Made by a program: the position numbers and the translations under genes. Under the pieces are notes generated by a model. That model made no database searches. It was not told where the DNA came from and saw only the letters and a list, made by a program, of their open reading frames with translations. From Candidatus Nitrosocosmicus sp. (lineage in GTDB: Archaea > Thermoproteota > Nitrososphaeria > Nitrososphaerales > Nitrososphaeraceae), in contig JARFXS010000014.1 in NCBI GenBank assembly GCA_029194465.1, positions 1 to 46,890 of the forward strand: 46,890 nucleotides of DNA. The letters are read 5' to 3'. Within the stretch, counting starts at the first letter, position 1. The number at the start of each line of letters is the position of its first letter. This document shows positions 1 through 46,890 of the stretch, one piece after another.

Positions 1-87
1 CTGTTGTTTCAAATAACTAACTAGCTATCTGCAACATCCATTTTGATAAAAAACAAATTTATCTAATAATGGAGAGTAGCTTATGAT

Positions 88-813
88 ATGAACAGCGGAG
101 CGATGCATTTCTTTGTATTTACGTTTTTTGCTTCAATTTTAATGACCTTGTCTGTAACTCAGACTAGTCACTCCTTGGGTAACATCTCTAAACCTTTTCT
201 GGCAAATTCAACGATTCTTCCAGGATACATTAACTGTATGATAGAATATACAACAAAACAGTGTAGTGACTGTCCACCTAACTGTATTACATATAAGACT
301 AGTAATTTTATCATTGATAACAAAGATTTGGCTTCTAATGTGGACAATATTTTTGAAAAATCCTTAAGACAAATATCAATTATTAAGTCCGCAGACATAA
401 ATACCAATCACACAAAGACCGCTATCATTTACTTGCAAAGTCTCTTACTTAAAAACAACATCAAACCATCAGAACTAACACTAATTACTGACTTATTCAA
501 TAGTGTAAATCAGACAAATTCGACTGCAACACTAGGAAAAATTCTTCATGATAAAATTAAAGAATTGGCAACAATAAAAGATTCTAGTCCGATCGCTATT
601 TCCATAGTAAATCTAACTTCAAAGAGTGTTGATTTATTAGTAAATTCAGATAGCATCGTACACAGGATTCAAGGATATCCTGACCTTCCGTACGACATTA
701 ATGAACAAAAGGAATGGATTAATGGCATCCTCTCCGGTACCATCGTTGGATGTGAGATCTCTGGTGTGTTAGGTTGCCTAATGGCTTCTATATTAACTTC
801 AGGAATAGTTTAG
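88..813 (+). CDS. secreted or membrane-anchored protein of unknown function
   Basis: The protein has 241 residues. I do not recognise the family. The first ~30 residues are a hydrophobic export signal (residues 7-24). The middle is a polar, probably helical region rich in Asn, Ser and Thr with several N-glycosylation-type sequons. Four Cys lie near residues 50-66, including a CSDCPPNC cluster that could form disulfides or bind metal outside the cell. The last ~30 residues are Gly-rich and hydrophobic and could be a membrane anchor. The gene is followed convergently, 11 bases on, by the PPOX-fold gene. Start is ATG at 88, just before the signal sequence. Real-gene confidence is good; function is unknown. 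Confidence 0.65.
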   Translation: MNSGAMHFFVFTFFASILMTLSVTQTSHSLGNISKPFLANSTILPGYINCMIEYTTKQCSDCPPNCITYKTSNFIIDNKDLASNVDNIFEKSLRQISIIKSADINTNHTKTAIIYLQSLLLKNNIKPSELTLITDLFNSVNQTNSTATLGKILHDKIKELATIKDSSPIAISIVNLTSKSVDLLVNSDSIVHRIQGYPDLPYDINEQKEWINGILSGTIVGCEISGVLGCLMASILTSGIV

Positions 814-824
814 TTATGATCAAC

Positions 825-1238
825 TCATACGTATGCAGACAAAGGTATTGAAAAGTAAATGACTTTTTTTGGTCTAATTTTTAATATTACTCTTGTTTCG
901 TCTGGTTTACTTATCGGATACTTGTCTAGATTCAAATATTTTTTTGATAGTTTATTGAAATGATGATCCGCCCCTTCGGTCGTCTTATCGATCACGTTCC
1001 CCATAATAGAAGCACTTTCGTAAGGGTTTGTCATGCTAAATACCGACAAACTTACCTTATCGTTAATAATTGTATTCTTATCCTTTGTCCTTCCCAAGGC
1101 GGTGTTTACCAATAAATCATGATTATCATCATAATCTATCCAAATTGGAGTGACTTGGGGGTATCCATTAGGCATTATAGTGGCAAGAGAAGCAAAGTTT
1201 TTTCCATTTAAGAGGTTTAGCACTTGATGACTAATCAT
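825..1238 (-). CDS. PPOX-class flavin/F420-dependent protein
   Basis: The protein has 137 residues, usual for the small single-domain pyridoxamine-5'-phosphate-oxidase-like (split-barrel) family. The N-terminus has the family pattern: a short helix, the strand FASLATIMPNGYPQVTPIW, then a loop and the strand LLVNTALGRTKDKN, where the cofactor phosphate normally binds. The central strand ASIMGNVID and the C-terminal strand VILKIRPKKVIYF complete the barrel. Members bind FMN or F420 and act in the cytoplasm; ammonia-oxidising archaea make F420, so an F420-dependent reductase is plausible, but the substrate cannot be read from the sequence. It is a single gene, convergent with the secreted protein before it. 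Confidence 0.85.
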   Translation of the reverse strand: MISHQVLNLLNGKNFASLATIMPNGYPQVTPIWIDYDDNHDLLVNTALGRTKDKNTIINDKVSLSVFSMTNPYESASIMGNVIDKTTEGADHHFNKLSKKYLNLDKYPISKPDETRVILKIRPKKVIYFSIPLSAYV

Positions 1239-1411
1239 AGTCTATATCTAACAGATAAAAATATAACTCTTGCAATTAAGAGTTCGGACCTAATATACTA
1301 TTTGTAGTAAAGAGAAGGAAATTGAATTATCAATGAGATTAAACCGGGTACTAGAGATGTAGCAATTTACATAAAAACTTTATAATTCTGAATTACTTAA
1401 TTAAGATATAA

Positions 1412-1624
1412 TTGGGGATTATTTTAACTCTAATCCTTATAGCAATAATAGGGCTTGTAATTTTGGGTATAGGATGGACAAATTTTTTTTCTGCATTGTT
1501 GAAAGGCACAGACAAAGTAACAGAAATTCCAGTGGTTAAAAACATAACTGATACTGCCCATGTTGAGTTGAATAAAATTCTGAATAACGTTTCAAGCAAC
1601 GTACTAAACAATATTGGAAATTAG
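1412..1624 (+). CDS. small single-span membrane protein
   Basis: The protein has 70 residues and starts with TTG. One strong N-terminal membrane segment (about residues 2-23, Ile/Leu/Gly-rich) is followed by an amphipathic, Val/Asn/Thr-rich tail that is probably helical. Small proteins of this design (membrane helix, a Gly-Trp pair, then a helical tail) occur in ammonia-oxidising archaea, but I know no function. A reverse-strand frame over the same bases looks like a shadow. Confidence 0.5.
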   Translation: MGIILTLILIAIIGLVILGIGWTNFFSALLKGTDKVTEIPVVKNITDTAHVELNKILNNVSSNVLNNIGN

Positions 1625-1717
1625 AATTTCCAAGTAGGTTTTCACATTGAAACAGAAAATAGAAGAATAATAAACCTATAACCTAACTTGCCCTTTAAGC
1701 ATATCTAAAAAAATTAT

Positions 1718-1870
1718 TTAATGGCTATGACCACAGCCACATCCTGCATGGCCACCACCGCTGGTGTTTTGTTGTTGTTGCTCTATACAAGTAGGGCATT
1801 TAGATTGTTGAGTTTCTGACATGAACATAGTTCCACAAGATGAACATTTCATTTTTTGAATTCCTTCCAT
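1718..1870 (-). CDS. 50-residue zinc-ribbon protein with Cys/His tail
   Basis: This short frame was found by direct translation. It starts with ATG at 1870 (a second ATG lies at codon 7) and ends with TAA. Two CxxC knuckles, CSSC at residues 9-12 and CPTC at 25-28, have the spacing of a zinc ribbon. A Gln-run linker follows, then a tail ending GCGCGHSH that could bind another metal ion. It lies just downstream of the ATP synthase operon on the same strand, but a T-tract separates them, so it is probably transcribed on its own. Function unknown; possibly a nucleic-acid-binding or metal-handling microprotein. Confidence 0.6.
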   Translation of the reverse strand: MEGIQKMKCSSCGTMFMSETQQSKCPTCIEQQQQNTSGGGHAGCGCGHSH

Positions 1871-1929
1871 ATCAAAATTTTGGTTTTCAAACTAATTAAT
1901 AGTTATCTATAAACATTCAGGTCTAAATG

Positions 1930-1937
1930 AAAAAAAA
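1930..1937 (-). terminator. T8 tract after atpI
   Basis: Eight consecutive T on the minus strand begin directly after the stop codon of the last ATP synthase gene. Archaeal RNA polymerase stops at such U-tracts without needing a hairpin, so this is the likely end of the operon transcript. Confidence 0.5.
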
Positions 1938-3959
1938 TTATTTCTGTATTTGGGTGGAATATTGGTTATGGGTATATCTACGTCTAAATCCAAAAGGTTT
2001 AAACGGCTTTCCATTTCCATGATAGAATTTTGAGAAAAATTCCACATACAGCAACCTAGCCCCCTGAATGCCCGGTTCAAATACACCTAATATAATATTG
2101 AACAAATGTCCTACTACCAGAATTATGATTCCTATTATCAACCATATGATTCCATTATCAGAGACCCTAATGAATACATGATCTATAACGTCAGCCAAGA
2201 TGATCGAAGCCATCATTATGCCTATGAGCCTAGTAAAAGACAGTATATGGCTTATTATTGATGGTAATTCCATCATAGCTCTGCTTCCTTCGCCATAAAA
2301 CATTAGCCCAATACCGCCAAATATCAGTGCAAAATATACAGCTCCCGTTACACTGGCAGTAGGATTGATATTTTCATGGCCTATTAAAGCTAAACCAATT
2401 AACGCAACACCCCATCCAAACATAAGCCAACCGACTTTCCCAATTGCATGTCTTTTATTTCCGTGATTAATGTTATTTATGATACCGAGAATGAATCCAA
2501 AAGAGACCATGCCCAGTCCTATGTAACCGCTTAAAAGCAATAATTTGCGTAGTCCCCATGTTGATATCGGATCAAATATTGTACCATCTTCTGGCAGGTG
2601 AAAACCGCCAATACTATTAAGGAAATCAAACAAATACTGATTCAAATGGAATCCGAAATAAAGGTTAAAGCAGAAGCCTAGCACAATTGCTACTATACAC
2701 CCAGGGGTAATAGCCTTGGCAATTTTGACCATTTGAACAGGTTTCAGTATTGTCAAACCGAATTTCCTAATAGGCTTGGGCATAATGGTAAAGCCTCTAT
2801 GTCCTCCCTCGATTCGCCAGATTACCCATCTTGAAACGAATAAAATCACAATTGCATAACCTACATCAGCAAACATCATCCCGTAAAATACTGGAAAGAC
2901 AAGTGCAAAAACTAGTGTAGGATCAAATTCATTGCCCGATGGCAGTGAGTAAAATCTTATGAAGGATTCGTACACCCTTGTGCGCTTTGGGTTATTCTGC
3001 AGAGTAGGCGGGACTTCATTTGTTTTTAATACAAACATAACGGTTCCTTTGCTGTGCTTCTCAATGGTACCCTTCGTCTCGTCAATAAGAGATTGGGGGA
3101 TCCAACCTTCTAAAGTAAAAGTGTCATGGGTAACCCCAATATTATCGATTACTTCAAGTTTTTTATGTTCAATATCCAGTTGTTCCTCTAATCCTTTTAG
3201 CAAAGAGTAGTTAGTTTTAGAAATTTCTAATAATTTATTGTCTATTTCTCTTAATTTATTTTCAAGTGCATCAAGATCATACTTTAGCTTTTCAATTACT
3301 TCATTTGGTTTACCTTTTAACTGAGGAACAGCTTCCATGTGAACGTTATAAAGATTAATAATTGAAGCCAATGCATTTGATGGATAATGAGGTAAAACTA
3401 CCAAAACAAATTCAGTAATTTTTTCACCTTCTTTTGAATACAGAATAATATCCTGATTATTAGATTCAAGTTTTTTCTTAAATTCCGAATATTTATCGCG
3501 AGTAATACGTCCGAAGAACGATCGGGCAGATTTGAGATGTAAAACATCTAGATCGGCTGGAAAAAATGAAAATTCTCCTACCAATTTTATATTATTTTGT
3601 GCATTTCTTATTTCAGTAAGTATATTTTCTTTATCTCTTTCAAGTGTAGCTACACTATTATCAATATCAAGACGTAGTAAGGCGTTTTCCATTTCATCTG
3701 TAGATGAAAATTTAATTTTTTCTCCCAATGTAGTGGGAGGAAGTGTACTAAGTAATCCTCTTATTCGAATTAATTGATCAGCAATATGTCTATGAGATTC
3801 ACTTTCCTTCTCCGGTCTCAAGTAAGACGATATTTCTTTGGAAATTTGTTCAATTTGAATTACACTCATTTCCTGCAAAATTGATACAACCTGCTGTCTA
3901 TATTTTTTTAAACCTAAGACAGCTATCTTAGACATAGCTTCAGGTCTTAGTAATGTCAA
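1938..3959 (-). CDS. atpI: A/V-type ATP synthase subunit I (a subunit of the membrane stator)
   Basis: The protein has 673 residues, normal for subunit I. It forms the half-channels that carry ions past the rotating proteolipid ring and links to the peripheral stalk. The first ~340 residues are soluble with coiled-coil stretches (around 60-125 and 215-270). About eight membrane helices follow from residue ~345. The family signatures are the GMMFADVGYA loop at the first membrane helix and the SHILSFTRL helix, whose Arg faces the ring glutamate. The TTG start at 3959 is preferred over the ATG eight codons in, because the extra residues LLRPEAMSK match the usual family start. It is the last gene of the operon, 15 bases after atpH. 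Confidence 0.95.
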   Translation of the reverse strand: MTLLRPEAMSKIAVLGLKKYRQQVVSILQEMSVIQIEQISKEISSYLRPEKESESHRHIADQLIRIRGLLSTLPPTTLGEKIKFSSTDEMENALLRLDIDNSVATLERDKENILTEIRNAQNNIKLVGEFSFFPADLDVLHLKSARSFFGRITRDKYSEFKKKLESNNQDIILYSKEGEKITEFVLVVLPHYPSNALASIINLYNVHMEAVPQLKGKPNEVIEKLKYDLDALENKLREIDNKLLEISKTNYSLLKGLEEQLDIEHKKLEVIDNIGVTHDTFTLEGWIPQSLIDETKGTIEKHSKGTVMFVLKTNEVPPTLQNNPKRTRVYESFIRFYSLPSGNEFDPTLVFALVFPVFYGMMFADVGYAIVILFVSRWVIWRIEGGHRGFTIMPKPIRKFGLTILKPVQMVKIAKAITPGCIVAIVLGFCFNLYFGFHLNQYLFDFLNSIGGFHLPEDGTIFDPISTWGLRKLLLLSGYIGLGMVSFGFILGIINNINHGNKRHAIGKVGWLMFGWGVALIGLALIGHENINPTASVTGAVYFALIFGGIGLMFYGEGSRAMMELPSIISHILSFTRLIGIMMASIILADVIDHVFIRVSDNGIIWLIIGIIILVVGHLFNIILGVFEPGIQGARLLYVEFFSKFYHGNGKPFKPFGFRRRYTHNQYSTQIQK

Positions 3960-3974
3960 GACAGAGGCTCCATC

Positions 3975-4310
3975 TTATTTAATCCCTGAAAGGAAAATTT
4001 CCATTATGTCTTTCATCATCGTTTGATCAAACTTAAAAGTAATTCCTTTTGCTTTAGTTTCTGCATCTGATATAGTCTTCTGAGCTTCCTCATTTGCTTT
4101 TAAGCGGGCCTTCTCTATGCTAGATTCAACTAATAACCTCCCTTCATTTTCAGCGTTTGTAATTGTTTCTTCCAAATCCACTTCAATGGTTTTGATTTGA
4201 TCTTGTACTTCTTCTTTACGCGCATCAATTTCCTTTTGGACTTGATCTTCAATCTGCTTGATTTGTTCTAATGACTTGATATATTGTTCCTGATCTTGAA
4301 TATTAGACAT
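3975..4310 (-). CDS. atpH: A/V-type ATP synthase subunit H (peripheral stalk)
   Basis: The protein has 111 residues, typical of archaeal subunit H/G. Nearly the whole chain is a charged heptad-type coiled coil (residues ~5-95) rich in Glu, Lys, Gln and Ile. It ends in a short hydrophobic tail. Subunit H pairs with subunit E to make the peripheral stalk that stops the catalytic head from turning. The call rests on coiled-coil character and operon position, because this family is poorly conserved in sequence. It begins three bases after the small membrane peptide and is followed by atpI. Confidence 0.85.
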   Translation of the reverse strand: MSNIQDQEQYIKSLEQIKQIEDQVQKEIDARKEEVQDQIKTIEVDLEETITNAENEGRLLVESSIEKARLKANEEAQKTISDAETKAKGITFKFDQTMMKDIMEIFLSGIK

Positions 4311-4313
4311 GAT

Positions 4314-4469
4314 TCAGTTTACTCCAATCAAATATCGGATGATAAATATCAGCAAAACAACAGTTGCAATAATATTTCCAATTTTTATTGCCCTAGTAAT
4401 TCGATAAAATTTTCTTTGCTTTTCATTTGAAAAGCCTCTAAAATCATTCCCATTCATATCTTTATACAT
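4314..4469 (-). CDS. 51-residue single-span membrane peptide inside the ATP synthase operon
   Basis: This short frame was found by direct translation between atpD and atpH. The ATG at 4469 overlaps the last eight bases of atpD, and the TGA ends three bases before the atpH start, the tight packing seen for translationally coupled genes. The first ~28 residues are polar and basic (Lys/Arg/Asn), then one hydrophobic helix (about residues 29-48) leads to a very short tail. The positive-inside rule puts the N-terminus in the cytoplasm. I do not recognise a family. By position and topology it could be a small accessory subunit or assembly factor of the membrane sector. A second in-frame ATG lies at codon 5. 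Confidence 0.7.
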   Translation of the reverse strand: MYKDMNGNDFRGFSNEKQRKFYRITRAIKIGNIIATVVLLIFIIRYLIGVN

Positions 4470-5127
4470 TTAACTCTGGTTCAACCTCTCTTAATTCTTG
4501 CATCTCTCTTTCACCCATCTTTCTTTTTACTGTTTTTAACATTATAAATGTGTCACGCTCAATTTCATCTAGTCTGAATGTAATAAATTTCACAGCAGCT
4601 ATCAATCTTGGAATAAAAACGTTCTCAATAGCATTTGATTTACGTTTTGTACGCTCAATTTCATAAAGAAGTTTCCTTAACGCAGTTTCTTTTTCTGCAA
4701 CATCCAAGACAATCTTATGGATTCTATTAAAAGAACTAATTGCTTCATTAATAGAAGCGGGTAGTTCCAACAAATATTCCTCATATACTTTATTTTGTCC
4801 ACCCTCAAGCCGGGGAATATGCACCCCCATTATGCTTTTGGATTTCACATTAAGCTTGCCCATCATAGGTAACTTCATTGATTCATTTTCTAGTCTCATA
4901 GACCCTGCCAAAATTTCCGCCATCCTAATTGACTCATAACCTTTGATTAGCTCGGTTTGTAAATTTTCGCGCAAAGCCGCAGCCGTTTTGCTTGTATTAA
5001 AAAATTCCAATATAAGTGCTTGACGTTTTAATTTTAACAATTTAAGCCCTTTTCTCGCTATTAGAATCCTCCTTTTTGTACGTATGTATTCTAATCTTGT
5101 GGGCCTAATGTCAGAAATGGAGGGCAT
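4462..5127 (-). CDS. atpD: A/V-type ATP synthase subunit D (central rotor shaft)
   Basis: The protein has 221 residues, the usual length for subunit D. It is almost all helical, with two long coiled-coil arms at the N- and C-termini that form the rotor shaft inside the A3B3 head. The start contains the family pattern PTRLEYIRTKRRILIARKG, followed by a hydrophobic/basic helix. The C-terminal arm (about 140-210) holds the typical IERTKRKSNAIENVFIPRL stretch. It begins five bases after atpB and its end overlaps the small membrane peptide. Confidence 0.96.
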   Translation of the reverse strand: MPSISDIRPTRLEYIRTKRRILIARKGLKLLKLKRQALILEFFNTSKTAAALRENLQTELIKGYESIRMAEILAGSMRLENESMKLPMMGKLNVKSKSIMGVHIPRLEGGQNKVYEEYLLELPASINEAISSFNRIHKIVLDVAEKETALRKLLYEIERTKRKSNAIENVFIPRLIAAVKFITFRLDEIERDTFIMLKTVKRKMGEREMQELREVEPELNV

Positions 5128-5132
5128 TTCTT

Positions 5133-6542
5133 CTATTGCTCCTCTTCTTCACTATCTTCTTGTATTATGGATTTTTTCCTATATTTTGCAATAAACTCTG
5201 GCTTTATACGCTTCATTTCAGATTCTGGGAGATCCGACAATAGTTCCCACCCAATGGAAAGGGTTTGTTCAATGGATCTATTCTCGTCAATACCTTGATT
5301 AACGAACTTTTTCTCAAAATTGTTTGCTATTGCCAAAAACTTTCGATCTATTTCACTTAATGCCTCTTCCCCTACGATTGCAGATAGGGCTCGAGCATCC
5401 TTACCCTGTGCATACGCTGCATACAACTGATCGGCTAAATTCCTGTGATCTTCTCGAGTTCTTCCGCTTCCGATTCCTTGATTCATTAGCCTAGATAAAC
5501 TAGTGAGAACATCAACAGGAGGTTGGATATTTAATCGATGTAATTCTCTGCTCATGACTATTTGACCCTCCGTGATGTATCCAGTGAGGTCAGGGATCGG
5601 ATGAGTAATATCATCAGCTGGCATAGCCAAGATTGGAATTTGGGTCACCGAACCCTTCCTTCCCTTAATTTTTCCGGCTCTTTCATATATCGAAGACAGG
5701 TCGGTATACATATATCCTGGATATCCTCTTCTACCTGGAACTTCTTCCCTTGCTGCAGATATTTCTCTTAAAGCTTCACAATAGTTAGTCATATCAGTCA
5801 AGATTACAAGAACATGCATTTCCCTTTCGTAAGCGAGAAATTCAGCCGTAGTCAATGCTAATCGTGGTGTAAGAATACGTTCCATGGATGGATCGGAGGA
5901 CAAATTAAGAAACAATACACTTCGGCCCAGAGCGCCACTTTCCTCGAATTGCTTGACAAAGAAATTTGACTCCTCGCTTGTTATTCCAATAGCGCCAAAT
6001 ACAACAGAAAAAGATTCTGAAGATCCAAGAACCTTGGCTTGTCTAGCAATTTGAGACGCCAACAGGTTATGCGGCAGGCCCGCACCTGAGAAAATTGGAA
6101 GTTTTTGACCTCGAACGAGAGTATTCATACCATCAATATTAGACATCCCGGTTTGGATGAATTCAGACGGTTCTTCTCTGGAATAAGGGTTGATTCCTGA
6201 TCCTACAAGATCATATCTCTCTTTAGAAATAATTTTTGGACCATTATCTCTAGGGTTACCTAACCCATCAAAAGTCCTTCCTAACATTTCATCAGAAACA
6301 GATAGCATAGCAGTTTCGCCTGTAAACCTAGTAGATGTATTATCAGTTCCTAGTCCATAAGTTTGGCCAAATACTTGGACAACTGCGAGCCCTTCCCTTG
6401 TATCTAAAACTTGTCCCAAGCGTCTCTCTCCGTTGGCTAATTTTATCTCAACCATTTCACCGTAGGCAGCATCCTTGACCCCCTCAACGAAGATCAAAGG
6501 ACCAGCTATTTTGGAAAGATCCTTATAAGCTATTTTAGACAT
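5133..6542 (-). CDS. atpB: A/V-type ATP synthase subunit B (non-catalytic nucleotide subunit)
   Basis: The protein has 469 residues, as expected. It alternates with subunit A in the A3B3 head and binds, but does not hydrolyse, nucleotide. Residues 5-70 form the N-terminal beta barrel. The degenerate P-loop reads SGAGLPHN (152-159) in place of GxxGxGKT, which marks the B rather than the A subunit. The signatures [22 protein letters not shown] and [31 protein letters not shown] are present in the second half. The chain ends in an acidic Glu-rich tail. It sits one base after atpA and is clearly co-transcribed. Confidence 0.98.
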
Positions 6543-6543
6543 T

Positions 6544-8310
<1,767 letters not shown>

Positions 8311-8328
8311 ATTTCCCTACTTTCCCTT

Positions 8329-8673
8329 TTATTTTCCGGTTTTAATACTTATCCCAAGCACTCGTTTGGCTAAAGCGGCAATAGATTCCTCATGAATAGT
8401 CCCCTGTAGTGCAGGCATAAAAATAACCAATGGATCTATCGAAGATTCAATTTTAGATCTACTCAACTGAGACAGTGAATCCTGCACGAATTGACTTGCT
8501 ATTATTAGATTATACTTGTGAGAAGTAAAAAGATCTTCCATTTTTTTTACTGCCTCATTTTTATCAATAACTGTAAATGTATCTTCAACACCCAATAACC
8601 TATAACCCATTACTATTTCTCTTTCGCCTATTACTGCAATAGATTTAATATTATCCCTTTTCTTACTTGACAT
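8329..8673 (-). CDS. atpF: A/V-type ATP synthase subunit F
   Basis: The protein has 114 residues, typical for subunit F. This small alpha/beta protein sits beside subunit D on the central stalk and helps couple and regulate rotation. The pattern is right: strand IAVIGEREIVMGYRLLGV, then a helix, strand YNLIIASQFVQDSL, then strand PLVIFMPA and a closing helix containing LAKRVLGI. The naming is that of the archaeal A-ATPase subunit, not bacterial AtpF. Eight bases separate it from atpC and 18 from atpA. Confidence 0.93.
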   Translation of the reverse strand: MSSKKRDNIKSIAVIGEREIVMGYRLLGVEDTFTVIDKNEAVKKMEDLFTSHKYNLIIASQFVQDSLSQLSRSKIESSIDPLVIFMPALQGTIHEESIAALAKRVLGISIKTGK

Positions 8674-8681
8674 CTTCCAAT

Positions 8682-9749
8682 TTACTCCACAACCAATAAA
8701 GAGTTAATGCGCTCTGGCGTTAAATTATAACGCTTTCCATAAGCAACCCTTTTTATATTGTCCCATTCGAATTCCGCAGTGATGATAAAGTAAAATATCG
8801 TTCCTATAGACAATGCAATATTTTTTAGTTTTCTTACATAATGTTTGTTTATATATTTATCGATGGCAACTTCAAAATCAATAAGATTATGTGATTTCAA
8901 ATAATTATCCAAAAGATCATCAAATTTTATATGTTCGTTTATCCTGTTTACAAAATCTTCAACACTATTTGATGAAAAAATTTCCAATAATTTTTCAATC
9001 ATAATTTTCCCTCCTTCAATAAGATGTTTTTTGACAAGATCTCTATCTAGGTTTGAATCTTTTCCTTTTAGGAGGGTCAATATATTCTTCTTATCTATTT
9101 GAGTACGAAACAGATCTCTTGTTATTCCCTCGTCGCCTTGGAAAAATTTTATACTTTCCAGCAAGTTTGTGTAATAAAATGATAGAAGTTCAGTCATCAT
9201 GGGGCTTATATCAGATGTCTTTTGATACGTATCTAGATTTTGAATCAATATAGTCCCATACTTGTACTTTACTAATTGATTAACAACGCCTTCTACTGTT
9301 GGCTGAGATAATATGATTTTCATCTCGTCATGTGGAATATTACCTGCAGTGATTCCAGCCGGAAAATTACGACTGGATACCAGGAACGGTTCTGTTTCTG
9401 TAATCGTGCGCCCTATGACTTTGGATGACAAAATGAGTTCAATATTATGTATGTCCCACTTTGAGAAGTAGGCCCTGATGGCTTGCTTCCCACTAAATGG
9501 CGTAACTTCAAGAGCAATCTTATTTACTTCCACTAAATGTCGATTAATTGCGACTTCCAATAGCTCAGGAGGGGAGTAAAGAGCAGCTGCCCTGTCAATT
9601 TCAGGTCCATACCATGTTGATTCCAGCATCCTGGCAACTTCTGCTACATCCTCTGCTTTGACTAGACTCTGAATAAAATCAGATGATATGAAATTAGTTG
9701 AAAGTGCCTGCAACCTTCCAAAAGAGGAGGAGTACGGTGATGTAGTCAT
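8682..9749 (-). CDS. atpC: A/V-type ATP synthase subunit C (rotor socket)
   Basis: The protein has 355 residues, the usual size for archaeal subunit C, homologous to eukaryotic V-ATPase subunit d. It is an all-helical funnel that couples the proteolipid ring to the D/F shaft. The family pattern is visible as repeated helical units with VxRLLxxxW-like motifs, such as VAEVARMLESTWYGPEI near residue 40 and IRAYFSKWDIHNIELIL near residue 87. The C-terminus IKRVAYGKRYNLTPERI is also characteristic. It starts four bases after atpE. Confidence 0.94.
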   Translation of the reverse strand: MTTSPYSSSFGRLQALSTNFISSDFIQSLVKAEDVAEVARMLESTWYGPEIDRAAALYSPPELLEVAINRHLVEVNKIALEVTPFSGKQAIRAYFSKWDIHNIELILSSKVIGRTITETEPFLVSSRNFPAGITAGNIPHDEMKIILSQPTVEGVVNQLVKYKYGTILIQNLDTYQKTSDISPMMTELLSFYYTNLLESIKFFQGDEGITRDLFRTQIDKKNILTLLKGKDSNLDRDLVKKHLIEGGKIMIEKLLEIFSSNSVEDFVNRINEHIKFDDLLDNYLKSHNLIDFEVAIDKYINKHYVRKLKNIALSIGTIFYFIITAEFEWDNIKRVAYGKRYNLTPERINSLLVVE

Positions 9750-9753
9750 TTTA

Positions 9754-10314
9754 TTAAATCATTTTTTCATAGAGAAAGTTCTTAATTTCGTCTTCATGAT
9801 TCTCGAGTAGCTCTTCAAAAGTAAGATCTATTTCTCTAGTTTGTGATTTGTCTACGGCTACTATTCCTCCCATAGAAGAGATGTTAGATCCTATTGTAAT
9901 CTTCATATCCTTCAAGTACTGAACGTCAGATTCCCTGCATCTTATAGTAATGTCATCACCGAGATATTTTTTGGCATAAAGCACCATTTTTTCCAGCATT
10001 TTTTTGTAATCAGCTTTTTTGGTATTATTCATCAACTCTTGCCTTATTGATTCTAAAGCGGCACTCATATTCAGATTAATTGCATCAAATAGAATTTTTT
10101 TTGCTTCCAATCGTGCACTTTCTGTGATTCTCGCAAATTCTCTCTGAGATCTGTTATCTGCTTCTCTGTCATATTTTTCTTTTATTTCCATTAGTCTTTC
10201 GTTCTTTATTTGTGATACTCTATTTTTTTTTTCATCCAATAAAGAATTAAGGATAGCTAATTCTTTCTTTTTTCTATCCTGTATTTCTTCTTCAAATGTA
10301 TTAAGGGCAGACAT
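9754..10314 (-). CDS. atpE: A/V-type ATP synthase subunit E (peripheral stalk)
   Basis: The protein has 186 residues. The N-terminal half is a long charged coiled coil (about 5-105, with runs such as RKKKELAILNSLLDEKKN), and the C-terminal half (about 106-186) is the compact alpha/beta domain that holds the top of subunit B. The motif MGGIVAVDKSQTREIDLTFEEL corresponds to the well-conserved C-terminal strand-helix of the family. It pairs with subunit H to form the stator stalk. It lies between atpK (15 bases) and atpC (4 bases). Confidence 0.93.
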   Translation of the reverse strand: MSALNTFEEEIQDRKKKELAILNSLLDEKKNRVSQIKNERLMEIKEKYDREADNRSQREFARITESARLEAKKILFDAINLNMSAALESIRQELMNNTKKADYKKMLEKMVLYAKKYLGDDITIRCRESDVQYLKDMKITIGSNISSMGGIVAVDKSQTREIDLTFEELLENHEDEIKNFLYEKMI

Positions 10315-10329
10315 TTGATTTTTCTTTAC

Positions 10330-10671
10330 CTATAGTATTCCTAGTAACAGGATAATACCAAGGACGAAACCGATGATCCATAGAGTTTCAGGAATGACGA
10401 AGAAGAATAGAACCTGACCAAATTTTTCAGGTTTTTCTGCAATTATACCCATACCTGCTGCTCCGATTCCTTGTTGAGCGTTTCCAGTTCCTATTAACCC
10501 TCCTGCTATAGCTATCGCAGCAGCGATAGCCACTAAGGATTTATTTAAACCGGCATCTCCAGTCGTGCTTTCTTGTGCAAAAGCTTGAGGGGTCAAGAGC
10601 GTAAAAGCCAACAATGCAGCACCTGCTATTACAGGTATCATAAACAACTTTGAATAACGAGATTGTTTCAT
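10330..10671 (-). CDS. atpK: A/V-type ATP synthase proteolipid subunit K (c-ring)
   Basis: The protein has 113 residues: an N-terminal hydrophobic leader (about 8-32, ending AFAQES like a signal-peptidase site), then one proteolipid hairpin. Helix 1 is the Gly/Ala-rich segment 45-78 and helix 2 is 85-113. The ion-binding carboxylate is Glu95 in VIPETLW. It has one hairpin per subunit, not the doubled or tripled hairpins of eukaryotic V-ATPases and some archaea. The coupling ion (H+ or Na+) cannot be settled by eye. It is the first gene of the operon. The leader is an odd feature, because most archaeal proteolipids lack one. Confidence 0.95.
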   Translation of the reverse strand: MKQSRYSKLFMIPVIAGAALLAFTLLTPQAFAQESTTGDAGLNKSLVAIAAAIAIAGGLIGTGNAQQGIGAAGMGIIAEKPEKFGQVLFFFVIPETLWIIGFVLGIILLLGIL

Positions 10672-10710
10672 TAATAATTAAAGACCTGCGGTGGCATATT
10701 AATAGGTTTT

Positions 10711-10720
10711 TTTAAAATAA
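10711..10720 (-). promoter_or_regulatory. likely TATA box of the ATP synthase operon
   Basis: On the minus strand an AT-only decamer (TTATTTTAAA) lies about 40 bases upstream of the atpK start. A transcript would begin near 10690 and give a short leader. It is the best TATA-like match before the first gene of the operon; no experimental support. Confidence 0.35.
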
Positions 10721-10810
10721 TCCAAAATTCGTTGAGTTTTGTTAGATTATGTAATTATACACACAAAATTTCAGAAATTTATGAATTTAATAGTCCTAAC
10801 ATTTAGCAAG

Positions 10811-10863
10811 AATTGAGATCAGAATAAAAGGAAATGCATAATTCATTTAAATTGATCTCAATT
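10811..10863. repeat. 11-bp perfect inverted repeat upstream of the ATPase operon
   Basis: The arm AATTGAGATCA (10811-10821) is matched by its exact reverse complement at 10853-10863, with a 31-base spacer, about 140 bp upstream of atpK. It could be a regulator site with two half-sites or a weak stem-loop. The arm match is exact; the role is inferred. Confidence 0.45.
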
Positions 10864-11049
10864 GCCAGGAAATACCAATATTCTTATGAAAATGTTTCAG
10901 CAAATAATATCCTGACATGAATATCAGCTGTAATTAGAACGCAAATCCCACTAGGATATTTGCACCGTTGGTCTCAAATCTATTGTTTTGAAAAAGTCCA
11001 TATTGAGATTATTAGATATTAAAATTAAGGTTAGGGTAGGTCGTCTTTA

Positions 11050-11091
11050 TTCAAGCCAGACCTAGTCAAAAATCATCAAGCTTGGCTTGAA
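11050..11091. repeat. 9-bp perfect inverted repeat upstream of the methyltransferase
   Basis: TTCAAGCCA (11050-11058) and TGGCTTGAA (11083-11091) are exact reverse complements with a 24-base spacer, about 90 bp before the methyltransferase start. The GTCGTC hexamer flanks both sides as a direct repeat. Possible operator or hairpin. Confidence 0.4.
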
Positions 11092-11181
11092 ACAAGTCGT
11101 CCTTGGGTATTAGGCTCGGACAAAATATTAATAAATAGATTGAATTGTGCAAAATAATCTTTTATTAAAGAACTTGAATTT

Positions 11182-12117
11182 ATGGTCTATAGAACGATAT
11201 TGTTAAGAAGTATCCTAGGGCTTATCATCCTATCAATTCTTAGACGGAATGAACATGACATCGTGAATGTATATGATACGTTTTCAAATCTGATGAGAAT
11301 AACTACTGGAGGGAAGCTACTAAATTTTGGATACTGGACGAAGGATACTATAAACCCCCTCCAAGCACAGATACAACTTACAAGAATATTTGGAACTTAC
11401 GGATCTTTTGATACTGCTCAAACATTATTAGATGTAGGAAGTGGTTTCTCCATTCCAGCACTACATTGGATTCATAGATATTCTAATCTCAAAATTTTTT
11501 GCTTAAATATTAGTTTAAAACAACTAAAAAGTGCAAATTCTGAAATAGGAAAAATTCAACATTCGAAAGATAACATGATAAACCTGTCATTTACTAGAAA
11601 TATTGACAATAGAATTTTTCACATTAATTCAACTTCAACATCAATTCCGATTAGAAATGAGAGTGTAGATAGGATAGCTGCTTTTGAATCAGCGCAACAT
11701 TTTAAGCCGATTGCCCAATTTATACATGAATCAAGACGCATCTTGAAGTATTCAGGGCAGCTCATAATGGCCATGCCGGTAATAACCAATAATTCGGATC
11801 TAATGCCATTTTCCAAAAGTTATAACCTAGGAATACTTGCAGTAACTTGGGCCTCTGAACATTATAGCGTTAGCTTGTTGGAATCCTTGTTGCGGAAGGA
11901 TGACTTTGAATTGTCAAATGTAGAGTACATTGGAGGAAAAATCTATGGACCTTTGGCCGAATATTATATCCAAAATCGTGATAGATTAAGATCTGAAATA
12001 ATCAAGGAGTATCCCAAATTTCTTGAATTAATTCTTTATAAATCCATGATAAAGATGAAGAGAGAGTCTGATAGAAATTTTATTAACTATGTCTTAATAA
12101 GGGCCACAAGGAAGTAA
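11182..12117 (+). CDS. class I SAM-dependent methyltransferase
   Basis: The protein has 311 residues. The SAM-binding motif I is LLDVGSGFSIPALHW (about residues 85-99), followed by a strand with FCLNIS. The later motif IAAFESAQHF and the post-motif RRILKYSGQLIMAMPV fit the UbiE/sterol-methyltransferase-like group. A conserved-looking LNFGYWT segment precedes motif I, as in small-molecule O- or C-methyltransferases acting on lipids, quinones or glycosides. The N-terminus (residues 1-20) is hydrophobic and may tether it to the membrane. The substrate is unknown. It is a single gene, divergent from the ATPase operon. Confidence 0.85.
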   Translation: MVYRTILLRSILGLIILSILRRNEHDIVNVYDTFSNLMRITTGGKLLNFGYWTKDTINPLQAQIQLTRIFGTYGSFDTAQTLLDVGSGFSIPALHWIHRYSNLKIFCLNISLKQLKSANSEIGKIQHSKDNMINLSFTRNIDNRIFHINSTSTSIPIRNESVDRIAAFESAQHFKPIAQFIHESRRILKYSGQLIMAMPVITNNSDLMPFSKSYNLGILAVTWASEHYSVSLLESLLRKDDFELSNVEYIGGKIYGPLAEYYIQNRDRLRSEIIKEYPKFLELILYKSMIKMKRESDRNFINYVLIRATRK

Positions 12118-12412
12118 TGGATTTCAAAATGATATTATTGTAATTAGGATAACTGACATTTGATTAGAACAAAATTAGATCGAAAATATGAAATTATCTT
12201 TCTAGAATAATCATGAAATCAAATAGTTAGCAAATCCCCGTGAAACACAAGCACTATACAAAGGGAAGACAAGATAGGACAAAACTAAATTATCAAATTG
12301 ATATCACATTCTGGCCTTAATAGGTAGTATTAATAAACCAGAAGATTATTTTGTATTCTCAAAAAGTATAACTAGAAATAAACTTGGAAGTATTATCAAA
12401 TAGAAGTTAATT

Positions 12413-13357
12413 TTGGCTCATTTAAGATCTGATTCATGTATCTCTGTTTCACAATTAAAAAAAAAATATGGTGAAAAGACGGCGCTAGATGAGGTGTCAT
12501 TTGAGGTTAATTACGGAAAGGTCTTTGGATTCTTGGGCCCTAATGGTGCTGGTAAAAGTACAACTATAAACATCCTTACAACCCTGCTATTACCCTCATC
12601 TGGAAATGTAAAGATTTTTGGTTTAGATGTTAGCAAAGCTTCTTCAGCAATCAGGAAGAGAATAGGAGTTGTATCCCAACAGCCAAGCTCAGAAGCTAAC
12701 CTAACCGTGGAGAGAGCGATGGACTTATACGGATTAATGTGGGGGATAGAACGAACCAAGAGGAAAGAAAAAATCACTGAAATAATAAATTCATTTGATC
12801 TACAAGAAATCAGAAATGTTAAAAATGACGAATTATCTATTGGCCAAAAAAGACGAGTACAAGTTGCTAGAGAATTCATTCATGAAATGGACCTCTTGTT
12901 TCTCGACGAACCTACGGTTGGGCTGGACCCTACTGCTCGTCGAGTGTTACTAGATTACATAAAAAGCCAAGTGAAATCAGGACTTACCGTATTTTTTACA
13001 ACTCACATTATGGAGGAGGCAGAATATTTGTGTGACGATATAGCTATAATTAATAGAGGCAAGATAATCGCCTTTGATACCCCACTAGGTTTGAAAAAAA
13101 AGTATGGTAAAGAAAACATAATCCAAATCCAGATAAAGGAAAAGATTTCTGAATTGATTCTGAAATTGGCATCAAACATTTCACCCAATTCTCAAATTAT
13201 TAAGGATGGGGAAAATAGCTTGAAAATAACTTCAGTAGATCCCCAAAACACCTTGACAAAGTTAATTGAAAACTTTACACTAAAAGGAATAAGAATAACT
13301 AATGTGTCAATTAGTTCACCCTCCCTGGAAGACGTGTTTTTGAAAATGGTGAGATAA
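12413..13357 (+). CDS. ABC transporter ATP-binding protein, DrrA-like
   Basis: The protein has 314 residues, typical of the DrrA/CcmA drug-efflux group. Walker A GPNGAGKST lies at residues 42-50, a Q-loop near 89-90, the signature LSIGQ at 141-145, Walker B LLFLDE at 161-166 with the catalytic Glu166, and a switch His in FFTTH. About 90 extra residues at the C-terminus are typical of the DrrA subfamily. It probably powers an ABC-2 exporter. The start is TTG at 12413. Its likely partner permease is on the opposite strand, tail to tail, 15 bases away, so the pair is not a simple operon. Confidence 0.95.
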   Translation: MAHLRSDSCISVSQLKKKYGEKTALDEVSFEVNYGKVFGFLGPNGAGKSTTINILTTLLLPSSGNVKIFGLDVSKASSAIRKRIGVVSQQPSSEANLTVERAMDLYGLMWGIERTKRKEKITEIINSFDLQEIRNVKNDELSIGQKRRVQVAREFIHEMDLLFLDEPTVGLDPTARRVLLDYIKSQVKSGLTVFFTTHIMEEAEYLCDDIAIINRGKIIAFDTPLGLKKKYGKENIIQIQIKEKISELILKLASNISPNSQIIKDGENSLKITSVDPQNTLTKLIENFTLKGIRITNVSISSPSLEDVFLKMVR

Positions 13358-13372
13358 ATTGAAAGATATTGG

Positions 13373-14167
13373 CTAGACCTTGATTCTCAACATGGAGACT
13401 GCAGCAATAGAGAACGCAACTAATGCTAGAATAGTAATTATGATTACTTCAAGGTTAACAAAGTCTGAAACTTGAGCGTAGACTCCGGCACGGGTTATGT
13501 CGACTATATAAGTCAGTGGATTCATGTAGAAAGCTGTTTTCAGGGGTTCGGGAATGCCTTCAGCCGGGTAAAAGGTAGTACTCGCAAAAGCAAAAAATAG
13601 GAAAATTCCATTGCTAATTACATTGAATCCTTCACTACTCTTCAACCTTGTTGAAATTATGACAGTAAACGATCCAAAGAAAATCGACCCAATGATAATG
13701 GCATATAGAGTGTAAGGGATGCTCCATAGCGTGGGTTGTGCACTCCCTAGTATTGTAGGAAGTCCAATTATCAAGATTAGCAAGGCACTTGTCAACCCCA
13801 TCAGCATGATCGTTACCAAATTACTAAATATGTATTGCACCTTGGTAAAGGGCATTACCAATATTTGTTGAAACATGCCATTTCGCTTATCGGTCCAAAT
13901 AATACTGCCGGCCACTGTACTACTATTCATGACATTGAATCCAATCATTCCGACGGCTAAAAATGACGGATAGCTTACTAGTATTTCTCCCATTCGTATC
14001 CCCTGATTTCCCAATAACGCAGAATAAGCATATCCCGATATGAAAATATAAAATATTGGAAAAATAATTTGCCAGATTAGGAAGACTTTATCAATAGATG
14101 CGATCAAGTTCCGATAAGTCAAGACAAGTATTTCAGTAATCATCATCCATAGACCTGGGTGATTCAT
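13373..14167 (-). CDS. ABC-2 type permease, DrrB-like
   Basis: The protein has 264 residues with about six membrane helices, as expected. The central region (about 70-130) carries the family pattern NSSTVAGSIIWTDKRNGMFQQILVMP, which forms the coupling helix that contacts the ATPase. The loop FYPAEGIPEPLKTAFYMNPLTYIVD (about 199-223) is the other hallmark. It probably forms a homodimeric exporter for a drug, lipid or polysaccharide together with the convergent ATPase gene. The substrate is not predictable. Confidence 0.93.
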   Translation of the reverse strand: MNHPGLWMMITEILVLTYRNLIASIDKVFLIWQIIFPIFYIFISGYAYSALLGNQGIRMGEILVSYPSFLAVGMIGFNVMNSSTVAGSIIWTDKRNGMFQQILVMPFTKVQYIFSNLVTIMLMGLTSALLILIIGLPTILGSAQPTLWSIPYTLYAIIIGSIFFGSFTVIISTRLKSSEGFNVISNGIFLFFAFASTTFYPAEGIPEPLKTAFYMNPLTYIVDITRAGVYAQVSDFVNLEVIIITILALVAFSIAAVSMLRIKV

Positions 14168-14485
14168 TTTATAATCTTAATTCATGATTTAGATAAACCA
14201 GGTAGATTTCCGAAATGTTTTCGACAATTCACAGTTTTATTCTTTTTGGCAAATCTTGATGTTTCAAGGTTTTTGTGTTTTCTAGCAACAAAAGCCACAA
14301 ATAACCTTAAAGTTCTAGACAAGATAGTCATAATATCCCTATAAGAAAAATAAACAGATTCTTTTAGAAGGTAGATAAAGGGTTTGCACAATCAATCATG
14401 TGCAACATACTCCCCACTTAATGAGGGATTATCATAACTGAGAGCAAAATCATTATTTAAATAATGTCTAATTTTAATTTAGAAT
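14168..14485. other. 318-base intergenic region
   Basis: Between the permease start and the DUF2299-like gene. Overlapping short frames exist on both strands (14159-14344 plus and 14182-14391 minus), but neither looks like a protein. Probably holds the permease promoter. Confidence 0.4.
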
Positions 14486-15127
14486 ATGTCTACATCAACA
14501 CCTAATGAGTCACCGAAAAATTTCGTAGCGTCTCAAAACGAAGATGAGCAAAGACAACTAACGAATTTAAAGGAATCTAAATTTACAGAGTTAACAAATT
14601 GGCTTCAAAGTTGGGGGTATAAAGTGGTAGACAAATCTAAGGATGTCAATATCACAGGGATAGAATTACAAGCAGAGATAACACCACAGGTTCCATATTC
14701 CTCAGGATTAAGCACACCTTTTTTACTTGGAATTTCAAGATGATTTAAGCGATGGATTCATATTAAGAACAACATTTGAACTAGACAAAATATAGAAATA
14801 CATTTGAACACCCAATCAAGGGCAAGAGAAATTGAACTAACCTATATTGAAATAAATCAAATGATACTACCGTTGAAGGTTTCTATCATAAGGGACCACC
14901 CGTTTATTAAACTATACAAGGTGGTTTTTGCCAATGGGCTAGACAAACAATATTTTTTGGATTGTATAACTGATTTGATGAATTCAATGTCATTGATAAT
15001 TGGTAAGTGGGACGAAAAGTATTACAGTGTTCCTCCTATGAAACCCTCAAGGAAACCCCTAAGGAAACTAAAGGGAAACAGGGAAAAAATTGATGACTTA
15101 GAATTAGAGGAAATACTCAATGGTTAG
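14486..15127 (+). pseudogene. DUF2299-like gene broken by two frameshifts
   Basis: Two frames, 14486-14743 and 14804-15127, lie in the same phase. The bridge between them is coding-like only in another phase: from about 14725 it reads FYLEFQDDLSDGFILRTTFEL and stops at 14793. The first shift is in a run of six T (near 14720-14726), the second near 14790, and together they restore the original phase. Rejoined, the product would be about 210 residues: a polar N-terminus, a TNWLQSWGYKV helix, mixed alpha/beta and a basic tail. The pattern resembles DUF2299-type archaeal proteins of unknown role. It could be a decayed gene or carry sequence errors; the T-run makes an error at the first site possible. 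Confidence 0.6.
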
Positions 15128-15388
15128 GGAGTTAACAAGTTCAATCACCTCTTCATTCAGATAAATCCAAATTTAGAGGTCATATTTTGCCAAGTAGTTT
15201 TCTTATACGGTTCTATCCAAGAAAGAATTAGTCAGAACCGATAAATTACTGTCCGTGAAAATCCGGGCATCACGTAGATATCTATTGCTTTATGTAACCC
15301 ATCTATTAGTATTAGGAGAATAAGTTAGAGGTTATTTACAGATCATCATGAAATTTAATAACAAGTTTAATAAATAATGATACAGAAA

Positions 15389-15400
15389 TAATTATAATAA
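15389..15400 (+). promoter_or_regulatory. TATA-like box of the DnaJ gene
   Basis: An AT-only stretch (TAATTATAATAA) centred about 21 bases before the ATG at 15415 fits a leaderless or very short-leader archaeal promoter. Confidence 0.35.
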
Positions 15401-15414
15401 GCTGATTTGAAGAG

Positions 15415-15810
15415 ATGGATCATTATGAAATATTAGGTATTGCTAGTAACGCTTCGTCGAGAGAAATAACGTTTGCTTATAGAAAGTTAGCATTGCAATA
15501 CCATCCAGATCGAAATAAAACTCCACTCGCAAATGATATGATGTTAAGGATTAACACATCGTATAGTATACTTTCCGACCCAAATAAAAGAAGAGAATAC
15601 GATGCGTTTAGAAATAAAACCGAAATTCAATATTCAAAGTACGATACTAAAGATAAACAAGATATTTTCAATGAATCAGCTGCTAAGAAGGGAAAAAGGG
15701 AGCAGAGTCGCTCTGTTGGAAGGAAGTACGTCAAGTATGGGCTTATCGCCCTGTTAACCCTAAAATTTATACTTCTAGAAATTAGAAAGTTGATACAACG
15801 ACTATTCTAA
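15415..15810 (+). CDS. DnaJ-domain protein with C-terminal membrane anchor
   Basis: The protein has 131 residues. Residues 1-66 are a full J domain: MDHYEILGI start, helix II, the HPD motif at residues 30-32 that stimulates Hsp70 ATPase, and the SDPNKRREYDAF helix IV. There is no Gly/Phe region, zinc-finger or peptide-binding domain, so it is not a full DnaJ. The last ~25 residues (about 105-131) form a hydrophobic helix with basic flanks, probably a tail anchor. It would recruit DnaK to the inner face of the membrane. The start at 15415 gives the standard J-domain N-terminus. Confidence 0.9.
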   Translation: MDHYEILGIASNASSREITFAYRKLALQYHPDRNKTPLANDMMLRINTSYSILSDPNKRREYDAFRNKTEIQYSKYDTKDKQDIFNESAAKKGKREQSRSVGRKYVKYGLIALLTLKFILLEIRKLIQRLF

Positions 15811-16353
15811 AGTTTATGACATCATGTCAGAAGTTGAAGATGGGGCTTATGATAGGTAGTTGAGAATTGGTATATAAACGCATGAATGTATAATTAAATT
15901 TCAAAATAATCATGGTTTTGGCTTGTTAATAATATAGTTTGCAAACTTCCACTGTATTAACGCGAATCCATGCTAGTTGTAAAACCTATCAACTGACATG
16001 ATATCGATAAGTGTCCATCTATGAGCACATTATATATACTAGTTTTGAACCCTATCTCATAGATCGGTATAAAGTATCACTTTTTCAGGGTTAGATCGGT
16101 ATTGTAAATCTAGTTTATTTAGTTGAAAATTGTATTTAGATTTTTAAAAAATAAAGTGTGTGCCTCATTATTTATTTTTCTTACATTTATACAAACCAAA
16201 GCGTTGTTTGTAAATCAATAAGAAATGGTCTATTGTTTTAGTTATTGTAGGCAAAATATTGGTTGCAATGTCCTCCATACATTTGTATATGGGGTTCTTA
16301 TATTCCAGATTTTTCATTTTCAAATAAATGCCCGTAGCGTTGAGAACTTCCCA
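15811..16353. other. 543-base intergenic region
   Basis: No gene recognised. It contains an 11-bp direct repeat (16060-16070 and 16092-16102), listed separately. It follows two gene ends (DnaJ protein and asparagine synthetase, convergent). Confidence 0.4.
16060..16102. repeat. 11-bp direct repeat
   Basis: TAGATCGGTAT occurs at 16060-16070 and again at 16092-16102, 32 bases apart (about three helical turns), in otherwise empty intergenic DNA. It could be a pair of regulator half-sites or chance. Confidence 0.3.
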
Positions 16354-17931
16354 TCAGCTCTTTTTGCCTAGTTTATCTAAATAGCTCCTCTTGACACTGG
16401 TCTCGCTGAATCCATTCTTTCTAGCTAGAGAGTCTAAAAGATTATGGATCCCTGAACCATGCTGAGCTGCCTCCTTAATCCTATAAGCAATTTCCTTGGG
16501 AATACCCAATTTTTCAGCCAATCTACGATGAACTCTCTTTCCTAGATTGTCATATATGTCAGTACCCCCATTTTGGATATTTAGTCTCGGATCGATTCTC
16601 AATACAGTATCAATCAAGTGTGGATCGAGAAATGGTTCTCGCAATTCTACGCTCTGCGACATGGTTATTTTATCTTCCCTTTCAAGTGTTTCCTTGTATA
16701 ATAACTTTACATCCTTAATCATGTATTCTAGTATCTTGTCGTACCCATATTTCTGTACAATTTTAGAATACCATGAATAGCCACCAAAAATTTCATCGGC
16801 ACCCTGACCTGTAAGCATGACTCTAATTCCTTGTTCCCGTGCCAGTTTTACTGCCGCATAGATCGGGATCGCAACTTCAACTTGACCCATATTATCATCT
16901 TCAATCACATTTATAATCTCCGGTATCATTTTTTCAACATCATTTTCTGACAACTGATTAATCTCCAAATGTAGATCCAGTTTTTCTGCTATCTCTATAG
17001 AATTTGTAATATCGTTTGAATCCTTAATTCCAGATGTATAGCAAATGACGTCAGGAACCATCTGTTTGGCTAAGTATGCAACAATAACACTATCAATCCC
17101 GCCCGAAAAGACAATACCTATTCGACTGAAATCCCTTACCCGTTTTTCAACAGACTGGATCAAAGCATCGTTGTAGGCATCCAAAGCAGAATCAATATCT
17201 TTATAGGTTATAGGATATTTCGTACGAATTGACTTACTTGTATTGACCGTTATAGGATACAACGCTGTATTGTAAGCATGTTCGTTTCCTGTTCTAGTGA
17301 TAGTCAAGGCATATCCGGGTAATAACCTCTCTATCTTGTTAAACATTTTGATATTCCATAATGCTTTCTTTTCTGACCCAAAAGCAATAAATCGGTCATT
17401 TTCACCATAATAAATTTGCCTCACCCCAATACCATCTCTCACAAGGATGATATTGCCAGTTGATTGTTCTCGTATAGCTAAGACATAGATTCCGTCAAGT
17501 TGAAAAACAGTCCTTTTTACCGCCTCTAACAAATTACCCTTTGTTTTCTCATAATGATCTTCTATCAAGTGTATGATAACTTCACTATCAGTAGATGTCG
17601 TAAATTTATGACGGCCTTCTAGACTTTTCCTCAATTCTCTATGATTATAAATCTCTCCGTTGTGCTCCAAAACTAGTTTGTCGTCACAGCTAATAAAAGG
17701 CTGTGAACCACATGAGCCACCGACTATTGCTAATCTAGAGTGTCCTAGTACGTTGTATGCATTAGCCTGTGCAAAGAATAATTTATCAAATGTATTTGAG
17801 TATACTATTTCATCTTCTGTAGCCAATCCAACTCCGTCAGGTCCTCGGTTTTTCATGCATGTTAACATTTTTTCAATTAATGGTGCTACGTTCTCTCCTT
17901 TCTTACTTAATATTCCTACAATTCCACACAT
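16354..17931 (-). CDS. asnB: asparagine synthetase (glutamine-hydrolysing)
   Basis: The protein has 525 residues. It makes asparagine from aspartate, ATP and glutamine. The N-terminal glutaminase domain (1 to ~210) starts MCGIVGILS with Cys2 as nucleophile, and contains the NRGPDG, GHSRLAI and EHNGEIYNH motifs. The C-terminal synthetase domain has the PP-loop SGGIDS at residues 276-281 and the LTGQGADEIFGGY loop. The SVELREPFLDPHLID block is also standard. It may instead amidate another carboxyl compound, as AsnB-like enzymes sometimes do, but the domain layout is normal. A TATA-like TTATTATATC lies about 45 bases upstream of the start on the minus strand. Confidence 0.94.
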   Translation of the reverse strand: MCGIVGILSKKGENVAPLIEKMLTCMKNRGPDGVGLATEDEIVYSNTFDKLFFAQANAYNVLGHSRLAIVGGSCGSQPFISCDDKLVLEHNGEIYNHRELRKSLEGRHKFTTSTDSEVIIHLIEDHYEKTKGNLLEAVKRTVFQLDGIYVLAIREQSTGNIILVRDGIGVRQIYYGENDRFIAFGSEKKALWNIKMFNKIERLLPGYALTITRTGNEHAYNTALYPITVNTSKSIRTKYPITYKDIDSALDAYNDALIQSVEKRVRDFSRIGIVFSGGIDSVIVAYLAKQMVPDVICYTSGIKDSNDITNSIEIAEKLDLHLEINQLSENDVEKMIPEIINVIEDDNMGQVEVAIPIYAAVKLAREQGIRVMLTGQGADEIFGGYSWYSKIVQKYGYDKILEYMIKDVKLLYKETLEREDKITMSQSVELREPFLDPHLIDTVLRIDPRLNIQNGGTDIYDNLGKRVHRRLAEKLGIPKEIAYRIKEAAQHGSGIHNLLDSLARKNGFSETSVKRSYLDKLGKKS

Positions 17932-18017
17932 TTTAAAAAATTCCTAAACAATTACTATTGTATAACAAGATATAATAATAACCTCATTACTCAAATTTAA
18001 GTATTACACTTTATATA

Positions 18018-18722
18018 CTACATATAATTTAGCACTTCAATAAGATCGGGATTGTGTATTATGTTTTTGCTTTGTTTAATGATGTCTTGATCCTTTGGCA
18101 TAAATGCAATACCCAGACCCGCTTGCTTTATCATGCATATATCTCCCCTCGTATCCCCTATGGCAATTGTGTCTTTAATATGAACACCATACTTTTTAGC
18201 ATAATGAGTCAAGTGAAATCTTTTACAAATGGATATATTACAGAGGCATCCAATTTTCTCCCAACCTAGGGGCATTTCGATTTCACCAGTGACCAATCCA
18301 TCTTTGATAATTAGCTCATTGGCTGAACAGAAGTCTAAATCAAGTTTTTTTGCGACCACTCGAGCTGCTATGCTGTAACTATCTGTTATAATACCAGTTT
18401 TGTACCCATTTTTCCTAAACCAGGTCACAATTTTATCTGCATTATGCATAATTGGGATAGAATCGATAGAATCGACTATCTCCTTCTCTTTGATACCCTT
18501 AAGAACGGAAGCTATTAACCGGGTTTTCTGATATCCAAAGAGAGAGGGGTCAGATTGAATCAAACTTACTCTATCGGTTAAGTTGAATTTTCTAGAAATC
18601 ACTTCTATTAGTCTTCCTTGGATCAAAGTGCCATCCATGTCGAATGCTACAAGTTTTGTTTTCACAGTCATAGTCGATATTAAATAATATATCGGGATGG
18701 GTATTATTATGTGCTCACCCAT
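18018..18722 (-). CDS. HAD-family phosphatase, SerB-like
   Basis: The protein has up to 234 residues. Motif I is FDMDGTL (nucleophile Asp followed by Asp two later), motif II a TGIITDS strand, and motif IV IGDTRGDICMI. A helical cap sits between motifs I and II, as in the phosphoserine-phosphatase group. The ATG at 18671 (codon 18) is more likely the real start, because motif I then sits at the usual ~8 residues from the N-terminus and the preceding codons overlap a TATA-like sequence. It is divergent from mpgS across a shared ~100-base promoter region, so it could be the phosphatase that removes phosphate from mannosyl-3-phosphoglycerate, or a serine-pathway phosphatase. Confidence 0.85.
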   Translation of the reverse strand: MGEHIIIPIPIYYLISTMTVKTKLVAFDMDGTLIQGRLIEVISRKFNLTDRVSLIQSDPSLFGYQKTRLIASVLKGIKEKEIVDSIDSIPIMHNADKIVTWFRKNGYKTGIITDSYSIAARVVAKKLDLDFCSANELIIKDGLVTGEIEMPLGWEKIGCLCNISICKRFHLTHYAKKYGVHIKDTIAIGDTRGDICMIKQAGLGIAFMPKDQDIIKQSKNIIHNPDLIEVLNYM

Positions 18723-18734
18723 AAGTTTTGTGGA

Positions 18735-18750
18735 ATAGGTATTATTATAA
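18735..18750 (+). promoter_or_regulatory. TATA-like box of mpgS
   Basis: An AT-rich element with TATTATTATAA is centred about 26 bases before the mpgS ATG at 18769, the exact distance for a leaderless archaeal transcript. The opposite-strand HAD gene has its own TATA-like stretch at about 18681-18694. Confidence 0.45.
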
Positions 18751-18768
18751 GCTAAATTATAATTAGGT

Positions 18769-19950
18769 ATGAAACTTGATTTCCCCCCTAGATTTTCGGA
18801 AAGGATAGGAGCTATTAGTCTCCATGCCGTCCAGAAGATTTATGAATTGGATTCAGGAAAGTCTCCCGAGTTTCACGGTGGACATAGGACGATCCGAGCG
18901 TTTGATCATGATGAGCTTTCAAGCATCTTTAGGGATCTCGCAATTGTCATACCAATAAAGAATGAAAGATTAAGGTTGATAGAAGGGGTTTTAAGTGGAA
19001 TTCCTAACGAGTGTATGGTTGTTATTGTTTCCAATAGCCAGATTTCTCCTGTAAATCGATTCTCAATGGAAGTTGAAATGATCAAACAATATTCTCAATT
19101 TGCAGATAAGAAAATAATAATAATTCATCAAGGCGACCCAGATCTTGCAAAGATATTTGAAGAAGTAAAATATACATCGATTTTAGACTCAAAAAAACAG
19201 ATCCGCGATGGAAAAGCTGAAGGCATGATAATAGGCATTCTAATGGCTAAAATGCATAATAAAAAGTATATTGGGTTCATAGATAGTGATAATTATTTCC
19301 CAGGAGCAGTAAACGAATACTGTAAGATATATGCAGTTGGATTTGGCATGGCATCTACACCTTACAGCAATATCAGGATTTCCTGGCTTTATAAACCAAA
19401 AATAAGGAATAACATCCTGAAATTCCCTAAATGGGGACGAACATCAGAAGTAACTAATAAGTATCTGAACGCATTGCTTTCGTACATTACCGGATTTGAA
19501 ACAGATATTATAAAAACTGGGAATTCTGGGGAGCATGCACTTTCGATGTCACTAGCAGAAAATTTGAATTACTCAAGTGGATACTCTATTGAGCCATATG
19601 AATTTATTAATATTTTAGAAAAATTCGGTGGATTGCTTCCCACAGATTCACCAGATATCGTTGAAAAAGGAGTAGAGATATTTCAGATCGAAACTAGGAA
19701 TCCACATTTTCATGAAGAGAAAGGTAAGGATCATCTGACAGAAATGCTTCAAGCATCGCTACTAGCAATTAGCAATAGTAAAGTTTGCAACATGGAACTC
19801 GCAAAAGAAATAAAAGAACATTTACTCAGATTAGAAACTTTATATAAAAAAGATAAGAGTGGAAAAATAGAATCAAAGAAGTATTTCATTATGGATCCAA
19901 TAAAAACAATTCCTATTGATAAATTTGGTGAATTGTTAAAAAGAATGTAA
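18769..19950 (+). CDS. mpgS: mannosyl-3-phosphoglycerate synthase
   Basis: The protein has 393 residues, the family's usual length (GT55). It transfers mannose from GDP-mannose to 3-phosphoglycerate, the first step to the compatible solute mannosylglycerate, which protects against salt, heat or drying. Visible motifs: the nucleotide-binding strand VIPIKNE (60-66), the KAEGMIIGIL helix (149-157), the metal-binding DSD in GFIDSDNYFPGAVNEY (172-174), and the acceptor region PYSNIRISWLYKPK (199-211) with WGRTSEVTN after it. No second-step phosphatase of the classical MpgP type is next to it; the divergent HAD gene may serve. The ATG start is at 18769. Confidence 0.94.
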   Translation: MKLDFPPRFSERIGAISLHAVQKIYELDSGKSPEFHGGHRTIRAFDHDELSSIFRDLAIVIPIKNERLRLIEGVLSGIPNECMVVIVSNSQISPVNRFSMEVEMIKQYSQFADKKIIIIHQGDPDLAKIFEEVKYTSILDSKKQIRDGKAEGMIIGILMAKMHNKKYIGFIDSDNYFPGAVNEYCKIYAVGFGMASTPYSNIRISWLYKPKIRNNILKFPKWGRTSEVTNKYLNALLSYITGFETDIIKTGNSGEHALSMSLAENLNYSSGYSIEPYEFINILEKFGGLLPTDSPDIVEKGVEIFQIETRNPHFHEEKGKDHLTEMLQASLLAISNSKVCNMELAKEIKEHLLRLETLYKKDKSGKIESKKYFIMDPIKTIPIDKFGELLKRM

Positions 19951-20520
19951 AAACGTTCCACAAGATTTAGGAGTGAAATTTTATATAACCTACAGCTGCC
20001 CTGTTCAAATCACCAAAACCAAATGATTCAATGGTAAAATTTCCTATCTTAACATTTTTACCAAAAAAGACTAAATGGCAGTAGTGTAACTATAGAACCT
20101 AGTGCCATATATGCTGTCTATTATGTAATTTAGTGGATACACTGTCATGTATTTGCTTTGAAAAAAGAATACTAGACCCTGCACCCTAAAAAAAAATTGT
20201 TCCCTCAAAGATTGGATTCTACATGTACTGAAATCGCCTCCTGGATTAAGAGCAAAATTCAGATAAAATATCTATATATGTTAATGATATTACTTCAAGG
20301 TAAAGTTTGATTTTTTGACTAGTCAGAAATTCTGATTGGATCATTTTTATTAAGAATAAAGTGGGTACACAACGTCACTCTTAGATTCGAAATGATTTTA
20401 ATTAAAGTTATATATCTCCAACTCAGACCAATGACTTTTTCTTTCCTCTGTTCACCTTGAAATCAATTGTGTCCATAACGGTGCATGTAGATCTGAATAT
20501 GAGGTTAAGGTAAGATTATT
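19951..20520. other. 570-base intergenic region
   Basis: No gene, RNA or clear repeat recognised between mpgS and the anchored protein. AT-rich, with several poly-A and poly-T runs. Confidence 0.4.
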
Positions 20521-21168
20521 TTGGTATTCTGGTTATCGTCTTTAGGAGTAGGGAAGAGTTTGAGAAATTTACAATTTATCATTGTGCCTGGTATATTAAT
20601 TGGCATAATAGGTGGTATTCTGCTTTTTTTTGCTGCATATAATTATTATCCTCAGAAGAATGTTAATATCAATTTAAGCGGCAAATGCTATGAGTTATTA
20701 GATGAAGCTTACCAAAAATACCAAGATCTGGTATCCCTAAGAGAAAAGGAATTATTAAAGTTGCAGATAGACTCGCTAGGGGAGTCAATTACATTTGTAC
20801 CCATTACATTTAGTGGATCTACTGATGAAGTAGACAACATAATAGAAAAATTTGACATCAACGTCACAGAAATACAGACAATAGGCGACCAGAACACACA
20901 AGTCGATAAGATGATAGTAAGAGGTTTTGTCAGCAGTACAAGTCTTGAACAAATATTGAATAACATTTCTGATACTGGTGTTGATAACACTACAAACCCG
21001 ATTCCCAAGATTGGCATCTTACCCAATAGTGGCATTTCAGCGTCAGAGAGTGCAAAAATTAGTGATAATATTGATAAATTCATGATTAACGGGCTTAAGA
21101 AAATCATAGGTGAAAAAAACGGAGTAAAGGACACAGAATGCAGGAGCACAATCATATACAATGATTGA
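20521..21168 (+). CDS. membrane-anchored extracytoplasmic protein, unknown
   Basis: The protein has 215 residues and a TTG start. One membrane helix (about residues 18-43, Ile/Gly-rich) is followed by a ~170-residue outside domain. Residues ~50-75 form a charged helix; the remainder is polar with Asn/Thr/Ser sequons. Two Cys (about 55 and 206) could pair. I do not recognise the family. It is a single gene, convergent with the Cache-domain gene. Confidence 0.6.
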   Translation: MVFWLSSLGVGKSLRNLQFIIVPGILIGIIGGILLFFAAYNYYPQKNVNINLSGKCYELLDEAYQKYQDLVSLREKELLKLQIDSLGESITFVPITFSGSTDEVDNIIEKFDINVTEIQTIGDQNTQVDKMIVRGFVSSTSLEQILNNISDTGVDNTTNPIPKIGILPNSGISASESAKISDNIDKFMINGLKKIIGEKNGVKDTECRSTIIYND

Positions 21169-21440
21169 TGAACCCCAAAATGCAAATGGTCATGTTTATT
21201 ATTTCAGTCATAAGAAAAGTAGAACTCAACTCAATCCGGTAGGGTAGGTGTGATTACTGGATCGCTCACCTCCTTAGAATCTAGATGCTGGACTCTTAAT
21301 TTTTTTGTTAAAGTTGAAAATGTTGTCTACCTTAAGGCTCATATGTAGATTCTACGAGAGTTCTACTTGACCGCTTTACTTATTCATAAAAAATTTGAAG
21401 AAATAAATCTTGAAATTATTCAGAGGTATAAAAGGAGAGT

Positions 21441-22454
21441 TCATGAATCATTTCTAGTTACTAAAACTACATACCAGTTAGAATCTTTTACCTTAACAAA
21501 CTTCCAAAACATCCACACTTGATCATCCATATTTAATTTGTCATAAATGGTTCTAGTTTCATTTCCTGTGTTCTTAACTAGATCAAAATAATCAAAAGTT
21601 TCAAGCATTTTTTGCTTCGTTAAATTATCAGATGAGTGTAATGATGAATCATTTTCATGACTACTAGAATAAGCTGGTCCAATTCTTGATTTCTTGTTAT
21701 CTAAAAACTCAGTGCCATTATGATCGATCAAAATAAATTGATCTTGATTGGCTAGAGAAAGACTATCCAACAAATCTGCTAAAGATTTCAAATTTATTAT
21801 TCCGACCCAGTAACCCCTTAGAGAGCTTGAATCAACTTGACTATCCAAATTACCAGTAGGAGAGTAAACTGGTACAGCTATAGCTATTGCAGGGGCATTT
21901 ATAGAAGCAGACATGAAAATTGAACTAATATAGGTTTGACTATTTTTGACAACCCCTTTATACCATTCTCTATCAGCAAAATTAATTCTTGGAAGTTGTT
22001 CTTGATCCCTATATGGTTCTCCCAAATAAATATCTCCATTTGGTAATACAAAGAAAATGCTTGCGATATCAGTATTCCGTTGTAGGATATCCTTAGCTAA
22101 ATTTCTTTTGTCCAAATCTAAGGTAGAATGGATACCATTATAATCACTGCTAACATTCTTTAGAAAATATACCTCCTTGAGAGTTTCGTCTCTGCTTGAT
22201 ATTTCAAGGTTATCTACTGCTCTAGATATTTTGCTCTCTAACAAGTCGGCAAAGAGGTTAAGTATGACAAACTTATCATTACTATCTAATGATAGTTTGT
22301 TAAGATAATTTGATGTTTGGCTTCTGTTATCAAAATCCATAGCGTTAACGTCTTTGGTCATCAAGGGGTAAAGGTACAAGGCAAGTGTAAACATAGTAAG
22401 GATAAGAAACAGTTTTCTAATGGTTAGAGTTTGAAGAAGAATTTGTTTGGTCAT
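21441..22454 (-). CDS. membrane-anchored Cache sensor domain without output domain
   Basis: The protein has 337 residues. A single N-terminal membrane segment (about 12-35) precedes a double-Cache-type extracellular ligand domain: a long helix (about 50-105), the strand IASIFFVLPNGDIYLGEP, the hallmark FADREWYKG with SQTYISSIFMS, and the strand APAIAIAVPVYSP. The second lobe ends with NWYVVLVTRNDS. In histidine kinases and chemoreceptors this domain is followed by a second membrane helix and HAMP/kinase or signalling domain; here the stop comes right at the domain end, and no such helix is visible downstream in any frame I checked. It may be a stand-alone sensor or scavenger, or a truncated receptor. 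Confidence 0.8.
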   Translation of the reverse strand: MTKQILLQTLTIRKLFLILTMFTLALYLYPLMTKDVNAMDFDNRSQTSNYLNKLSLDSNDKFVILNLFADLLESKISRAVDNLEISSRDETLKEVYFLKNVSSDYNGIHSTLDLDKRNLAKDILQRNTDIASIFFVLPNGDIYLGEPYRDQEQLPRINFADREWYKGVVKNSQTYISSIFMSASINAPAIAIAVPVYSPTGNLDSQVDSSSLRGYWVGIINLKSLADLLDSLSLANQDQFILIDHNGTEFLDNKKSRIGPAYSSSHENDSSLHSSDNLTKQKMLETFDYFDLVKNTGNETRTIYDKLNMDDQVWMFWKFVKVKDSNWYVVLVTRNDS

Positions 22455-22731
22455 ATCATGTGATCACTGAGGATACTTGCAAAGTTGATAATATTTGTCT
22501 TGTGTTTAAACTTGAGTAACATATTTCTATTTGACTAAGTTCTTGTTATCTTTCATCAAAGAGTATGATTAAGACTTTTTCGGATGATTCCCATGTTTGT
22601 CAAACAATTCTAACCAAACACTGACATAATAATACTAAATCTGTAGTTATTTCTTTTTCCTTCAGGGTTAGCTACAAATGAAATGTGAATTTTTAGTAAA
22701 GTTGGAAACGGATATTAACCAAGAGAAAAAA

Positions 22732-23817
22732 TTATTGTGGATTTGACTCTAAATAGGTAGTTGACTCGTCTAACACCTTGTTGATATCAGCGATATTTTG
22801 CTTTATCTCATCTATAGATGCATTTCCATCGATCTGTTCACGGAGTTTTTCCCTCAGTAAAGCCTCACCTTTATCAGATAGCGCTTTACCAATTGGAGCT
22901 TCAATGTACTCAAAGTTGTCCAAGTAAGCAGCTGTGGCTAATTCTTTGGCTTTAATTTTATCGTTTGATTCGTATGCAGAGACAACATCATTTAGTAATC
23001 CTCTTATTTTGGCAATATAGTCTTGAGATGTTGGATTGGTACTGGCATCTGAGGCAGTTGAGGAACTATTGGTGCTCAAACCATTGGTTATCTTCAGAAT
23101 TATTTGTTCAACAACAGCTTGGTCTCTTAGATTCTGGAAGGAGTCTGTCAGATTTGCAAAATTCGACAACAACGTCGTAATTACACTGGTATCATTTGAA
23201 ATGTTTTGGGTATTATTGAACAATGTATCTGCCCTATCTAAGAATGCAGAGCCATCCTGATACTCCAGGTCCAATGTAATATTACCTCCTGCAACGCCCT
23301 CTTTGTACTCAGAAGCAGCAGTTTTTAGTAGATCTTTTATGACACTAATATTGTGTTCAGCAGTATCTAGGACAGCTGCTGGTATGACCGTTGTTATTAC
23401 ATTATTGGACAAGTCTATCGAGGACTTTCCCTTCTCCTCAAATTCTTCTAATGTAGTGTTATTATTAGCGGCTAAGTCAGCCAATTGATTCAAATCATTG
23501 AAATATGTATTATTTAGATTACTATCGGCTGTAGATAATGGGATAGTGACGAGTGACAGTACTTCGTCGATAGGATGAAGTGTATGAGCTAAGGTTAATT
23601 CAGAATTATTATGGAATTTATTAAACTCAGCCTTTTCAATATGGCCTATGATCTGTTCAATATTTGAATGAAACCCGGTATAATCTGTCTGGTTTTGTTG
23701 TTCAGTACCATTGTTCTGACCCAATACCTGATTAGGTAAGGCAAAACCAAATATCGCGAGTGTAACTACTGCAGTCATTAATCCTGTAATCAAATTATTG
23801 CGTTTATGTATATGCAC
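22732..23817 (-). CDS. secreted helical protein, possibly FTR1-associated-like
   Basis: The protein has 361 residues. The signal peptide is at about 8-34, ending VLGQ. The mature part is almost all helical, acidic, rich in Asn/Asp with a dozen N-glycosylation sequons and no Cys. The region 270-335 (AKELATAAYLDNFEYIEAPI, then a charged helix) resembles the helical extracytoplasmic domain attached to FTR1-type iron permeases, where Glu/His residues handle iron. Several His (residues 50-82) could also bind metal. No permease gene is nearby. The function is therefore uncertain. Confidence 0.65.
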   Translation of the reverse strand: MHIHKRNNLITGLMTAVVTLAIFGFALPNQVLGQNNGTEQQNQTDYTGFHSNIEQIIGHIEKAEFNKFHNNSELTLAHTLHPIDEVLSLVTIPLSTADSNLNNTYFNDLNQLADLAANNNTTLEEFEEKGKSSIDLSNNVITTVIPAAVLDTAEHNISVIKDLLKTAASEYKEGVAGGNITLDLEYQDGSAFLDRADTLFNNTQNISNDTSVITTLLSNFANLTDSFQNLRDQAVVEQIILKITNGLSTNSSSTASDASTNPTSQDYIAKIRGLLNDVVSAYESNDKIKAKELATAAYLDNFEYIEAPIGKALSDKGEALLREKLREQIDGNASIDEIKQNIADINKVLDESTTYLESNPQ

Positions 23818-24158
23818 AATGAGAACCTTCCTTATAATATATTTATATTATTATTCAATTCTCAGGACTGAGAATGAAGAGGTAGGTTTGCTTCCCCTAT
23901 TATTACTATATAAATATCACCTCATAAGCGATGCTTAGTATTTAGACTAATTTTTCGGTTACCAACGGAAATAGAGGATATTTGCGCCTGAACTAGCTTA
24001 AAGCAGACCTGAAAGACAAATCAGCCAGGTTAACTAATCTAAATCATTAACGACCAAATTCTTTTTCTGTTTTTCTAATTACCTACACACAATAATCTAA
24101 AAATTTTTTCGTATTCAATAATTTCAAAATATCAAACCTTTTTAGAATTATAATTCTA
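23818..24158. other. 341-base divergent intergenic region
   Basis: Between the secreted helical protein (minus) and the patatin gene (plus). It should carry both promoters. Nothing else recognised. Confidence 0.4.
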
Positions 24159-25388
24159 TTGTACATAGATTTGTCCGGAGAAAAAATAGTAAATATTGAG
24201 AACGTGCTGGTACTTCAAGGTGGTGGATCACTTGGTGCTTTTGGGTGTGGAGTGTATAAGGCATTGGTAAAACACAATCTGGATTTGGATTTGATTGCTG
24301 GGACTTCAATCGGTGGGATTAATGCAGTCATTATCGCAGGCAGCCGAAATAAAGACAGGCCTGATCAATTATTAGAGGAGTTCTGGCTAGAGCTTTCTGA
24401 AAATTTTGTTAACAAGGATAAATTTTTCGATTTTTCTAGACCAAATCTAATGAAGCAATTCTATGAAAATTTTGTCTATCCACTTCACAAGAATGATATG
24501 ATCGCAAATTATGTAGAAATGAAGAAGGGACAACAGGTCAAAATCAAACAGCTAGAATCATTCTACAGCTCTGCCGTATTTGGAAATGAAAAGTTTTTCA
24601 AACCTAGGTGGTTTTCTGAATATGCGGCTTCGGATCCCGAATATTTTACACCAATGAAATGGACTTACCTCTATGATCATAAACCCTTGATTAAGACATT
24701 GGATAAATATATTGATTATGACAAGTTAAGACCAGGTGTAGATAGTAAACCGCGTCTAATTTTGACCGCGGTGAATGTTCTGAATTCTAAAGCTTTAATA
24801 TTTGACAGTTTCAAGCAACAAATAGAGCCAAAGCACATATTAGCTACTTCCGCCTACCCACTTTACAATTTTCCATGGATAGAGGTTGACAAAGGTGTTT
24901 TTGCCTGGGATGGTGGCCTTTTGAGTAACACTCCACTTAGAGAGGTGTTAGACGCATCACCTGTCATAGATAAGAAGATATTTCTAGTAGAAAATTATCC
25001 GAAGGCGGTTGACGCGTTGCCCAGTAATATAGCTGAAGTACATCATAGGGCCAGAGACATTATTTTTTCAGACAAAACTGAGCACAATATCAAAATGTCC
25101 AAGGTAATTACACGTTATTTAGACTTCATTGAAGAACTTTACCAAATTTTTGACGATAACGCTGACAAATTACAATTAGATAAGAATACCTTAAGTAAAA
25201 TTCGTCGAAAATATAAGAAATATCATGAGGATCATGGAGCCGAGATAAAAGAAATATACTATATTTCACGCGATGAATTGTACCCTCATATCTTTGAAAA
25301 TGCAGATTTCTCTCCTGACACTGTCAAGGAATTAATAAAAGCCGGAGAGGACAAAGCCGATAAGGTCATACAGGCTCATAAGCGTTAG
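24159..25388 (+). CDS. patatin-like phospholipase
   Basis: The protein has 409 residues, starting with TTG at 24159 (another TTG lies four codons later). The oxyanion loop is GGGSLG (21-26), the nucleophile elbow GTSIGG (48-53, Ser50), and the second catalytic residue Asp251 lies in the motif DGG followed by LLSNTPL. These form the Ser-Asp dyad of patatin lipases, which cleave acyl esters. The C-terminal ~140 residues are a charged helical extension seen in larger bacterial and archaeal patatin proteins. No signal peptide: it probably acts in the cytoplasm or at the membrane. Archaeal membranes have ether lipids, so the natural substrate is unclear. Single gene. Confidence 0.93.
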   Translation: MYIDLSGEKIVNIENVLVLQGGGSLGAFGCGVYKALVKHNLDLDLIAGTSIGGINAVIIAGSRNKDRPDQLLEEFWLELSENFVNKDKFFDFSRPNLMKQFYENFVYPLHKNDMIANYVEMKKGQQVKIKQLESFYSSAVFGNEKFFKPRWFSEYAASDPEYFTPMKWTYLYDHKPLIKTLDKYIDYDKLRPGVDSKPRLILTAVNVLNSKALIFDSFKQQIEPKHILATSAYPLYNFPWIEVDKGVFAWDGGLLSNTPLREVLDASPVIDKKIFLVENYPKAVDALPSNIAEVHHRARDIIFSDKTEHNIKMSKVITRYLDFIEELYQIFDDNADKLQLDKNTLSKIRRKYKKYHEDHGAEIKEIYYISRDELYPHIFENADFSPDTVKELIKAGEDKADKVIQAHKR

Positions 25389-25789
25389 TAAATGTATGGA
25401 GTTCAATTTAGTTTGAAAAATTTAATGTTTCACTCAAAGATAGCAGTAAGATGATCAAATGTCCACATCCGTCTGGTCATATGTAGCATGTCTTCTCAAG
25501 ATAATGACTTTGAGTTTTGTACTTCCACCTGGGAGTTCTAAATAGAATCTACTCACCGAACTTTGGGAACAAATAAGCTGTTCTAATTAGTATTTAGAAC
25601 TAATCACTAACCAGAAATATTAGTAATGATTTAGGTAATTATTAGCCAAACTAAGGTAAATCCAATTCATCATTGGGACTACCCCTAAATTCGCTGTATT
25701 TTTTTGATCTTTCTAGTATCTGGTAGAAAAAGCTTTCTCACAAATAGCTTCTTTTACGAAAATCGAATACATGTGTTAACAATACATAA
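25389..25789. other. 401-base intergenic region
   Basis: Between the patatin and TPR genes, which converge. No gene or structured RNA seen. Confidence 0.4.
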
Positions 25790-26074
25790 TCATGAGATTG
25801 ATTTATCAAAGCATTTGACCGCTTCCTTGAATTCGTTCATCTGATATAGAGAATTTCCTTTCATATACCAAGTATTGAAGCCTTTCGATGAAGATAGTTC
25901 CAGAGACCTATCAAAGCATTTGACCGCTTCTTCATACAGCTTCCTTCTGTACAATAATAATCCTGCTAGATACCAATGATCTACTAAACCAAAGCTTCCC
26001 GACATAATCAATAATATATTCAATATAGTTTCTAATAAAGATTTTGTTGTTATTTGATTAATATTTGCTTTCAT
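25790..26074 (-). CDS. short TPR protein
   Basis: The protein has 94 residues. Residues ~30-94 hold nearly two tetratricopeptide repeats, with the classic pattern (YEEAVKCFDRSLEL and FKEAVKCFDKSI) that stacks into a protein-binding surface. The two repeats share a 22-base identical DNA block (25804-25825 and 25909-25930), 105 bp apart, suggesting a recent internal duplication. The chain stops at the end of the second repeat and may be the remnant of a longer array. The first ~28 residues are hydrophobic in the middle. Confidence 0.7.
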   Translation of the reverse strand: MKANINQITTKSLLETILNILLIMSGSFGLVDHWYLAGLLLYRRKLYEEAVKCFDRSLELSSSKGFNTWYMKGNSLYQMNEFKEAVKCFDKSIS

Positions 26075-26511
26075 TGCATGAATATGGCAAAAACTTATTA
26101 TTTATTATTCATGTTACATTTAGGATGAATTGATAATGGTCCATACTTGATAAAACCAATTTCAAAAAGAATGAATACATAATTGGACTATTATCATTGC
26201 TTTGCTAAAGGAGTTTCAAAATTTGTCTGTAATACTATATAATATAACAAATGATTGCATTTATTTAGATTTTTGTTAATTATGGCAATAGCACCCAATA
26301 AACCTACTTTGGACCATACAAACAAAATTTATATAGACTAAAGTCACTGAGACCCTAACTCACTAATATTCTATGCATTTTTTTGTCTATCGATTTTCCA
26401 AAGAAATTCATTCTGGCATAGTCGCTAATTCTTTAGAAACTTCAGAATACTGTAACAAAGTCAATGGTCTTGAGATTTATGAATGAATCAATAAGAGTCA
26501 TTGTCTTTCTA
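26075..26511. other. 437-base intergenic region
   Basis: Between the TPR gene start and the end of the HD-GNAT gene. No gene recognised. Confidence 0.4.
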
Positions 26512-28041
26512 TTAGCAAACAATGTCATAAGCATCAGTAACTATCCTTTGATAAATTGAATTGTTCAGATCAATCCTGTAATAATCTAATTTATCAGGAT
26601 CGTACTTTTGTACAATTTCAATAATTTCGCTTTTCTTTTTTCTCTGAGATATGACATCCCTATGAGCGTAACCGGTGACATAACTATAATCATTTTTAAT
26701 AGCTTCGCCTAAAAATTTTATCCGTAAGTAGTGACCACCGGTACCTCCCCAATAACCTTCCAGGATGCTGACACCTTCCAAATACACAGTGTTCATCGAT
26801 CCCTTGTTCACATCTACCGTACCCGGGCGCAATTCATAATTTTCCAAAGGACCACCTTTTGCATAACCTATAATATCACCGGTTCTGTTGTTCATCCTAA
26901 GTGTTACCAAGATAGAAGCTCTATCTGCGATTGTTTTTCTGAAGTAATCTTCACTTTGCCGCATCAATGTGGAAACCCGACTGTTAATATCTAGAAGGAT
27001 CTTAACCGTGTTCTCATCAACTTTCCCATTTTGGCCTTCCGTAACAAAAATTAATCTGGTACCTCTTTTGGAATCTTTTAATCCTAATTCTTTATTCCAT
27101 GATTCCTTAAAGTACGCCACGTTATCATAAAAATTTTTCCTAAATTCAGTAGGTATATTTGACATAATATAATCAAACATCTCCTTTTCTTCTACCATAA
27201 GGTTATCAAAAAATTTCACAGAATTTTTATTAATCACGGAAGGATGCCATCCCAACGCATGAGCATTACGTCTTGCGATATCCCTAGCGTGTTCATAATT
27301 TCCAAGCGCGTATCCAGCTATTCGCTCAGATACTGAAAGAAACCATCCTAAACTTCGAAAACGTTCCCTTGTTTTTATATCACTAGTGGAAATTCCAGCT
27401 TCAACGAATAATTCATCAATCTTCTGATTCGCATATTGCTCAATTTCCCCTTTGAATGGATAAGCCGTCCTATGAATCAGGATCATTACTAAGTCTATAT
27501 TCAGATTTGCCTTTGCGATAAATTCCCTAATTTTTGGATCATGTCTAATGAAAAATTCAACAGAATCCTCATTAGGTTTATCAAATTCCTTAAGTGGATC
27601 ATAGTCATGAAATAACGCAGCTACAAATAAATAACTAGTTTCTTCCTGAGATATTTTGAAATTTTCCATTTTGTTAATCCCAGAAATTGATAATAGAGTA
27701 AAGTAAACAGCTTCTAGTTCATGTTGAATATTATGATAACCATAATAATCGGTGCCTAAGCCTTTTTTTGAGAATTCAGATATGGTGTGACGCAGGATAT
27801 CCTTTATCCATCTGTCCTCAAAGCCCAAAGATTTGCCCAAATCTATAATACTATTCTTGAGGTTTGATTCGGCTGTTTGTCCTTTGTGAAATTGTAGCCA
27901 CCAAGGAAATAATTTTATTCTATTATAGAATTCAAATCCCAATAGGGTTAGCCTGCCAGGCAACTTATCTGTCGTCAATCCATTATTATTGTTTAGATCA
28001 TCCTTTTCACTATCTGATGTAAATCTCGATGATCTAACCAC
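26512..28041 (-). CDS. HD-domain phosphohydrolase fused to a GNAT-like domain
   Basis: The protein has 509 residues and a GTG start at 28041. Residues ~65-320 are helical with an HD-type metal site: His103 and His107 in YHNIQHELE, His145-Asp146 in FHDYDP, and later acidic/His residues (Asp183, His190). The YHNxxH opening resembles cyclic-nucleotide phosphodiesterase-like HD proteins. From about 345 a different fold begins: a helix, strand ASILVTLRMN, strand IGYAKGG, then TVYLEGVSILEGYWGGTGGHYLR (418-440) and a helix, matching beta4 and the acyl-CoA pyrophosphate loop of GNAT acetyltransferases. No signal or membrane helix. An HD-GNAT fusion is unusual; a joint role, for example nucleotide signal turnover coupled to acetylation, is only speculation. 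Confidence 0.75.
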   Translation of the reverse strand: MVRSSRFTSDSEKDDLNNNNGLTTDKLPGRLTLLGFEFYNRIKLFPWWLQFHKGQTAESNLKNSIIDLGKSLGFEDRWIKDILRHTISEFSKKGLGTDYYGYHNIQHELEAVYFTLLSISGINKMENFKISQEETSYLFVAALFHDYDPLKEFDKPNEDSVEFFIRHDPKIREFIAKANLNIDLVMILIHRTAYPFKGEIEQYANQKIDELFVEAGISTSDIKTRERFRSLGWFLSVSERIAGYALGNYEHARDIARRNAHALGWHPSVINKNSVKFFDNLMVEEKEMFDYIMSNIPTEFRKNFYDNVAYFKESWNKELGLKDSKRGTRLIFVTEGQNGKVDENTVKILLDINSRVSTLMRQSEDYFRKTIADRASILVTLRMNNRTGDIIGYAKGGPLENYELRPGTVDVNKGSMNTVYLEGVSILEGYWGGTGGHYLRIKFLGEAIKNDYSYVTGYAHRDVISQRKKKSEIIEIVQKYDPDKLDYYRIDLNNSIYQRIVTDAYDIVC

Positions 28042-28561
28042 ATTTCTAGAATTAGAAATCCGCGATATAAAATTTGCTTTTATGAGTGCTGATCTTTGTA
28101 ATTAATCAAATAAATTATGGTTTCAGGCATAAAGTATGAAATATTTTATTCATTATTGCAAAATTTAATATCAATCTTATGACAACCGCAAGTAATTTAT
28201 CACCGGAAATAATGTCCTAGTAGCCTTATCGATATGCAAAAACTTAAACTCAATTTGAATATTAGCTTTATTGTCATAATATTCTCCCCTATGACCAATC
28301 AAACATATTCAATTTGTTGAGAAGATATTTAATAATATGAAAAAGTAAATTATGTGTATGTGAGGTAATCAAATCGTGGATTGGCTCTTAAAGGATTCAC
28401 CTCAGTGTCCTATGCTTATTCTTATATCATGTTGTCTCCCCACCAAAACATCCAACTAGAACAGCTTAGATATTTGCCTATCTCTAATATCAGTAAAGAT
28501 TGTGAATAATAAGACAATGCGGAGGGATCTCAGCTCCATTAATATACGATCACAAGATTTA
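28042..28561. other. 520-base intergenic region
   Basis: Between the HD-GNAT start and the VOC gene end. No gene or repeat recognised. Confidence 0.4.
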
Positions 28562-28951
28562 TCAAATATTGGAATTAAATGTTGCAATTAGCCAAGTAAT
28601 TCCAAATGGGTCCAATATTTTACCCAATTTATCCACCTCGTACATGTGTGTTGGGGTTTGAATTGATTTGCAACCTGCTTTCAATGCTTTATCATAAGTA
28701 ATTTCAACATCTCTAACATATATCCACAAGGAAAGAGAACAGGGGTGACTACTCTTCCGATTTTCCTCCAACATAATATAAGTATCACCGATTTTAACTT
28801 CAGCATAAAATCCTTTTTCTTCCTCTATTCGTTTAACAACTACTGCATTAAAGACCAATTCTGAAAATTTTATGAATTCTGATACATTTCCAATTACCAA
28901 ATATGGATTTACCGTATGATAACCCGGAGGGAATGGGTCCAATTCTCTCAT
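28562..28951 (-). CDS. VOC (glyoxalase/bleomycin-resistance) family protein, PhnB-like
   Basis: The protein has 129 residues. The paired beta-alpha-beta-beta-beta pattern of the VOC fold is clear: TVNPYLVIGNVSEFIKFSE opens module 1, IMLEENR closes it, SLWIYVRDVEITYDKALKAG opens module 2, and KLGKILDPFGITWLIAT closes it with the typical DPFG-x-W signature seen in PhnB-like members. Such proteins bind a metal and act as isomerases, dioxygenases or antibiotic-binding proteins; the substrate is unknown. Confidence 0.88.
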   Translation of the reverse strand: MRELDPFPPGYHTVNPYLVIGNVSEFIKFSELVFNAVVVKRIEEEKGFYAEVKIGDTYIMLEENRKSSHPCSLSLWIYVRDVEITYDKALKAGCKSIQTPTHMYEVDKLGKILDPFGITWLIATFNSNI

Positions 28952-29216
28952 GGAATTGTCATTAAATTGACCGAATATTTTAGTATATCGACTAGAACCA
29001 TATTACTAACAATTTAAACATATGAATATACTTACCTCTATTAACCAGTTTGTAGTAAATTGATGCTTTTTCTCATAGAATAATAATGCTGTTGCATGGT
29101 AAAAATTGGAAAAATCGTTACGTTTATTAGCATTTTTTACAACATTTCGGCATTAACCAAATAATTAGAAACTAAAAAGATAAAGGCCTAATACGATCTT
29201 CTTCTTAGCACGAATA

Positions 29217-32200
29217 TTGAACCTCAGGCTTGCCAATGTTATTACTGAACCACTTGCTAATAGCAAACTTCCCATTGCTATGGGAATATCGATAATAGTG
29301 ATTGTCATTATTTCGCTTTTGATGACTCGCCAATTATTGGAGTACAATCACATAACCGGGAATATCATGTTCATTATGACTATTGTTGTATGTTATGGAA
29401 TCGGTTCTTTTGTTCTCCTGAGCTTCGCACACAGGGTAAGTAAAGAATTGAGGAGTAAATCACGCCTAAGCAACATTATGCACTGGACGGTGATTATTGT
29501 ACAATTTGGAATTTTGATAACTTTGGTATTCATGTTAGTTTTCGGTAATCCAGAATATGTCTTATCTAAGTCGATATTTGCAGCTAGTTCAATACTTGCC
29601 ACGGTAATCATGTTGGTAATAACTTTTAAATTTTTTTCATGGTATAGGGCCAGTAAGTTCAAAAATCCCATAGTTTTGTTCTATGCTCTTGCTGCATTAA
29701 CACTTGCTTGTTCTATTTTTGAAGACGCCAGTACAAAATTACTAATGGTCCAAATCATTTATGATGAATCTATACCAGACAACCAGATAATAGGATCATC
29801 ATTTCAATACAAGGGGTCAGAGAAATATGATGGACAAGTTGTATTTGTAGAAACAAAAACGGATGAAACGGCCTTATTCATAATCCCCAAATCATATTTA
29901 GAATTATACAATTATCTTAACTCTATAATTCTGCCAGTGGGATTTATTTTCAGATGGATAGCCTCTACGATGCTATTGCGGAATGTTTATAAGAAAATTG
30001 GCCCATTTCCAATATATCTTTGGATAATAATATCTCTACCACTTGTACTCTATTTGATTGGTAAGATGCCGGGCTTCTTTTCAGGTGAAAGTCTTGCCGG
30101 GATTGACGAAGCATATCGATACTATTTTCGAGTATTATTTAGAGTGGGAACGATAGCTGGGAACATATTATTTGGTTTAGCGTTCTTCATAGTTGCGAAG
30201 AAATTGAGATCGTCAAAAGTTAGAGATTATCTTATCTTAGCTGGCCTTGGTGATACAATAGTTGGGATTGCTCTTTCTACTTCAGCGATAGAACCAACCT
30301 TCGGCGTTGCTGCACATTCATTAGTCCTTCTTTCCACATATCTCTTTACACTTGGTTTGTATGCTTCGGCTATTACGGTTTCCCAGGAAATGAAGTTACG
30401 ACAATCAATAAGAGACTCAGCCATTGAAGAATCAAAACTTTTATCTAGTATAGGATCTGCACAAATGGTACAAGAAATAGAGAAAAAAGTCTTTGCGGTA
30501 GTCGAAAAGGAAAAAGCGGAATTGACAAGGCATACAGGCTTACAACCGTCATTTACGGACCTAGACACAAGAGAGTATTTGGACACCGTACTTAAAGAGA
30601 TAAAAATAATTCAAAATATTGATGATATTATTTCAAAAAGCAAAAGTATCCTATCTGATTCTAGGGAATTTATTCTGTGCACCAGACCTTCTGGATTAAG
30701 ATTAGCATTTAATAACTATTTTGAAATTTATCAGCAGATCACCGGAAATAGAAAAAACCACCCTGACAATGGAATCAAGATCATAACATCTATTACAAAT
30801 AGTAACGATATCGAAATAGTAAACAAGTTTTTGGAATTAGGAATAAGTATGAAACATGTAAAAAATCTACCCCTATCAACTTTGCTGCATCAGAAAATGA
30901 GATGATTGCAACGATACAAAAACAGAAGGCGGACAAATCCTTCAAAATCTTCTTACAACTAATGAACCAGCATATATTGAGCATTTTAATTCAATTTTTG
31001 ATGAATTGTGGGAAGATGGAATTGATATTAAAATAGGATTAATGATATTGAGACTGGAGTGGACAATGAAGGGATAGAAATAATTCAAAATCCCGAAACG
31101 TTTGAAAATTTATTCTACAGTCTAATCATATCTGCAAAGGGAAGATATTGTTGGAATATTTTCAATAACCAAATGCATTTAGACGTCAAAAAGCATGCTG
31201 GGACCCTTGACCTGATAAGAGAAAGACTAGAAACTAAATCCTTAAATGTAAGAATTTGTCCCTGAGGACAAATTGATTTATCAGACCATAAACGAATTTG
31301 AAGATCAGGTATTTCAGACAGAATCAAAATTAGACTAATGGAACCAAGCATGCAAACCAAAGTGTCAATAGTGGTAATTGATAAGAAATACTCACTCGCA
31401 GTTGAACTAAAAGATGATTCTAAGAATACCGTGGCTGAGGCTATTGGATTAGTAACATATTCTAACAGCAAATCAACGGTATTATCTTATTATTCGATCT
31501 TTGAAAGCTTATGGAAACAAACAGAACTATACAAGCAGTTGAAATTAAACGAGAGGATGCATAAGGAATTTATCAACACAGCTGCACATGAACTGAGGAC
31601 ACCAATTCAGCCAATCCTTGGGGCAGCAGATATTCTCAAAAATAACTCACCTAGTTCGAGGGAAAAGGAGCTTGTAGAAATAGTAAGTCGTAACGCTAGA
31701 AGATTGAAAAAACTTGCTGAGGACATACTCGATGTAACCAAAATGGAAGGATACGCCTTAAACCTGAATATGGAAAAATTTAGAATCAGAGATATCATAC
31801 TCGAGAATATTCACAATTGTGAAGCAAATTTTGAAAAAAGTAAGATTGAAATCAAGTATAATGAAATAGATGACTTACAGATTTTTGCAGACAAGGAGGG
31901 CATTAGTCGAGTTGTCTCAAATTTGATTAACAATTCAACAAAGTTCTTGCCCAGCACAGGAGGCATTATCTTAATCACGGTTAGACTGATAAAGTTCAAA
32001 AATGATGACAAATCCCTTGATATGGTGCAAATAAGTATAACTGACAACGGAACTGGTATAGATAATGAAATACTACCAAAGCTATTTACAAAATTTGCTA
32101 CTAAATCATTTCACGGAATTGGCCTTGGATTGTTTATTTCAAAGAGCATTATAGAGGCGCATGGCGGCAAGATATGGGCCGAGAACAATCAGAAAGGACA

Positions 32201-32261
32201 AGGGGCAACATTTTCATTTGTATTACCATTTGACAATTCTGAACAGGATAACAGCAAATAA
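29217..32261 (+). pseudogene. multi-membrane-segment histidine kinase, broken by frameshifts
   Basis: The coding path is: residues with ~10 membrane helices and a linker (29217-30905), then five phase changes between about 30871 and 31330, then the intact kinase core (31338-32261). Reading the right frame in turn recovers coding sequence at 30875-30948, 30949-31037, 31038-31257, 31258-31325 and 31338 on, including IRIN/ETGVDNEG-like and VPEDKLIYQTINEFEDQ stretches. The core holds the phospho-acceptor His in AAHELRTP (near 31587), the N box NLINNSTKF, G1 DNGTGI and G2 GIGLGLFISKS. These kinases are common in ammonia-oxidising archaea. As it stands it cannot make one protein. The 31338 frame could only give a kinase core without its sensor. 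Confidence 0.8.
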
Positions 32262-32280
32262 GCGTAGTTGGGTTTGCATA

Positions 32281-32655
32281 TTGACCAAAAGAAAAATATT
32301 AATAGTTGACGACGAATTTGACATCACTTTTGTCTTCAAAATAATACTGGAAGAAAGGGGCTTTGCTACCGATATTTGCAATGATCCAGCGATTGCCTTA
32401 TCGACATATAAGCCATATTATTATGATTTAGTAATGGTTGATCTAAAGTTACCGGGAATGACTGGTTTTGAGTTATATAGTCAAATCAGGATAATTGATA
32501 CTAAGACCAAAATATGCTTTTTGACTTCTAGTGAGCAGTTTCACCAGCAATATCGTAGCAATGAATTTCAAGATTTCGACCCAGATCTTTTCATTCAAAA
32601 GCCAGTTGAGAATGAAGTATTGATCAATAAAATCAATAGAATTATTGAAATGTGA
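32281..32655 (+). CDS. response regulator, single receiver domain
   Basis: The receiver has 124 residues, starting with TTG at 32281. Longer starts upstream lie inside the kinase gene in another frame and add non-family sequence. The chain is only a receiver: acidic pair in LIVDDE, phospho-acceptor Asp in VMVDLKLPG, Thr in FLTSSE, Lys in FIQKPV. There is no DNA-binding or output domain. It begins 20 bases after the stop of the decayed kinase and was probably its partner in a two-component system; it could now take signals from another kinase. Confidence 0.92.
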   Translation: MTKRKILIVDDEFDITFVFKIILEERGFATDICNDPAIALSTYKPYYYDLVMVDLKLPGMTGFELYSQIRIIDTKTKICFLTSSEQFHQQYRSNEFQDFDPDLFIQKPVENEVLINKINRIIEM

Positions 32656-32922
32656 TCTACTGAAAGGATATTCACTTAAATTCTACGATTAAGCTGTAAT
32701 CTTTTATTCTTAATGAAGTATATAGAATGAGACTTAATTCCAATATTTTAATACCTGTTTATTAATCCGCCCAAGTCAGCATGCAATGGTTATATGGAAT
32801 TGACTCTTACCGACTTGAGTACTCCGTCATTTGGTCCTAACAAGTACAATAGATGTTAGCCAATGACACCCTCCAGGTAACGATATTTTTATGAAATGCA
32901 GGATCTAAGGTGTTGGTTAAGT

Positions 32923-33378
32923 TTAGATAACAATCACTTTTCCCACCATGCCCGGGTGCAATATACAATAATATGGATATTCTCCTGACATCTCAAATCT
33001 GTATTCGTAACTTTTACCGGTACTAGATAGTGCTGTTGGACCTGCCAACCCGGAATCAAATATCCGAGATGCATCAGCATCTCCCACCCCCCCTGAAGTA
33101 ACGGTATGAAATGAAAAATCGTCATTTGTCCACAAAACTGTCTGACCAACGTTTACCATTATAGGATTTGGATTATAAGCAGTTTCAGTTAGAAATGTCG
33201 CTCCAGGTACAATTGATACCAATATTTTATCTGTATTTGGTACTGTGACATTTCTGGGCATTGGGGATATTATATCTCCAACTTTTTGAGCATATACACA
33301 TTGAAAATGTACTTGAAGAGAAACTAAAACTGCAACTACGGTTAACACAACCATAAAAGAAAGTGGGATTATTTTCAT
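32923..33378 (-). CDS. secreted plastocyanin-like cupredoxin
   Basis: The protein has 151 residues. A signal peptide (about 1-30, ending VYA) is followed by a ~110-residue cupredoxin fold. The type-1 copper ligands are visible: His91 in FSFHTV, then Cys138, His141 and Met144 in YYCILHPGM. It would carry single electrons outside the membrane. Ammonia-oxidising archaea use many such blue copper proteins in place of cytochromes to link ammonia oxidation to the respiratory chain, but some serve other redox tasks. Single gene. Confidence 0.93.
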   Translation of the reverse strand: MKIIPLSFMVVLTVVAVLVSLQVHFQCVYAQKVGDIISPMPRNVTVPNTDKILVSIVPGATFLTETAYNPNPIMVNVGQTVLWTNDDFSFHTVTSGGVGDADASRIFDSGLAGPTALSSTGKSYEYRFEMSGEYPYYCILHPGMVGKVIVI

Positions 33379-33650
33379 TAGTGGATATAAGTAAATTGAT
33401 CCTTAATATTTTATGTTAAATCATGTTTGAGTCGAGTATTTTCGTAACATTCACAGAATTTTCAGATTATTCTGCTTTAGAAATTCTCGGACTAATCGAG
33501 GCATTTGCGCTTGTTATTTCTTCCATAAAATCAAGCATGTTTTTAGGTGCGAGGCTGAATGAAATTCCGTTTCATCCTTTAATTATTATACAAATATTTA
33601 AATAAACATTTATTTCCTCACTTCTAGCTTTCAGTAAATATCAAAAGAAA

Positions 33651-34685
33651 ATGAATTTGAATCACCAAACCAAAATATGGTTAGTTTTGATTTCCCTTTG
33701 GGTAATTAATGGTTCCAGCTTCCTTGCTATTAAAGTGGCCATCGATACTATCCCTCCTATTTTGAGTGCCGGTTTGCGTTTTAGTATAGCTGGCGCAATA
33801 TTATTCACAATTTATTTCCTTCAAGTAAATAGACCTAGATTGTGGGAACACCACGACCCCGACCATTCACAGAAAATACCTGACGTAGGACAAAATATGC
33901 GAGTTCAGCTAAAGGTGCCTAGAGAGAAGATTACACTCCATCAATGGAAGGACAGTCTTATTTTGGGTGTTACCTTATTTTTAGGGGGACAAGGATTGTT
34001 AACATGGGGAGCCCAATACTTATCTTCAGGCATGACAGGATTGCTAAACTCTACTATTCCTTTATGGGTAGCGATCATAGGTTATTTGTTGTATAGATGG
34101 TTTAAGAAAGACAGCCTTGGCAAGAAAATGTCTAGAGGTACAATGTTGGGTTTGATCGCTGGTTTTGGTGGATTGATGCTCCTAGTGGGCCCTTCAATTG
34201 GGTCAGGAGACCTTGATCCTATTGGAACAGTAGCGCTGATAATTAGTTCAATCTCATGGGCCATTGGGTCTATCTATTCAACCAGAGCCCAACTCCCAGT
34301 GAGCATATTGGCTTCTGCAGGTATGATAATGATTACTGGAGGTTTGATGCTTACTGGTGTGAGTTTCATACTTGGGGAGTATAAAGATCTGGACCTGATG
34401 CAGATCTCAATCCAATCTATAGTAGCGCAAATTTACTTGATAGGAATAATTACGGTTGTAGGGTTTACTGATTTTTACTGGCTCCTAAGGGTGACATCCG
34501 CCTCTCTCGCAAACACATTTGCCTACGTTAGTCCGGTGATAGCGGTGCTTCTAGGGGTGGTAGTATTGCATGAAAACATAACTCTAATTACCGTAATAGC
34601 TATGGTCATAATTCTGGCAGGAGTCGCATTGATGGTGACAAAAAAGAAGGCTCCAAGCAAATCAAAACAGATTGAATCTAGTTGA
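33651..34685 (+). CDS. EamA/DMT-family transporter
   Basis: The protein has 344 residues and about ten membrane helices in two EamA repeats (about 10-175 and 190-335). The first repeat starts LISLWVINGSSFLAIKVAID, the usual opening, with a conserved Gly/Pro-rich second helix. Between helices 2 and 3 lies a hydrophilic insert (about 60-105, with several His and Asp), longer than usual in the family and probably cytoplasmic. DMT proteins export metabolites, amino acids or drugs; the substrate is unknown. Single gene. Confidence 0.92.
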   Translation: MNLNHQTKIWLVLISLWVINGSSFLAIKVAIDTIPPILSAGLRFSIAGAILFTIYFLQVNRPRLWEHHDPDHSQKIPDVGQNMRVQLKVPREKITLHQWKDSLILGVTLFLGGQGLLTWGAQYLSSGMTGLLNSTIPLWVAIIGYLLYRWFKKDSLGKKMSRGTMLGLIAGFGGLMLLVGPSIGSGDLDPIGTVALIISSISWAIGSIYSTRAQLPVSILASAGMIMITGGLMLTGVSFILGEYKDLDLMQISIQSIVAQIYLIGIITVVGFTDFYWLLRVTSASLANTFAYVSPVIAVLLGVVVLHENITLITVIAMVIILAGVALMVTKKKAPSKSKQIESS

Positions 34686-35279
34686 CAAGGATATCAAAGG
34701 TCCTCTGTTTTGAAAGTATTACACCCGCGCTAATTTAAGTCGACCCACCTAGTGTGAGTCAAATTTTATACACCTATAAAAAATTACTATTACCCTGTCT
34801 CTGTATTTCTTATTGAGTTAAGACACTATTACATCTAGATAAACCAATACTTATCACCTTCATCCAACTTATTCCATCTTCTTATTTTTAAGGAATAATT
34901 TGACACTTTTGATAAAAAGATAGGCAATTTTGTGATACTCCATAAACGTAATATACATTGGTGTTCCTATTAGTGGTAAGAAAATTCGAGTTAGTCTAGC
35001 AGGAAATTACAGAGTTGAAAGAATAAAACATCAATAATAAATTATCAAAACAAGCAGAATTTCTTAGTGATCAATTGGAGTAAGATTTGTTAGTGGGGTT
35101 AATTTGAGCAGAAATTGAACATCAAATAAATATCAAAATTCATAAAGGGATTTTCAAAACATTTTGCAATCGTATGCATCAAGGCATGCCGTTAAATCAC
35201 TATCAAATTTAGGTTAGAATAATGGTTCGTTTAAAGGCAAGAAAGAATAGTTAAAAAGAACAGATCCAATTTACTTCTA
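34686..35279. other. 594-base intergenic region
   Basis: Between the EamA gene and the C2H2 gene. Apart from the possible hairpin, nothing was recognised. Confidence 0.4.
34742..34760 (+). terminator. possible hairpin after the EamA gene
   Basis: GACCCAC (34742-34748) can pair with GTGAGTC (34754-34760) with one mismatch and a five-base loop, followed by a T-containing stretch, 55 bases after the stop. A weak candidate. Confidence 0.2.
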
Positions 35280-35711
35280 TTGGCTGTATATATAGACTTG
35301 GAAAATATTGATGCTAATACGAGGTCCGTCTTGTTGAGGGACATGGAATTAGAGTTTTTCCCAAACGACAATAATATTACACATTATTACAATATCATAA
35401 ATTCAGAAGACACTAACAATGGAGATATTGGCGGTAGGGTTAGCTATGACTCAACCACTGTTAAAGGGATAGAGATAGAAGAGAATCTAGACCACATAAA
35501 TGATATCAAACATAAAATTAGAGATATAATGCTAAGAAATTCAATTACTGAATATGTTGCAACTAGAGATAGGCAATCTACCAATACGATAAACGTAATG
35601 AAACGAACGAGTGGAGAATCTATAGGTATTTTTCAATGTAGGCATTGTGCCATGGAATTTGATGACGAAATCCAGCTTAGTAGTCATCTGCGCATGCACT
35701 ATTTCATTTGA
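35280..35711 (+). CDS. C2H2 zinc-finger protein, lineage-specific family
   Basis: The protein has 143 residues and a TTG start. The N-terminal ~100 residues form a mixed alpha/beta region with no recognised domain; the C-terminal ~25 residues are a single C2H2 finger: CRHC, then a DDEIQLSSHLRMH helix with two His, ending HYFI. A YVATRD segment precedes the finger. The 122-residue gene at 45599-45967 shares the same architecture, including a YVVTRD segment and a C2H2 finger ending in HYF, so the two are paralogues. Function unknown; possibly regulators or RNA/protein-binding factors. Confidence 0.75.
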   Translation: MAVYIDLENIDANTRSVLLRDMELEFFPNDNNITHYYNIINSEDTNNGDIGGRVSYDSTTVKGIEIEENLDHINDIKHKIRDIMLRNSITEYVATRDRQSTNTINVMKRTSGESIGIFQCRHCAMEFDDEIQLSSHLRMHYFI

Positions 35712-36180
35712 TATCCTAAATCAGCTTATTACATCGTGAAGTGACCCGAACAGTGACTCTCTATTTTGGAAATAAGAGGCATTCTAAGAAATCTTGAGAT
35801 AATTGTTTATAAACTTTGTAAAATCTTAGTATCAACCAAAAAGAATGAATGAATAACAAATATTGCATGATTCAGTACTATACATCATGATGGTACAAGG
35901 ACATTCATTCTGTTCCTTCTAGCAGACAATATCTGAATTACATTTTATTATAGAATAATAGAATATACGGGTTAAATAAAAAAATACTACCGCTATATTC
36001 TGTAAGATTTCTAAATGAAAACAAAATGAGATATAGCTTATTTCAAATCTAAAAAACCAGCATTGAAAGTCCAGACCCCTGCTACCAGATTCGAGCGGTA
36101 TCTCAATTGTATATAATTTTTTTGTTTGATACAGCGATCTTATTTTATACCTACCTTAGAATTTAACAATCATACCAGAA
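35712..36180. other. 469-base intergenic region
   Basis: No gene recognised. A TATA-like TATTTTATAC at 36141-36150 probably belongs to the following small membrane-protein gene. Confidence 0.4.
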
Positions 36181-36411
36181 ATGACAAAATTTAGTCACAA
36201 ATCAGGTAGATGGTGCATTGTTTTTGGATCTATATTGATTATTATGGGAATCCTATTTCAGTTACAGAGCATTTCGTTGATTGGCCCGTCTTCCTCATTC
36301 ATGTACTCGAATCAAAACTGGACACTTTATGGTTTTATAATTATCGTGATTGGAATCACTGTCCTAGTAATCGGAATTTACGGGAAGACAGTAAGGTATA
36401 AAAAACTTTAG
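36181..36411 (+). CDS. small two-span membrane protein
   Basis: The protein has 76 residues. Two hydrophobic helices (about 12-33 and 46-68) are separated by a short polar loop with a sequon; both ends are basic. The topology implies both termini inside. I do not recognise a family. An overlapping frame at 36210-36401 is rejected, because it lacks the protein-like pattern. Confidence 0.6.
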   Translation: MTKFSHKSGRWCIVFGSILIIMGILFQLQSISLIGPSSSFMYSNQNWTLYGFIIIVIGITVLVIGIYGKTVRYKKL

Positions 36412-36482
36412 TATTTTTTTGTACATTAAATATCATTTAGGCTCGAATTCTGGTTCTTACAACTAAAAAAAGGCTATGGGGT

Positions 36483-37115
36483 CTAATTTCGATTGTTGGT
36501 CAGAAATAAGGTTAGAATTTTGATTCTCTCTTGATCGTTACTAAATAAATCTATATACGTAGAAGTATAATTGGGAGGTACCCCTTCAACCATATTATCT
36601 ACACAAAATCCCAACTCGGTAAAAGTCGCAATAATCCACGCTTTCCAATTCATGTAATCTTCACATATGACCGGTGAAAAGAGCTCATCAGTGTACTCGG
36701 TTATTAATAGCAGACGACCATTTTTCTTCATTTTATGTAATAAAGTTTTGTATAATGGTTTCCAGAATACCTCATTTTCACGATCAATATATTTTGGATG
36801 CGGTAGTACAGACAAGATTTCATTTACTGAATAATCTGGTAACTCGTCAATTACCTTTTCAAACGGACCATTTACAAATAATAAATTATCCTTCCTATTC
36901 GAAAGTAGTAGGCAAGATTTCCGATGCTGAGTAGGATCTATCTCTATTCCAATATGAAATATATTCCAGTTCTCATCCTTGTTCGATAATTGGTATAGAA
37001 ATTTTCCATCACCACAGCCCAGTTCAACTATCAGTTTATCATATTTGGTCAAAAATGACACGTCAATAGTATGGTCCATTTGATCAAGAAATATACAAGA
37101 TTTAAATAAATTCAT
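36483..37115 (-). CDS. class I SAM methyltransferase, TrmB-like
   Basis: The protein has 210 residues. The SAM-binding motif I is IVELGCGDGKFLYQL (about 28-42), followed by IGIEIDP with the acidic ribose-binding residue. The later SVLPHPKYIDREN segment sits where tRNA (guanine-N7) methyltransferases have an FPDPW-like catalytic motif, but it is not the standard sequence. It could methylate RNA or another substrate; I rate the RNA call as weak. Single gene, divergent from the SDR gene. Confidence 0.8.
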   Translation of the reverse strand: MNLFKSCIFLDQMDHTIDVSFLTKYDKLIVELGCGDGKFLYQLSNKDENWNIFHIGIEIDPTQHRKSCLLLSNRKDNLLFVNGPFEKVIDELPDYSVNEILSVLPHPKYIDRENEVFWKPLYKTLLHKMKKNGRLLLITEYTDELFSPVICEDYMNWKAWIIATFTELGFCVDNMVEGVPPNYTSTYIDLFSNDQERIKILTLFLTNNRN

Positions 37116-37276
37116 TCACATTATTTGCAATATTGTAAATCATGACCAGTCAGTTGATTCGGATGTTATGGCTGAGAAGATTATATTAATATTGTCAAAA
37201 TTTGGTTTGTAGGCAGAACATTAATTTTAAAAGAGGAATGGAAAGGTAAATTCATAACTACGTGTAATGTAAACCA

Positions 37277-38026
37277 ATGGATCGTGATTTTTATGATCAA
37301 GTGATCTTGGTTACTGGTGGCACAGGTGCATTAGGCTCTAAAGTATCAGAATCGTTTCTGAACTTCTCTCCAAGAGCTATCATCATAACTTATAGATCTG
37401 AAACCGAAATGCAAAAATCAAAGTCAAAAATCATTGAGGGAAGTAGTAAGAAACAAAAAGAGAATCACCGTACTCAAGTCGAATTCGTGAAGGCTGATAT
37501 TACACATGAAGACGAGGTCAAAACACTAATCTCAGATATACTTGAAAAATTTGGACAAGTCCACGTTTTAGCAAATGTAGTTGGCGGGTATATCGGTGGC
37601 AAAAGTGTAAGTGAAACAAGTGAAGAAGAATGGGATAAGATGATGTCGATTAATCTAAAATCTGCGTTCCTCATAAGTAAACATGTTTTGAGATCTATGA
37701 AGGCGAAAAAGTTTGGAAAGATTGTTCATATATCTTCAGCCACTGGTGCAAAAGCCAGTGGTAATGATTCTGCGTACGCAGCATCAAAGGCGGGATTAAT
37801 AAGACTTGTTGAATCAATGGCGGAGGAGACAACTGGTCTAAACATAACCATTAATTGCATCCTTCCAACCATAATAGATACAGAATCAAATAGAAAAGCC
37901 ATGCCTAAGTCCAATTACTCAACATGGATAGCACCTGCGGATTTGGCTAAGGTAATTTGCTTTTTAGCTTCAGAAGATTCCAAAATAATTAATGGGGTTG
38001 CAATCCCAACCCGGGGAAACCTTTAA
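37277..38026 (+). CDS. SDR-family oxidoreductase
   Basis: The protein has 249 residues, typical of classical short-chain dehydrogenases. The Rossmann motif is TGGTGALG (about residues 13-20), followed by a VVGG segment in the NNAG position (ANVVGGY). The catalytic Ser is in HISSATG, the Tyr-Lys pair in YAASK, and the expected INCILPTIIDTESN loop follows. It would use NAD(P)H to reduce or oxidise an alcohol or ketone; the substrate is unknown. Similar genes are often called 3-oxoacyl-ACP reductases, but archaea of this group lack a full fatty-acid pathway. Confidence 0.92.
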   Translation: MDRDFYDQVILVTGGTGALGSKVSESFLNFSPRAIIITYRSETEMQKSKSKIIEGSSKKQKENHRTQVEFVKADITHEDEVKTLISDILEKFGQVHVLANVVGGYIGGKSVSETSEEEWDKMMSINLKSAFLISKHVLRSMKAKKFGKIVHISSATGAKASGNDSAYAASKAGLIRLVESMAEETTGLNITINCILPTIIDTESNRKAMPKSNYSTWIAPADLAKVICFLASEDSKIINGVAIPTRGNL

Positions 38027-38360
38027 GGTTCATAACGCTTTGTACGGATTACCAAATAAGCCAAATCACAGATTTTTCTAAAATTATTCGATTGAATCGC
38101 TCTGGGTTCAACCATATTTGATAAAATGGGGATGATTATTATCAAAATCCAGCTATTAGTATTGGTTTTATTTGTAGTTTATCGATTTATGATAAGTTTG
38201 AATAACTTTCAAAATATTATCGAGATTTACTTTAACAGGTTGACCTATAACACAATGGATTCTACATGAATATGAAGAGCCCAATCATATGTGAATAATT
38301 ACCCTCCTTTCCAGGCACTTGAATTAAAGGATTTATTTAGTAACAAATTACCATACTTAA
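38027..38360. other. 334-base intergenic region
   Basis: Between the SDR gene and the hemerythrin-like gene. An 8-bp inverted repeat (TTTGATAA 38117-38124, TTATCAAA 38139-38146, 14-base spacer) lies about 90 bases after the SDR stop. No gene recognised. Confidence 0.4.
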
Positions 38361-38955
38361 TTGTCAAAATTGAAATCATCTCAAGATCTTAAGCATGATC
38401 ACATTACCATTAGAAGAATTAAAGATGTTGCTTTGACATGCTCAAAGAAACTAAACAAGGCTAAATATGTTCCTATAGAAGATATAGAAATTATTTCAGT
38501 GGTAATTGAGGAGTATGTCGATCATTTTCACCATGGAAAAGAAGAAACTGCCTTCTTTCCTGAAACTAAAGTAAATAGTGAATTTTCAGAAGAAATACGC
38601 AAATTTCTGATTGAGCATGAGTTTGGAAGAAGAATAGCCATCATGCTCTAGAGCAGTAAACGAATGGAAATCGAAAATCAAAGAGGCCGATAATGATGGA
38701 GAAGAAAGGAAACATCTCGTAGAACCTATTGCAAGGTTTTTGAAAGCATACGCCATTTTTATTGATGACCATACTGGAAAAGAGGATAAATTCTTTGATA
38801 GTATTGAAGAAGGCAAGATTATTTCCGAGAGTGAAGACGAATTGCTGTTAAAACATTACGAATCATGCATGAATCAAGCAGGCGGGAAAATTAGGATTGA
38901 ACAAATGATTAATCTAATAAATTATCTTGAAGCTAGAGAATGGATGAAGGATTGA
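38361..38955 (+). pseudogene. hemerythrin-like HHE protein split by one frameshift
   Basis: Two adjacent frames together give one ~198-residue HHE cation-binding protein. The first (38361-38651) has HDH near residue 13, HFHHGKEETAFFP and EHEFGRR; the second phase, readable from 38641 to 38955, continues SRAVNEWKSK and ends with the HTGKEDKFFDSIEEG helix. These His/Glu clusters are the di-iron ligands of hemerythrin-like domains, which bind O2, NO or iron. The phase jump lies between 38634 and 38650, where the first frame meets TAG. It could be a recent loss or a one-base sequence error. Confidence 0.75.
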
Positions 38956-39197
38956 TTCTATCTACTCGAGATCCATGGCTTAAGAATGAGGCAAAAATCA
39001 TAAGAAATCGCAGTATGTAATCAACTTTGAGACCCAAAAATTGATTTCAATATGAAAGAATGTCAATTTCAGTGGCTCTGATCCGCGATTTCGTTGTTCT
39101 CTAGTTCAAACCCGTAGATAAGTAGGACTAAGATCTCCCCTTATCATAAAGTATAAAATGAAGGAATAGTTTTGTCTGAATACAAAAGAAATGATTA
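38956..39197. other. short intergenic region
   Basis: About 240 bases between the hemerythrin-like gene and the end of the Ser-Asp-repeat gene. A GTTCAAACC sequence at 39104-39112 looks like a tRNA T-loop, but no tRNA fold surrounds it. Confidence 0.3.
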
Positions 39198-39288
39198 TCA
39201 GTTAAAACTGAAATCAATTCCCACAGATCTCATCGTATCTTCGACGTCGTCAAATATTCCGCCTAAACCTGAGCTTGACGATCCTGAA

Positions 39289-39324
<36 letters not shown>

Positions 39325-39440
39325 GATCCAAAGTCAGAGTCATCTATACTGTTCGAGAAGCTGAATCGGTCCATAAAACTGTCGTCGTCATCGTCATTGC
39401 TACTGCTACGGCTACTACTGCTACTGCTACTGCTACTGCT

Positions 39441-39804
39441 TGAATCATCGTCATCGTCATCGTCATTGCTACTGCTACGGCTACTGCTTGAATCATCGTC
39501 ATCGTCATCGTCATTGCTACTGCTACGGCTACTGCTTGAATCGTCGTCATCGTCATCGTCATTGCTACTGCTACGGCTACTGCTTGAATCATCGTCATCG
39601 TCATCGTCATTGCTACTGCTACGGCTACTGCTTGAATCGTCGTCATCGTCATTGCTACTGCTACTGCTTGAATCGTCGTCATCGTCATTGCTACTGCTAC
39701 TGCTACGGCTACTGCTTGAATCGTCGTCATCATTGTCTATTGCTACTGCTACTGCTACTGCTTGAATCGTCGTCATCGTCATTGCTACTGCTACTGCTAC
39801 TGCT
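39441..39804. repeat. 48-bp tandem repeats encoding Ser/Asp/Asn runs
   Basis: Units begin at 39441, 39489, 39537, 39585 (each 48 bp), 39633 (36 bp), 39669 (48 bp), 39717 (46 bp) and 39763. Each 48-bp unit encodes 16 residues of Ser, Asp, Asn and Arg on the minus strand. All unit lengths are multiples of three except the 46-bp one, which carries the frameshift. Slippage during replication could change the copy number and phase. Confidence 0.8.
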
Positions 39805-40501
39805 TGCTCGCCAATTCCTGATCCTGAGAACTGCTTGCAGTTGTCTTACAACAGATTGGGCCATTTCCTGTATCTTGATTGAATTGTTGAATTTGTGCAA
39901 AGGTTGTAATACGCCTGATGCCTGGCTCACATTACCGGTATTTGTTGTATTTGAAGACTCGAGCATCGTGTTGTGAAGCTAGATAATTGAGTTTGTGTAA
40001 AGTTAGAGCTCGTAACATTTACAGAGTAATAGGCTTGTAATGTTTGAGGATTACCTGAGCAAAGGATCTTTGATGTTATTTTGTTGCTTCCTCATTGATG
40101 TTTGTATAATTACTAGATACTGTGTATTGCCAGTTAGAATAATCACTGTCTCCTTGACTGCCTGTAGGTTGAACATTTTGATAGGGTTTTTACATTATTT
40201 ATAATAACAGAAACATCACAATCTGATGTTACATTATCCTTTGAAACTCCTTTTTAATTACTAGTGAATTGTTTGAATTTAATGGGACTAGATCTCCCTT
40301 ATCTGGAGAAATTATCTTTACTCCGCCAGTAAGCTTTGTAATATTTGATACTTTGTCAGGAGCAATGGGAACAGAAGAGTTTGTAGTACTTGCAGAAGTA
40401 TTTTGCTGTCCTAATACTTGGATGTTTGCATTATCATTGATGTTTGATAATAATAATACTATCAATAGTCCTGCAAAAATAATACCAAGTTTTTTTACCA
40501 T

Positions 40502-41224
40502 AATTGATTTTGCTATTTATATATATATTAAAGTTTGAATAGATTTTTCTATATGATAAAACCAGTTATATGTTCCTGCCATGCTTGATTGTTAGGATGC
40601 ACCTACAAATGTAGTAGAGTTTTGGATCTGGGCAGATATCCCAGAATGCTACAGATTCAAGAATTGGAAGATTCTCTTAGATAATACTAATACGTTCTCG
40701 CATATTGTGTTATTCCCCTGTATGATGTTTGAGGGCAAAAGTTGGAACCAAATGCCATTTTCGAATATTTCAATTAATAGCTTTTATGACCATGGAGTTT
40801 TTAGTGGTATTTTTATTTCAATCAGCACATGTTTGGATATGATTTCATATGAAATCAAAAATTAACACATGACGGAATTTTGTCCTGAATAGGTTGGCTA
40901 AAATTCTATCATCCAATCCTTAAGCCTCAAGAATAATGTTACCCGACGATTTAGATTTAAAGGAAGAGAGTACTTATTAAGGAAATGGGTAAGGAATCAT
41001 GAATAAATCTAATTATTGTTTTCAATATGTATTGGTAGTCCTAAGTAATGCAATTAATAACCTGTAAGAAGAATATTTTTGTAGCATAAATTACTCTTCA
41101 CAATACTTGTAACAGATCAAGGTAATAAGCATACCAATTCCTTTGTATATTAGAATCAGTTCAACATGTCACAATAATATGATTTACCAGATCAATTAGA
41201 TTAAATAATTCCAGAAATATATTT
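40502..41224. other. 723-base intergenic region
   Basis: It contains an open plus-strand stretch without a start (40596-40862, up to a TAA at 40863-40865) that reads Trp/Phe-rich. It may be a remnant or chance. Otherwise nothing recognised. It should hold the promoters of the Ser-Asp-repeat gene and of the DUF2299-like gene. Confidence 0.35.
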
Positions 41225-41695
41225 ATGAAAATGACTGACGATAATAAGGAGATTATCTTTAACAATATTACTAAATGGTTAAGAGACTCCAATTTTGTGA
41301 TAAGCGAGGAAAAGATAACAGTTGTCACGTCAGAATTTTATGCTAAAGCATATCTCCAGTCAGATCATGAACATATCCTTGAAATATTCTCCGCCACCGG
41401 GATTGAGACACGGTTCGCACTGCGGGTAAGATTGCCAATATCTGAACAACAACTAGAAATTTATGAGAACCTCGAGCCGAAGGAAAAGCTAATCTTTGAT
41501 GATAAAATGAATGCCGTGATTTTTCCTCAACGCCAATCTATCAATATTAAGGAGAAATCATCTTTCTTGGAGAAAACGATCTCGATTGATCCAAAATCAA
41601 TTGATGCTAAACAAGAAGTCATGCAAAATATTTCAAACCTATTGGGATCGGCAAAAAAATTGGGGATCAGTTTTGATGAACTTTTGTCAAACTAA
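41225..41695 (+). CDS. DUF2299-like protein
   Basis: The protein has 156 residues. A TKWLRDSNFVI helix opens it, followed by mixed strands (YAKAYLQS, ILEIFSATG, FALRVRLPI), an EQQLEIYENLEPKEKL helix and a final amphipathic helix. The order resembles DUF2299-type archaeal proteins of unknown role, and the same general pattern occurs in the broken gene at 14486-15127. It has no signal or membrane helix and no Cys. Single gene; function unknown. Confidence 0.6.
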   Translation: MKMTDDNKEIIFNNITKWLRDSNFVISEEKITVVTSEFYAKAYLQSDHEHILEIFSATGIETRFALRVRLPISEQQLEIYENLEPKEKLIFDDKMNAVIFPQRQSINIKEKSSFLEKTISIDPKSIDAKQEVMQNISNLLGSAKKLGISFDELLSN

Positions 41696-41920
41696 AGGAG
41701 AAAAGAAAGAACCAAACAAAAGGTATCTTGTATAAAGTGTATAATGTGAAATATACCACAAAAATAAACTGCAATTTTTGACCTCTTCCTAAATCAGTTC
41801 ATTGTGCTATGATTGTGTTACTATTCCCCTACCATTGATTAAATCAAAGGAAAAGATAAGATTTTCACTAATTTTTCTTGAATGTCCTTGCCCATTTATA
41901 CCCGCATTAGTTAGGTATTA

Positions 41921-42220
41921 TTAATCCAATAGATCTAACGGATCATCCATTACGTCAGTTTCTGGGTCTAACAAATATTCTTCTCCCAAATTACATTTCA
42001 AGTCTGTACAAAGCATAGAATCTGATTCATCCTCATTCGTAGTTGAAGTAGTGGAAGTTGCGGTATTGGAGTGAGTATTATACTGTTCATGACATGATAT
42101 ATTTGGATCATCAATTTCACTACAAATTGCAAATGCTGCTCCATTATTGTTCAGTGTAGTAAATAATGCAGTCACGCTCAAAACTGAAAATATAACAACT
42201 ATCTTTAATAATGTTCTCAT
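41921..42220 (-). CDS. small secreted acidic protein
   Basis: The protein has 99 residues. A signal peptide (about 1-31, ending AFA) precedes a ~68-residue mature part with four Cys (ICSEID, ISCHEQ, LCTDLKC), Thr/Ser-rich middle and a very acidic tail. Disulfides or metal binding are possible. I do not recognise a family. Confidence 0.6.
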   Translation of the reverse strand: MRTLLKIVVIFSVLSVTALFTTLNNNGAAFAICSEIDDPNISCHEQYNTHSNTATSTTSTTNEDESDSMLCTDLKCNLGEEYLLDPETDVMDDPLDLLD

Positions 42221-42573
42221 ATTGAAGTATATTGCTGCAAATAATATTAGAATTTTTCATCTATATACTGCAAGAATTTTTGGTATTTTTCTACTGTTAT
42301 CCTTAAGATTACTTCTCCATTTCTAGCATGGTGAGCTTTAGCGGCATTTGTGAAGACCATTGTCACCAATGATCGAGTCCTAAACGATATTCAGTGTAGT
42401 GTAGCCGATTAAAGTATTGTGATTGGAACAAGGAAGATTGAATTGTTATGTTAGCTTTTCTTTACCTGAGATCAAAAAAATAGTCATATCAGAAGGCTCA
42501 GTTTCATGGATGAAAGTAAAGGTATAGGAAAAATTGGACTAGATTGCCAAATTATAATTAGACAGAACCATCT
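42221..42573. other. 353-base intergenic region
   Basis: No gene recognised between the small secreted protein and the broken FMN reductase. Confidence 0.4.
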
Positions 42574-43143
42574 TTAATATGGTACTCCTATTTTTCGTTG
42601 CTCCTCAAGAGCTTCAATATACCACTCAAATTCCTCAAAGAATCTGACTACTCTTCTATGATAAGATTCATCGAGTAAAATCCCATCATTACCAAATACT
42701 ATGTGCACACGAGGAAATGAGGAGGAAGATGGGATGGACGGCGCACCTAACTCGGTAAACACAAGTCAAAGTTGTTGGGTTGCTTTGATTCCGCCAAAAG
42801 ATCCTGGAGAGTATGAAACAATTGCTGACGGTTTGAAATAATATTCTACTAAAAAATAATCCAGTGTATTTTTCATAGCAGTTGAAGTACTTCTATTATA
42901 TTCCGAAGTGATTGGAAGATAACCGTCTGCATCTTTAATCTGATTTCTTAAAGATAGGATCATTTTTGATGGATAAGACACATCCTTATGCATTCGATCC
43001 AACAAGGGCAATTATAATTATAAAGGATCGATAAAAAATATGGGGTGATTTTTGCTTAATAGTTTTTTTTCTATCCATCTTGCCACCCTTATTCCCAGTC
43101 TATCACTTCTAACCGATCCTACGATTACACCGATCTTTGCCAT
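42574..43143 (-). pseudogene. NADPH-dependent FMN reductase with three in-frame stops
   Basis: One frame of 189 codons runs from ATG at 43143 to the stop at 42574 without any indel. It starts MAKIGVIVGSVRSDRLGIR, the flavodoxin-like FMN-binding loop, and later has the EYNRSTSTAMKNTLDYF and SYSPGSFGGIKATQQL blocks of this reductase family, then FTELGAPSIP. Three internal stops interrupt it: TAA at 43018-43020 and 43012-43014, and TGA at 42766-42768 (probably Arg CGA turned into TGA). Stop-only damage is hard to explain by sequencing errors, so this is a genuine pseudogene unless the stops are read through. Confidence 0.85.
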
Positions 43144-43510
43144 TAAGACGGTTATATTTGATTACACAAATGTATAGATCTATTGTGAAATTGACTATCA
43201 AGGTCTTTAGTCGACAAAGGTAGCAGAGTATTATTGTTCAACAAATGGATTCTAATACCTTAACGCTAATTTGGGGTCGCGCAGGAGAATAGAACATAAA
43301 AAATCAAAAGGAGAAGGAAAATAGATAACATTTTAACGTGTACGTAGATATATCCTAAATTAAGTAACAACAGATTTTCTTTAGTACTGACTGTTTCACA
43401 TGAATGATAGGCTTTTGGTGGTCATATATTTACAGATATGCAGTACTCCATTAGCCCGCCAAAATCCTTAATCTTATAATTATAAATAGTTTTAATTAAA
43501 TAATAAGCTA
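43144..43510. other. 367-base divergent intergenic region
   Basis: Between the broken FMN reductase and the zinc-ribbon gene. The end contains the TATA box listed next. No gene recognised. Confidence 0.4.
43475..43489 (+). promoter_or_regulatory. TATA-like box of the zf-TFIIB gene
   Basis: TTATAATTATAAATA lies about 22-36 bases before the ATG at 43511, consistent with a leaderless archaeal promoter. Confidence 0.45.
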
Positions 43511-43774
43511 ATGAGCTTAAGATGTCCTAATTGCGAATCGGAAATGAGGTTAAGCAGCAAATATGGAGTTGAGATTGACTACTGCCCACGATGTCGCGGA
43601 GTTTGGCTTGATAGAGGAGAGTTGGAAAAAGTTGCCAATATGCAGAACCAATATGAAGATGACCATTATCAAAAATACCATTATGGGAAAGATCATGATG
43701 ATGATGATGATTATTATAATAAAAGAAAACACAAGAAAAAAGGATTTCTTGGAGACATGTTTGATTTTGACTAG
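43511..43774 (+). CDS. zf-TFIIB-type zinc-ribbon protein
   Basis: The protein has 87 residues. Residues 1-41 are a zinc ribbon: CPNC (about 5-8), then YCPRCRGVWLDRGELEKV, the hallmark second knuckle with Trp-Leu-Asp-x-Gly-Glu-Leu of the zf-TFIIB family. The remainder is highly charged (His/Asp/Lys-rich), ending GFLGDMFDFD, and may bind metal or a partner. Members are probably nucleic-acid-linked, but no role is proven. Confidence 0.9.
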   Translation: MSLRCPNCESEMRLSSKYGVEIDYCPRCRGVWLDRGELEKVANMQNQYEDDHYQKYHYGKDHDDDDDYYNKRKHKKKGFLGDMFDFD

Positions 43775-44062
43775 ATAAGTATCTGATTTTTGGTCTAGTA
43801 GATGAGTATCATTTTTTTTATTTTTTATCTGTAGTTTCTGAATGTTCCTCAACTTGGAATTTAATCGGCTAACCGTTTTAGTGTTATAACCATTCTTAAC
43901 TGTTTAGTACATTTCCATATACTAAATTTATTGGTGCTTAGTGAATCATATTTCACTTCAATTAGAATATCTCAGAAAATTTGTGAAGGTATAATTTTCA
44001 TTGATTAGTCCAAACTTCAGATCGGCTAATCTTTCTTATTAGAACGGACGAAATACAAATAC

Positions 44063-44251
44063 TCAATCTTTGTCGTAGCCGAGGAATCTTGTACATGAAC
44101 ATAGGTAACAATGATGGTCTTTTGATTGTTTTGAAACATATTTGTGAGAAATCCTCAGGTGACCGCAGTCTCTGCAAATATGATATTTACGAGAATCCAT
44201 CTTGCAATAGTATTCAAGATTTTGCGATATAAGAATCATATCGTAAAACAT
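44063..44251 (-). CDS. small Cys/His zinc-binding protein
   Basis: The frame has 62 codons; an internal ATG at 44200 (45 codons) is an alternative start just before the zinc motif. CRDCGH then HHCYLCSC provide two close Cys pairs with His nearby, a zinc-ribbon-like arrangement. The end RFLGYDKD is polar. No other domain. It is one of several tiny zinc proteins in this stretch; function unknown. Confidence 0.55.
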   Translation of the reverse strand: MFYDMILISQNLEYYCKMDSRKYHICRDCGHLRISHKYVSKQSKDHHCYLCSCTRFLGYDKD

Positions 44252-44758
44252 TTGATTTCTTGAATTTCCTTCAAAAATACTCTAAATCCTCTGCTGGCGC
44301 CCAGTATTGATAGTTGAAAGCCGGAGGTGAATAAAACGATTTTCACGTTACAGTTTGCATAAATATTGGAAATAAAAAAAATTATTTATAAGCCAAAAGA
44401 GTCTCAAGGTAGGTAATTTGTGAGGAAATTCCCTAGACAAACGACTAATACAGCATAAACTAACTGGGTTAGGAAAGGACCATCAGAGATTTTCTCAGGA
44501 GATCTTATCACTATTGAATATTAATAAAACCTATCCTAATGCTTCTGCCTATATCCTCTAGTTCTTAAAGAAGGAAATATCAGTGTGGATTTAAAGTAGT
44601 AGTTTTTCGATCTAGTTACATTCGTTTCTATTGTCCGAGCACGAGGTCATTTGTTATGTCAATACCCCGGATTTCGAAAGGGATGGATCAAAATGTAGGA
44701 AACCAATATTTTTGGTATTCATACTATTATTAAATACTTTGTTATATACTCTGTTCTA
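44252..44758. other. 507-base intergenic region
   Basis: No gene recognised. The final 30 bases contain the TATA-like promoter of the 31-residue zinc-finger peptide. Confidence 0.4.
44730..44750 (+). promoter_or_regulatory. TATA-like element of the 31-residue zinc-finger gene
   Basis: Two overlapping AT-rich blocks (TTAAATAC and TTATATACT) lie 9-30 bases before the ATG at 44759; the first is at the leaderless distance of about 26. Confidence 0.4.
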
Positions 44759-44854
44759 ATGTCAGAAGAAAATAAAAAGAAATTCGACTGCAGATGCGGC
44801 GCGGCCTTTGATACCGTTGAAGAACTAGATAAGCATAATCATGAGGCACATTAG
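44759..44854 (+). CDS. 31-residue C2H2-type zinc-finger peptide
   Basis: This very short frame was found by direct translation: ATG at 44759, TAG at 44852-44854. The peptide is almost entirely one finger: CRC (residues 11-13), a FDTVEELDKHNHEAH helix with His26, His28 and His31. The Cys pair has only one residue between, not the usual two to four. Single-finger peptides of this kind occur in archaea, some as DNA-binding or partner proteins. It has its own plausible leaderless promoter. Function unknown. Confidence 0.65.
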   Translation: MSEENKKKFDCRCGAAFDTVEELDKHNHEAH

Positions 44855-45598
44855 ATAAGCAGTGGGTCATAGCACTAAACAAGCCCGTAATTGCCCCGGC
44901 AGTAATAAATCATTTTTCTTGAATATCTTCCTTGATCCTGTTCAATTAACATAATTATCACGGGACTCAGCCTATCTGTCATATTTGTAATCCTTGACTA
45001 CCCTTCATTCAATAGTCTGGGTGATTTACACTTAAAGACTTTGATTGCATAATTATTTTTCTTCCCAAGAGGGCCATGAGTATGCAACCCTATTATTAGT
45101 AACTACTACTAGACTTCCGGCTTTTTTATGTTTGCATAGTTTTATTTTTGGGATTTTTTCTATAAATTAACTTCGTAAAATGAATATCAAAAAAAGAAGA
45201 ACATAATAACAGATGATGTCAAACTTTGTAATTGATTGTTGATATTGAATATGATTAAGATAATAAATCATATGATAAGATAAGGAAAAATAAGACCCGT
45301 CAATCTCGGCTCCGAAAAATTCCTTCATATTATTCAAAACAGAAAATGATCTTTTTTCCTTGGAATTAAAAGTAAGAATTTAATTTATTGCGTAGAACCT
45401 TACCACAATTTTCTTTTTGTTCATATAATAATAATATGGTGTCATAATAAACATAAATACTCAGCATATTTGTATTAGTTTGATAGTCAATAACATAGTA
45501 GATAATAGTTTATTCGTGAAGATACCAATTAACATCTTCAAAGTTCAAACCCACTTCGCGCTACTGTCTAGTGGCAAAATATGATCGACTTAACCATA
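44855..45598. other. 744-base intergenic region
   Basis: No gene, tRNA or repeat recognised; very AT-rich in its second half. Confidence 0.4.
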
Positions 45599-45967
45599 CT
45601 AATAAAAATAGTGGGCCCTCTCGTGTATGTACTTACCTTCTTCACTGTTGAAAAATGCCCCACAAAAATCGCAAAAATAAATACCCAATTGTCCTAAATC
45701 CCCAGTTTTTAGCAAGGTTAATGTGTTTTCCTTTAGAGAGTCTCGTGTTACTACATAATCTAAAATAGAGTTCTTTTCCAATGACAAGCGCAAATCATCT
45801 TCAAAATCATTTATGGAGCCAGAAAATTCAAACTCCACATATTGTGGAATTGCTACTGAGTTAATTTCTTGAGAACCGATAAGACGGTGAGGTATCAGGT
45901 TTATAACATCTAAGATTTCGTTTATCTGTGGACCAGGGACAAAAGATAAATCCAAGTAAAATCTCAT
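45599..45967 (-). CDS. C2H2 zinc-finger protein, paralogue of the gene at 35280
   Basis: The protein has 122 residues. It begins MRFYLDLSF, has mixed alpha/beta sequence to about residue 90, then a YVVTRDSLKENTLTLL segment and a C-terminal finger: CDFC, then NSEEGKYIHERAH with two His, ending HYFY. The YV-x-TRD segment and finger position match the gene at 35280-35711, while the remaining sequence has diverged. Neighbour spacing gives no operon. Function unknown; a regulator or nucleic-acid-binding role is plausible but unproven. Confidence 0.75.
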   Translation of the reverse strand: MRFYLDLSFVPGPQINEILDVINLIPHRLIGSQEINSVAIPQYVEFEFSGSINDFEDDLRLSLEKNSILDYVVTRDSLKENTLTLLKTGDLGQLGIYFCDFCGAFFNSEEGKYIHERAHYFY

Positions 45968-46472
45968 GATTTACTTAAGATAACGCAACGTAGGTCTAAT
46001 TAAAGTATCATAAATTATTAAGATCTAGGTGGATTAAAGATTTGATTTGTTATCAAGGATTTGGTCACTTGTAGATTACCATCACATTTTCAAATAATGA
46101 TAACGGCAAACATCTAGATTCAACAACAAGAGGGTTCTAACTGTTATCGATTCAATAGAAATTTCAAGTACAGAAATCACATTAGCAAGATCATGAGATT
46201 TATTTGAGAGCCGTAATAGGGATGAAATAGGATCTTATTTCACCCTAACTATGTAAATATGGAATAACAAAGGTGAAATTTTTTCATGTCCCTTAGTTTT
46301 TGAAAAAAACATCGAATTTACATGTATGTAAAGAAAATACGGCATATTAAGTGTGAAAATACATCTTGTCCTAGTTTAGGATGTTGAATCAACCTTTTTA
46401 GCAAATAAAGGTAGATATATTTAGAATTTTGCATTAAATTAAATATTTCCACTTTGCTTCATATTTAGGAAA
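45968..46472. other. 505-base intergenic region
   Basis: Divergent region between the C2H2 gene and the membrane protein at the right edge. Nothing recognised besides AT-rich promoter-like DNA. Confidence 0.4.
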
Positions 46473-46890
46473 TTGGTTGGGGTAATTTTATCACATATAA
46501 TTGCAGAACTTTCTTTAAAGAGAATTGGTTTTAAGCGTCTGAAAATAGGGTGGTTTTGGCTTATTGAAATCCTACTATCCATAATAATAATAAAATACAT
46601 TGAAAATATAATAGAATCAATAGTACATTTAGCTACTGGAACTTGGTCACCCGGTCAAGCACTTGAAGGAATCACGGGGATCCTTGCCATTGTTAGCGCA
46701 GTAATAGTAGGATTGGTTCTTTTTCTTTTATACACTGGCAAGATAAAAGCTGATGATATTCATTCCGGCCTTAAGTTTTTTGAAATGGTTACTATTAAGG
46801 ATCTACAGATAGAGTCACTACTCGATGGCTTCAGAAAAGAAATATTAATAATTTGTGGACCTTCGACTAATTTTATCATTACAATTATGG
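46473..46890 (+). CDS. membrane protein, truncated by the window edge
   Basis: The frame is open from TTG at 46473 to the end of the window (139 codons); TAA at 46440-46442 blocks it upstream. Two membrane helices are visible, about residues 27-46 and 70-90, the first Ile-rich, followed by a soluble part with FEMVTIKDLQIESLLDGFRKEI and a Cys-Gly-Pro-Ser-Thr-Asn segment. I do not recognise the family. The C-terminus lies outside the window. Confidence 0.6.
   Translation, partial: MVGVILSHIIAELSLKRIGFKRLKIGWFWLIEILLSIIIIKYIENIIESIVHLATGTWSPGQALEGITGILAIVSAVIVGLVLFLLYTGKIKADDIHSGLKFFEMVTIKDLQIESLLDGFRKEILIICGPSTNFIITIM

Follow-up and report, generated by a model that had tools for sequence, protein, structure and literature searches.

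An HD-GNAT fusion protein of ammonia-oxidizing archaea with a phosphodiesterase-like N-terminal half

Organization of the gene and its protein

The analyzed window, a stretch of 46,890 nucleotides from contig JARFXS010000014.1 of Candidatus Nitrosocosmicus sp., contains a minus-strand open reading frame of 509 codons with a GTG start (Table 1). A sequence-only reading had proposed that the encoded protein of 509 aa is an HD phosphohydrolase fused to a GNAT-like acyltransferase. The residues on which it relied, His103, His107, His145-Asp146 and the GGTGG stretch (432-436), were located exactly as claimed in the numbering of this protein. Searched on its own against Pfam and NCBIfam, the protein gave no usable match to a curated family, and phmmer matches in the PDB to pokeweed antiviral protein were dismissed as chance. 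When 25 members of the family were scanned singly (E <1, best about 1e-4), PDEase_I matched 15, Acetyltransf_1 matched 13 and HD matched eight of them, and weak matches of some members to the HD and HDIG models were also found. The profile check that had been suggested for both halves was borne out, weakly, by orthologues and gave nothing for the window protein.

Table 1. Position of the fusion gene, its predicted domains and motifs, and one locus of the longer HD paralogue.
Feature	Position	Strand	Basis or remark
Whole gene, HD (class I PDE-like) - GNAT fusion, 509 aa	26512..28041	-	ORF, orthologues, model, fold search
Residues 1-32, disordered N-terminal tail, poorly conserved	27946..28041	-	pLDDT <50 for residues 1-32
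Residues 33-324, all-helical HD domain, class I phosphodiesterase type	27070..27945	-	Model, fold and profile searches, paralogue homology
Y102-H103-N104-x-x-H107-E108; H103 corresponds to catalytic His of PDE5, H107 to metal ligand	27718..27738	-	PDE5 alignment; 97 orthologues
H145-D146-Y-D148-P149, predicted HD metal ligands; Pro replaces outer His of HDxxH	27595..27609	-	PDE5 alignment; 97 orthologues
E239, predicted last metal ligand	27325..27327	-	Asp in 63/97, Glu in 34/97 orthologues; paralogue alignment
Residues 326-509, GNAT-fold domain	26515..27066	-	Models, fold searches; Acetyltransf_1 in 13/25 members
E422, on or just after strand b4, candidate general base	26776..26778	-	Invariant; thialysine acetyltransferase alignment (weak)
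G432-x-x-G435-G436, predicted CoA pyrophosphate loop, start of helix a3	26734..26748	-	Model, conservation
D486-Y487-Y488-R489, invariant signature, last strand	26575..26586	-	Model, conservation
Paralogue of ~800 aa, one locus	G000:C3, about 28586-28861	-	Second uncharacterized family; other loci L032, L033, L034, L037, L038, L039

An AlphaFold2 model of the window protein (25 sequences; pLDDT 78, pTM 0.72) is all-helical at residues 33-324 and shows the element order b1 a1 a2 b2 b3 b4 a3 b5 a4 b6 b7 at residues 330-491. The model of a Nitrosopumilus orthologue (53 sequences; pLDDT 88.9, pTM 0.85) displays the identical order, and this is the complete GNAT topology in both. The GNAT-like C-terminal half, which had been expected beyond residue 345, is thus predicted by two models to begin after residue ~326. 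Neither model contains a membrane segment or an extra sensor domain. In Foldseek searches against the PDB, the C-terminal half matches GCN5, PCAF, RimI and PaiA (E ~1e-4 to 1e-3, target TM-score ~0.6). The helical half of the window model matches RhoPDE, PDE5A and PDE10A (E 5e-4 to 4e-3, target TM-score 0.50-0.58); these phosphodiesterases reach the top 50 with the window model but not with the orthologue model, whose list is filled by GNATs. Pfam scans and the fold search revealed only HD/PDE-like features in the N-terminal half, and no CNB, ACT or NADP regulatory domain.

The Foldseek list also contains human malonyl-CoA decarboxylase, aligned over ~350 columns across both domains. The protein would then consist of a helical domain and, behind it, a lyase domain with the GNAT fold. 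Such a role would suit these archaea, whose carbon-fixation cycle passes through malonyl-CoA. However, the target TM-score of 0.22, the rmsd of about 19 A and a GNAT half in which no invariant His corresponds to that of the decarboxylase make the likeness unconvincing, and the helical half has the full set of HD metal ligands. A decarboxylase-like protein is thus highly improbable.

The two-domain HD-GNAT protein is real and beyond chance, because full-length orthologues are present in many genomes, with invariant ligands and a GNAT fold.

Phosphodiesterase-like features of the HD half

A total of 97 distinct orthologues were compared. H103, H107, H145 and D146 are invariant among them, as are Y102, D148, R191, T192 and R240, and position 239 is exclusively acidic. 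At the sequence level the HD-superfamily signature H...HD...D is therefore complete (H107, H145, D146 and D/E239), in agreement with the HD-type metal site that had been predicted for the N-terminal half.

This half can be placed nearest to the class I cyclic-nucleotide phosphodiesterases. A profile of the HD half ranks PDE5 top among PDB sequences with a weak E value (0.017), and hhalign aligns the two over 48 columns (E 1.8e-5), using a PDE5 sequence identical to the PDB entry. The alignment pairs H103, H107, H145 and D146 with YHNWRH and HD of PDE5, so that the YHNxxH motif with the catalytic His of class I phosphodiesterases is present, its Y102, H103 and H107 being invariant. The second-shell His of HDxxH is missing, since Pro149, which aligns with the outer His of PDE5, occupies this position in 97/97 orthologues. 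At the sequence level the similarity is solid only within a stretch of ~48 residues that surrounds the HD motif, and the rest has diverged. Position 239 aligns with the Asp of ADLSVTY in a paralogue of ~800 aa, and this Asp aligns to ACDLSAITKP of PDE5 with low local confidence. The purine-clamp Gln by which PDEs recognize their substrate was not located, as the global alignment to PDE5 failed and the region is not confidently alignable. PDEase_I remains below the Pfam cut-off in the family (best E 7.5e-5) and does not match the window protein at all. A whole-genome PDEase_I search found three genomes above the cut-off, each by the ~800 aa paralogue and not by the fusion.

Metal-binding HD sites are usually hydrolytic, and the retention of H103, H107, H145, D146 and D/E239 goes beyond the needs of a non-catalytic fold. 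Both points speak against an HD half that is purely a sensor or scaffold without turnover, with the GNAT half as the sole enzyme. The loss of the outer His (P149) and the divergence of the PDE core past the HD motif would nevertheless suit such a sensor, and GNATs with regulatory domains are a known class (PMC8556138). On balance we consider it unlikely.

Conserved residues of the GNAT half

The residues invariant among the 97 orthologues in the GNAT half are E422, G432, G436, R440, R461, R467 and the D486-Y487-Y488-R489 signature. E422 aligns with the Glu of YLEDLYV in thialysine acetyltransferase, a weak PDB match, and is therefore a candidate base. The GGTGG stretch had been described as a loop typical of GNATs. 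It is indeed a Gly-rich loop leading into helix a3, but it departs from the consensus: the family loop reads W-G-x-x-G-G, with W431 in place of Q/R and a variable position at T434, and its last Gly (G436) is the sole strict fit to motif A, Q/R-x-x-G-x-G/A. Judged from the 97 orthologues, the predicted CoA loop represents an unusual form of this motif. The invariance of both candidate catalytic residue sets in these orthologues speaks for the use of both sites.

Distribution and descent of the fusion

Among 61 relatives, a protein search recovered full-length orthologues with 40-98% identity. When 398 genomes of the phylum were searched with a profile, full-length matches were confined to families of the same order, and with wider samples the families carrying the fusion are f1, f2, f3 and f9 of this order. 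Scanning ~85,000 species genomes yielded 215 relatives. The best 80 of these 215 belong to the ammonia oxidizers Nitrosocosmicus, Nitrososphaera, Nitrosocaldus, Nitrosopolaris, Nitrosopumilus, Nitrosarchaeum, Nitrosotenuis, Nitrosotalea and Cenarchaeum, along with records titled merely archaeon and one titled bacterium. Viral contigs contained no relatives. The survey of HD-GNAT fusions that the sequence-only reading had recommended thus turned up orthologues limited to ammonia-oxidizing lineages.

The fusion and amoA were then compared in 151 genomes of the order, with PF12942 for amoA and the family's own profile for the fusion; strong fusion matches were counted and weaker paralogue matches left out. 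Both genes are present in 64 genomes, amoA only in 11, the fusion only in one, and neither in 75. The single fusion-only genome (G004) is a fragmented assembly. The 11 amoA-only genomes are G087 and ten Nitrososphaeraceae-like ones, five of which belong to a single genus. Because the genome groups are related, the match between fusion and amoA is a lineage restriction and not an independent correlation. The branching of a protein tree (49 rows) broadly tracks the known lineages, which fits vertical descent of the sequences. The family is present in most lineages of ammonia oxidizers and missing from neighboring ones, and it appears to date from the common ancestor of the ammonia oxidizers.

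Separate searches with each half covered 200 genomes of the phylum. In these searches the GNAT half was found only within the fusion, and the HD half in the fusion plus once in the ~800 aa paralogue; the HD-GNAT fusion is permanent. Two diverged fusion copies each are present in six Nitrosopumilaceae-like genomes (G184, G202, G214, G226, G288 and G432). In the Nitrosocosmicus-like genome G004, a second copy on contig C149 is split into an HD-half ORF of 415 aa (~893-2137) and a GNAT-half ORF of 160 aa (~2109-2588), and an intact copy lies elsewhere in the genome.

A second HD family and the gene neighborhoods

The HD domain of the ~800 aa paralogue is homologous to the HD half of the fusion (243 columns, E 2e-19) and shares its HD ligands and the RTxxP motif. 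Its C-terminus is Methyltransf_4-like instead of GNAT, and its N-terminus has hydrophobic segments, judged by eye to be probably membrane-spanning. The Nitrososphaeraceae-like genomes examined carry this paralogue even where the fusion is missing. One HD clade with two group-transfer-type partners is what would be expected of a control module.

Gene neighborhoods at 80 loci revealed no partner kept across genera and no operon conserved across lineages, so the function is not readable from operons. PADLOC matches were judged to be noise, and nothing in them points to an anti-phage system. A patatin-like phospholipase gene lies near the fusion in Nitrosocosmicus (window 24159-25388), and a relative is found a few genes from the fusion in Nitrosotalea; this proximity could be coincidental or reflect a true link. 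An ORF of 562 aa (window 29217-30905), with a hydrophobic N-terminal half and no Pfam match, adjoins a histidine kinase gene at 31338.

In a rival explanation, the protein is a bifunctional enzyme working in sequence and without signaling. The HD half would remove a phosphate from a metabolite or cut a phosphodiester in it, and the GNAT half would acylate the freed product, perhaps a small molecule, a tRNA base or a cofactor precursor. Conservation of both sites, the permanent fusion and models lacking a membrane segment or extra sensor domain are all compatible with it, and GNATs and HD domains are both known in modified-nucleoside and cofactor chemistry. However, no biosynthetic neighbor is conserved, the HD half is closer to signaling phosphodiesterases than to metabolic HD enzymes, and the same HD clade is joined to a different effector in the ~800 aa paralogue. 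We regard this sequential enzyme as conceivable, though somewhat unlikely.

Cyclic-nucleotide context and proposed function

Class III cyclase domains were found in every ammonia-oxidizer genome tested, from two to 13 in each, and in some of these cyclases the Asn/Arg motif and both metal Asp residues are retained. Such domains are lacking in most of the order's other families, with f8 and f10 as exceptions. The presence of class III cyclases in all ammonia oxidizers tested makes a cyclic-nucleotide ligand plausible. CYTH proteins were absent from 61/61 genomes tested, and a CYTH-type cyclase was rejected as the source of the signal. No cNMP-binding domains were detected in any Nitrosopumilaceae-like (f9) genome tested, which would allow for a different cNMP effector. 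A published study notes class III adenylate cyclases and a CpdA phosphodiesterase family in Thaumarchaeota (PMC9289680). Given CpdA-type homologues in ammonia-oxidizing archaea, the HD domain need not be the cNMP phosphodiesterase.

The two halves together predict that acyl transfer is coupled to the hydrolysis or binding of a nucleotide. We tentatively favor, at a little less than an even chance, a vertically inherited two-domain regulator or enzyme specific to ammonia oxidizers, whose PDE-like HD half hydrolyzes or senses a nucleotide and controls acylation. The HD half would bind metals and hydrolyze or sense a nucleotide, cyclic or otherwise; the likeliest is a 3',5'-cyclic one made by the class III cyclases of these archaea. 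The GNAT half would transfer an acyl group from acyl-CoA to a protein lysine or a small amine. By analogy to MtPat and MsPat, the HD half may govern the GNAT half as in a nucleotide-regulated protein acyltransferase, with a phosphodiesterase-type domain standing where those enzymes have a cNMP-binding domain. We only infer that the fusion links hydrolysis to acylation; its HD half might just as well serve in regulation or sensing instead of as a hydrolase. That roughly one in three of the tested Nitrososphaeraceae-like genomes lacks the gene counts against the favored regulator or enzyme.

A more specific version is a single-protein switch, in which the PDE-type domain hydrolyzes or senses the product of a class III cyclase and directly gates acyl-CoA-dependent protein acylation, possibly in central carbon or nitrogen metabolism. 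Such a switch is rather doubtful at present; if true, it would be a new kind of link from cyclic-nucleotide signaling to protein acylation. Ammonia-oxidizing archaea are among the most abundant organisms of soil and sea and little is known of their sensing and regulation, and the fusion is a candidate read-out for their class III cyclases.

Comparison with known systems

The fusion shares with class I PDEs (PDEase_I, PF00233; PDE5, PDE10 and RhoPDE) the YHNxxH...HD arrangement and the all-helical fold. It differs from them in the Pro that replaces the His of HDxxH, in a later half that is unalignable in sequence, in matches below the Pfam cut-off and in the attached GNAT. With GNATs (PF00583; GCN5/PCAF, RimI and PaiA) it has in common the full topology, the Glu at b4 and the Gly-rich loop into a3, whereas W-G-x-x-G-G instead of Q/R-x-x-G-x-G/A, the DYYR end and a window protein without a Pfam match set it apart.

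The closest parallels in layout are MtPat (Rv0998), MsPat (MSMEG_5458) and ACT-GNAT proteins (PMC8556138), in which an N-terminal regulatory or nucleotide-related domain is likewise followed by a C-terminal GNAT. In MtPat and MsPat, binding of cAMP relieves the autoinhibition of the GNAT (PMC8556138). These type III regulated protein acetyltransferases possess a cNMP-binding, ACT or NADP regulatory part, whereas the fusion has an HD phosphodiesterase-type domain, and by domain content it is outside this class. No HD/PDE-GNAT fusion and no description of this family were found in the literature, supplementary tables and most subscription journals aside. Both domain types are known; what sets this protein apart is their combination, its restriction to ammonia oxidizers and its absence from domain databases.
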